Below, one piece after another: positions 1 to 40,554 of a stretch of DNA of 40,554 bases. Each line of letters opens with the position of its first letter. Positions within the stretch are counted from its first letter, which is position 1. The position numbers and the translations under genes were made by a program. The notes under the pieces are model-generated. The model searched no databases, had not been told where the DNA came from, and saw nothing but the letters and a program-made list of their open reading frames with translations. The stretch is from Spirochaetaceae bacterium (GTDB taxonomy: Bacteria; Spirochaetota; Spirochaetia; DSM-27196; SLAA01): positions 1 to 40,554 of the forward strand of contig PWQX01000116.1 of assembly GCA_003556605.1 (NCBI GenBank), given 5' to 3'.

Positions 1-88
1 ATTGGAGTCATTCATGAACCGCCGTATACGGAACCGTACGTACGGTGGTGTGAGAGGACGGCGGGGGTAACCCCGCCTCCTACTCGAT
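1..88 (+). mobile_element. Group II intron, 3' end (domains V and VI), partial
   Basis: The first 88 bases fold as the catalytic end of a bacterial group II intron. Domain V: arm 18-26 pairs with 41-49, a two-base CG bulge lies at 39-40, and the upper stem 27-30/35-38 closes a GAAC tetraloop. The CGC at 20-22 sits where the catalytic triad is found in class C-like introns. Domain VI: GGCGGGG pairs with CCCCGCC around a short loop, and an unpaired A at 82 lies seven bases from the predicted intron end at 88 (ending CGAT), the usual branch-point distance. The rest of the intron, with any reverse transcriptase gene, lies left of the window. The following kinase gene begins only 20 bases after the predicted splice site. 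Confidence 0.85.
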
Positions 89-108
89 CTGCGCCGGTAG
101 GAGGCGAG

Positions 109-1314
109 ATGGAAGGCGACTCAAAGCCGGAACAAGCGATGAACTCGGAATCCTACAAAGAGCTTCTGCGTTCGGTGTACTTTTTCCGCGACCTCGACGA
201 ACCCGACCTTGAACTTGTGGCCGACCTGTGCAAAGAACAGTTGTTCGCAGACGGCGAGGTCATCTTTCGCGAGGGTGCTCGCGGGGAGCGGTTTTACATA
301 ATTCTGTCGGGTGCCGTTGAGATCTGGAAACGAGAGGCGCAGTTGGAGGAGCAGCTGTTGGCGATTCAGGGGCCTGGTGAGATGTTCGGAGAGATGGCGC
401 TGGTCGACGACCTGCCCCGCAGCGCTACCGTAGTTGCCCGCGGCCCGGTTCGGGCTTTGTATCTCACGCGTGAACGGCTTAACGAGGTGCTCGACGCGTC
501 GTCGTCGGTGGGTCGTTCGCTTCTGCGCTCGCTTGCCGCGATGGTTCGCGAAAGCAACCGCCATTACCTTGAGGACTTAAAGAGCCGGAATTGGAAGCTG
601 GAGCAGGCGTACCGGCAGTTAGAGGCGGCCCAAAACGAGTTGCTCCGTTCCGAGCGCTTGTCGAATCTGGGGAAGTTCTCCGGTATGTTGCTTCACGATT
701 TGCGCAATCCGCTCTCGGTTTTGCGCGGTTTCGCCGAGTTGATTCAAAATAACTCCCGGGATCCTGAACGGGTCAAGCGTTACGCTGCGAAGATTGTTAG
801 AGAAGCCGAACGGCTCGACGAGCTTACCAGCGAGCTGCTCGATTACTCGCGTGGTGACGTGCGGCTGGACCTTCAGGCGGTCAGTCTTGACCGCCTGTTC
901 GGCACGGTGAGATTGTGGTTTGAGGGTAGCGAAAGCGAACGCAAGGTAAGGCTGCACGTCCGAAGCGAGGTTCCGGATACGGTGTTGCTTGATGAGAAAC
1001 GCATTCTGCGAGTGCTGTGGAATCTTGTTGAGAACGCTCGCAAAGCAATGCCGGAGGGAGGTGATCTCACGCTCGATGCGCGTACCGAGCAGGAACGGCT
1101 GTGCATTACTGTAGATGACACCGGCTACGGTATGAGCGAAGAGGTACGCGCGCGCATTTTTGAGCCGTTCTATTCAAGCGCGCATAGCGGGGGTACCGGT
1201 TTGGGAATGGTAGTCGTGCGTAGTGTGGTGGAGGCACACGGGGGTACGGTCACAGTAGCGAGCGAACCGCATCACGGTACCACGGTGCGGCTGCGGCTAC
1301 CGCTCAACGCCTAA
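109..1314 (+). CDS. Soluble sensor histidine kinase with N-terminal cyclic-nucleotide-binding domain
   Basis: The protein of 401 residues has a cNMP-binding domain at about 22-145 (GEMFGEMAL and the following PRSATV match the phosphate-binding cassette), a coiled linker at about 150-185, a dimerisation/phosphoacceptor domain with His196 in LLHDLRNPLS, and a HATPase domain with an N box (NLVENARKAM, 305-314), D box (DDTGYGM, 336-342) and GGTGLGM (361-367). No membrane segment or signal peptide is visible, so it should act in the cytoplasm and phosphorylate a response regulator not encoded next to it. The start at 109 is chosen because AGGAGG lies at 99-104; the spacing of 4 is slightly short, and ATG at 139 is possible. 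A group II intron ends just upstream, so its natural promoter may have been displaced. The ligand (cAMP, cGMP or none) cannot be told from the sequence. Confidence 0.93.
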   Translation: MEGDSKPEQAMNSESYKELLRSVYFFRDLDEPDLELVADLCKEQLFADGEVIFREGARGERFYIILSGAVEIWKREAQLEEQLLAIQGPGEMFGEMALVDDLPRSATVVARGPVRALYLTRERLNEVLDASSSVGRSLLRSLAAMVRESNRHYLEDLKSRNWKLEQAYRQLEAAQNELLRSERLSNLGKFSGMLLHDLRNPLSVLRGFAELIQNNSRDPERVKRYAAKIVREAERLDELTSELLDYSRGDVRLDLQAVSLDRLFGTVRLWFEGSESERKVRLHVRSEVPDTVLLDEKRILRVLWNLVENARKAMPEGGDLTLDARTEQERLCITVDDTGYGMSEEVRARIFEPFYSSAHSGGTGLGMVVVRSVVEAHGGTVTVASEPHHGTTVRLRLPLNA

Positions 1315-1372
1315 GGCTCTAACGAGTTATAGCGGCGGGAGTGTAGCTGGGAATCCACCCGGAAGTGCTGGT

Positions 1373-2173
1373 CTATAGTCGCAACAACGCGCGGTAGTTT
1401 TCTTGCACCTGCTCGATGAGATACTGCTGCGGCACTCCGCGCAGCTCGGCAAGGGCGGCGTAAGTGTAGCCGATCAAGCCGGGATGGTTCGTGCGCCCGC
1501 GACGCGGTTGCGGTGCGAGGTAGGGCGCGTCGGTCTCTACCAGCAATCGGTCCCCCGGAACCACACGGGCGGCGTCACGAAGCTCATCCGCCTTCTTGTA
1601 AGTCAGGTTGCCGGCGAAAGACACGTGAAAGCCCCGTGCCAGCACCTCCTCGGCGAAGCGCCGCCCGCTTGAAAAACAATGCATGATGCCGCGTGAGCGA
1701 GCCGGCGAGGCCTCTTCGAGTGCGGCGAGAATGTCGGCGTCTGCGTCGCGGTTATGGATGACAACCGGAAGGTCATGGTCGCCGGCCCACCGCAGTTGCC
1801 GGTCGAATAGGTATCGCTGGCGTTCCATCGGAGCGTACATCCGAAAACGATCAAGCCCGGTCTCGCCGAGCGCGACCACTTCAGGGTCGTGCAACTGGCG
1901 CTTGAGAGCATCCAGCAAAAGATCGAGTTCCGCTTGTGCCGAAACAGCGGGGTGGAGGCCCGTCGCAAGCTGCACCTGCGGCAGCTGTCGAGCGCGCTCG
2001 CGGCGGTGCTCAAAATCGGCCGTGCTGATGCCGATGTCTAGTGCGCTATTCAACCCGGCCTCAAAGCAGGCTGTGATCAGTGCGCGCGCGTCGCCGCCTT
2101 TACGCTGTATCTCAGAAAGATGTACATGACTGTCGATCATTCCCGGGGCAAGCTGCAGCTCAATCTCAACCAT
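1373..2173 (-). CDS. TatD family metal-dependent hydrolase (DNase)
   Basis: This is a TIM-barrel amidohydrolase-fold protein of the TatD/YcfH family, whose known members are metal-dependent 3'-5' DNases. With the start used here (266 residues) the metal ligands are visible: HVH at 16-18, Glu104 in GETGLD, His140 in VVIHNRD, His165 in MHCFSSG and Asp215 in ETDAPYL. The length is typical. An in-frame GTG at 2191 would add six residues; ATG at 2173 is preferred because the conserved domain starts just after it, although its GTGAGG is about 12 bases away. It lies 88 bases downstream of the sirtuin gene on the same strand and is probably co-transcribed with it. Its end faces the kinase gene end, 58 bases apart, with no clear terminator. 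Confidence 0.93.
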   Translation of the reverse strand: MVEIELQLAPGMIDSHVHLSEIQRKGGDARALITACFEAGLNSALDIGISTADFEHRRERARQLPQVQLATGLHPAVSAQAELDLLLDALKRQLHDPEVVALGETGLDRFRMYAPMERQRYLFDRQLRWAGDHDLPVVIHNRDADADILAALEEASPARSRGIMHCFSSGRRFAEEVLARGFHVSFAGNLTYKKADELRDAARVVPGDRLLVETDAPYLAPQPRRGRTNHPGLIGYTYAALAELRGVPQQYLIEQVQENYRALLRL

Positions 2174-2279
2174 TGCAGGTGTTGTCCTCACGGTGTTGTT
2201 GCGCAGACCGGAGCGTATACCATGTGCCCCCGCCGGTTCAAGTCAAACCTCACGGCGCGTTCGGCGCAGCGGCGGCGTT

Positions 2280-3143
2280 TCAATAGGGCAACACAGCCGG
2301 CTCGACTCTGCGAGTATACAATCTCGCATGGAGCGCCGGCAGCAACTGCCCGAGGCGTGCAGAGACCTTGAGCGTACTGTGTTTGTCGCCGCGGGTTTTC
2401 CCGTCATTGACGATGACAACCGGGATCCCGAGGTTCTGCGCGTGCAGGACGAATCGATAGCCTGAAAACACGGTAAGCGATGAGCCGAGCACCAGCAACG
2501 AGCCGGCCGAATCGAATAACCGAAAGGCCCGATTTACCCGGGAACGTGGAACGTTTTCGCCGAACAATACCACATTGGGCTTCAAGACACCCCCGCACCG
2601 GCCGCATGCCGGTACCTGAAATGTACGCTCCCGCGTTGCGTCCAACTGCACGTCTCCATCCGGAGCAACTGCGCCGCAAGCTGCTTTCCAGGCCGGGTTT
2701 GCCGCGAGTATGCGCCGCTGCACCGCAACGCGGGATTCGATTGTGCCGCAGTTCAAGCATATAGCCTCGGCGAGTGAGCCGTGCAAATCGATTACGCGTG
2801 AGCTGCCGGCGCTTTGATGCAGCTTATCCACGTTCTGAGTGATAATGGGACCGAATAGCCCGGCCCGCTGCAGCGCGGCGAGCACGCGGTGACCGTCATT
2901 CGGTTGGGCGGCGGCGACGTGGGGCCAACCGAGTGTACTGCGCGCCCAGTAACGCCGGCGCGCGCTTGGCTTACGGCGAAACTCGTGGTAGCTAATGGGG
3001 GCGCCGCGCCGTTGGCGCCCATCCGGTCCGCGATAATCCGGTATGCCCGAGTCGGTACTAATGCCGGCGCCGGTAAGCAGCACCGGTGGGCCGCTCGCCG
3101 TGAGGAGCGCGGCACACGCTTCAGCAGATCCTTCGAGCGTCAT
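2280..3143 (-). CDS. NAD-dependent protein deacylase, sirtuin (Sir2/CobB) family
   Basis: Sirtuins remove acetyl or other acyl groups from lysines, using NAD. The 287-residue protein has the Rossmann NAD motifs GAGIS (25-29) with SGIPDYRG following, TQNVD (102-106), the catalytic His121 in DLHGSL, a zinc ribbon made by Cys129/Cys132 and Cys180/Cys183, and NVVLFGE (190-196) then GSSLTV. All key residues are present, so it should be active. The insert between the two cysteine pairs is long (about 47 residues) compared with CobB. It is divergent from the metal-uptake operon and upstream of tatD. No strong ribosome site precedes the ATG. Substrate specificity (deacetylase, desuccinylase) is not decidable: the CobB Tyr/Arg pair is not obvious. 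Confidence 0.94.
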   Translation of the reverse strand: MTLEGSAEACAALLTASGPPVLLTGAGISTDSGIPDYRGPDGRQRRGAPISYHEFRRKPSARRRYWARSTLGWPHVAAAQPNDGHRVLAALQRAGLFGPIITQNVDKLHQSAGSSRVIDLHGSLAEAICLNCGTIESRVAVQRRILAANPAWKAACGAVAPDGDVQLDATRERTFQVPACGRCGGVLKPNVVLFGENVPRSRVNRAFRLFDSAGSLLVLGSSLTVFSGYRFVLHAQNLGIPVVIVNDGKTRGDKHSTLKVSARLGQLLPALHARLYTRRVEPAVLPY

Positions 3144-3188
3144 GCCGGTAGGCTACGGCGAGCAGCCCCGCGGGGTCAAGGGACCTAC

Positions 3189-3230
3189 TTGACACGAGTT
3201 CCTCCCTGTGTTAGTTTTTGAGTAGTCAAA
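3189..3230 (+). promoter_or_regulatory. Promoter and putative metalloregulator operator of the ABC-troR operon
   Basis: TTGACA at 3189-3194 and TAGTTT at 3212-3217 are 17 bases apart, a consensus -35 with a weak -10. Directly over and after the -10 lies an inverted repeat, TTTGA at 3217-3221 and TCAAA at 3226-3230 with 4 bases between. The position over the start of transcription suits a repressor, and the operon ends with a DtxR-family gene, so autorepression is inferred. Not confirmed by any second copy in the window. Confidence 0.5.
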
Positions 3231-3314
3231 TTAGATCCTTTTTGTGTTCAAACCGAAATTAGGTGTGCCGGAACAAACTGGGTCGGTAGACCGGCGAGAC
3301 AAGAGGGGATAGAA

Positions 3315-4178
3315 GTGTTGCAGCAAGTTGAACGAAACGTCTTGGAGCTTCGAGACAAGACCAAGAGCCGTGACGAGCCGATGCGAACCGGAATTATGCC
3401 GTACCTTCGCGCCGAAGCTGCGGGAGTGGCGGCGGTTTCGGTGCGCGGATTGACGGCTGCCTACGACGGGCCGGCGGTGCTGCAGGATGTGAGCTTTGCG
3501 CTCGAGCCTGGAGAGCTGGTCGTTATCCTCGGTCCTAACGGCGCAGGCAAATCGACACTGTTCAAAGTACTGACCGGGCTGAAGCACGCGGTCTCCGGAA
3601 CGGCGGAGGTGTTAGGGAAGTCGATCCGCGACGCGCGGGCCGAAGGATGTATCGCCTACGTTCCTCAGGAGGAGCATATTGATTGGCAGTTCCCGATCTC
3701 GGTCTGGGACGTCGTGCTGACCGGTCGTTACGGCTTACTGCGGACCGAGGGAGGGTTTAGGCGTTTTCTTCCGGCGAATTGGGCGCGCAGAGAGGACCGG
3801 TGTGCGGTTGCTCAGGCGCTCGAAGCGGTGGCAATGCTCGATTTCCGCGATCGGCCGATCGGCGCGTTGTCCGGCGGGCAGAAGAAACGGGTGTTCCTCG
3901 CACGCGCGCTTGCGCAGGAGGCAGCCGTGCTTCTGCTGGATGAGCCGCTTGCGGGTGTGGATCGGCGTTCCGAGGATCTCATTTTCGCCGTATTGCAGGA
4001 GGCGAAGGCAACCGGCAGAACGCTGATCATGGTGACGCACGATTTGCAGAGTGCGGAAGAACACGGGGATCGCTTACTGCTGCTCAATCACACCGTGATT
4101 GCATTAGGTTCGCCGGCCGAGGTGTTGAGCCATGAAAACCTGCTGCGCATGTATCACGGCGATCCGATCAGGAAATGA
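3315..4178 (+). CDS. Manganese/zinc ABC transporter ATP-binding protein (TroB/ZnuC/MntB type)
   Basis: This is the ATPase of a metal-uptake ABC transporter. Motifs: Walker A GPNGAGKST (73-81), Q-loop Gln118 in YVPQEEHIDW (an HIDW-type segment typical of the Mn/Zn family), signature LSGGQ (185-189), Walker B ending LLLDEP (Glu210) and the switch His242 in VTHDL. The GTG at 3315 is chosen because AGGGG at 3304-3308 lies six bases before it. This gives an unusual N-terminal extension of about 40 residues compared with family members; starts at ATG 3381 or 3399 would remove part of it. The permease gene follows after 48 bases, then the regulator, so it is the first gene of a three-gene operon. 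No gene for a periplasmic metal-binding protein is present in or beside the operon. Confidence 0.93.
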   Translation: MLQQVERNVLELRDKTKSRDEPMRTGIMPYLRAEAAGVAAVSVRGLTAAYDGPAVLQDVSFALEPGELVVILGPNGAGKSTLFKVLTGLKHAVSGTAEVLGKSIRDARAEGCIAYVPQEEHIDWQFPISVWDVVLTGRYGLLRTEGGFRRFLPANWARREDRCAVAQALEAVAMLDFRDRPIGALSGGQKKRVFLARALAQEAAVLLLDEPLAGVDRRSEDLIFAVLQEAKATGRTLIMVTHDLQSAEEHGDRLLLLNHTVIALGSPAEVLSHENLLRMYHGDPIRK

Positions 4179-4226
4179 TCATTTGCCGGCTCGCTTGATC
4201 CGAGCGCGTTCTATCGGGAGGCCGGT

Positions 4227-5174
4227 GTGGCTGCGACCATTATGACGTTCGGTTCAGGAGTATACGCGGGGGCGTTGTCTGCAACCGAGTGGATGGTTCG
4301 GGCGCTGGCGGTTGTGGTCTCGCTCTTTCCGCCGGTTATCTCGGAGCCGTTTCAGTACGCGTTTATGCAGCGCGCCTTGCTGACCGCCTTGGTTGTGGGC
4401 GCGGTCTGCGGCATTTTGTCGTGTTACGTGGTGCTCAAGCGTTGGGCGCTGCTCGGCGATGCAATTTCGCACGCAGTGCTTCCAGGTGTTGCGGTCGCGT
4501 ATTTGTTGAACCTCCCGTTTTTCGTGGGAGCTTTCGCGAGCGGCGCGGCAAGTGCGGTGGCAATGGGTGCGGTGCAGCGGCACACGCGGATTAAAGAAGA
4601 CGCTGCGATGGGGCTGGTGTTTACCGGAGCGTTCGCTCTCGGGGTGGTGGTTATTAGTCGCATTGCGACCTCAACCCATTTGATGCACGTTCTTTTCGGA
4701 AACGTGCTCGGCGTGCGTCTCCCGATGTTATTGATGACGATGGTCTCGGGACTTCTTGCGTTGCTATGCGTATTCGTGTTCTATAAGCAGTTGCTACTCT
4801 ACTGTTTTGACCAGGTGCACGCCAGTGCCATCGGTATGAATACGGGCGTGATACACTATGGCCTAATGCTGTTGTTGACGCTCACGATTGTTGCAAGTCT
4901 GGAAACCGTTGGTATAATACTGGTTGTGGCAATGCTGATCACACCGGGCGCTACCGCGTACCTGATTACCAACCGTCTGCCGCGGATGATGGCGATTGCG
5001 GTGGGGGTCGGCACATTTTCGGCAGCTTTCGGGCTGTATCTTTCGTTTCGGTTGAACGTTGCCTCCGGGGGTACAATCGTGTTGGTTGCGCTTTCGCTGT
5101 TTGCCGTTGCAATGGTGTTCGCCCCGTACGGTATTGTTCGTCGTGGACGCGCCCTAAGAGCCGCACGGTCCTGA
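4227..5174 (+). CDS. Manganese/zinc ABC transporter permease (TroC/TroD/ZnuB family)
   Basis: The 315-residue protein is almost wholly hydrophobic with about eight or nine membrane segments. The conserved family stretch near residues 70-90 (VLKRWALLGDAISHAVLPG) and the GMNTGVIHYGLM and TVGIILVVAMLITPGATAYL stretches match the ABC-3 permease family, which carries Mn, Zn or Fe. Only one permease is present, so it would act as a homodimer. GTG at 4227 has GGGAGG at 4216-4221 before it; an ATG at 4242 is the alternative. The first 35 residues form an extra hydrophobic stretch before the usual start of the fold. The regulator gene starts 16 bases downstream. Confidence 0.92.
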   Translation: MAATIMTFGSGVYAGALSATEWMVRALAVVVSLFPPVISEPFQYAFMQRALLTALVVGAVCGILSCYVVLKRWALLGDAISHAVLPGVAVAYLLNLPFFVGAFASGAASAVAMGAVQRHTRIKEDAAMGLVFTGAFALGVVVISRIATSTHLMHVLFGNVLGVRLPMLLMTMVSGLLALLCVFVFYKQLLLYCFDQVHASAIGMNTGVIHYGLMLLLTLTIVASLETVGIILVVAMLITPGATAYLITNRLPRMMAIAVGVGTFSAAFGLYLSFRLNVASGGTIVLVALSLFAVAMVFAPYGIVRRGRALRAARS

Positions 5175-5190
5175 GAACCAGGAATCATCG

Positions 5191-5856
5191 ATGCCCACCA
5201 GTACGGTAGAGCAGTACATCAAGATTATCTACACACAGCAAGAGCATCTCGAAAAAGGTGTGGTGCCGATGAAGCGGCTCTCGGAGGCTATGGGTGTGAC
5301 ACCCGGCACCGCCACAACAATGGTGAAGCATCTCAGCGACGTGCAGCTTGTCACATACCACCCTCGTCAGGGCGTTTTGCTCACCGCAAAGGGGGAGGAT
5401 CTTGCTTTGCGGATGCTGCGCCGCCACCGCTTGATCGAAGCTTTTCTCGAACAGGTTTTGGGATACGATTGGTCGGAGGTTCATGCCGACGCCGAGCGCC
5501 TCGAGCACGCGGTTTCGGATAAGTTTATCGACAAGCTCGATCGCTATCTCGGGTATCCTGAGGTGGATCCCCACGGAGATCCGATTCCCAGTTCAAGCGG
5601 GTCAATCGAATCAGCGGTCACCGTACCGCTGAACACCTGTACGCCGGGACGGCGAGTGCGGATTGTACGTCTGCTCGATGACGATCCCGATTTTCTGGTC
5701 TGCATGAAAGACTACATGATTTTCCCCGGTGAGGACTTCATTCTCCAGGAAAGCAGCGCGGTTGCCGGTACCGTAACGGTAGAGCACCTGCGGACGCGAG
5801 GCAGCGCCACCGTTGGCTATGGGCTTGCCGGACGGATACTGGTGGCGGAGCCGTAG
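5191..5856 (+). CDS. Manganese-type DtxR family metalloregulator (TroR/MntR-like) with SH3/FeoA tail
   Basis: The protein of 221 residues has a winged helix (about 1-65, recognition helix near GTATTMVKHL), a dimerisation and metal-binding domain (66-140) and a C-terminal SH3-like domain (about 150-221). Compared with DtxR and MntR, the primary-site residues are Glu102, Glu105 and His106 where DtxR has Cys102, Glu105 and His106; Glu at this position is the MntR pattern and suggests manganese. The ancillary-site residues His79, Glu83 and His98 are also present, as in TroR and DtxR. It is the last gene of the transporter operon (16 bases after the permease) and very likely represses it when metal is plentiful, perhaps through the inverted repeat at 3217-3230. 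The end is full length. Confidence 0.93.
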   Translation: MPTSTVEQYIKIIYTQQEHLEKGVVPMKRLSEAMGVTPGTATTMVKHLSDVQLVTYHPRQGVLLTAKGEDLALRMLRRHRLIEAFLEQVLGYDWSEVHADAERLEHAVSDKFIDKLDRYLGYPEVDPHGDPIPSSSGSIESAVTVPLNTCTPGRRVRIVRLLDDDPDFLVCMKDYMIFPGEDFILQESSAVAGTVTVEHLRTRGSATVGYGLAGRILVAEP

Positions 5857-5896
5857 GCGCCGTGTAAGCCGCACAGGTGCCGCGAACGTAAAGGCG

Positions 5897-5919
5897 CCGC
5901 CCAGCAGCCCGGCGGTTTC
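5897..5919. terminator. Possible weak terminator between convergent troR-like gene and clpS
   Basis: CCGCC (5897-5901) and GGCGG (5911-5915) can pair around nine bases and are followed by TTTC. The decamer AGGCGCCGCC occurs twice near here (5892-5901 and 5928-5937). The T tract is short, so this is a weak call. Confidence 0.3.
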
Positions 5920-5957
5920 AAACTATGAGGCGCCGCCAGCCGGCTCCTACGTGTAGG

Positions 5958-6278
5958 TTACGCTCCCTCTACGACGAACTTCAGCGGATACCCGTACGTT
6001 TTTGAGGTTTTACGGGCGAGCGTGACTTTCGTATTGGCAATATCGAAGGTATAGAGTCCAACCGTCGCTTTGCCGCTGCGGTGTGCGGTCATCATAATCT
6101 GGTTTGCATCCTCGATTTTCTTACGGAAGATTTTCATCAATATCTCTACGACGAACTCCCTTGGTGTGTAGTGATCGTTGAGAACGAGGACTTTGTACAT
6201 GTCGGGCGGTGTGACGCGTTGATCGGTGCGTTCAATGACCTGCTCATTACCGCCGGGTGTGCGAGTTGAGTCTCCCAT
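5958..6278 (-). CDS. clpS: ATP-dependent Clp protease adaptor ClpS
   Basis: ClpS binds N-degron substrates and hands them to ClpA-ClpP. The 106-residue protein has the family core: YKVLVLNDHYTPREFVVEIL (substrate pocket with Asn and Asp), then the helix with MMTAHRSGKATVG, which carries the His used in N-end recognition and the Met gate. ATG at 6278 is chosen over the in-frame GTG at 6293 because GAAGGA lies about seven bases before it. No clpA gene lies beside it. It is convergent with the regulator gene on the left and divergent from a decayed oxidoreductase on the right. Confidence 0.95.
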   Translation of the reverse strand: MGDSTRTPGGNEQVIERTDQRVTPPDMYKVLVLNDHYTPREFVVEILMKIFRKKIEDANQIMMTAHRSGKATVGLYTFDIANTKVTLARKTSKTYGYPLKFVVEGA

Positions 6279-6331
6279 AGCGTATTCCTTCACGGTTCCG
6301 TGCTATACAATATCGCAAAGCAGGAGGGCGG

Positions 6332-6805
6332 ATGACCAGTAGTGCAGATATCGTGCGGTGGGAAATTATCGGCTGCGGCGATGGTTCAGGCGTGCCGAGC
6401 TCATGGTGTGTCGTTCTTCGTTGCCTACTACCGCCGGGCAATGGAAAAATACCGCACCGTACAGCGTTTAATCGAAGACGGTGAAATCGGCGACGTGCGC
6501 TACGTATGTCTTCGAACGCAGTAGGTCTTTAAATCCCAGTTCCTCGTTGACCAGGATAAGCTCCCGTGGCACGTCCGGCCTGAGTTATCGGGGGCGGTTT
6601 GTTTTTGGACTTGGGTTCGCATGCGCTCGATCTGCTTGACTTCTACCTGGGACCGATTGCGAGCGTGAGCGGCCAAGGTACGAATCAAGCGGCAAGTTAC
6701 ACCGCCAACGATGTGGTTACCGGTTCGTGGGTATTCGATTCGGGAGCGCACGGTATCGGCAGCTGGTGTTTTGCAGCGGATCGGGAGCTGGACGAGTTGC
6801 GGTGA
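6332..6805 (+). pseudogene. Gfo/Idh/MocA family oxidoreductase, decayed remnant
   Basis: AGGAGG at 6322-6327 precedes ATG at 6332, which opens with a Rossmann start (WEIIGCGD) but leaves the family pattern after 17 codons. In another frame from about 6366 comes a stretch typical of the middle of these NAD(P)-dependent sugar dehydrogenases (MVQACRAHGV, FVAYYRRAM, LIEDGEIGDVRYV), ended by TAG at 6522-6524. Reading on through that stop gives LPWHVRPELSG, then a frame change near 6590 gives LFLDLGSHALDLLDFYLGP and ends at TGA 6803-6805. The gene has therefore lost most of the NAD-binding domain, has one in-frame stop and at least two frameshifts, and lacks the C-terminal third. It cannot make a working enzyme. 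The remaining bases to 6988 show no recognisable continuation. Confidence 0.85.
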
Positions 6806-6939
6806 GTCGGCACGTGTCCGAGTACCGGCAACAGCGCTCTGCGAACCGAATGGGTGATGCAGGAGTTGCGGCAACCCTAAACTAAGGGGCTGCGGTTCAA
6901 GCGCTTCGCCGGCCGGGCTATAGCACCGGCGGCCTTCTA

Positions 6940-6948
6940 TGGTATAAC
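6940..6948 (+). promoter_or_regulatory. Possible extended -10 promoter for the Na/phosphate cotransporter
   Basis: TGGTATAAC at 6940-6948 is an extended -10 (TG, one base, TATAAC) with no clear -35, 41 bases before the start codon. Confidence 0.35.
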
Positions 6949-6988
6949 TCACTCGCCAATCGCTAGAGTTTGAGCTGGAAGGTACACT

Positions 6989-8728
6989 ATGATTACCCTC
7001 TTGCAGATTGCCGGTAGCCTTGGTCTTTTTCTGTTCGGCATGCGCACGATGAGCAACGGCATGCAACGGGCAGCGGGAGACCGGCTGCAGGCTATCTTGA
7101 GCTATATGACCGGACACCGTCTCACCGCGGTGGCGACTGGTTTGCTCTTGACCGTGCTTGTGCAATCCTCCTCGGCCTCAACTGTCATGGTTGTGAGCTT
7201 TGTAAATGCGTCGCTGCTTTCGCTTACCCAGGCCGTCGGCGTAATCATGGGCGCCAACATCGGCACAACGCTAACCGGCTGGCTGGTCGCCTCGGTCGGG
7301 TTGGACGTGAACGTTACCGCCGCCGCGCTGCCGGCTATCGGTGTTGGGGCGGTGCTGGTGTTCAGCCGGAAGCTTCGCCGAACACCCCACGGTGAGGCGC
7401 TGATCGGCTTCGGCATTATCTTTCTGGGCCTGTCTTTTCTGCGTGATTCGGTACCGGATGTCTCTGATTACCCCCAAGTGCTTGAGTACTTCACGCTGTT
7501 CGGCGGTTATGGGGCTCTGTCGGTGCTCCTATTCGTCTTGGCAGGAGGGGTGCTCACCGTACTAGTACAGTCTTCCTCAGCCGCGATAGCTATTACGCTT
7601 ACCGCGGCGTTCGCCGGATGGATCGATTACCCGAGTGCAGCAGCTGTCATACTAGGCGAGAATCTGGGAACCACGATTACGGCCAATGTTGCGGCCATTG
7701 GCGGTACGCTTTCGGCGCGCCGCGCCGCGCGCGCGCACTTAGTGTTCAACGCCATCGGCGTTTTCTGGATGGTCGCGGTGTTCCCGTTGGCGCTTGCGCT
7801 GGTGGATTGGATCATGCCCGGCTCACCGTATTCGATTCAGGGTATTCACAGCGCTCTGCCGGCGCATCTTGCGATGTTTCACACTTTGTTTAATGTGACG
7901 AACACCTCACTGTGTATAGGATTTGTGCCTCGCTTGGTGCGGCTGGTGAATCGGGCAGTTCCCGGAACCGACGACGAACGTGAGATAGGGAGCTACCGGT
8001 TGCCGATTGTGGGCGAGGAGGTGCATCAGTCTCCTGAGTTTTATCTTGTAGAAGTACGCAGCGAGATCGCGAAGCTCGGAGCGCTCGCGGAGAAGATGTT
8101 TGCCCGACTGCACGGCGTGTTCGTGGCCGACGAGGCCGAGGCCGACCGGGTCGTAGCGATATTGGAGCGTGAAGAGCGTTTCACTGATGAGATGCGCGAT
8201 CAGCTTACGGAGTTTCTGGCCTCGTTCTCGATGGAAAGCCTCACCAAGCGCGGTGCCACCGATGTCGCCGCCATGCTGCGGGTGGTGGATGAGCTGGAAA
8301 GTGTAGCCGACAGCTGCTTTAATTTGGGGTTGTTGGCCCAGCGCCGAGCCCGGAGAAAGCTACAAGTCGACCCGCAAGCGCTTCGCGGTCTCAGTGAGTA
8401 TTTCGAGCTAGTTTCAAGTTTCCTAGCATTCATTCGTGAGCATCTCAATGAGCGCGTCACGGCCGAGGAGTTTCGGGCGGCGCGAGCTCTCGAAGAACGG
8501 GTGGACAATGAGCGTAATCGGCTCAAGAAGGCTGCACGAAAGCGATTACAGGGCGGCGGCAACGTACGTACCGAGCTGCTGCTGATCGATATGATCGCGC
8601 ATCTGGAGCACATCGGCGACTACGCTCTAAACATCGCCCAATCGCTGGCTCCGCCGCCGGCACGGAATTCTGCGGGCGGTGCCGGGAAAAGGCGAGTGCG
8701 TTTCGGCCGTGGCGGCCACGAGCGATAA
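6989..8728 (+). CDS. Na/phosphate cotransporter (NptA/YjbB type) with PhoU-like C-terminal domain
   Basis: The N-terminal half (about 1-315) is a membrane domain with the two inverted repeats of the Na/Pi-cotransporter family: QSSSAST (59-65) with GANIGTT (88-94), and QSSSAAI (194-200) with GENLGTT (223-229). These QSSS motifs form the substrate and sodium site. The C-terminal part (about 350-555) is helical and PhoU-like (for example LAEKMFARLHGVF and MIAHLEHIGDYALNIAQSL). The length of 579 is usual for bacterial members. GGAAGG precedes the ATG by a good distance. It may import or export phosphate; the direction is not decided by sequence. The basic tail (GGAGKRRVRFGRGG) is probably cytoplasmic. 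Confidence 0.93.
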   Translation: MITLLQIAGSLGLFLFGMRTMSNGMQRAAGDRLQAILSYMTGHRLTAVATGLLLTVLVQSSSASTVMVVSFVNASLLSLTQAVGVIMGANIGTTLTGWLVASVGLDVNVTAAALPAIGVGAVLVFSRKLRRTPHGEALIGFGIIFLGLSFLRDSVPDVSDYPQVLEYFTLFGGYGALSVLLFVLAGGVLTVLVQSSSAAIAITLTAAFAGWIDYPSAAAVILGENLGTTITANVAAIGGTLSARRAARAHLVFNAIGVFWMVAVFPLALALVDWIMPGSPYSIQGIHSALPAHLAMFHTLFNVTNTSLCIGFVPRLVRLVNRAVPGTDDEREIGSYRLPIVGEEVHQSPEFYLVEVRSEIAKLGALAEKMFARLHGVFVADEAEADRVVAILEREERFTDEMRDQLTEFLASFSMESLTKRGATDVAAMLRVVDELESVADSCFNLGLLAQRRARRKLQVDPQALRGLSEYFELVSSFLAFIREHLNERVTAEEFRAARALEERVDNERNRLKKAARKRLQGGGNVRTELLLIDMIAHLEHIGDYALNIAQSLAPPPARNSAGGAGKRRVRFGRGGHER

Positions 8729-8851
8729 TGCGGTGGGCTCGGGCATGAGTCTCGTTCGCAGTATCCGGTACTGTATAGCAACATTTCACAGATTGAGCGA
8801 GTGTGGCATAATAGCCAACAACTACACCAATAAAAGGGATATCGTATAGCT

Positions 8852-10747
8852 ATGAAATCGTGGCGACTCACCGTAAAAATCGCGGCTCTCCCAGTATTGC
8901 TTGTCGTTCTCATGGCGTTGGCGTTTTATCTTTTGTTGCTCCCGGCTTTGCGAGCTCAGGCGGTAGAGCAGCGTAAGGATTCGGTTGCCCGCCTCAGCGA
9001 AGTAGCTTACCGGGCGGTGGAGCGGTATTACACGCGCGCGCAGCAGTCGGAGGTGAGCACGCAGTATGCGCAGGGAAACGCTGCCGAGTTGGTAACGGCG
9101 ATGGTCTATGGTGATGACGATTACCTTTTTATACTCGAGGACGCGTTACCGTACCCGCGCATGATCGCGCATCCGATTACGCCCCATCTGGAAGGACAGG
9201 TTCTCGCAGGCGAGCAGTTCGAGCGCGCGTGGTATGCCCACGGCGCCGGCGGAGATCGCATTGAGTACCGTGACCGCGACAAAAACGTGATGCAGGCATT
9301 AGTGGAGACGGTGCGTAGTTACGGCAGCGGCTACGTCGGTTACTATCGGGCGCGCCCGGCGGCTGACGGTGCAGTCACGGATGAAGTGTATCCCAAGGAG
9401 GTTCACGCTCGCCGTTTCGAACCCTGGGGATGGGTAGTCGCCACCGGGGCATACGTTGACGACGTCGAACAACAGGCTGCGGCGTTTGCTTACGGTATTG
9501 GTGTGATACTTGCGGTGGTTCTGATTGTGGTGGCCGGCGTGTCTGTACTAGTGGCCGAACGTATCGCAGCGCCGATTCGCGAGACGACAGCCGCGCTGCG
9601 CCGAATGTCCGACGGTGATCTGAGCACTGAGCTGCAGGTGTTTACGGTAGATGAAGGTGGGCGAATGTGCGCAAGCTTCAACAGTTTCTCGGCCGGCTTG
9701 CGCCGCACGATTAAGGCCGTTGGTTCTTCAATAGCATCGCTGGACAGCGTCGGTGAATCGCTCTCGGTGAGTATACAGGCGACCCGTTCAGCTGTGTACG
9801 AGGTCGCGGGACGTCTCGAGCGCCTCGCGGTGCAGGTGGGCGAAGACAACGAGGTAGTAGCGGAAGTGCACCGGGTTATGGCGGAGGGTACCGGCGATCT
9901 CTCGGCATTGGACGAAGGCGTTAGCGGGCAAGCCGCCGCGGTGACGCAGTCGTCGGCCGCGATTGAGGAAATGGTCTCTAATATCGGATCGGTGGCCAAG
10001 AGTCTCGAAGGCAACGCGCAAGAGGTGCGGAAGCTCGCGGAGGCTTCCAGCACCGGCCGGGAGAAGCTCGAGCACACCAATGTCATGATTGCCGAGATTG
10101 GTAAACGCTCCGATGCTCTGTTGGAGACCAACGAAGCGATGAAGGCGATCGCCGAGCAGACGAATCTCTTGGCGATGAACGCGGCTATCGAAGCTGCGCA
10201 CGCCGGCGAAGCGGGCAAGGGTTTCGCCGTTGTGGCCGACGAGATTAGGCGGCTTTCCGAGGCCGCCGACGAGCAGTCGCGGAATACGGCCGAGGTGCTG
10301 CAGTTCACCAAGAGCTCGATTGATACTGTGGTGGGTTCCTCGCGCGAGGTCGAACAAGCGTTTAGCGCGATGCTGCGTACGCTGGAAGCGGTGGAGCGTC
10401 GCGGTGAGGAGATGCGCGCGGCCATGGACGAGCAGAGCGCGGGCGGCTCGCAAATACTGAACGGTCTCAGTCAGATCAAAGACGCAACGTTTGCGTTACA
10501 AGAGGTCAGGGGACGCGTGACCGAGGAGAATAGGCGGGTTAGCGGCGGCATAGACTCGTTGAGGCGATTATCCGATGAGGTCAGGGGAATCATTAGCGAG
10601 ATGTCGCGCGGGCATGCGGAGATAAACACTGCGGTGCTGAGCGTCGCTGAGCATAGTGACGAGAACCGCGCACGCATCGCCGAGCTACAGCGTCTGATCG
10701 ACCGCTTTGATACGGGCGAGGAAATCGGGGTCACTCAGAAGCAATAA
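8852..10747 (+). CDS. Methyl-accepting chemotaxis protein with periplasmic Cache domain
   Basis: The 631-residue receptor has a first membrane segment (about 7-31), a single Cache-type sensor (about 35-205; YLFILEDALPYPRMIAHP and the later EVYPKEVHARRFEPWGWVVATGAY are typical of the sCache_2 group), a second membrane segment (about 211-233), a HAMP domain (about 234-290) and a long signalling domain. The highly conserved hairpin tip EQTNLLAMNAAIEAAHAG starts near residue 435. sCache_2 domains often bind small organic acids, but the ligand here is unknown. There is no C-terminal CheR-docking pentapeptide. The 5' flank has CATAAT at 8807-8812 as a weak -10. The 3' end overlaps the next gene, on the other strand, by 17 bases. 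Confidence 0.95.
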   Translation: MKSWRLTVKIAALPVLLVVLMALAFYLLLLPALRAQAVEQRKDSVARLSEVAYRAVERYYTRAQQSEVSTQYAQGNAAELVTAMVYGDDDYLFILEDALPYPRMIAHPITPHLEGQVLAGEQFERAWYAHGAGGDRIEYRDRDKNVMQALVETVRSYGSGYVGYYRARPAADGAVTDEVYPKEVHARRFEPWGWVVATGAYVDDVEQQAAAFAYGIGVILAVVLIVVAGVSVLVAERIAAPIRETTAALRRMSDGDLSTELQVFTVDEGGRMCASFNSFSAGLRRTIKAVGSSIASLDSVGESLSVSIQATRSAVYEVAGRLERLAVQVGEDNEVVAEVHRVMAEGTGDLSALDEGVSGQAAAVTQSSAAIEEMVSNIGSVAKSLEGNAQEVRKLAEASSTGREKLEHTNVMIAEIGKRSDALLETNEAMKAIAEQTNLLAMNAAIEAAHAGEAGKGFAVVADEIRRLSEAADEQSRNTAEVLQFTKSSIDTVVGSSREVEQAFSAMLRTLEAVERRGEEMRAAMDEQSAGGSQILNGLSQIKDATFALQEVRGRVTEENRRVSGGIDSLRRLSDEVRGIISEMSRGHAEINTAVLSVAEHSDENRARIAELQRLIDRFDTGEEIGVTQKQ

Positions 10748-11231
10748 GGGTGTCGCTTGAGCTCTGCTCGCAGTAATCGCAGTCGCGGTCGGCGTGGCTG
10801 CAGAAGTAGCCGAGCTTCTCATTCCAGCGGACTTTCTCGAACGGGCAAGTTTCGTAGTAGCGAACGAACTGCAGAAGCCGGTCAAAGACCATCTCGGAGA
10901 TGCGATGCTCCATCTGGCACGCCTCAGCTTCAGCCGTTTCTTTCTCGACCCCGAGCACCTTTACAAAGAAGTCTTTGAGCGCGCGGTACTTCCCCATGAT
11001 GTGTTCGGCCACACCGCGGCCCTCGTCGGTAAGCGTGATAAGGTCGTACGGAGCGTAGTTGATCAGGCCCTTTTTCGACAAGGTTCGTAACGCCCCGGTG
11101 ACTGAAGCGTTGATGACCCCGAGTTCTTGCGCAATATCGGTGACGCGAGCAGCCCTCTTGCGTTGTTCGATGATGTAAATCGCCTTGAGATACATCTCAA
11201 GGCTCTCGCTTAGCGTCCGCTGACCCGGCAT
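10731..11231 (-). CDS. DtxR family metalloregulator, iron-type site, with cysteine-rich tail
   Basis: A winged helix (about 5-70) is followed by the dimerisation/metal domain. Cys105, Glu108 and His109 match DtxR Cys102, Glu105 and His106, the iron-type primary site. The ancillary-site residues are not kept: the positions of DtxR His79 and Glu83 are Tyr82 and Lys86 here. In place of an SH3 domain there is a short tail with four cysteines (129, 144, 151, 154; the last pair as CDYC), a possible extra metal or iron-sulphur site. The length of 166 fits SH3-less family members. The stop lies inside the chemoreceptor gene (17-base overlap). A -10-like CGTAAT ends only eight bases before the ATG, so the mRNA may be leaderless. 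Targets are unknown; inverted repeats at 11258-11325 are candidates. Confidence 0.92.
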   Translation of the reverse strand: MPGQRTLSESLEMYLKAIYIIEQRKRAARVTDIAQELGVINASVTGALRTLSKKGLINYAPYDLITLTDEGRGVAEHIMGKYRALKDFFVKVLGVEKETAEAEACQMEHRISEMVFDRLLQFVRYYETCPFEKVRWNEKLGYFCSHADRDCDYCEQSSSDTLIASE

Positions 11232-11239
11232 ACCTACAC

Positions 11240-11325
11240 ATTACGCCTGGTGCGCTGAAGGTGTCAATGCAGCAGCTTCACACCTTGCCACTTTATGCAA
11301 CCGTAATACGCTTATTGTTGCGTAT
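11240..11325. promoter_or_regulatory. Divergent regulatory region with two inverted repeats
   Basis: On the minus strand TTGACA (bases 11262-11267) and CGTAAT (11240-11245), 16 apart, form a promoter for the DtxR-type gene. An inverted repeat AAGGTGT (11258-11264)/ACACCTT (11280-11286) overlaps that -35, and a second, ATACGC (11306-11311)/GCGTAT (11320-11325) with eight bases between, lies further upstream. On the plus strand TTGCGT (11354-11359) and TAGAGT (11377-11382), 17 apart, may serve the acyl-CoA synthetase operon. That the repeats are operators is inferred from position and symmetry only. Confidence 0.4.
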
Positions 11326-11435
11326 CCTGCATTAAGGCTCTGCGGTTGCGCCCTTGCGTGATGGCTATGGCTCCTGTAGAGTCGAAGTATCGCTGAAAAA
11401 GCTTGTGTATTGAGCACATTAAACGAGGAGAAATC

Positions 11436-13202
11436 ATGAAACGCGATCTCGAGCCATGGCGTTTTCTTGACCAGTATCGGGGAACCCATTTCAACGGGGA
11501 GTGGCCGACCTTACCGCAGCTGTTCCGGATTACTACGGAGCGGCATCCGGAACGGCGCTGTTTCTCGATCTACGAACCCGACAATCTGTTTTTGTCCTAT
11601 CGGGAGGCATGGCGGGCGATTAGCGCCGTTGCCCGCCATCTGGTTAAGGTCAAGATTAAACCGGGAGACTTGGTTGCCTTGACGGGCAAGAACTCACCAG
11701 AGTGGACGGTCGCCTATCTGGCGATTCTGTTCGCCGGTGGGACGGTGGTACCGCTCGATTACCAACTGAAGAGCGATGAGATCGAGGCCTTGATGAAGTT
11801 TGCAGGTGTGCGCGCGCTTTTTGTCGACGAAGAGAAGTTCGACGAAATCGATCCCAAGAACAAGCTTAAACTGCGTGATCGAATCTCGCTTGCAAAAGCG
11901 AGCCCGAACTACATCATGGAGATCGCTGCTGCCGGCAAGGCTGATACCGCAGCCGATAGTCCGACTGAAAAGACGAACGAAGACCTCCCGGGCTTTTCTC
12001 AGACGCAGGAGCACGACCTCGCCGCGATCTTGTTTACCTCGGGTACCACGGGCAACCAAAAGGGCGTAATGCTGACGCACCGCAATCTTGTGAGTGACTG
12101 TTTCCTCGCTCAAGAGAAGATGAACATCTTGGTGGACGACGTGTTTTACGCGTTGCTGCCGCTGCACCATTCGTACTGCATGCTGGCGGTGTTCATTGAA
12201 GCGATTTCAATCGGCTGTGAAGTGGTTTTCGCCAAGAAATTGGTCGTCAATCAAATCTTGAAAGATCTAAAACAGGGCCGGGTGACGATGTTTCTTGCGA
12301 TCCCGATGCTGTTCAATAAAATGCTCAAGGGCCTCATGCGCGGCGTCCGCGAGAAGGGCATAGTGGTGTACGGGGTGATACGCGGGCTCATGGCGCTATC
12401 GGGTGCAACCAAGAAAATGCTTGGTATGAACCCCGGCAAGGTCCTGTTTCGCGGAATACGGGGCAAGCTCTCACTGGACACCAACCGCATCTGCATCTGC
12501 GGTGGCGGGCCGCTGCCCAGCACGACCTTCAAGGCGTTCAACCAGTTGGGAGTTGATTTCGTACAGGGCTACGGCTTGACCGAGACCTCACCGATTCTTA
12601 CGCTCAATCCGGTGGATCACTATAAAGAACAGTCGGTTGGTCAAGTTCTCGTCGGTGTCCAGATGCGCATCGATGATCCCGACGAGCGCGGTAACGGTGA
12701 GATTGTCGTAAGAGGCCCGATGGTCATGCAGGGGTACTACAAGAACGAGCGCGCGACAGCGGAGGCCTTTACCGAAGACGGCTGGCTGCGGACGGGTGAC
12801 GTCGGCTACCTTGACGATGAGAATTACCTTTACCTGACGGGTCGCAAGAAATCAATGATCGTAACCGAGGGCGGTAAGAACGTTTTCCCGGAGGAGATTG
12901 AAGATCACTTTCAGCTCTACGACGAGCTGGAGCAGATTATGGTGCGTGGGTACCTCAAGGACGAACGGATGCGCACCGAGGGTATTGAGGCGCTTGTGTA
13001 CCCCAACTATGAGTTCTTTGGGGTTGAGGGTCCGGAAACCGATGCCGCTTCGGCGGAGCGCATGAAGGCGCGGATCGACGAGATCGTTGCCGAGGTAAAC
13101 CGCGACCTCATGCCGTATAAACGTATTGAGCGTGTGCAGATGCTCAGTGAACCGATGGAAATGACTACCACCAAGAAGGTGAAACGGCATAAGGTTGATT
13201 AA
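11436..13202 (+). CDS. AMP-forming acyl-CoA synthetase (long-chain fatty acid CoA ligase family)
   Basis: The 588-residue enzyme activates a carboxylic acid with ATP and CoA. Motifs: P-loop LFTSGTTGNQKGVMLTH (about 198-214), GYGLTETSPI, the GDVGYLDDENYLYLTGRKK hinge region, NVFPEEIE and a C-terminal KKVKRHKV with the catalytic lysine region. The order and length fit long-chain fatty-acid ligases. ATG at 11436 is chosen because GAGGAG lies seven bases before it; an in-frame TTG at 11403 has no such support. It is the first gene of a unit with a BCCT transporter, a betaine-binding lipoprotein and a trypsin-fold protein. Given those neighbours a betaine- or carnitine-type acid is a possible substrate, but nothing in the sequence shows it. 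Confidence 0.92.
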   Translation: MKRDLEPWRFLDQYRGTHFNGEWPTLPQLFRITTERHPERRCFSIYEPDNLFLSYREAWRAISAVARHLVKVKIKPGDLVALTGKNSPEWTVAYLAILFAGGTVVPLDYQLKSDEIEALMKFAGVRALFVDEEKFDEIDPKNKLKLRDRISLAKASPNYIMEIAAAGKADTAADSPTEKTNEDLPGFSQTQEHDLAAILFTSGTTGNQKGVMLTHRNLVSDCFLAQEKMNILVDDVFYALLPLHHSYCMLAVFIEAISIGCEVVFAKKLVVNQILKDLKQGRVTMFLAIPMLFNKMLKGLMRGVREKGIVVYGVIRGLMALSGATKKMLGMNPGKVLFRGIRGKLSLDTNRICICGGGPLPSTTFKAFNQLGVDFVQGYGLTETSPILTLNPVDHYKEQSVGQVLVGVQMRIDDPDERGNGEIVVRGPMVMQGYYKNERATAEAFTEDGWLRTGDVGYLDDENYLYLTGRKKSMIVTEGGKNVFPEEIEDHFQLYDELEQIMVRGYLKDERMRTEGIEALVYPNYEFFGVEGPETDAASAERMKARIDEIVAEVNRDLMPYKRIERVQMLSEPMEMTTTKKVKRHKVD

Positions 13203-13212
13203 GGCGTATATC

Positions 13213-14889
13213 ATGAGCGAGACTGATAGACTTAACACAGACGAGCTTGAAGCCGAACAGAAATGGTACAGCATCGACGTGCACCCATACGTTTTTTTCA
13301 TCTCTGCAGCTCTCATCATCGGCACGGTTTTGTTTACCATTATCAACCACGAGGATGTACTCGGGCTGTTCGAACAGATACAGCTCTTCATAGCAGAGAC
13401 CGCGGGTTGGTTCTTGGTATTGACCATGAACGTCATCCTCATATTTGTGCTGGCGCTGCTGGTCGGCCGTTACGGCGATGTTCGACTTGGGGGTGAGTAC
13501 GCTGTTCCCGAGTTCACGATGCGTGCGTGGTTCGCGATGCTGTTTAGTGCCGGGATGGGGATCGGTCTGTTATTCTACGGCGTTGCCGAGCCGATGTTCC
13601 ACTTCGTAGTATCGCCGCTGGCGGAGCCCGGGACGGCGGATGCGGCACGGGTTGCGATGGACCTCACCTTCCTGCACTGGGGCTTGCACCCCTGGGCGGT
13701 ATACTCAATGGTTGGGTTGTCGCTTGCGTTTTTCTGTTTCAATAAAGGCTTGCCGCTGTCGATCCGCTCGGTGTTTTATCCGGTGCTGGGTGAGCGGATC
13801 TACGGACCAATCGGTAACCTCATTGATATTCTCGCTACCATCGCCACCCTGTTTGGGGTAGCCACCTCACTGGGTTTGGGTGTTCAGCAAGTAAACGCCG
13901 GGCTCGATCACCTGTTTGATATCGGCCAGAGCCCGGGCATTCAGGTGGCCTTGATCGCGGGCATTACCATGTTGGCGACCTGGTCGGTTGTGGCGGGGTT
14001 GAAGGCCGGTATCCGGCGCCTATCGGAAATCAACCTGCTTCTGGCGGTCCTGCTGTTGCTGTTCGTGCTCGCGCTGGGGCCCACTTTGTTCATCCTGAAC
14101 GCGTTTGGTGAGAATATCGGTTACTACGTGCAGCACCTGCCGCAGCTGGCAACTTGGAACGAGACCTACGAGGGCACGAGCTGGCAGCACGGCTGGACGG
14201 TGTTTTACTGGGGCTGGTGGATCGCGTGGTCACCGTTCGTTGGGATGTTTATCGCGCGTGTGTCGTACGGGCGCACGGTGCGTGAGTTCATTCTGGGTGT
14301 ACTGTTTGTGCCGACTTTGATCACATTCCTGTGGATCACGGTATTCGGCAACAGCGCCCTGAACATCGAGTTGCTCGGCGCGGGCGGAATGGCGGAAGCG
14401 GTGCAGGACAATATTCCGGTGGCGTTGTTCTTGCTGTTTGAAAACTTCCCGCTGGCTCAGGTGACCTCCGGGTTGGCGGTGTTGGTAATCATCACGTTCT
14501 TTGTGACTTCTTCCGACTCGGGGTCAATGGTGATCGATATCATCACCGCCGGGGGTAATCCCGACCCGCCGGTGCTGCAGCGGCTATTCTGGGCAATTCT
14601 CGAGGGTGTTGTTGCAGCTACGCTGCTGGTCGGCGGCGGGCTGGTTGCGCTGCAGACTGCGGCGATCGCGACCGGACTGCCGTTTGCCGCGGTGCTTCTG
14701 TTCATGTGTTACAGTCTGAGAAAGGGGCTCGCGGAGTATTCCGGGCCGCAGGGTTTTGCGCTGCCGCCGTATGAACACGGGCGAACGCTGCGGACGACCG
14801 TTACCTATCCCACGCCGGGGACATTCGGACGGAGGCGATTCCTATTAGGACGCAGGAAACCCAAGCGTCCGGCCGGAGGTGCGCAATGA
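13213..14889 (+). CDS. BCCT family betaine/carnitine/choline transporter
   Basis: The 558-residue, twelve-helix secondary transporter carries quaternary ammonium compounds with sodium or protons, or exchanges them. Family marks: GMGIGLLFYGVAEP, HWGLHPWAVYSMVGLSLAFF, the aromatic box in YWGWWIAWSPFVGMFIAR and FFVTSSDSGSMV. The sequence GMGIG is the sodium-coupled glycine-betaine type pattern rather than the carnitine-antiporter (CaiT) pattern. The ATG at 13213 lies 10 bases after the stop of the synthetase gene with AAGG before it. The C-terminal tail is short and basic (GRRRFLLGRRKPKR), a feature often linked to osmotic regulation. The next gene starts inside its stop codon (ATGA overlap). 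Confidence 0.95.
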   Translation: MSETDRLNTDELEAEQKWYSIDVHPYVFFISAALIIGTVLFTIINHEDVLGLFEQIQLFIAETAGWFLVLTMNVILIFVLALLVGRYGDVRLGGEYAVPEFTMRAWFAMLFSAGMGIGLLFYGVAEPMFHFVVSPLAEPGTADAARVAMDLTFLHWGLHPWAVYSMVGLSLAFFCFNKGLPLSIRSVFYPVLGERIYGPIGNLIDILATIATLFGVATSLGLGVQQVNAGLDHLFDIGQSPGIQVALIAGITMLATWSVVAGLKAGIRRLSEINLLLAVLLLLFVLALGPTLFILNAFGENIGYYVQHLPQLATWNETYEGTSWQHGWTVFYWGWWIAWSPFVGMFIARVSYGRTVREFILGVLFVPTLITFLWITVFGNSALNIELLGAGGMAEAVQDNIPVALFLLFENFPLAQVTSGLAVLVIITFFVTSSDSGSMVIDIITAGGNPDPPVLQRLFWAILEGVVAATLLVGGGLVALQTAAIATGLPFAAVLLFMCYSLRKGLAEYSGPQGFALPPYEHGRTLRTTVTYPTPGTFGRRRFLLGRRKPKRPAGGAQ

Positions 14890-15839
14890 ACTGTGCGTTT
14901 ATGACGTTCCGAATGCGTCTTGTTGCGCTTGTTGTCGTGACGCTCGCAACTGCCAGTTTCTGTGCTCCGGCTGAACCGGATGTTGAGGAACCGCCTGAGC
15001 GCCGCGAAGAGACGGTGCGCATTGTGTACGTTCCGTGGTCGAGCGAGATCGCGAGCAGCAATCTGCTGCGGGCGGTATTGCAGGAGCGGCTCGGGTACCG
15101 CGTTGAGTTAATCGCGCGCGAGCCGGAGGGAATGTGGGCGGCGATCGCCGGCGGCGAGGCAGATGTGTCGGTGTCGGCGTGGCTGCCGTTGACCCACGAT
15201 GAGTATTTCAAGCAGTACGGCGAGCGCGTAGTGGACCTCGGCCCCCACGTTGAGGGAGTACGAACCGGGTTGGTGATACCGCGGGTGAGCGTAGGGCGCC
15301 AGACCGGTGAGACCGGCCGGCGGGTGCGGCCCTATATTCCGGTGACCTCTATCGAAGAGCTTGGTCAGTACGCCGATAGGTTTGATAACCGGATTATGGG
15401 TATAGATCCGGAAGCCGGTGTGATGATGCGCGCGCGGGAGGCACTCGGGGTCTACGGGCTTGAAGACGATTTCCGAGTCGTAGAGGCCGACGAACAGCGC
15501 ATGGTTGAGGCTTTGAAGAGCGCAGTGCAAAGGCAGGAGTGGATCGTGGTCACCGGGTGGACGCCGCACTGGGTATTCAGTCGGTGGGACCTCGCGTTCT
15601 TGGATGATCCGAAGAATGTCTTTGGAGATACCGAAGCGATACATACCATCGTACGCGAAGGCTTAGCCGACGAGATGCCGGAGTTATATGGCGTTCTCGA
15701 TCGCTTCTTCTGGGAGGTTAGAGACATGTCGCGCCTGATGCTTTGGATCGAACAGCAGGACGGGGTTGATCCTTATGGCTCCGCCCAGCGCTGGATCCGG
15801 ACTAACCGTGACCGCGTAGACGCATGGGTTGGGAAGTGA
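14886..15839 (+). CDS. Glycine-betaine-type substrate-binding lipoprotein (OpuAC/ProX family)
   Basis: A signal peptide (about residues 8-25) ends in a relaxed lipobox (TASFC), so the mature protein should be a membrane-anchored lipoprotein starting at the cysteine. The rest is an OpuAC-type binding fold: VRIVYVPWSSEIASSNLL at the start, AIAGGEADVSVSAWLPLTH, GIDPEAGVMMRARE and VVTGWTPHWVFSRWDL, with several tryptophans that could form the aromatic cage for a quaternary amine. The length of 317 is usual. The gene overlaps the BCCT gene by 4 bases, so translation is coupled. No ABC ATPase or permease for betaine is in the window, so this is an orphan binding protein paired with a secondary carrier. 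Confidence 0.93.
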   Translation: MNCAFMTFRMRLVALVVVTLATASFCAPAEPDVEEPPERREETVRIVYVPWSSEIASSNLLRAVLQERLGYRVELIAREPEGMWAAIAGGEADVSVSAWLPLTHDEYFKQYGERVVDLGPHVEGVRTGLVIPRVSVGRQTGETGRRVRPYIPVTSIEELGQYADRFDNRIMGIDPEAGVMMRAREALGVYGLEDDFRVVEADEQRMVEALKSAVQRQEWIVVTGWTPHWVFSRWDLAFLDDPKNVFGDTEAIHTIVREGLADEMPELYGVLDRFFWEVRDMSRLMLWIEQQDGVDPYGSAQRWIRTNRDRVDAWVGK

Positions 15840-15846
15840 GATTGAC

Positions 15847-16530
15847 ATGATTCAGACTGCAATGTGGAAGTTTCGTGGAAGCTGTATGATGCTGATGCGC
15901 CGGGAAGGCAAACAGGTGGCGTATCTCGGGACGGCGTTTGTCGTGCACAGGGACGGATACATGCTGACCGCTGCGAGCCTGATCGCGGACGGTTCGGAGA
16001 CCAGTGAGTTGGTCGTCGCGCCGGCGGATCTTTCGCAGGTGTTCGCACCGATCACGATCGAGGCGGTTGCCCCGCTGAAGGTAGTTGTCGTGCAGATGGA
16101 CCGGGAACACGGCATAGCACTTCTGCGCTTTGACCCGCAACTGCAAGTAGAGGTGCCGGACCGGATCATCGGTAACCCCGAGATGTACTTTGACGGAAGC
16201 AGCGCGATGGCGCTGGGATTCTCGTTCGCGCATTACCGAATCCACAATGCGATTGGGCGCTCGACGGTGATCTCCGCTCGTATACAAACGCCGAACGGCA
16301 CTAAGCTTATGTTGATCGACCAGCGTGTGCACGAGGGCGACGTCGGGGGACTGTTGGTTTGTGTACAGGACGAGCGCGTGATCGGCTTGATTCTCGGGCG
16401 GTTCGACCCCACTGAACTGCGCAGAGACGAGCACCACGACGACGTGCAGATCGTAACCGGGATGTCACAAGTCGTCTCGATCGAGTATGGGGCGGCGTTG
16501 ATGCAAGCCGAGGGCCTGACGGTAACCTGA
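15847..16530 (+). CDS. Trypsin-fold pseudoprotease (catalytic triad lost)
   Basis: The 227-residue protein has the outline of an HtrA-like (S1C) chymotrypsin-fold protease: GTAFVVHRDGYMLTAASLI (28-46), EHGIALLRFD (87-96) and EGDVGGLLV (163-171). At each catalytic position the expected residue is missing: Ser44 instead of His (TAAS for TAAH), Gly89 instead of Asp, and Val166 instead of Ser (GDVGG for GDSGG). Hydrophobic core residues are kept and the frame is open, so the fold is maintained while catalysis is lost. There is no signal peptide and no PDZ domain. ATG at 15847 follows the lipoprotein stop by 7 bases, so the gene ends the acyl-CoA synthetase/BCCT/binding-protein operon. Its role is unknown; a binding or regulatory role is an inference. 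Confidence 0.8.
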   Translation: MIQTAMWKFRGSCMMLMRREGKQVAYLGTAFVVHRDGYMLTAASLIADGSETSELVVAPADLSQVFAPITIEAVAPLKVVVVQMDREHGIALLRFDPQLQVEVPDRIIGNPEMYFDGSSAMALGFSFAHYRIHNAIGRSTVISARIQTPNGTKLMLIDQRVHEGDVGGLLVCVQDERVIGLILGRFDPTELRRDEHHDDVQIVTGMSQVVSIEYGAALMQAEGLTVT

Positions 16531-16657
16531 TAATTGCCCATCGCCTTGATTTCTTTTCTGTCGTTTGCCTGCACAGTTCGCGGGGGGAAAGTGCCGGCGC
16601 AGTGAAGTAGTATGAACCAAGATCAAAGCGTGTCTGCGGACAACGCCGTGTGAGCAT

Positions 16658-18247
16658 ATGAGTTTACAGCGCGAAATTGAACGGCGGCGAACCTTCGCCG
16701 TGATCAGTCACCCCGATGCGGGTAAGACGACTCTTACTGAGAAGCTATTGTTGTACGGCGGCGGCATACACACCGCCGGTGCGGTGAAATCAAACAAAAT
16801 CACCAAGACTACGACCTCGGATTTCATGGAGATCGAGAAACAGCGCGGCATTTCGGTAGCGACCGCGGTTATGAGCTTCGAGTATGCGGGGCTCCTGATC
16901 AGCATTCTCGACACGCCGGGACATAAGGACTTCGCCGAGGACACCTACCGGACTCTCAGCGCGGTCGACAGCGTAGTACTGGTGATTGACTCGGTGAAAG
17001 GTGTTGAGGAGCAGACCGAGAGGCTCATGCAGGTCTGCCGAATGCGCAATACGCCGGTTATCGTGTTCGTTAACAAGCTCGACCGCGAGGGCCGGCCGCC
17101 GGTGGAGCTGCTTGACGAGCTTGAAGACAAGCTGTCGATTACGGTGCGCCCCATGACCTGGCCGATCGCTTCCGGTCGTAGGTTCAAGGGTGTCTATAAC
17201 TTGTACGATCACAATCTCTATCTTTTCCGTCCCGGCGCCGGGCGCGTTGAGCAGCAACGAAGCCCGGTGCAAGGGTTCAACGATTCCAGACTGGACACTG
17301 AGCTCGGAAGCGACGCAGAGCGGCTGCGCGAGGATGTAAAGCTGATTGAAGGCGTGTATCAACCCTTCGATCTCGAAGCGTATACCGCCGGAAAGCTCGC
17401 CCCGGTGTTCTTCGGCAGTGCGCTCAACAACTTCGGCGTCCGTGAGCTGCTCGATTCCTTCGTACGGATTGCACCTGCGCCCGGCCCGCGGGCCACGAAT
17501 ATGCGGGAAGTACGGCCCGAGGAGGACCGCTTCAGCGGGTTCGTGTTCAAGATTCACGCCAATCTCGACCCACGGCATCGCGACCGAATCGCGTTTCTGC
17601 GGGTGTGCTCGGGACGCTTTGATCGGTTCAAGCAGATCTATCACGTTCGGCACGATCGCAAGCTGCGGTTTACCACCCCCTACAGCTTCATGGCAGAGAA
17701 GAAACGCATGATCGACAGCGCTTATCCCGGTGACGTGGTCGGATTGTACGATCGTGGTGACTTGAGCATCGGCGACACGCTTACCGAGTCCGAGGCCTTC
17801 ACGTACCGTGGCGTCCCCCGCTTCTCACCCACTATATTCCGCGAAGTGGTAAACGCAGCCCCGATGCGCTCCAAACAGTTTCACAAAGGGGTCACACAGC
17901 TGACCGAGGAAGGATTGCTGCAACTGTTTAGCCTGAACAGAAGTAACCGATTGATTCTCGGGACGGTCGGCGAGCTGCAGTTTGAAGTGATTCAGTACCG
18001 CCTGCGTGAAGAGTATGGTGTGGAGTGCCGATTCCAACTTCTGCCGTACGAGAAGGGCTGCTGGCTGCAGTCGTCCGACCGCGATGCGCTTGAGCGATTC
18101 ATACGGTTGCGCCCGCAGCAAATCGTCTATGACCGCGAAGAACAACCGGTGTATCTGGCGCGCTCCGACTGGCTCTTACAGGCTACGATAAGCGATAACC
18201 CGGAGATCAGCTTTGAGTTCAGTTCCGATGTCACCGGCAGCCTTTAG
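16658..18247 (+). CDS. prfC: Peptide chain release factor 3
   Basis: RF3 is a ribosomal GTPase that recycles RF1 and RF2 after termination. The 529-residue protein has G1 SHPDAGKTTL, the conserved RGISV in switch I, G3 DTPGHKDF, G4 NKLDRE and the RF3 C-terminal domains (QLTEEGLLQLF, GTVGELQFEVIQYRL). The length is normal. The start ATG at 16658 has only a weak GTGAG before it. The 127 bases before the gene hold no recognisable coding sequence. The stop codon overlaps the end of the converging nitroreductase gene by four bases. Confidence 0.97.
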   Translation: MSLQREIERRRTFAVISHPDAGKTTLTEKLLLYGGGIHTAGAVKSNKITKTTTSDFMEIEKQRGISVATAVMSFEYAGLLISILDTPGHKDFAEDTYRTLSAVDSVVLVIDSVKGVEEQTERLMQVCRMRNTPVIVFVNKLDREGRPPVELLDELEDKLSITVRPMTWPIASGRRFKGVYNLYDHNLYLFRPGAGRVEQQRSPVQGFNDSRLDTELGSDAERLREDVKLIEGVYQPFDLEAYTAGKLAPVFFGSALNNFGVRELLDSFVRIAPAPGPRATNMREVRPEEDRFSGFVFKIHANLDPRHRDRIAFLRVCSGRFDRFKQIYHVRHDRKLRFTTPYSFMAEKKRMIDSAYPGDVVGLYDRGDLSIGDTLTESEAFTYRGVPRFSPTIFREVVNAAPMRSKQFHKGVTQLTEEGLLQLFSLNRSNRLILGTVGELQFEVIQYRLREEYGVECRFQLLPYEKGCWLQSSDRDALERFIRLRPQQIVYDREEQPVYLARSDWLLQATISDNPEISFEFSSDVTGSL

Positions 18248-18762
18248 TAGCGGTCGTAATGCACCTTATTAGTCTGGAGCCCGTTCTCACTTAGCGGTGG
18301 GCGCTGCTCAGCCGGATAACCGGCCCCGATGATCGCTTCAACCCCCATATACTCGGGGATTGTGAGCAAACTGCGGACGTAATCTTCGGCTGAGCGGCCT
18401 TCGGCGTGCATGCGTTTACGAATCTGCGCCCAGCAGGCACCCAAGCCCAGATCGGCCGCCGCGAGCAGGATGTTCGAAGCGGCGATGGAGCAGTCTTCAA
18501 CCCAGACGTCCGACTTACGCGTGTCTGCAATGACGACGATTGCAAGCGCGGCACCTGCGAGAAATCCGGCTCCCTGTTTTGATTCCGACAGCTGTTGCAA
18601 GACCTTGGGGTCGCGTACAATCACGAACTCCCACGGGTTGATGCTACGTGAAGACGGAGACAGTAGTGCCGCTTTAACGAGGGTTTGAATGAGCTCGGGC
18701 TGCACGGGTTCTGGGGTGTACTTGCGGATGCTTCGGCGGCGCTTCAGCAAATCCATGAACAT
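18244..18762 (-). CDS. Nitroreductase family protein (FMN-dependent)
   Basis: This is a flavoprotein of the NfsB/FRase-I-like fold. The N-terminal RRRSIRKYTPEPV and SPSSRSINPWEFVIV give the FMN phosphate-binding residues (Arg, Ser, Asn), and ADLGLGACWAQI is the second conserved stretch. At 172 residues it belongs to the short class. AGGAG lies six bases before the ATG at 18762, which fixes the start. It is convergent with prfC (4-base overlap) and divergent from the metallopeptidase gene. The physiological substrate is unknown; nitro compounds, quinones and flavins are possible. Confidence 0.93.
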   Translation of the reverse strand: MFMDLLKRRRSIRKYTPEPVQPELIQTLVKAALLSPSSRSINPWEFVIVRDPKVLQQLSESKQGAGFLAGAALAIVVIADTRKSDVWVEDCSIAASNILLAAADLGLGACWAQIRKRMHAEGRSAEDYVRSLLTIPEYMGVEAIIGAGYPAEQRPPLSENGLQTNKVHYDRY

Positions 18763-18918
18763 ATTGAACTCCTCGGGGTTGCCATTCGGTTTCGTGTTAC
18801 CGTGCGCATTGTACCTATGATCGGCGCACTCCGAAAGGCATTAGACGCGTTTCGGGATTGGGTCGGTTTCACTGCGGACCGCTTCTCTACGCGCGCTGTA
18901 CGTGCTATCGTTGCAGCG

Positions 18919-19665
18919 ATGCCGAAAACCGATATGACACCGGAGCGAGGAAAAACGGCCGAAACTGTTTCGTACACGGTCAAGGAGAACGCTCGCGCCA
19001 AGCACGTCAGACTTCGCCTCTCAGCCGATGAGGGCTTGGTGGTGGTTGTCCCGCGCGGCTTCAACCGTAAGCGCATTCCGGCGATCGTGGGACGCAAAAT
19101 CGGGTGGGTGCGGCGCACGGCAGAGCGCTTGCGTGCAGAACAAGTGCTGCAGCCCGGACACCGAGCGACTATGCCGGCCCAAATTGTGCTGCCCGCGCTT
19201 GGCCGTGAGCTTACCGTTGTGTATCGCAAGACCGGTTCGAAGCGGGTGAGCGCCCGTGACCGGGCGGGCGACTGTTTGGTCGTATCCGGCCCGGTAGATC
19301 AGGTGACGGAGGTGCAAGCGGCGATCAAGCGCGGGCTCATGCGGCGTGCGAAGACCGAGCTGGCGCCATGGGTGTGGGAGCTCGCCGGGCGCCACCGGTT
19401 CACGATCTCCCGTGTCGGCGTGCGGTCTCAACGTACCCGCTGGGCAAGCTGCTCCAGACGTGGGACTATAACGCTAAACGCGAAGCTGTTGTTCCTGGCG
19501 CCGGAGCTTGTGCGCCACGTCATTCTGCACGAACTGTGTCACACAGTGTACCTCAATCATAGCCGCGCGTTTTGGCGCCTACTCGAGCGCTATGACGCCG
19601 GCTATCGCGAGCACAATCGCCGCCTGCGCTCAGCCGGCCGACAGGTGCCGGCGTGGTTCGGCTGA
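18919..19665 (+). CDS. YgjP/SprT-like zinc metallopeptidase family protein
   Basis: The family (YgjP-like, DUF45) has a SprT-like zinc fold. The C-terminal part holds HVILHELCH (HExxH zinc motif) followed by the third ligand in NHSRAFW, and RVGVRSQRTRWASCSRRGTITLN is the family's characteristic stretch. The N-terminal half (VSYTVKENARAKHVRLRL, VVVVPRGF) is also typical. The start is uncertain: the frame is open back to 18685, but that part runs into the nitroreductase gene and does not resemble the family, so ATG 18919 (249 residues) is preferred; ATG 18934 or 18817 are possible and none has a good ribosome site. Substrate is unknown. It ends 3 bases from the end of the converging aminotransferase gene. 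Confidence 0.88.
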   Translation: MPKTDMTPERGKTAETVSYTVKENARAKHVRLRLSADEGLVVVVPRGFNRKRIPAIVGRKIGWVRRTAERLRAEQVLQPGHRATMPAQIVLPALGRELTVVYRKTGSKRVSARDRAGDCLVVSGPVDQVTEVQAAIKRGLMRRAKTELAPWVWELAGRHRFTISRVGVRSQRTRWASCSRRGTITLNAKLLFLAPELVRHVILHELCHTVYLNHSRAFWRLLERYDAGYREHNRRLRSAGRQVPAWFG

Positions 19666-19668
19666 AAG

Positions 19669-20784
19669 CTATTCGAGAATCACCTTCAGTGCATTGAGCA
19701 GCCGTCGGATATTCTCTTCTCTGGCTGTGTATCCCATCAACCCCAGCCGCCAAATCTTGCCGGCAAGCGGACCGAGCCCGGCCCCGATCTCGATCTTGAA
19801 CTCTGATCGCAGGCGTGCCCGTGAGGCCGCTTCGTCCGAGACCGCACTCGGGATATGGATTGAGTTGAGCATCGGCAGCCTATACGGCTTGTCGACCAAC
19901 ATCTCAACGCCGAGTTCCTCGAGCCCCTGGACCAGCTTCGCGTGCATCTGCGCATGCCGTGCGAACGCGGCGTCTTTGCCTTCTTGCTCAATCAGCACCA
20001 AGGCCTGATACAGACCGTACAACATGTTGATCGGCGCGGTGTGGTGGTAAGCGCGTTTGCTGCCCTCCCAGTAGCCGGCGATCAAGCTGATATCAAGATA
20101 CCAGTTCGGAACCTTCGTCGCACGGTTTTTGATCTTATCGAACGCCCGATTGGAAAACGTGGCAGGTGCAAGTCCCGGAGGGCACGAGAGACACTTCTGG
20201 GAGCCGCTGTACAGCGCGTCGATTCCCCAGTCGTCGGCGCGCACATCGATTCCACCGAGCGAGGTCACGGTGTCCACTAAGAACAGCGTGTCGGAGCCTT
20301 TCAAGAGGGCACCAATCTCTTCCACCGGGTTGCGTACCCCGGTCGAGGTCTCGGCGTGTACTACGGCGACGATCGCATAGCTGTTGTTCTTCAACTGCTC
20401 GGCTACCTGCTGCGGGATAACCGGAGTTCCCCACTGAAACTCAAGCGCGTCGACTTCGGCGCCGAGACGTTGTGCAACGTCGACCATGCGGGTAGCGAAC
20501 ACGCCGTTGACCAGCACCAATACCTTGTCACCCGGTTCGACCAGATTGACGAAACACGCTTCCATGCCGGCGGAGCCGGTTCCGGACAACGGAATGGTCA
20601 ATTCATTCCGGGTGTTCAACAGCACGCGCAGCTTCTCTTTAATGCCGTCCATGATCGAGATGAAGTAAGGGTCAAGATGCCCTAGCGTGGGTTTGCTCAA
20701 CGCTTGGTACACCTCGGGAGGAACACAGGAAGGGCCTGGTCCCATCAGCAATACATTGTCGATGTCGTTCAGTAAATTCTGCAT
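19669..20784 (-). CDS. Class V PLP aminotransferase (alanine-glyoxylate / serine-pyruvate type)
   Basis: The 371-residue protein matches the alanine-glyoxylate aminotransferase group: MGPGPSCVPPEV and LGHLDPYF at the start, SGTGSAGMEACFVNLVEPGDKVLVLVNG (PLP phosphate site), VHAETSTGVRNPV, LVDTVTSLGG with the Asp that holds the pyridine ring, and SGSQKCLS with Lys197 as the Schiff-base lysine. ATG at 20784 follows AAGGTGG at a good distance; an in-frame GTG at 20793 is the alternative. It lies 71 bases downstream of the aldehyde dehydrogenase on the same strand and may form a unit with it. In the cell it likely moves an amino group to glyoxylate or pyruvate. Confidence 0.94.
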   Translation of the reverse strand: MQNLLNDIDNVLLMGPGPSCVPPEVYQALSKPTLGHLDPYFISIMDGIKEKLRVLLNTRNELTIPLSGTGSAGMEACFVNLVEPGDKVLVLVNGVFATRMVDVAQRLGAEVDALEFQWGTPVIPQQVAEQLKNNSYAIVAVVHAETSTGVRNPVEEIGALLKGSDTLFLVDTVTSLGGIDVRADDWGIDALYSGSQKCLSCPPGLAPATFSNRAFDKIKNRATKVPNWYLDISLIAGYWEGSKRAYHHTAPINMLYGLYQALVLIEQEGKDAAFARHAQMHAKLVQGLEELGVEMLVDKPYRLPMLNSIHIPSAVSDEAASRARLRSEFKIEIGAGLGPLAGKIWRLGLMGYTAREENIRRLLNALKVILE

Positions 20785-20855
20785 ACTTTCCACCTTGTCT
20801 GGTTTGCCGGCTACCGGTGCCGGTTGATTCGGCTCATTTCCGGCCGTTTTCTATG

Positions 20856-22508
20856 CTATGGATCCGCCGCAGTCACGGCCGTGCGCGTTGGGTTCCCGTC
20901 GATCAGCCGAAGCAGATTGCGGGGGTTAGCGTTCTGCAGCGCCGGCGGGAGAACCTGCTCGGGTGCGTTCTGGAAGCACACCGGACGCGCGAACCGCAGG
21001 ATTGCCGCGCTTCCCACAGAGGTGAACTGCGAATACGTCGCGGCGGGGTAGGGCCCTCCGTGCTGCATCGACGGGCAGACTTCTACTCCGGTCGGGAATC
21101 CGTTGTAAACCACGCGTCCGGCAGAGCGCTCGAGCGCAATGCGCAGCGCGTGCTGTTCGCGAAGCTCGTCGGTGCTTGCGTGAATGGTCGCGGTGAGCTG
21201 CCCCTCAACGCTGCGGGCTGCAGCAAGCATTTCATGTGCGTTCTCGACGCGCACAAACACGGTGGACGGACCAAAGACCTCAGCCTGCAGCGCGGGTGCG
21301 CTCACGTAGGTCTTGAAATCTGTTACGTACGCGCGCGGTCTGCCGGTGACCGCAGCTGTGGTCTCGGCGCCATCGCTCTCGCGGTGTTCGGGAGCGCTCG
21401 GTGAGTGCCCAGCGGTGCTGACCCGGTTGACACCGTCTATCTCCTCTAATTGCGAAACGGCAGTCTCATACGCTTCAGCGATCTGCGCGGACAGCATAAC
21501 TCCCCATGGGCGTGACTGAATGGCGGCGCCGGCTTTTTCAATCCATGGCTCGCGCTCCGGGCATTTCAAAACAAAAACAACTCCCGGTTGCGTGCAGAAC
21601 TGCCCAACTCCAAGCGTAGCCGACTCCGCTAAGCCGGCAGCGAGCTCAGCAGAAGAGGATTGCAGCGCTCCGGGCAATATGAACAGCGGGTTTGTGCTGC
21701 CCATCTCGGCGTACACCGGGATTGGGGTAGGGCGTGCCGCGGCGGCGGTGTACAAGGCGAGGCCGGCGCGCTGCGAGCCGGTAAAACCCACCGCGCGAAG
21801 TCCCGGGTGGGTGACTAGACCGGTGCCGACGTGCGTACCGGCGCCCTGCAATAAGCTGAATACGCCGGGCGGAAGCGCCGCCTGTGCCGCGGCGTGTCGG
21901 ATAGCTTCCCCAACGAGCTCCGAGGTGCCCGGATGGCACGGATGCGCCTTGACAATTACCGGATTACCCGCTGCCAGAGCGCTTGCGGTGTCGCCACCTG
22001 CCACCGAGAAAGCCAGAGGGAAGTTGGAGGCGCCGAATACGGCTATCGGTCCGATCGGCATCAGCATTCGCCGGAGATCGGGCTTTGGAACCGGCGAACG
22101 CTGCGGCCGGCCGAGATCAATACGCGCGTCAACCCACGAGCCTTCCTCAACGAGCTCTGCAAACATCACAAGCTGGTTTACGGTTCGCTTTCGCTCACCG
22201 GCAAGGCGCGCCTCGGGTAAGCCGGTTTCAGCCCGGCAGCGCTGAATCAGCTCTTCGCCGAGCGACTCTATCGCCCATGCGATCTCGCGCAGAAAGCGCC
22301 CGCGCACCTGCGGCGTTACAGTTACCAGGTTGTCCTGTGCTTGGGCAGCGGCATCAACTGCTTGCTCAATATCACCCGCAGTTGCCTCATAAAACGCCGG
22401 TTCCAGACGTACACCCTCGGCGGGGTTGATTGCGTGAAACTGCAGGCGTTGTGCCGCGGAGGCCGAGGCCCTTTGCCCCGCGATGAGGCTCCTTCCGTGT
22501 AGTTGCAT
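20856..22508 (-). CDS. Aldehyde dehydrogenase, alpha-ketoglutaric semialdehyde dehydrogenase (type III-like)
   Basis: The protein of 550 residues aligns by eye with NADP-type 2,5-dioxovalerate (alpha-ketoglutaric semialdehyde) dehydrogenases: FGASNFPLAFSVAGGDTASALAAGNPVIVKAHP (catalytic Asn and cofactor lysine region), YAEMGSTNP (general-base Glu), VGQFCTQPG with nucleophile Cys305, and the C-terminal FPTGVEVCPSMQHGGPYPAT. All catalytic residues are present. It is slightly longer than usual because of a loop of about 25 residues (SPSAPEHRESDGAETT) between the Cys domain and QAEVFGPS. The cupin gene ends two bases before its ATG, so the two are co-translated. The pathway could be pentose, glucarate or hydroxyproline breakdown, but no other pathway gene is beside it. 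Confidence 0.93.
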   Translation of the reverse strand: MQLHGRSLIAGQRASASAAQRLQFHAINPAEGVRLEPAFYEATAGDIEQAVDAAAQAQDNLVTVTPQVRGRFLREIAWAIESLGEELIQRCRAETGLPEARLAGERKRTVNQLVMFAELVEEGSWVDARIDLGRPQRSPVPKPDLRRMLMPIGPIAVFGASNFPLAFSVAGGDTASALAAGNPVIVKAHPCHPGTSELVGEAIRHAAAQAALPPGVFSLLQGAGTHVGTGLVTHPGLRAVGFTGSQRAGLALYTAAAARPTPIPVYAEMGSTNPLFILPGALQSSSAELAAGLAESATLGVGQFCTQPGVVFVLKCPEREPWIEKAGAAIQSRPWGVMLSAQIAEAYETAVSQLEEIDGVNRVSTAGHSPSAPEHRESDGAETTAAVTGRPRAYVTDFKTYVSAPALQAEVFGPSTVFVRVENAHEMLAAARSVEGQLTATIHASTDELREQHALRIALERSAGRVVYNGFPTGVEVCPSMQHGGPYPAATYSQFTSVGSAAILRFARPVCFQNAPEQVLPPALQNANPRNLLRLIDGNPTRTAVTAADP

Positions 22509-22510
22509 GG

Positions 22511-22837
22511 TTAGCGCAGAAAATCCTCGCGCTGAGGCGTAAATACGTCCAAGACTCGGCAGTCTTCGAGGGCCCGCACCTCGTGCTCGGTGCCGGGGGC
22601 AACGTACATGCTGTCGCCGGGTTGCAGTGTATAGGTCTCGCTACCGACGCGCGCTTCGGCGCGACCGGCCAACAAATAACTGACCTGCTCGTGCGGGTGA
22701 GAATGCGCAGGGGCTGACTCGCCGCTCGGGATCTCCACTTCAATCATCATGAGCTTGCCTCCCCGCGCCAAGTTGCGTCTCATCAAGGTGTCAAACATGC
22801 GTATTGCGCTCTGTTCCGACAAGCGAAAGAAAGCCAT
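22511..22837 (-). CDS. Small cupin-domain protein
   Basis: A single cupin barrel of 108 residues. Motif 1 is HSHPHEQVSYLLAGRAE (metal-binding His and Glu), motif 2 is PGDSMYVAPGTEHEV with the last metal His. Such proteins bind small molecules or act as isomerases of sugar acids; the function here is unknown, though the start (MRRNLARGGKLMM) and its place directly before a semialdehyde dehydrogenase fit sugar-acid or uronate metabolism. GGGAGG lies before the ATG, and a consensus promoter is present upstream. Confidence 0.9.
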   Translation of the reverse strand: MAFFRLSEQSAIRMFDTLMRRNLARGGKLMMIEVEIPSGESAPAHSHPHEQVSYLLAGRAEARVGSETYTLQPGDSMYVAPGTEHEVRALEDCRVLDVFTPQREDFLR

Positions 22838-22863
22838 TGATGCTACCTCCCATTCTCTTTTCT

Positions 22864-22891
22864 ATTATACCGGCATGACCGTACAGGGCAA
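22864..22891 (-). promoter_or_regulatory. Promoter of the cupin-aldehyde dehydrogenase unit
   Basis: On the minus strand TTGCCC (bases 22886-22891) and a perfect TATAAT (22864-22869) are 16 bases apart, 27 bases before the cupin ATG. Confidence 0.65.
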
Positions 22892-22994
22892 GTGCATACA
22901 ACGTGCTTCGGCAGAATTCTGCGGGCGCAAATTGCAACTTCCGCGTGTCGCCCGCGTGTCGCCATGGCCGAGCCGGTCAGCTTGAGCACAACGG

Positions 22995-23025
22995 GTCCGT
23001 CGGGACGCGAGCGCGCCCGACGGAC
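22995..23025. terminator. Strong hairpin after the repeat lipoprotein gene
   Basis: GTCCGTCGGG (22995-23004) and CCCGACGGAC (23016-23025) pair perfectly over ten bases with an eleven-base loop. It lies 34 bases after the stop of the minus-strand lipoprotein gene, where a terminator is expected, but no T tract follows on that strand, so it may be a processing or mRNA-protecting structure. Confidence 0.5.
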
Positions 23026-23058
23026 GGTGAGTTCGAGGTTAGGCTTTAACTGCTCGGA

Positions 23059-23676
23059 TTACGGCGTGCGGTGGACCGTAACAAGCGTGGTCAGCGGGGT
23101 CTCCACGGCATCGATCATCGCGGTGACGTTCAAGGTCGTCAAGGTGTAGTACAGGTCAACCAAGCTCGAGAAGTTACCGTCCTCATCTACGGCGACCTCA
23201 TCGCCGGTGACCAGTACCCGGGCTTGCGGGTCTGAGACACGACCGCTGATAATGATCGTGTTCTCTCCAGTCACCACCGGGGTATCGGCATCAATTTCTA
23301 TGCCCTCGGGAGACAGTAGGGTAAGGTTGAGGGTGCGGTTGACGTTGATTGTGCGGGTAATCGGACGGTCACGCCCTTCGATCGTTGCAGCAACCACAAT
23401 TCGATTTGTGCCGTAGGCGAGTTCAACATCGTGGCTGAAAGACCCGTCTTCGTTTACTGCGACTTGCACGTCGTTTACCGTAACAACTCCGGCCGCATCT
23501 GAGACAATACCGCTTATCATTTGAGTCGGCACGCTTACCGTAACGGTTCGACCCGAAGGAGCGGTTATTTCCAACCGCAGTTGGGCGGCAGCTGATGGGC
23601 CGCCACAGGCTACGAAAACAAGAGCTGCCGCGGACAACAGCGCCGCTATACCGAACAGGACCGTTAGCTTCTTCAC
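23059..23676 (-). CDS. Lipoprotein with two Ig-like repeats
   Basis: A lipoprotein signal peptide ends at Cys24 (FVAC). The mature part contains two copies of a beta-sandwich-like repeat of about 60 residues (about 53-115 and 141-203): each begins SGxVSD, has V.V(N/D)EDG(S/N)FS in the middle and ends (N/H)RT. This is the pattern of the glucodextranase-B/bacterial Ig-like repeats found in surface proteins. No catalytic domain is visible, so it is probably a structural or binding protein of the cell envelope. The start is GTG at 23676, fixed by AGGAGG seven bases before it. It is divergent from the two-component operon, with a perfect palindrome between them. Confidence 0.85.
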   Translation of the reverse strand: MKKLTVLFGIAALLSAAALVFVACGGPSAAAQLRLEITAPSGRTVTVSVPTQMISGIVSDAAGVVTVNDVQVAVNEDGSFSHDVELAYGTNRIVVAATIEGRDRPITRTINVNRTLNLTLLSPEGIEIDADTPVVTGENTIIISGRVSDPQARVLVTGDEVAVDEDGNFSSLVDLYYTLTTLNVTAMIDAVETPLTTLVTVHRTP

Positions 23677-23769
23677 AAGAAAGCCTCCTACAATAACAGG
23701 GTCGCGCGCGGCTACCGTCCGGCAGCTGGTGCGTGCTGACCATCTTTACGATAGTAGGTTACCGCCCGA

Positions 23770-23790
23770 ATCTTAACTTCTTATTAAGAT
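23770..23790. promoter_or_regulatory. Perfect inverted repeat between lipoprotein and response regulator genes
   Basis: ATCTTAA (23770-23776) and TTAAGAT (23784-23790) form seven-base arms with seven bases between, an AT-rich island in GC-rich DNA. It lies between divergent genes, upstream of a TACAAT (23826-23831) that has no good -35. This is a likely binding site for the adjacent OmpR-type regulator (inferred). Confidence 0.55.
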
Positions 23791-23850
23791 GCGCTGCGGT
23801 AATCCACCGAAAGCGGAATCCGGTGTACAATAACGACGAAGAACACCGAT

Positions 23851-24549
23851 ATGAATCGCAAGCGAGTTCTGGTCGTAGACGATGATCCCAAGACCGTTCG
23901 GCTGGTCTGTTTGTATCTCGAGCGCGACGGATACCTTGTGCGCACCGCCTACAACGGCCGCGATGCACTTGAATTGGCACGGGAGTTTGACCCGGACTTG
24001 ATCGTCCTTGATCTCATGCTTCCGGAAATCGACGGTATAGAGGTATGTCGCAGGCTGAGAGCTGAGTCTGATGTGCTGGTCGTGATGCTCACTGCGCGTA
24101 CCACTGAGGAAGACAAGCTTATCGGGCTCGAAGGCGGCGCCGATGACTATGTCATCAAGCCGTTTAGTCCGCGGGAGCTTGCCGCACGCGTGCGCGCGGT
24201 CTTCAGAAGACTTCCGTTGGAAATGGCGCTGCGCGGCCCGGGTGTCTTGTCGCACGGGCCGCTTACTCTGGATCTAGAGCGCCATAAGCTGTTGGTGGAC
24301 GGTAAGGAGGTACATATTACTCCGGTAGAGTTTCGGCTCTTGGCGCTGTTGATGAAAGAGCCCGAGCGTGTGCTTACCCGCGAACAGTTGTTGGAGCGCG
24401 CGTTCGGCTACGATTACGACGGCCTCGACCGCACGATCGATGTGCATATTCTCAACCTCCGGCGCAAGATAGAGGCGGACCCGTCGCGACCGCGGTTCGT
24501 CAAGACGGTTTACGGCGTTGGCTACACTTTTACGGTGGGTGCGCGATGA
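23851..24549 (+). CDS. OmpR/PhoB-type response regulator
   Basis: The receiver domain (about 4-118) has the acidic pocket Asp10-Asp12, phosphoacceptor Asp54 in IVLDLMLP, Thr81 and Lys103 (VIKPFSP). The DNA-binding winged helix (about 132-230) has LTPVEFRLL-type PVEFRLLALLM, DRTIDVHILNLRRKI and YGVGYTF. It is a typical 232-residue regulator. The gene overlaps the start of the histidine kinase gene by 4 bases (ATGA), so the two are a pair. The palindrome upstream suggests self-control and control of the divergent lipoprotein gene. No phosphate or osmotic cue can be read from the sequence. Confidence 0.95.
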   Translation: MNRKRVLVVDDDPKTVRLVCLYLERDGYLVRTAYNGRDALELAREFDPDLIVLDLMLPEIDGIEVCRRLRAESDVLVVMLTARTTEEDKLIGLEGGADDYVIKPFSPRELAARVRAVFRRLPLEMALRGPGVLSHGPLTLDLERHKLLVDGKEVHITPVEFRLLALLMKEPERVLTREQLLERAFGYDYDGLDRTIDVHILNLRRKIEADPSRPRFVKTVYGVGYTFTVGAR

Positions 24550-25931
24550 TTCACCGAATACAGTTTCGACTGTTGGCCGCGTTTCTCTTGGTAATCGTCG
24601 TCGCGATGGCGACCATTATGCTGTTCGTGCTTCCCGCAGCCGAGCAACAGATCGACGCGTACGCGCAGCGTACCGGCAGACTACAGCTCGCGCGTATGCA
24701 GCACTGGTTACTCGGCTACTACTCAGCGCGTGGTAGCTGGAGCGGCGTTCAGCCGTTTATCGAAGAAATGGGTGTGCTCTACGGTCAGTGGGTGGTGCTC
24801 GCGCAGGAAGACGGCACTGTGATCGCCGACTCGCGCAGCCTCCTGTTCGGGCAGCCTTTCACCGAGGACTGGACTGAGGTTTCTTTGCGTGATGGTGGCC
24901 AAGAACCGGAAAGGATTATCGGTGTGTTGTATGTTAGTGCCGAGTCGGGCATCGACGAGGCGTTCGCGCGGGCATTGCGCGATTCGCTTGGAGTATATCT
25001 GGCCTTGGGGGCTTTACTCGCGCTTGCGGTCGCGCTGGTGCTGACCGTGATACTGTCGCGCGCGATATCTGCTCCCGTTCAGCAGTTGGTGGAGTCGGCG
25101 CGCAAGGCCGGCGGCGGCGACTTGTCGGTGCGTGTTTCGGTTCCGGATCACGGCGAGCTGGGACAGCTCGCGGAGTCGTTCAACGCTATGATCTGCGATC
25201 TCGAGCGCTCGGCGGAGCTGCGCCGTGATCTTGTCGCGGACACCGCGCATGAGCTGCGCACACCGTTGTCAAACATCAGCGGGTATTTGGAAGCGCTGAG
25301 AGACGGCATCGTAGACCCGCAGGACGCTTTATCGTCGGTTGAGGAAGACGTAGGCCTGCTCTCGCGGCTGGTGGATGATCTTCAGGAGCTTGCGATGGCT
25401 GAGGCCGGAACACTCCAACTCAATCGTCAATCCGAGGATCTTGCAGTGCTCATTGAGCGCAGCATGAATAGCGTTCAAGCGCGCGCGGAAGCTCAGCAGG
25501 TCACAATGAAACTATCTCTACCCGACGGTCTCCCGCCGATCTGGGTGGATTTTCAACGCATCACGCAAGTACTGCACAATCTACTCGTCAATGCGCTGAC
25601 CCATACTGAAGCGGGGAACCGTATAACGGTGGCAGCCGAGAATCAAGGCCGCTTCATCGAGGTGCGGGTCAGTGATACCGGTGAGGGGATTCCGCACCGC
25701 GATAGGGTGAAGGTGTTTGAGCGCTTCTACCGTGTAGATCGCTCGAGAAATCGGGCGACGGGGGGAATTGGATTGGGTCTGACCATCTCCAAACACTTGA
25801 TCGAGTCGCACGGAGGTAGCATTCGCGTAGAGCCTAACGAGCCGAAAGGCAGTGTGTTCGTCTTCACTGTGCCGGCTTCAGCACCGTCTCCACAACCTCT
25901 CGAAGGTTCGCCTGAGCAAGGGGCTTACTAA
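24546..25931 (+). CDS. Membrane sensor histidine kinase
   Basis: The 461-residue kinase has a first membrane segment (about 9-30), a periplasmic sensor of about 110 residues, a second membrane segment (about 146-168), HAMP (about 170-222), HisKA with the H box DTAHELRTPLSNISGYLEAL, and HATPase with NLLVNALTH, SDTGEGIP, FERFYRVD and GIGLGLTISK. All catalytic boxes are intact. It is the partner of the OmpR-type regulator just before it. The sensor domain resembles none I can name. Its last 68 bases are overlapped, antisense, by the gene for a stand-alone receiver protein. Confidence 0.95.
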   Translation: MIHRIQFRLLAAFLLVIVVAMATIMLFVLPAAEQQIDAYAQRTGRLQLARMQHWLLGYYSARGSWSGVQPFIEEMGVLYGQWVVLAQEDGTVIADSRSLLFGQPFTEDWTEVSLRDGGQEPERIIGVLYVSAESGIDEAFARALRDSLGVYLALGALLALAVALVLTVILSRAISAPVQQLVESARKAGGGDLSVRVSVPDHGELGQLAESFNAMICDLERSAELRRDLVADTAHELRTPLSNISGYLEALRDGIVDPQDALSSVEEDVGLLSRLVDDLQELAMAEAGTLQLNRQSEDLAVLIERSMNSVQARAEAQQVTMKLSLPDGLPPIWVDFQRITQVLHNLLVNALTHTEAGNRITVAAENQGRFIEVRVSDTGEGIPHRDRVKVFERFYRVDRSRNRATGGIGLGLTISKHLIESHGGSIRVEPNEPKGSVFVFTVPASAPSPQPLEGSPEQGAY

Positions 25932-26301
25932 GGAAATCTGACATTCCGGAGGCGAGGCAGCGTTCACGCTCGCCTTCGATGGAGCCGGCGGTCAGTGCGA
26001 TTATTGCGGGCGTGCGTCCGGTGGTGTACGCGTGTTCGAGAATCACCTGTGTTGCTGTGTACCCATCGGTGTTCGGCATTTGCAGGTCCATGAGGATGAG
26101 CTCCGGCTGATACCGGCGATACAAGGCAATCGCGTTCTCCCCGTCGGGAGCCTCTAGGATCTCAGCGTCCGGCAGGATCTTCAGTAGCATTTTCTTGGCG
26201 ACCATGAGGTTGATGCGGTCATCATCTGCAATCAGTACAACCGGGTGCTTGCCGCCTCGAGCCGGGCGCTGATTTGATTCGCGATAAGGTTGCGCTTGCA
26301 T
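25864..26301 (-). CDS. Stand-alone receiver (CheY-like) domain protein
   Basis: The 145-residue protein is a single receiver domain with a short basic N-terminal stretch (QRPARGGKHP). Acidic residues Asp26-Asp28, phosphoacceptor Asp72 in LMDLQMPNTDG, Thr104 and Lys126 (FLSKPL) are present. The MPNTDGY pattern resembles the receiver domains of hybrid kinases, so it may take part in a phosphorelay rather than flagellar control. It has no output domain. The 3' end overlaps the histidine kinase gene by 68 bases on the other strand, and both proteins use the overlap as their final helix or tail. The start is uncertain, since the upstream site is weak. Confidence 0.9.
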   Translation of the reverse strand: MQAQPYRESNQRPARGGKHPVVLIADDDRINLMVAKKMLLKILPDAEILEAPDGENAIALYRRYQPELILMDLQMPNTDGYTATQVILEHAYTTGRTPAIIALTAGSIEGERERCLASGMSDFLSKPLAQANLREVVETVLKPAQ

Positions 26302-26319
26302 GCTTACCCATAAACCGGC

Positions 26320-26366
26320 CCCCCATCGGCGCTCGCAAACGGTTGTATAGAGGGCGCCGATGGGGG
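26320..26366. terminator. Long perfect hairpin between symporter and receiver genes
   Basis: Thirteen bases, CCCCCATCGGCGC (26320-26332), pair perfectly with GCGCCGATGGGGG (26354-26366) around 21 bases. On the minus strand it follows the symporter stop and precedes the receiver start by about 19 bases, so it can act as a terminator, or as an attenuating or RNA-stabilising structure between the two genes. No long T tract follows. Confidence 0.5.
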
Positions 26367-26390
26367 TGATAACACCGTGTCCGGCGTGCT

Positions 26391-27689
26391 TTAGTCCTTC
26401 CAGTATGACAGATCTACATCATTCTCACTTTTTGCGACGCAGTTGGTTACAGCCATATCACCCGTTACGTTTAGTCCGGTACGTCCCATGTCGAGGATGG
26501 CGTCGATACCGAGAATCATCGCGTACGCCAGAGCCTGGGGAGTACCCTCGGTTACCGGTAGTCCGACCGCACTGAGTACCATGAGGAGCATAATAGCACC
26601 CGCTCCCGGAACCCCGGCGGTGCCGATGGACGCGAGCACAGCCGTGATGACCACCATCATCTGCTGAGCGATGGTAAGAGGCATGCCGATTGCGTTTGCG
26701 ATAAACAATACGCACACCGCCATGTAGATAGCCGTACCATCCATGTTGATTGTGGCGCCCAAGGGCAGGCTGAACGAATATGTCGGCCGACCGACGCCCA
26801 TGCCCTCCGAAACGTTGCGCATCGTCACCGGCAGCGTTCCGCCCGACGAGCGGCTGACGAACGCGGTGACCATCGCCTCGCGGCCGCGACGGATGAACTT
26901 CGGCAGGCCGAACCCATAGATCCTGAGGATTCCCCCGTATACGATGAGCAGGTGCAGCACTAGCGCGAGATAGACAGCGAAGGTTACGAGTGCCAGCGGA
27001 CCGACGACCTCAGCTCCTTGGGTTCCAAATACAACCGCAATCAGCGCAAAAACACCAATCGGCGCGTACTGCAGCACTCCGCGTACGATCTTGAACATGA
27101 TTTCGGCGCCGCCGTCGAAAAACCGAAATAGGATGTCGGCTGCAGATTTCAGCCGCTCAGTGTCGCTGATCTGAAGGTAGGAAAGGCTGATGCCGAACAC
27201 GATCGCGAAGAAGATGATTTGAAGCACAGCGCCTTCGGTGAACGCTTGAAACGGATTAGTTGGAACAATCTGAAGCAGCGTTTCAACCAGCGACGGCGCT
27301 TCCACTTCCAGTGCTCTGCCTTCCTCAACAACGGCAATGTCCACACCTGTTCCAACGCGGAGCACGTTACCCACAATGAGGCCCAGGAGAATCGCTACTG
27401 CCGAGGTTACCAAATAGAACAGCACTGTTTTCACGCCGATGCGACCCAACCGCGCCGGGCTCACACTCGCAGCACCTACGACCAGGGTAAAGAAGATCAC
27501 CGGAACCACGATCATCTGCAGCAAGCGGACGAACAGGCTCCCCAGCGGTTGAATGACCTGGATTGGAGGTCCGACAATCAACCCGACCACGGCTCCAGCT
27601 ATCAACCCGATCAGGATGCGCATCAGTAGATTCGTTTTGAAGTACCAGTCGAACATCCCACCTGTGCCCGGAGAATTCGTTGAACTCAT
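26391..27689 (-). CDS. Dicarboxylate/amino acid:cation symporter (DAACS family, GltP-like)
   Basis: The 432-residue transporter carries glutamate, aspartate or C4-dicarboxylates with sodium or protons. The two re-entrant loops and helices 7-8 are recognisable: SRSSGGTLPVTMRN (HP1 serine-rich loop), NMDGTAIYM (sodium/substrate motif), GVPGAGAIML (HP2) and ILDMGRTGLNVTGDMAVT, in which Asp, Arg and Asn bind substrate; Arg in GRTGLN fits an acidic amino-acid or dicarboxylate. ATG at 27689 is preferred to 27701 because GGAGGGAG lies immediately before it. It is transcribed alone and followed by a strong hairpin. Confidence 0.94.
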   Translation of the reverse strand: MSSTNSPGTGGMFDWYFKTNLLMRILIGLIAGAVVGLIVGPPIQVIQPLGSLFVRLLQMIVVPVIFFTLVVGAASVSPARLGRIGVKTVLFYLVTSAVAILLGLIVGNVLRVGTGVDIAVVEEGRALEVEAPSLVETLLQIVPTNPFQAFTEGAVLQIIFFAIVFGISLSYLQISDTERLKSAADILFRFFDGGAEIMFKIVRGVLQYAPIGVFALIAVVFGTQGAEVVGPLALVTFAVYLALVLHLLIVYGGILRIYGFGLPKFIRRGREAMVTAFVSRSSGGTLPVTMRNVSEGMGVGRPTYSFSLPLGATINMDGTAIYMAVCVLFIANAIGMPLTIAQQMMVVITAVLASIGTAGVPGAGAIMLLMVLSAVGLPVTEGTPQALAYAMILGIDAILDMGRTGLNVTGDMAVTNCVAKSENDVDLSYWKD

Positions 27690-27918
27690 GACTCCCTCCA
27701 TCGATTCGTTTTTGCGCCGGGACCCCGTTTGAAATCTTCGCCCGGCACCCTATCGTAGTCTGTACCTGCTCCGGCCGGACGTCAAGCGAAATGATGGCGC
27801 TTGGCTGTTCTTCATAGTTATCTGGACGTGGCAGCCGTCTGCGGAACCGCCGGTTTGCGAGTTGAGCGCTATCGCGCTGCGCGTAACGGGTGTATACTGA
27901 TGGTGATAGGAGGATGCT

Positions 27919-28740
27919 ATGGGCGTGGTTACCTTATCGCGGGAGTTGGGGAGCCGCGGCGACAAGATCGCGGAACTGTTGGCGGAGAAGTTGTCGTATC
28001 GATTCGTAAACAAAGCTGAGATTGAGCGGGTGCTACGCGAGGACGGAGTTCCGGACAGCAGCTTCGAAAAGTACGACGAGAAGAGTCCAGGGTTCTGGCA
28101 TCGATTCTCGCGTGATCGGGACCGGTATCTGCATTTGCTGAGTTACACGGTTTCGCGTTTCGCCTACGAAGGAGACTGTGTGATTCTCGGGCGGGGAAGC
28201 CAGGTTCTGCTGGCGCGGTTCCCGAGCATATTAAACCTGCGCGTGACCGCGCCGTTCGACCTGCGGGTGGAGCTGGTAGCGCGGCAGTTCGGGCGCACCT
28301 ATCAGGAAGCCGAGCATATGGTGCATCACAGTGATCGCGAGCGCGCCGGGTTCCATCGCTTCTTCTTCAGCGAGAGCTGGACTAATACCGAGCTGTACGA
28401 CCTCGTTTTGAGCACTGAGTATCTTAATGAGGAGGCGGCGGTTGATTTGATCTGCCATGCGCTCGCTGCACTACAGCGTCCTGAATACGTTCGTGAGACG
28501 GAACGGAAGCTCGCCAATCTGTTTCTTGAGATGCAGGTCATCACGCGAATTATCTACATTGACGGGTTGCCTGTCCAAAACCTCACCGTAACGGCCGAGA
28601 ATGGAACGGTTAATCTGCGGGGGATGGTGAGTGCTGAAGAGGATGTTGCAATCGTCGAGCAGTCGGCTCGGAGAGTAGAAGGCGTGAACACCGTACACTC
28701 CTCGATCTATTACGTGCCGCCGAACAGTAGTATTCGGTGA
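27919..28740 (+). CDS. Cytidylate-kinase-like domain fused to a BON domain
   Basis: The N-terminal part (about 1-195) fits the cytidylate-kinase-like family: VTLSRELGSRGDKIAELLAEKLS replaces a P-loop with the usual SRExGSxG motif, then the helix RFVNKAEIERVL, and DRxRxxF-type lid residues (HHSDRERAGFHRFFF). The C-terminal part (about 208-268) is BON-like: NLTVTAENGTVNLRGMVSAEEDVAIVEQSARRVEGVNTVHSSI, the alternating pattern of this lipid-binding or osmotic-stress domain. AGGAGG lies before the ATG. The true substrate is unknown; members of this family are rarely shown to act on CMP. It is the first of a plus-strand series ending with dhaK and dhaM, 110 bases before dhaK. Confidence 0.88.
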   Translation: MGVVTLSRELGSRGDKIAELLAEKLSYRFVNKAEIERVLREDGVPDSSFEKYDEKSPGFWHRFSRDRDRYLHLLSYTVSRFAYEGDCVILGRGSQVLLARFPSILNLRVTAPFDLRVELVARQFGRTYQEAEHMVHHSDRERAGFHRFFFSESWTNTELYDLVLSTEYLNEEAAVDLICHALAALQRPEYVRETERKLANLFLEMQVITRIIYIDGLPVQNLTVTAENGTVNLRGMVSAEEDVAIVEQSARRVEGVNTVHSSIYYVPPNSSIR

Positions 28741-28765
28741 AAGCGCGAAGCTGTGCGGTTACCAT

Positions 28766-28795
28766 TTGACACAGCGTCAGCTGCAACTTGAGAAT
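28766..28795 (+). promoter_or_regulatory. Promoter of dhaK
   Basis: TTGACA (28766-28771) and GAGAAT (28790-28795) are 18 bases apart, 55 bases before the dhaK ATG, which has a good AGGAGG. Confidence 0.5.
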
Positions 28796-28850
28796 GGGCG
28801 GTTGAGGCCGGGGACAATTCAAAGCACGCGTATGGGCAAGGAGGGATGTT

Positions 28851-29855
28851 ATGAAGAAACTCATCAACAATCCTGATGATGTAGTCAAAGAGTCGTTACG
28901 AGGATTGGCGACTGCTCACGGGGACCTGATCAAGGTTCATTTCGATCCCAATTTCGTGGTTCGCGGCGACGCTCCGGTAAAGGGAAAGGTCGGAGTGCTG
29001 TCTGGGGGCGGTAGCGGTCATGAGCCGATGCATGGAGGATTTGTCGGCAAAGGAATGCTTGACGCCGCCTGTCCGGGATCGGTGTTCTCCTCGCCCACAC
29101 CCGACCAGATGGAAGCGGCGACGAAAGCGATCGACGGCGCCGCCGGTGTGCTGCATATCGTCAAGAACTACACCGGCGACGTTATGAACTTCGAGATGGC
29201 TGCGGAAGTTGCGGCCGCCGAAGAAGACGTTAAGGTTGAGGCGGTCGTCATCGACGACGATGTTGCCGTAAAGGACAGCCTTTACACCGCCGGTCGTCGC
29301 GGTGTAGGTACCACCGTTATCGCAGAAAAGCTGTGCGGTGCGGCAGCCGAGGCAGGATACGACTTGCAGAAGGTCACTGACGTTTGCCGCAGAGCTAAGG
29401 AAAACGGTCGCTCAATGGGGATGGCGCTCACCTCCTGTACCGTGCCCTCTGCCGGCAAGCCGACGTTCGAGATCGGTGACGACGAGATGGAGATCGGTAT
29501 CGGCATTCACGGTGAGCCTGGTCGTGAGCGCATGAAACTCAAGAGCGCGAAAGAGATCACCGAGATGATGGCCGAAGCGGTGTTGTCGGACCTGCCCTTC
29601 AACAACGGCGACAAAACGATTGCCATGGTCAACGGTATGGGCGGGACGCCCCTGATCGAGCTGTACCTGCTGTACAATGAGTTTGCCGAGATCTGCAAGA
29701 AGAAGGGCATTGCGCTCGAGCGGAACCTCGTCGGTAACTATATCACCTCGCTTGAGATGGCAGGGTTTTCGATCACCTTAGTGCGTGCAGACGATGAGTT
29801 GCTGAGGCTCTGGGATGCCCCGGTATTCACTCCCTGCTTGCGTTGGGGCCTGTAG
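28851..29855 (+). CDS. dhaK: Dihydroxyacetone kinase subunit DhaK
   Basis: DhaK binds dihydroxyacetone covalently and presents it to the ADP-bearing DhaL subunit. The 334-residue protein has [26 protein letters not shown], and His220 in GIGIHGEPG corresponds to the covalent substrate His of the E. coli protein. [21 protein letters not shown] completes the fold. GGAGGG lies before the ATG. The usual next gene dhaL is not downstream: 102 bases with a hairpin separate it from dhaM. The gene looks complete and active in the substrate-binding role. Confidence 0.95.
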
Positions 29856-29894
29856 CCCTGTGGTGGTAGGAGGAACGCAGGCGCGGTGAACGCG

Positions 29895-29921
29895 CAGGGG
29901 CGAGCTCCGGGCTCTCCCCTG
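29895..29921. terminator. Hairpin between dhaK and dhaM
   Basis: CAGGGG (29895-29900) and CCCCTG (29916-29921), then GAGC (29902-29905) and GCTC (29911-29914), form a long stem with one mismatch and a five-base loop. No T tract follows. It may lower or protect dhaM transcript, or mark the scar where dhaL was lost. Confidence 0.5.
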
Positions 29922-29957
29922 TGTCGCGTTTAGACCGATTGAAAGCGTTAGGCACCT

Positions 29958-32525
29958 GTGGTTGGACTTGTTGTTGTTTCACACTCTCGTGACCTCGCTG
30001 AAGCCGTGCTTGAGTTAGCTCGGCAAGCCGGCAACCAATCTGTGCCGATAGCTTCGGCCGGCGGGGTAGGCGCAGATCGCTCCGAGTTCGGAACCGACGC
30101 GGTGCAGATCTCCGAGGCTATTTCCTCAGTCTTTAGTGAAGACGGCGTGCTCGTACTGATGGACCTCGGCAGCGCGGTCTTGAGCTCCGAGATGGCGCTA
30201 GAACTGCTCGATCCCCAACTGGCGGATAAGGTGCGGTTTTGTTCGGCGCCACTGGTGGAGGGGGCGATTTCGGCCTGCGTGCAGGCCGGGTTTGGAAGCG
30301 ATCTCGACACGGTAAGCCGTGAGGCGCGCGGAGCGCTGCTGGCAAAGCAAGAACAGCTCGGTGACGAACCGACCGCGGTTACCGCGACCGATCTCCACGC
30401 AGAGGCCGCTAAGACAGAGGAGCGGTGGCCGGCGGCCGGTACAGGTTCCCGGGAGGAGGCGGAGCTGCAGATCACAACTGAGCACGGCCTGCACGCCCGC
30501 CCGGCCGCGCTCTTCGTGCGAACCGTAGGCGAGTTCGACGCCGAGGTTCGTATCAGTAACGCTACGCGTTCGCGCGGGCCGGTTGACGCTTCAAGTGTGA
30601 ACCGGGTTGCAACCTTAGGCGTGCGCCGCGATGACGTGGTTCGGGTCGAAGCCTACGGCGCCGATGCAGAACGCGTGGTAGCCGCGCTTCGCAAGCTCGC
30701 TGAGACTTGCTTCGGCGAACCCGCAGCGCCGGGAGCCGATGAGGTACCGGGCGCGCAAGAGAAACCCGCGAGGGCAAAGGGGCCGGCCGGACGCGAGAGC
30801 GTGCCGGGCGGAGTGCCGGCGGTCACGCTGTCCGAGGGTGTTGCGCTTGGACCCTTGTACCGGCCTCAACCGGTAACTCCTGAGGCGCCCTCGGAGGCTG
30901 CGAGCGATCCCGGCGCTGAGCTTGCCCAACTGAACAATGCGATCGCGCTGGTGCGACGCGAGATCAACGAGCGCATGCGGCGTATGCAGGCGCAGACAAG
31001 CGCCTACGAAGCGTCGATCTTTGACGCTCATCTGTTGATTCTGGAGGACCCCGATGTGCTGCAGCGCGTTCGCGAAGGTGTGCAGTGCTCGGGATATACC
31101 GCAGCGTACGCGTGGCAAGCGGCGATCGCAGAAACCGCCGCCTTGTATCGCGGGCTGGACGACGAGTATATGCGGCAGCGCGCGGGCGACGTGAAGGACG
31201 TGGGGCGTCAAGTTCTGATGCGCCTGCTAGGGGAATCGGCGGTTGCACATCTGTCTGTGCCTCCCGGCAGTGTGCTTGTGGTTGAGGAGTTAACGCCGAC
31301 CGAAACCGCGTCCCTGGATATGAACTCGGTCGCGGGCATTCTAACTGTCACCGGTGGTCCAGCATCGCACGCGGCCATCATTGCGCGCTCGCTGGGAATT
31401 CCGGCGCTGGCCGGCGTTCGCTGCGAACTGCTCCGCCTCCCGCGAGAAACCTTAGTGGGGTTCGACGGGTATCGGGGAGTCTACTGGATTGACCCGCCCG
31501 AAGATGTCCGTCAGGACCTTACGGCTCGACGCGAAGCATGGCTGTCGGAGCGCGAGCAACTGCGTGCGGCAGGGCAGGCCGATGCGGTTACCGCAGACGG
31601 CGTGCGTATCGAAGTGGCGGCGAATATCGGTTCTGTAGAGGATGCGAGAACGGCGCTACCGAACGGGGCCGAGGCTATCGGCCTACTGCGAACCGAGTTC
31701 CTTTTTCTCGAGTCAACTGAAGCTCCGAATGAGGAGCAACAGCTTAGAAAGTTGCGTCAGATCGGAAAGCTACTCGGTGATCGCCCTATCGTTGTGCGCA
31801 CACTCGATATAGGTGGCGACAAGCAGATCCCCTACCTGGAGTTACCCCGCGAGGCCAATCCGTTTTTGGGTGTACGCGCGATTCGCCTGTCGTTTCAGCA
31901 TCCCGAGCTGTTCACTACGCAGTTGCGGGCGATCCTTCGGGCGGCTGCGGGTGCGAACTACCGCGTGATGTTTCCTATGATCGCCGACCTCGAGGATTTC
32001 TCGAGTGCGCAACGTATGCTCGAGCAGGCTCACGAGGAGCTTGACCGGGAAGGGATTCCGCATCGCTGGCCGATCGAGACCGGGATGATGGTGGAAACGC
32101 CGGCGGCCGTAATGCAGAGCGAGGTGCTTGCCCGCGAGGTTGATTTCTTCAGCATTGGGACCAACGATCTCACACAGTACAGTATGGCCGCAGAACGCGG
32201 AAATCAAGCGCTCGCACGCTTCGCCGACCCGCTGCATCCGGCGGTGCTCGGAATGATCGTGATGGTGGTTGCGGCCGCCGCTCGGCACGACCGTTACGTA
32301 AGCGTGTGCGGAGAACTCGCCGGAGATGAGGAGGCGCTGCCGATCCTCGTAGGTTTGGGGGTCGACGAGCTCAGCCTGAACGCAGCGGGGATCCCGAGAA
32401 TTAAGAGTCTCTTGCTGCGAGTTGACAGTGGTGAAGCACGGCGACTGGCACAGGAAGCATTGGCGTGCACTTCGGCCGGAGATGTCCGAAGACTCAGCCG
32501 GGAATATCTCGGTTCGCTCAAATAA
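29958..32525 (+). CDS. dhaM: PTS-dependent phosphotransfer protein DhaM: EIIA-HPr-Enzyme I fusion
   Basis: DhaM passes phosphate from PEP to the ADP on DhaL. The 855-residue protein has three parts: an EIIA-Man-like domain (about 1-130, active His9, MDLGSAVLS), an HPr domain (about 158-245, active His179 in GLHARPA) and a complete Enzyme I (about 275-855). The Enzyme I part has phospho-His471 in GGPASHAAIIARS, VRTLDIGGDK, FFSIGTNDLTQY and Cys784 in CGELAG. E. coli DhaM carries only a shortened Enzyme I without the PEP-binding barrel; this one keeps it, so it should take phosphate directly from PEP without outside Enzyme I. The start is GTG with only AGG before it. dhaL is absent nearby. Confidence 0.94.
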   Translation: MVGLVVVSHSRDLAEAVLELARQAGNQSVPIASAGGVGADRSEFGTDAVQISEAISSVFSEDGVLVLMDLGSAVLSSEMALELLDPQLADKVRFCSAPLVEGAISACVQAGFGSDLDTVSREARGALLAKQEQLGDEPTAVTATDLHAEAAKTEERWPAAGTGSREEAELQITTEHGLHARPAALFVRTVGEFDAEVRISNATRSRGPVDASSVNRVATLGVRRDDVVRVEAYGADAERVVAALRKLAETCFGEPAAPGADEVPGAQEKPARAKGPAGRESVPGGVPAVTLSEGVALGPLYRPQPVTPEAPSEAASDPGAELAQLNNAIALVRREINERMRRMQAQTSAYEASIFDAHLLILEDPDVLQRVREGVQCSGYTAAYAWQAAIAETAALYRGLDDEYMRQRAGDVKDVGRQVLMRLLGESAVAHLSVPPGSVLVVEELTPTETASLDMNSVAGILTVTGGPASHAAIIARSLGIPALAGVRCELLRLPRETLVGFDGYRGVYWIDPPEDVRQDLTARREAWLSEREQLRAAGQADAVTADGVRIEVAANIGSVEDARTALPNGAEAIGLLRTEFLFLESTEAPNEEQQLRKLRQIGKLLGDRPIVVRTLDIGGDKQIPYLELPREANPFLGVRAIRLSFQHPELFTTQLRAILRAAAGANYRVMFPMIADLEDFSSAQRMLEQAHEELDREGIPHRWPIETGMMVETPAAVMQSEVLAREVDFFSIGTNDLTQYSMAAERGNQALARFADPLHPAVLGMIVMVVAAAARHDRYVSVCGELAGDEEALPILVGLGVDELSLNAAGIPRIKSLLLRVDSGEARRLAQEALACTSAGDVRRLSREYLGSLK

Positions 32526-32579
32526 GCAATTCGGCGGGCCGGTGTGAAAAGAAGGGCCGTGCGGTGATTCGAGTTCAAA

Positions 32580-33872
32580 CTACAGATCACGACGGCGCCT
32601 TAGCAGCCATCCCGGACAGGGTGCGCCCCCCGCCAAGCGGTCGGCACGCAGGCGTATGAACCCTGAGGACTGATTCACGAGTTGCCTTTGGGGGTTACCT
32701 TCGAGGCTAAAGAGGTGAAAATCTCCCGGGTGAAAGACAACCGCGGGGAGTGCAGGGGAGATCAGTTCAATCTCGCGGTCATTTGAAATTGTGTTTCTGA
32801 CGTTTACATAGACAGGTTTACTCCAGCCCCTGTGGTTATAAGGGCTGTTGCTAGATGTGTCTTCCGGCCGTGGGGGGTGGATTTCGCGCGGAGGTTCTTC
32901 AAGACTTCCAAGGAACAGGTGCGTTTGCTCGTAACTTTCGGTTGTAGGTCTTTCGATATCGTCCCGTCCAAAGTAAAACCCGGTCGAGAACTCGCGGTGA
33001 CTGACCGCAAACAGATCTTCTCGAAACGGATTAGGATCGCCAGGATGGTCAAGCGCGTACCGATACGCGCGCGTGATCACAGCAACGTAGTACAGACTCT
33101 TGATTCGCCCCTCTATCTTCAGACTATCGACACCGGCCTCACGCAAGGCGGCGAGATCGTCAATCATACAGATGTCCTTGCTCGATAACAGAGTTGTAAA
33201 TGCGCCGGCGGCGGTCTCGCCGGTTTCCACCGGCAGGTACTCACCCGGCCGTTGTTCTTCCTCCAACGCCAGCCGATAGTTCCAGCGGCAACTGTGTGCA
33301 CAATCCCCGCGATTCGCCGAGCGGTCGGCAACCCACTTCGAAATCAAGCAGCGCCCGGAGTAAGCGAGACAGATCGCGCCGTGGACGAAGACCTCAAGCT
33401 CGAGTTCAGGGACGGTATCCTTGATCCTAGCTATCTCCTCCAGCGACAGTTCCCGCGCGGGCACGATACGACTGAAGCCCATATCGTGATACATACGGGC
33501 CGCTTCCCGATTTGTGCAATTTGCTTGTGTGCTCAAATGGAGCTCAGCATCAGGGAACCGCTTCTTGAGGGTTGGAAGCACACCGATATCGCTGACGATA
33601 AAGGCATCGAATGGGTACTCGGCGATACGATCGAGGCGAGCGTTCAGCGCCCCGAGGTCGACATCGTGAAAATAGATGTTCAGGGCGCAGTACAGCTTGC
33701 GCTCACCCTTCAGAGCGCTTATCGTTTGCGGGCTTTCAGGGAGCTTGTCATCGATGTTCTCGGCGTTAGCGCGCAAACTAAAGGACGGCAGCCCGATATA
33801 GGCGGCGTCAGCGCCGTACGTATACGCGTAGCGAAGCTTTTCTGAACTACCGGCGGGTGCGAGTAACTCCAT
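32580..33872 (-). CDS. U32 family peptidase / tRNA hydroxylation (TrhP-like) protein
   Basis: The U32 signature is clear: FVHGAICLAYSGRCLIS followed by NRGDCAHSCRW, with cysteines that in TrhP/YegQ-type proteins carry an iron-sulphur cluster. The N-terminal start MELLAPAGSSEKLRYAYTYG is typical, then LRANAENIDD. Bacterial members of this group are known for collagenase-like activity or 5-hydroxyuridine formation in tRNA; the sequence does not decide between them. ATG at 33872 is preferred because the family begins there, although the frame stays open to 33959. The C-terminal end is basic (LLRRRRDL). It runs on the minus strand and converges on dhaM. Confidence 0.92.
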   Translation of the reverse strand: MELLAPAGSSEKLRYAYTYGADAAYIGLPSFSLRANAENIDDKLPESPQTISALKGERKLYCALNIYFHDVDLGALNARLDRIAEYPFDAFIVSDIGVLPTLKKRFPDAELHLSTQANCTNREAARMYHDMGFSRIVPARELSLEEIARIKDTVPELELEVFVHGAICLAYSGRCLISKWVADRSANRGDCAHSCRWNYRLALEEEQRPGEYLPVETGETAAGAFTTLLSSKDICMIDDLAALREAGVDSLKIEGRIKSLYYVAVITRAYRYALDHPGDPNPFREDLFAVSHREFSTGFYFGRDDIERPTTESYEQTHLFLGSLEEPPREIHPPRPEDTSSNSPYNHRGWSKPVYVNVRNTISNDREIELISPALPAVVFHPGDFHLFSLEGNPQRQLVNQSSGFIRLRADRLAGGAPCPGWLLRRRRDL

Positions 33873-33919
33873 CAGCCGGCAGCTTACCCGATCTGTGCAA
33901 AACAGTCGAGAAGCTGCAG

Positions 33920-33944
33920 GCCCGCGGCACTTCAGCCGCCGGGC
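33920..33944. terminator. Hairpin after osmC
   Basis: CCCGCGGC (33921-33928) pairs with GCCGCCGGG (33935-33943) with one bulged base and a six-base loop, 21 bases after the osmC stop on the minus strand. A T-rich stretch lies some way downstream. A moderate terminator candidate. Confidence 0.45.
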
Positions 33945-33964
33945 GTCCGCAGCGCCCAACGCGC

Positions 33965-34384
33965 TTACGGGTTTAGTACGACTTCGTACGCCAGATCGGT
34001 CACTTGCTTCAGCATCGCCGAGACACCGCAGTACTTGTCTTGCGAGAGCTTCACAGCTTTCTCGATCTTGGCTTCATCGAGTTCAGACCCGGTGAAAACG
34101 TACCGCACCCGAATCGCGGTGTAGGTTGTCGGGTGCTCTTCTGCGAGGTCGCCCTCAACCTCCACGTTGAAGCTATCGTACGGCATTTGCATCTTGGCGA
34201 GGATAGAAGCCACGTCCATGCCGGTACACCCGGCGAGTGAGGTAAGCAGCAGCGGCTTCGGTATGGGACCGTAGTCCGTGCCGCCGACCGACGCGGCGGC
34301 GTCCAGTTTTATGGTGTGCCCATACAAATGTGCGTCAAAAGCAAGACCGTCGCGTTTGACAATATTCGTTCGATGTGTCGTCAT
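33965..34384 (-). CDS. OsmC/Ohr family protein
   Basis: OsmC proteins are thiol peroxidases reducing organic hydroperoxides. The two redox cysteines are visible in AGCTGMDV and KYCGVSAML, the usual spacing, and RxxxPxLLL-type PKPLLLTSLAGC is the dimer region. At 139 residues it is of normal length. The glutaredoxin-like gene ends five bases before its start, so the two make a unit and the latter may regenerate it or another thiol partner. No catalytic residue is missing. Confidence 0.93.
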   Translation of the reverse strand: MTTHRTNIVKRDGLAFDAHLYGHTIKLDAAASVGGTDYGPIPKPLLLTSLAGCTGMDVASILAKMQMPYDSFNVEVEGDLAEEHPTTYTAIRVRYVFTGSELDEAKIEKAVKLSQDKYCGVSAMLKQVTDLAYEVVLNP

Positions 34385-34389
34385 ATGGA

Positions 34390-34620
34390 TTATCTCTTAA
34401 GTGCGCGCTCTAAGTCGCCTTTGCTGAAACCGACAAGAATCTTGCCGTTGACGTCGATCACTGGAACACCCATTTGCCGAGATTTCTTGTACATCTCATC
34501 CGCCCGGCGTTCATCACGGGCCACGTTGTACTCGGTGAACTTCACTCCCTGTTCCTTGAGATACTGCTTGGCCGTCGTACAATGCGAGCACGTAGGCGTT
34601 GTATAGATCTTAACTGCCAT
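34390..34620 (-). CDS. Glutaredoxin-like protein (NrdH/YruB type)
   Basis: The 76-residue protein has the redox motif CSHC (TPTCSHC), then YNVARDE, the cis-proline segment GVPVIDVNGKI and a C-terminal GFSKGDLERAL. This is the short NrdH/YruB type, likely reduced by thioredoxin reductase. GAGGAGG lies before the ATG. It is the first gene of the pair with osmC and has a good promoter upstream. Confidence 0.94.
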   Translation of the reverse strand: MAVKIYTTPTCSHCTTAKQYLKEQGVKFTEYNVARDERRADEMYKKSRQMGVPVIDVNGKILVGFSKGDLERALKR

Positions 34621-34658
34621 GGAGCAACCCTCCTCAACATCTGCTTTTTTACATATCG

Positions 34659-34687
34659 AAAATACTATATTGGGATTGTGTCGTCAA
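34659..34687 (-). promoter_or_regulatory. Promoter of the glutaredoxin-osmC unit
   Basis: On the minus strand TTGACG (bases 34682-34687) and TATTTT (34659-34664) are 17 bases apart, 38 bases before the start codon. An AT-rich stretch follows. Confidence 0.55.
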
Positions 34688-34768
34688 GCGTGAGCTGTAA
34701 TCGTTCAGAGGTGCTTTACCCGTGCTTTGTCGCATTCCGCGGGCGGCCCCGGAGGAGCCTCAAAAGGC

Positions 34769-35986
34769 CTACCGGAAAACAAAACCGGCCGCCAGCGCAA
34801 CCGCTACAATAATGGGCGCCGGGATCTTCCCGTACGCTAACAGCCCGACGCTGCTCACGGTAACAATCAGGTTGTCGAGTTCTAAGCCGTCGGCTTGCAT
34901 CAGGATGGCGCCGGCGATCGCGATCAACCCGCCGGCGACCGCGTTGATTCCGCGCAGCGATATCTTAATCGCGCGAATCTGTTTGAGATTCTCCCAGATA
35001 GGATAGACGAAGTAGATGAGAAGCAGGCCCGGTAGAAAGATGCCGATTCCCCCCGCAACGGCGCCGGCGATTTGCAGCAGCGTAGTACCGTCGCGCGCAG
35101 CCATTCCGCCGCCGTAGGCTGCGAAGCTGAACATGGGTCCGGGGAGCCCCTGCACCAGGCCGTAGCCGGTGAGGAACTCCTGGGTTGTAAGGTACCCGCG
35201 CACCTGCACGAGTTCGGTGTGCATGACCGGTACCACCACCTGACCACCTCCGAACACCAAGTAGCCGTAGCGGTAGAAGCTCTCAAACAGTTGTACGAGT
35301 CGATGCTGAGTCAGGCCGGCGAGTAAGATCCCTCCGAGAGCGAAGACAGCAAAAAGGACGAGGTAACGCCACGGCGGGTTCAAACGAACACGATTCCACA
35401 TTCCGGGTTCACGGTCGAGGATCCCGGTGACCACGCCGCCGGTTGCAAGTACGGCGGGGAAAATCCAGGGTGCGCGCACAAGGTACGTCGTGATGGCGCC
35501 GAATAGCATCAGGGCCGCGGTCCACGCGTCGGTCACCACCTTACGTCCGATCCGCACCGCCGCGACGATGATAAACCCAACCGCCATCGGTCCAATGTAG
35601 CGAAGCACCTCTTGCGAAACGCCGTAAGTGTCGAGCGCTTGATAGAGAAACGACAGCGCCGTCATCAGCGTTAGCACGGGAAGCGCCCAGACAATCATCG
35701 TCAGAAACGCCAGCCGGGAGCCGCCCATCCTATGGCCGATAGAGACGATGGTCTGTGTACTTGTCGGACCAGGAAGGATACTGCACAAAGCGATGAGCTC
35801 AATGAGCTCATCCTCTCCCAAATACCTGCGCTTGTGCACCATCTGGTCAAGGAACACGCTCATATGGGCTTCAGGCCCACCGTACGCGCCGAGTGAACAG
35901 ACTATGACATCGCGGAGAAAGGCCGGCCGCGAGATTGGTGACCGTGTGCCTGTGCCCGTATGCGAGCCATCGGAAGAACCGCGCAT
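34769..35986 (-). CDS. chrA: Chromate ion transporter (CHR family, two-domain)
   Basis: The 405-residue membrane protein has two homologous halves, as in long ChrA proteins. The first has SLGAYGGPEAHMSVF and CSILPGPTSTQT; the second has VFGGGQVVVPVMHTELV, TTQEFLTGYGLVQGLPGPM. These FGG(P) and LPGP motifs are the family signature. The protein is thought to export chromate or sulphate-like oxyanions. The start is ATG at 35986, without a good ribosome site. No regulator (ChrB) or reductase gene lies beside it. It is a single gene. Confidence 0.92.
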   Translation of the reverse strand: MRGSSDGSHTGTGTRSPISRPAFLRDVIVCSLGAYGGPEAHMSVFLDQMVHKRRYLGEDELIELIALCSILPGPTSTQTIVSIGHRMGGSRLAFLTMIVWALPVLTLMTALSFLYQALDTYGVSQEVLRYIGPMAVGFIIVAAVRIGRKVVTDAWTAALMLFGAITTYLVRAPWIFPAVLATGGVVTGILDREPGMWNRVRLNPPWRYLVLFAVFALGGILLAGLTQHRLVQLFESFYRYGYLVFGGGQVVVPVMHTELVQVRGYLTTQEFLTGYGLVQGLPGPMFSFAAYGGGMAARDGTTLLQIAGAVAGGIGIFLPGLLLIYFVYPIWENLKQIRAIKISLRGINAVAGGLIAIAGAILMQADGLELDNLIVTVSSVGLLAYGKIPAPIIVAVALAAGFVFR

Positions 35987-36210
35987 ACGACGCAGTATGC
36001 ATGAAACCCGGGCATGCTGTCACGTGCGGCCGCCATCATTCGTTCCAACCGCACGCGCGGTGAGCGCGACCGGAGTAGACTACTTATCGGTCGGCAGGCC
36101 GACACACGCGGTGCCGGGGTTCGATTTCGCGCTGAACGTTCTCTGATGCGCCAAGCCGCGGTTGCTTCTACTGTAGCTCCAGTGTGAGGGGAATCCCCTT
36201 CTCGGCAATC

Positions 36211-37431
36211 TCAACGAGAGCTAGAAGGCTCATCGAGTAGGTTGTACCGGTGCTTGAGAGCCAGGATCCGTTCTACCCCGCGATCGATTTCTTGTTCCGT
36301 AAGGCGCCCGTCGAGTACCATCTGTTCTACCCGGTCAATCACGTCCAGTAATTCGTAACGCGTATATAGCAGAATGAGATCCACCCCCGATCGGATAGCC
36401 CGTTTCAGGGTTGTATCCAGGTCGTAGTCTGCCGCGAGGGCGCCCATTTCCAGCCCGTCGCTGATCACCACGCCGTCAAAACCTATTTCGCCGCGCAGGA
36501 TATCCTGCAGAAAGCGTTCGGACATTGTTACCGGGTAGTCCGGATCGATCACCGGGAACAAGATGTGAGCGGTCATCACGACCGGAATGTCGGCGTCGAT
36601 TGAAGCGGCAAACGGTCGCAGGTCCCGACTGCGCAAATCGTCAAGCGTGTACGATACAATCGGTAAACGGCCGTGACTGTCCACTCGAGTTACCCCGTGA
36701 CCGGGAAAATGCTTGGCCGTAGCGATAACGCCCGCGCGGTCCATCCCGAGGACGTAGCGCTCGGCAAACTCGGACACCAGTTCAGGATCATCCCCGAAAG
36801 AGCGGTCACCGATGATACTGTCGTCGGGAATCTCCGTGAGATCTAGGACCGGCGCGAGGTTCATATTGATTCCCATGGCGAACAACTCCCGACCGGTCAC
36901 GTATGCAAGGCTTTCCACGAACGTGGGGTCTTCGTGTCGTCCCACCGCGGCTGCCGAGGGCAGTCGGACAATATCGGAAAACCGGAACGCCGCTACACGG
37001 CCACCCTCCTGATCAGCCGATATCAGCAATCTCCGGCCCGGTTGTGAGCGTTCGGCCAGGGTCTGCAGCGTATCAGTCAAGTGGATCACGTCGTCGCGGT
37101 TTTCGTAGTTCCAAGGGTAGACGATCATGCCGGCGGGATTGCCGCTCTCGATTGTTCGGATAAACTTTTGTGTGGTTTCATCAGGATCGTCAACACCTCC
37201 AAAACCGCGGGGAACAAAGATCATAAACCGCTGGCCGATTCGCCGGCGAAGGTCCATCTCGTCCAGATGCAATTGGATCAGCTCCTCTTTACTCGGCACC
37301 ACGGCATCAACTTCAGGGCGTTCGGGTGGCGTGGGCGGTTCGTCATCCGGAATCGTGGCACAAGCACCCAATAACGACACCAATGTGAGGATACTGACGA
37401 CTCGTGGCATCCCCATGCGCTTCGGTCTCAT
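36211..37431 (-). CDS. nagZ: Family 3 glycosidase lipoprotein, beta-N-acetylhexosaminidase (NagZ-like)
   Basis: NagZ-type enzymes remove N-acetylglucosamine from peptidoglycan fragments. The first 24 residues form a lipoprotein signal (Cys24 in LLGAC), so it is anchored in the envelope, unlike the cytoplasmic E. coli NagZ. The catalytic domain (about 55-400) has SADQEGGRVAAFR, the AKHFPGHGVTRVDSH loop (general acid His of NagZ) and VVISDGLEMGAL with the nucleophile Asp. ATG at 37431 is chosen because the frame before it runs through the promoter found at 37466-37494. It lacks a C-terminal second domain. Confidence 0.93.
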   Translation of the reverse strand: MRPKRMGMPRVVSILTLVSLLGACATIPDDEPPTPPERPEVDAVVPSKEELIQLHLDEMDLRRRIGQRFMIFVPRGFGGVDDPDETTQKFIRTIESGNPAGMIVYPWNYENRDDVIHLTDTLQTLAERSQPGRRLLISADQEGGRVAAFRFSDIVRLPSAAAVGRHEDPTFVESLAYVTGRELFAMGINMNLAPVLDLTEIPDDSIIGDRSFGDDPELVSEFAERYVLGMDRAGVIATAKHFPGHGVTRVDSHGRLPIVSYTLDDLRSRDLRPFAASIDADIPVVMTAHILFPVIDPDYPVTMSERFLQDILRGEIGFDGVVISDGLEMGALAADYDLDTTLKRAIRSGVDLILLYTRYELLDVIDRVEQMVLDGRLTEQEIDRGVERILALKHRYNLLDEPSSSR

Positions 37432-37465
37432 TGCTTCTCGTCGCTCCTCGGCAATAGTAGGCTTA

Positions 37466-37494
37466 TGTATAATTGTAACCCATAATTCGATCAA
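37466..37494 (-). promoter_or_regulatory. Promoter of the NagZ-like gene
   Basis: On the minus strand TTGATC (bases 37489-37494) and TATACA (37466-37471) are 17 bases apart, 35 bases before ATG 37431, in an AT-rich segment. Confidence 0.55.
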
Positions 37495-37628
37495 ACAGGG
37501 AAACCATTCACGATAAACTTCCCGGCCCCCTGTGCAGCGTAACTTTACCGAGACAGGGATGCCCCAGAACCCAGGTGATTGTTCAGGATTTCGATTTGAA
37601 AGCCGTTTCTTCAGTGTCGTGCCACAAG

Positions 37629-37946
37629 CTACATTGCGCTTCGGATTTGCTCCCGCCGGAGGAGACTCTTGCTGGGGTATCGCCTGCCGTTAGTCTCCAC
37701 GTATACCCGACATGCCATTACCCCGTCTCCCTGGTAGCCTTCAAGATCCTGGCCGTTCACCTTGATCGTCGGAGACCCGGCGAAACGGAGCTCCTGTGCG
37801 CGGTCCATGTCCTCCACAGCGATTAGCCGAACCGAGGCGTCTATCTTTTCCTCTACGAGGACGTCGAGGATATCGTTCCATGCCTGCCTGTAGGACGGAC
37901 AGCCGTCGAAATACAGCAGGTCTATCGTTACTTCTGCCGCTGTCAT
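37629..37946 (-). CDS. Small thioredoxin-fold protein (DUF2703-like)
   Basis: With the start at ATG 37946 (GGAG before it) the protein has 105 residues. LLYFDGCPSYRQAW near the start, AQELRFAGSPTIKVNGQD and the end CRVYVETNGRRYPSKSLLR fit a family of small thioredoxin-like proteins with a single-Cys motif (GCP) and a cis-proline-like SPT, often found beside mercury or arsenic genes. No CxxC is present. The role is unknown. The frame stays open to 38213, but that part covers the promoter and antitoxin of the next locus on the other strand. Confidence 0.8.
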   Translation of the reverse strand: MTAAEVTIDLLYFDGCPSYRQAWNDILDVLVEEKIDASVRLIAVEDMDRAQELRFAGSPTIKVNGQDLEGYQGDGVMACRVYVETNGRRYPSKSLLRREQIRSAM

Positions 37947-37988
37947 ACTGGTACACTCCGTGGCAATGATAGAGGTACCGGCCATCGG

Positions 37989-38036
37989 TTGAAAACCGAA
38001 AACACCCAGGGTATAATCAGCATTGCGAGCGATGCT
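37989..38036 (+). promoter_or_regulatory. Promoter and operator of the FitAB-like toxin-antitoxin locus
   Basis: TTGAAA (37989-37994) and TATAAT (38012-38017), 17 bases apart, form the best promoter in the window. Just after it AGCAT (38019-38023) and ATGCT (38032-38036) form an inverted repeat, the place where antitoxins of this family repress their own operon. Confidence 0.65.
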
Positions 38037-38052
38037 TGCAGAGGAGAATATA

Positions 38053-38307
38053 TTGGCCACCTTAACCATACGGAATCTTGACGATGATCTGAAATCACGT
38101 CTTCGGATTCGAGCGGCCCGGCACGACCATTCCATGGAAGAAGAGGCGAGATTAATTCTCCGAGACGTGTTGTCCGTTTCTGAGAACGCAGAGGAACAAT
38201 ACGGTATCGGCACTCGAATCAGGAAGCGGCTTGAAGACCTCGGGGGTGTGGAACTCGAATTGCCCGAGAGAAGTGAACGGCCGCGAGTGCCCGAGAATCT
38301 GGAATGA
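38053..38307 (+). CDS. FitA-like ribbon-helix-helix antitoxin
   Basis: With the TTG start at 38053 (GAGGAG six bases before it) the protein has 84 residues. The N-terminal TLTIRNLDDDLKSRLRIRAARH is the ribbon-helix-helix DNA-binding part of FitA/Phd-like antitoxins, SMEEEARLILRDVL the second helix, and the tail (about 45-84) would bind and block the toxin. It overlaps the toxin gene by 4 bases. The antitoxin should repress its own promoter through the inverted repeat at 38019-38036. The ATG-less start is supported only by the ribosome site and the family start. Confidence 0.85.
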   Translation: MATLTIRNLDDDLKSRLRIRAARHDHSMEEEARLILRDVLSVSENAEEQYGIGTRIRKRLEDLGGVELELPERSERPRVPENLE

Positions 38308-38756
38308 TTGTACTGGACACGAACGTTCTGTCCGAGATCATAAAACCGGTCCCGGACCCAGGGGTGCTTGAGTGGGTGGATTCGGTCCCCGCTTACGAAA
38401 CAGCAGTTACCGCCGTTACCGTAGCGGAGATTCTTTACGGCATCGGCCGGATACCGGAAGAGGAGCGACGCCGGAAACTGATGACCGCTCTCGAGACGAT
38501 ATTCGACAAAGACTTCGGGGGCAGAATCCTAGCTTTCGATGCGGATGCCGCTGTTGAGTATGCTGCACTTGTCCTGAAGCGAGAGACGGTAGGTCGCCCG
38601 ATATCGATGTCTGACGCCCAGATAGCCGCCGTGTGCCGAGTCCATGAACACACCTTGGCGACAAGAAATGAACGTGATTTCGAGGGAACCGGCGTAAGGA
38701 TTGTGAATCCATGGACCGAAAGTGGCCTGAAAGTTGATGAGAGTACCGGCCGATAG
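38304..38756 (+). CDS. FitB/VapC-like PIN-domain toxin
   Basis: The 150-residue protein is a PIN-domain RNase. The acidic metal residues Asp5 (VLDTNVLSE), Glu42 (VAEILYGI), Asp104 (SMSDAQIA) and Asp125 (RNERDF) are all present, so it should be active. MIVLDTNVLSEIIKP and TAVTVAEILYG are typical of the FitB group. Its start overlaps the antitoxin stop (ATGA). The 3' end overlaps the start of a HigA-type antitoxin gene by 20 bases, so three genes are coupled. Confidence 0.92.
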   Translation: MIVLDTNVLSEIIKPVPDPGVLEWVDSVPAYETAVTAVTVAEILYGIGRIPEEERRRKLMTALETIFDKDFGGRILAFDADAAVEYAALVLKRETVGRPISMSDAQIAAVCRVHEHTLATRNERDFEGTGVRIVNPWTESGLKVDESTGR

Positions 38757-39042
38757 AAAGCGAACCCATCTCGGTGAAGTGCTGCGGGAGAATTTCGTGA
38801 TACCGATGGGGCTCACACAGCAGGAGCTTGCAGATGCAACTCGCGTCCCGTTCGAACGGGTCAATGACATTGTCCGTGGACGTCGTTCCATGAGCGCGTC
38901 AACAGCGCTCCGTATTGCCCGATACCTCGGTACGAGTGCCGGATTTTTGATGAACCTGCAGTTGCGGTACGATCTCTACAAGACAGAACAGTCTGAGAAA
39001 GAAGTTCTTGAGGAAATCAAACCGTCTTACATCCCATCTTGA
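38737..39042 (+). CDS. higA: HigA-type antitoxin (XRE family), without its own HigB
   Basis: A helix-turn-helix protein of 101 residues: LTQQELADATRVPFERVNDIVRGRRSMSASTALRIARYLGTSAGFLMNLQ is the HigA/VapI pattern. ATG at 38737 lies inside the PIN toxin gene (20-base overlap), with only GAAAG before it, so translation probably follows the toxin. HigB is normally upstream; here that place is taken by FitAB. About three quarters of residues match the HigA at 40051-40359, so the two are recent paralogues. Near the start it has HLGEVLRE where the other has HPGEVLRE. Whether it still binds a HigB or now controls the FitAB operon is unknown. Confidence 0.88.
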   Translation: MRVPADRKRTHLGEVLRENFVIPMGLTQQELADATRVPFERVNDIVRGRRSMSASTALRIARYLGTSAGFLMNLQLRYDLYKTEQSEKEVLEEIKPSYIPS

Positions 39043-39617
39043 TCATACAGCGGCAGTTAGGAGCTCGCCATACGGTAATACCAAGCTGTCGCGGCATGCA
39101 GGACCAAGGATTCCAAGAATGCTTCAGTCCTCAAGGTATTCCTTCGACATTTTTCGAGGCTGCGATTGGTGTGGCTCGATATGGGCCACCTTTGCTGCGA
39201 TTCGATGGGGTTAGTTGAAGGGGATGAGAACCATGTGCGAAAGCGTTTATGCGCTTGATATCGGTGTGTACCGGACCAGTAGCTATGGACGGATTCGGGA
39301 ACGTACCACGACCGGGTGGTGCCGCCTTACAGGAGGTATTACCGCGTTCGATCGTCTCGTATATGAGGGTCATCCTTGTAAAGGAGTCTTCCGGAGTGCG
39401 GACCCATCGCCCACTGCGGAGTCGTTGATACATTGCGGAAAGAGCATCGCAGCTTTGTGTGAAAATGTCCGAGGACATTTCTGACGGAAAGACAGGTAGC
39501 GTTGGGCTTCGAGGCACCAATGTGGTTTCCCGTTGAGCACGAGCACAGCCGAAACCTTGACTTGTTTAAGCCGCGGTTCCCCGCAGAGGTACCAACCTGT
39601 TCGTGTACGAAGTATAA

Positions 39618-39639
39618 ACCCTGTACCTTACTACAGGGT
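39618..39639. promoter_or_regulatory. Perfect palindrome followed by an orphan ribosome site
   Basis: ACCCTGTA (39618-39625) and TACAGGGT (39632-39639) are eight-base arms with six bases between. AAGGAG follows directly at about 39641-39646 and then TTG, but the frame stops after 12 codons. This is what remains if an antitoxin gene was deleted behind its own operator (inferred). Confidence 0.45.
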
Positions 39640-39707
39640 CAAGGAGAATCTTTGCTCAATCCACTGGTGTTACCTTTCGGGGATATCTAACAGGGGTAGT
39701 CGGGTCT

Positions 39708-39731
39708 TGTTATAGCATGCTTTGCATGCTA
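39708..39731 (+). promoter_or_regulatory. Extended -10 and operator of higBA
   Basis: TG plus TATAGC (39708-39716) is an extended -10. Over it lies TAGCATGC (39713-39720)/GCATGCTA (39724-39731), perfect eight-base arms with three bases between, ending 11 bases before the HigB start. This is the expected place for HigA-mediated repression. Confidence 0.65.
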
Positions 39732-39742
39732 CATTTGGATGT

Positions 39743-40042
39743 GTGATCCAGTCATTCCGGGACCGTGCGAGCGAGGACCTGTTCAACGGTCATAACACAA
39801 ATGGAGCTCGCAAGGCGTGTCCGGAGTCGTTGTGGAGGATCCTGACCAGAAAGCTTGATGCGTTGGATTCAGCGGAACGTTTGGAACACTTACGAATTCC
39901 GCCTGGTAACCGACTTGAGCAGTTGTCAGGAACGCGGGCAGGACGACACAGCATCCAAATCAACGATCAGTACCGGATCTGTTTCCGTTGGATGGACAGC
40001 GGGCCCGCAGATGTGGAAGTGACAGACTATCACGATGAGTGA
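39743..40042 (+). CDS. higB: HigB-type toxin (RelE/ParE superfamily RNase)
   Basis: HigB is a ribosome-dependent mRNA-cleaving toxin. With GTG at 39743 the 99-residue protein starts MIQSFRDRASEDLFNG, the family's conserved start, then KLDALDSAERLEHLRIPPGNRLEQLSG, and ends with YRICFRWMDSGPADVEVTDYHDE, which holds the catalytic region. The frame stays open to 39722, but that part crosses the operator. It is followed by HigA2 whose ATG lies eight bases after its stop. Confidence 0.92.
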   Translation: MIQSFRDRASEDLFNGHNTNGARKACPESLWRILTRKLDALDSAERLEHLRIPPGNRLEQLSGTRAGRHSIQINDQYRICFRWMDSGPADVEVTDYHDE

Positions 40043-40050
40043 GGTGGAAT

Positions 40051-40359
40051 ATGGTACGAGTTCCGACTAATAGAGAACCAACTCATCCCGGAGAAGTGCT
40101 TCGGGAGGACTTCCTGATACCGATGGGCCTCAAGCAGCAGGAGCTTGCAGACGCGATTCACGTCCCATTCCAGCGGATCAATGAAATTGTCCGTAATAGA
40201 CGATCCATGAGCCCTTCCACTGCGCTCCGACTTGCACGCTACTTCGGTACAAGTGCAGGATTCTGGATGAATCTGCAGTTGCGGTATGACCTCCACAAAA
40301 CGGAGCGTTCAGAAAAGGAAACCCTTGAAGAGATTGAACCGTTGCATCGAGTCGGATAA
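40051..40359 (+). CDS. higA: HigA-type antitoxin (XRE family), partner of HigB
   Basis: A helix-turn-helix antitoxin of 102 residues (LKQQELADAIHVPFQRINEIVRNRRSMSPSTALRLARYFGTSAGFWMNLQ). ATG at 40051 has AGGTGGA about five bases before it and is preferred to the in-frame GTG 40039. In the HigBA arrangement the antitoxin follows the toxin, and it should bind the palindrome at 39713-39731. It is a close paralogue of the HigA at 38737. After it no gene is seen to the window end. Confidence 0.94.
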   Translation: MVRVPTNREPTHPGEVLREDFLIPMGLKQQELADAIHVPFQRINEIVRNRRSMSPSTALRLARYFGTSAGFWMNLQLRYDLHKTERSEKETLEEIEPLHRVG

Positions 40360-40488
40360 GGCAGAAACTTACGAGCGTTCCCGTCCGATAGATGAACTGG
40401 AAGTCGACTCCGCGAAGGTGCTGACAAAACTGGGGTGTAACCGACGGTTAACATGGTGCCTGTGGAAGCTGAAATATCTACCGGAGAC

Positions 40489-40540
40489 GGGACTCGCTGA
40501 AAGCGAGCCCCGCTTGCAGGTTCGGCCTTGTCTACAAGGC
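40489..40540. terminator. Two hairpins downstream of higBA
   Basis: GGG-A-CTCGCT (40489-40498) pairs with AGCGAG-C-CCC (40502-40511), one mismatch, three-base loop. A second, GCCTTG (40525-40530)/CAAGGC (40535-40540), follows after 13 bases. The octamer CCGGAGAC occurs on both sides (40481-40488 and at the window edge). Terminator or start of a repeat element; no T tract. Confidence 0.4.
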
Positions 40541-40554
40541 ACACTGCCGGAGAC

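Follow-up and report, generated by a model that had tools for sequence, protein, structure and literature searches.

A BCCT carrier, an OpuAC-type binding protein and a Trypsin_2-fold pseudoprotease are encoded as a conserved unit in spirochaetes and Desulfobacterota, suggesting a binding-protein-assisted secondary transporter

Results

The DNA analyzed here (40,554 nucleotides of contig PWQX01000116.1 from a Spirochaetaceae bacterium, termed the window in the following) harbors three adjoining genes on the + strand. The first (13213..14889) encodes a BCCT-family secondary carrier of 558 amino acids (Pfam PF02028, E 2.4e-191), the second (14886..15839) an OpuAC-type substrate-binding protein (SBP) with an N-terminal signal sequence (PF04069, E 1e-59) and the third (15847..16530) a protein of 227 amino acids with a Trypsin_2 fold (PF13365, E 1.4e-10), which is referred to as the pseudoprotease. 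The start codon of the SBP gene lies over the stop codon (TGA) of the BCCT gene within the tetranucleotide ATGA (14886..14889), and a GGAGG motif resembling a ribosome-binding site is located inside the 3' end of the BCCT gene (14875..14879). Exactly seven bases separate the stop codon of the SBP gene from the start of the Trypsin_2 gene. A first-pass annotation of this sequence had described the three genes as one tight unit; its coordinates were found to be exact and the Pfam domains were confirmed. The ATGA overlap suggests that translation of the SBP is coupled to that of the carrier. An AMP-binding gene ends 10 bases before the start of the BCCT carrier gene. As it is kept within the genus and not at distant trio loci, it was not counted as part of the unit.

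The BCCT family comprises carriers of the LeuT fold that are considered to use a rocking-bundle type of alternating access. In the carrier of the window, the PF02028 domain spans residues 27-507, which assigns the protein to this family and, by family, to the LeuT fold. Its closest solved relative is TmaT (8zw8, 538 bits), with BetT-like and BetP structures next. Alignment of the carrier to TmaT was gap-free, so that no extra docking loop is evident. The aromatic boxes are intact, as M115, W156, W161, Y164, W335, W336 and W339 are invariant in 17 of 17 relatives, the last six of these residues representing the substrate boxes of TM4 and TM8, and every aromatic-box residue listed for TmaT is kept (PMC11708041). 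TmaT is a Na+/trimethylamine symporter that binds trimethylamine and was reported not to bind betaine (PMC11708041), and the ligands of the SBP and the carrier could therefore differ. The pocket of the SBP described below argues for a betaine-like solute with a carboxylate as the substrate, and transport by the carrier is probably Na+-coupled. Most trio-type carriers bear a basic C-terminal tail with TFGRRRF- or VHGH-type motifs. At a single locus (L144), which encodes a carrier and an SBP and no pseudoprotease, this tail is absent, and a contact between tail and pseudoprotease is a guess made from this one case.

To describe the SBP, an AF2 model was built (pLDDT 90.6). Its best PDB match was the lactococcal OpuAC (3l6g/3l6h, with and without betaine), and a TM-score of 0.93 by target length against 3l6g identifies the OpuAC fold; spirochaete-type ProX was also among the best structural matches. 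Alignment to 2b4l placed Trp51 (15036..15038) at Trp178 of Bacillus subtilis OpuAC, Trp99 and His104 (15180..15197) at Trp225 and His230, and Trp225 (15558..15560) at Trp72. The numbers of the B. subtilis OpuAC pocket fit a constant offset of four in the alignment. W51, W99, W225 and H104 are invariant in the BCCT-linked SBPs, which thus possess the three-Trp prism and the carboxylate His; judged from this alignment, the glycine-betaine pocket of OpuAC is kept. The protein had been called a lipoprotein in the first-pass annotation. Its lipobox in the window (ASF-C) is degenerate; the spirochaete relatives are lipoproteins with canonical lipoboxes.

One feature sets the BCCT-linked SBPs apart. 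In a comparison of 140 SBPs and their adjoining genes, an insertion of 16 residues after the hinge strand (V134-P149 in the window, VSVGRQTGETGRRVRP, 15285..15332) was present in 16 of 16 BCCT-linked SBPs and in 0 of 124 other relatives. Of the latter, 90 SBPs were encoded with ABC genes; a further 11 had both ABC genes and a downstream BCCT gene, one had a downstream BCCT gene only and 22 had neither. The 16 BCCT-linked SBPs also form one clade (SH-aLRT 95, obtained with a quick tree method).

In the third protein of the window, the His, Asp and Ser positions of the triad are occupied by S44, G89 and V166, in agreement with the earlier description as a triad-less protease. A full His-Asp-Ser triad was found in none of 18 homologues. 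The catalytic Ser is absent from all 15 BCCT-linked copies, where it is replaced by V, A, L, I or R; the copies in spirochaete trios lack the His as well, and those of Desulfobacterota retain His and Asp. Three relatives have no BCCT neighbor (G010, G023 and G028, each beside a gene of no assigned identity), and two of them kept the Ser and lack the His. The triad alignment rules out that the third protein of the unit is a catalytically active protease. Members of the family score above 350 bits, whereas the remaining hits of the phylum, most of them HtrA-like, do not exceed 75 bits. The best PDB matches were DegP-like proteins and HtrA; an AF2 model made from nine sequences was too poor for use (pLDDT 36.5). 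No signal-peptide-like stretch was found in the protein, the N-terminal hydropathy being low, and the pseudoprotease is therefore predicted to be cytoplasmic and to reach only the inner side of the carrier.

The unit was found in 11 spirochaete genomes including that of the window, spanning at least four families (family groups f1, f3, f7 and f8 among the relatives, the named records being Spirochaetaceae and Spirochaetales MAGs). A BCCT gene followed by an SBP gene, as trio or pair, occurs in 10 spirochaete relatives and five Desulfobacterota. Among 60 relatives, the SBPs nearest to that of the window (48-77% identity) were all encoded directly behind a BCCT gene, and the Trypsin_2 gene came next in every spirochaete case in which the contig continues. 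All 11 spirochaete loci share the 4-base ATGA overlap even though their SBPs are only about 50% identical, and purine-rich, mostly GGAG-like motifs lie at the corresponding place before the SBP gene in the relatives. This recurrence, including identical overlaps at SBP identities down to 48%, rules out a chance neighborhood. The Desulfobacterota trios belong to the cultured Desulfofustis glycolicus DSM 9705, a Desulfobacteraceae MAG, a Desulfuromonadales MAG and genome G577, whereas in a Desulfohalobiaceae MAG BCCT and SBP are present and the third gene is absent. BCCT and SBP genes overlap by four bases in the Desulfuromonadales MAG; at three other Desulfobacterota loci, about 30-40 bases lie between the two genes, provided that the start codons are assigned correctly. 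When 395 Desulfobacterota genomes were searched with an SBP profile, the two top scorers (401 and 399 bits) were both trios, while hits of 353 bits or less lay mostly with ABC genes and never with a BCCT gene. The trio recurs without ABC genes in two phyla. Confinement of the trio to a single strain, which the first-pass annotation had named as an outcome that would refute its proposal, was thus not observed.

Partial sets were also encountered. A trio-type BCCT carrier, defined as at least 66% identical, is encoded in 13 of 61 genomes and is followed by the SBP gene in 11 of them. In G001 the contig ends exactly at the ATGA after the carrier gene. G048 has kept carrier and pseudoprotease with no SBP beside them, so at least one lineage can dispense with the SBP, and L144 shows the reverse. 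From these two gene sets, the BCCT carrier is seen as the hub of the unit. No SBP-BCCT gene fusions were noticed in the loci read.

The branching of the carrier tree nearly matches that of the SBP tree, and the trio carriers form one side of a branch, with a lower support of 78. Distance matrices were correlated for BCCT and SBP (0.83), BCCT and pseudoprotease (0.91) and SBP and pseudoprotease (0.95; p 1e-4 each), a signal to which shared species history contributes. A dedicated SBP gene is co-conserved with the carrier gene, as in an SBP-dependent secondary transporter. G007 and G020 are placed together in the SBP tree as well as in the carrier tree, although they belong to different families (f1 and f7), which fits a joint transfer of all genes of the operon. 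The SBPs of the trio clade may stem from a single origin and have spread by transfer, in which case their many loci would not be independent.

A betaine-type ATPase/permease pair was found beside the SBP at none of the 16 BCCT-linked loci, and these loci do not qualify as ABC importers of the OpuA/ProU type. Elsewhere in the genome of the window, OpuF/OsmF-type systems on contigs C69 and C145 have their own SBPs. According to the first-pass annotation, an OpuA-type ATPase and permease without a binding protein of their own would refute a pairing of SBP and BCCT carrier. Such a pair was indeed seen on contig C38, which encodes a ChoW-like permease and the terminal part of a ProV-like ATPase with no SBP visible, but this contig is cut inside the ATPase gene, and the orthologues in G020, G043 and G048 (62-80% identical) have their own SBP directly upstream. 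The missing SBP is therefore best explained by an assembly gap. Contig C88 was considered as the missing 5' part of this operon and rejected, as its ATPase shares, within the matching stretch, only 42% identity with the C38 orthologue, compared to 79% for the ATPase piece on C38 itself. Another orphan SBP of the same genome is encoded on contig C169 beside aldehyde dehydrogenase and SDR genes.

In the trio genome G442, an assembly of unstated completeness, no OpuAB-type permease was detected at E 1e-5. G045 (91% complete) yielded weak permease matches of the OpuF type only, and in G443 and G440 the OpuAB-type permease is adjoined by its own SBP. Wherever the contig allows a check, each OpuAB-type permease encountered is accompanied by an SBP of its own. 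In Halomonadaceae and Thiotrichaceae, there are ABC operons that are followed by a BCCT gene. A further pairing, distinct from the trio, occurs in a Thioploca MAG (L204), where an SBP gene of the ordinary, insertion-free type precedes a BCCT gene of another clade with an ATGA overlap; the 1.1 kb preceding this SBP gene yielded no ABC gene, and its kin (L180, L181 and L189) show the order ABC genes, SBP, BCCT. L204 resembles an intermediate on the way from an ABC operon to an SBP-BCCT pair, but ABC genes could be located elsewhere in the genome.

Discussion

We consider it fairly likely that the unit represents an SBP-assisted BCCT uptake system. The SBP, attached to the inner membrane on its outer side (periplasmic in Desulfobacterota), would capture glycine betaine or a close analogue in its Trp/His pocket. 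It would then dock on the BCCT carrier and raise the effective affinity of the carrier, which, probably coupled to Na+, would bring the solute in. The cytoplasmic pseudoprotease might bind the cytoplasmic side of the carrier and tune its activity or assembly. A binding protein feeding a BCCT carrier, with the pseudoprotease as partner or regulator, had been proposed from the window before; the pairing has turned out to be recurrent, whereas feeding and regulation are what we infer. Assisted uptake is favored by the recurrence of the gene order without ABC genes, the conserved overlap, the SBP clade with its insertion, the matching trees, the intact pockets of both proteins, the missing free ABC partner and the additional SBP-BCCT pair of Thioploca. 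BCCT carriers work without SBPs, which is a point against SBP-assisted uptake, as are the gap-free alignment to TmaT, the SBP-less locus of G048, the reported failure of TmaT to bind betaine and the possible non-independence of the loci.

Alternatively, the SBP could be a sensor or activator that does not pass substrate on. On binding betaine outside the cell, it would gate or regulate the BCCT carrier, or use the carrier to signal to the pseudoprotease. The genetic evidence is identical for this possibility, known BCCT cases need no SBP and the carrier has no extra docking loop. We nevertheless regard a sensor as unlikely, since the full high-affinity pocket is retained and an SBP beside a carrier for the same class of ligands would most simply serve delivery. 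A signaling unit could well include a pseudoprotease as partner on the inner side, yet no signaling gene was common to the loci examined.

It is rather improbable that the SBP serves an ABC importer in trans and that the operon merely co-expresses two betaine systems. Serving such importers is the usual role of OpuAC proteins, and a BCCT gene does follow ABC operons in the two families mentioned above; the BCCT-linked SBPs, however, branch separately and have an insertion of their own, and their 4-base overlap with the BCCT gene is conserved. The OpuA-type pair on C38 would be a candidate partner in the genome of the window, but its orthologues point to an SBP of its own beyond the contig end, and G442 and G045 have the trio without an OpuAB-type permease or with OpuF-type matches only. 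Presentation of betaine to a chemoreceptor, as the first-pass annotation had suggested for the Cache MCP encoded about 4 kb upstream in the window (8852-10747), is very improbable, because an opposite-strand DtxR gene and the AMP-binding gene intervene, the stretches read around distant trio loci yielded no MCP hit and Cache receptors usually bind ligands themselves.

For SBP-assisted uptake by a BCCT carrier, a search of open-licence PMC text (preprints excluded) returned no report of a BCCT carrier in binding-protein-dependent secondary transport, and the titles and abstracts of betaine-transport papers matching BCCT and SBP describe no such pair. BCCT and a trypsin-like peptidase were co-mentioned, each once, within one open-licence PMC paper. 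The occurrence of SBP, BCCT carrier and protease-like protein across two phyla suggests a transporter type that has not yet been described. If this is true, the annotation of orphan OpuAC-type binding proteins would change and a conserved pseudoprotease would be added to a transport unit. The unit is accessible in a cultured host, D. glycolicus DSM 9705.

Each component resembles a known system and departs from it. The pseudoprotease shares the Trypsin_2 fold, by sequence, with HtrA/Deg (S1C) proteases, but has no PDZ domain and no signal peptide, and its triad is never complete. The carrier belongs to the family of TmaT, BetT and BetP, has their aromatic boxes and shares a GMGIG motif with TmaT and BetP, whereas those carriers, as described, operate with neither SBP nor pseudoprotease. 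With ABC importers of the OpuA/ProU type the SBP shares family, fold and glycine-betaine pocket; different are the lack of ATPase and permease genes at the loci, the 16-residue hinge insertion and the coupling to a BCCT gene. Secondary uptake that depends on an SBP is known from TRAP and TTT systems, which use unrelated SBPs and unrelated, elevator-type membrane proteins and no BCCT carrier.

The closest parallel is TAXI-GltS of Bordetella pertussis, in which the gene for the binding lipoprotein BP0403 overlaps that of a secondary symporter; the proposal was based on its genome context, on fusions and on binding data for the SBP, and according to the authors, soluble SBPs had until then been known from TRAP and TTT only (PMC12344293). 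In both cases the SBP gene overlaps that of the carrier thought to be fed, and classical partner genes are absent from the locus. TAXI-GltS combines a TAXI-family SBP with an ESS-family predicted elevator, while the unit described here combines an OpuAC-family SBP with a LeuT-fold BCCT carrier, which belongs to none of the TRAP, TTT and ESS families; moreover, no fusion was noticed in the loci read and a third gene, that of the pseudoprotease, is present. TRAP, TTT and TAXI-GltS all look like elevators, and it was pointed out that the need for an elevator could be tested with further classes (PMC12344293). The conserved SBP-BCCT pair, with its LeuT-fold carrier, offers a test case for this requirement and, if SBP-assisted uptake holds true, would answer the question raised for TAXI-GltS of whether an SBP needs an elevator as its partner (PMC12344293).

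At the start of the substrate-binding protein (SBP) gene (window 14886-15000), a degenerate lipobox (ASF-C) was found where the spirochaete relatives carry canonical lipoboxes, a difference that may be genuine or may stem from a sequencing error. Contig C169 of the window's own genome (L019:4489-5544) encodes another orphan OpuAC-family SBP, next to aldehyde dehydrogenase, SDR and MarR genes, and this arrangement is conserved in the relative genome G002 (L111).

Relatives of the pseudoprotease were also obtained at three loci from which BCCT is absent (L082, L083 and L086), each adjoining a conserved gene roughly 235 codons long, the L082 copy of which gave no Pfam match. The relatives at L082 and L083 have the catalytic serine and lack the histidine. 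Genome G419 (L263:6181-6858) encodes a distant Trypsin_2 protein of 226 aa whose triad position seems to be occupied by His; its region contains transposase-like genes and gave no BCCT hit.

Two ABC betaine operons (L100 and L101) harbor two tandem SBP genes each, and the two do not group together in the SBP tree. In a Thioploca MAG (L204:1116-3691), the gene of an ordinary OpuAC-type SBP, lacking the hinge insertion, precedes a BCCT gene of another clade and is joined to it by ATGA. No ABC genes were found in the 1.1 kb searched upstream of this pair, and its kin comprise operons ordered ABC-SBP-BCCT.
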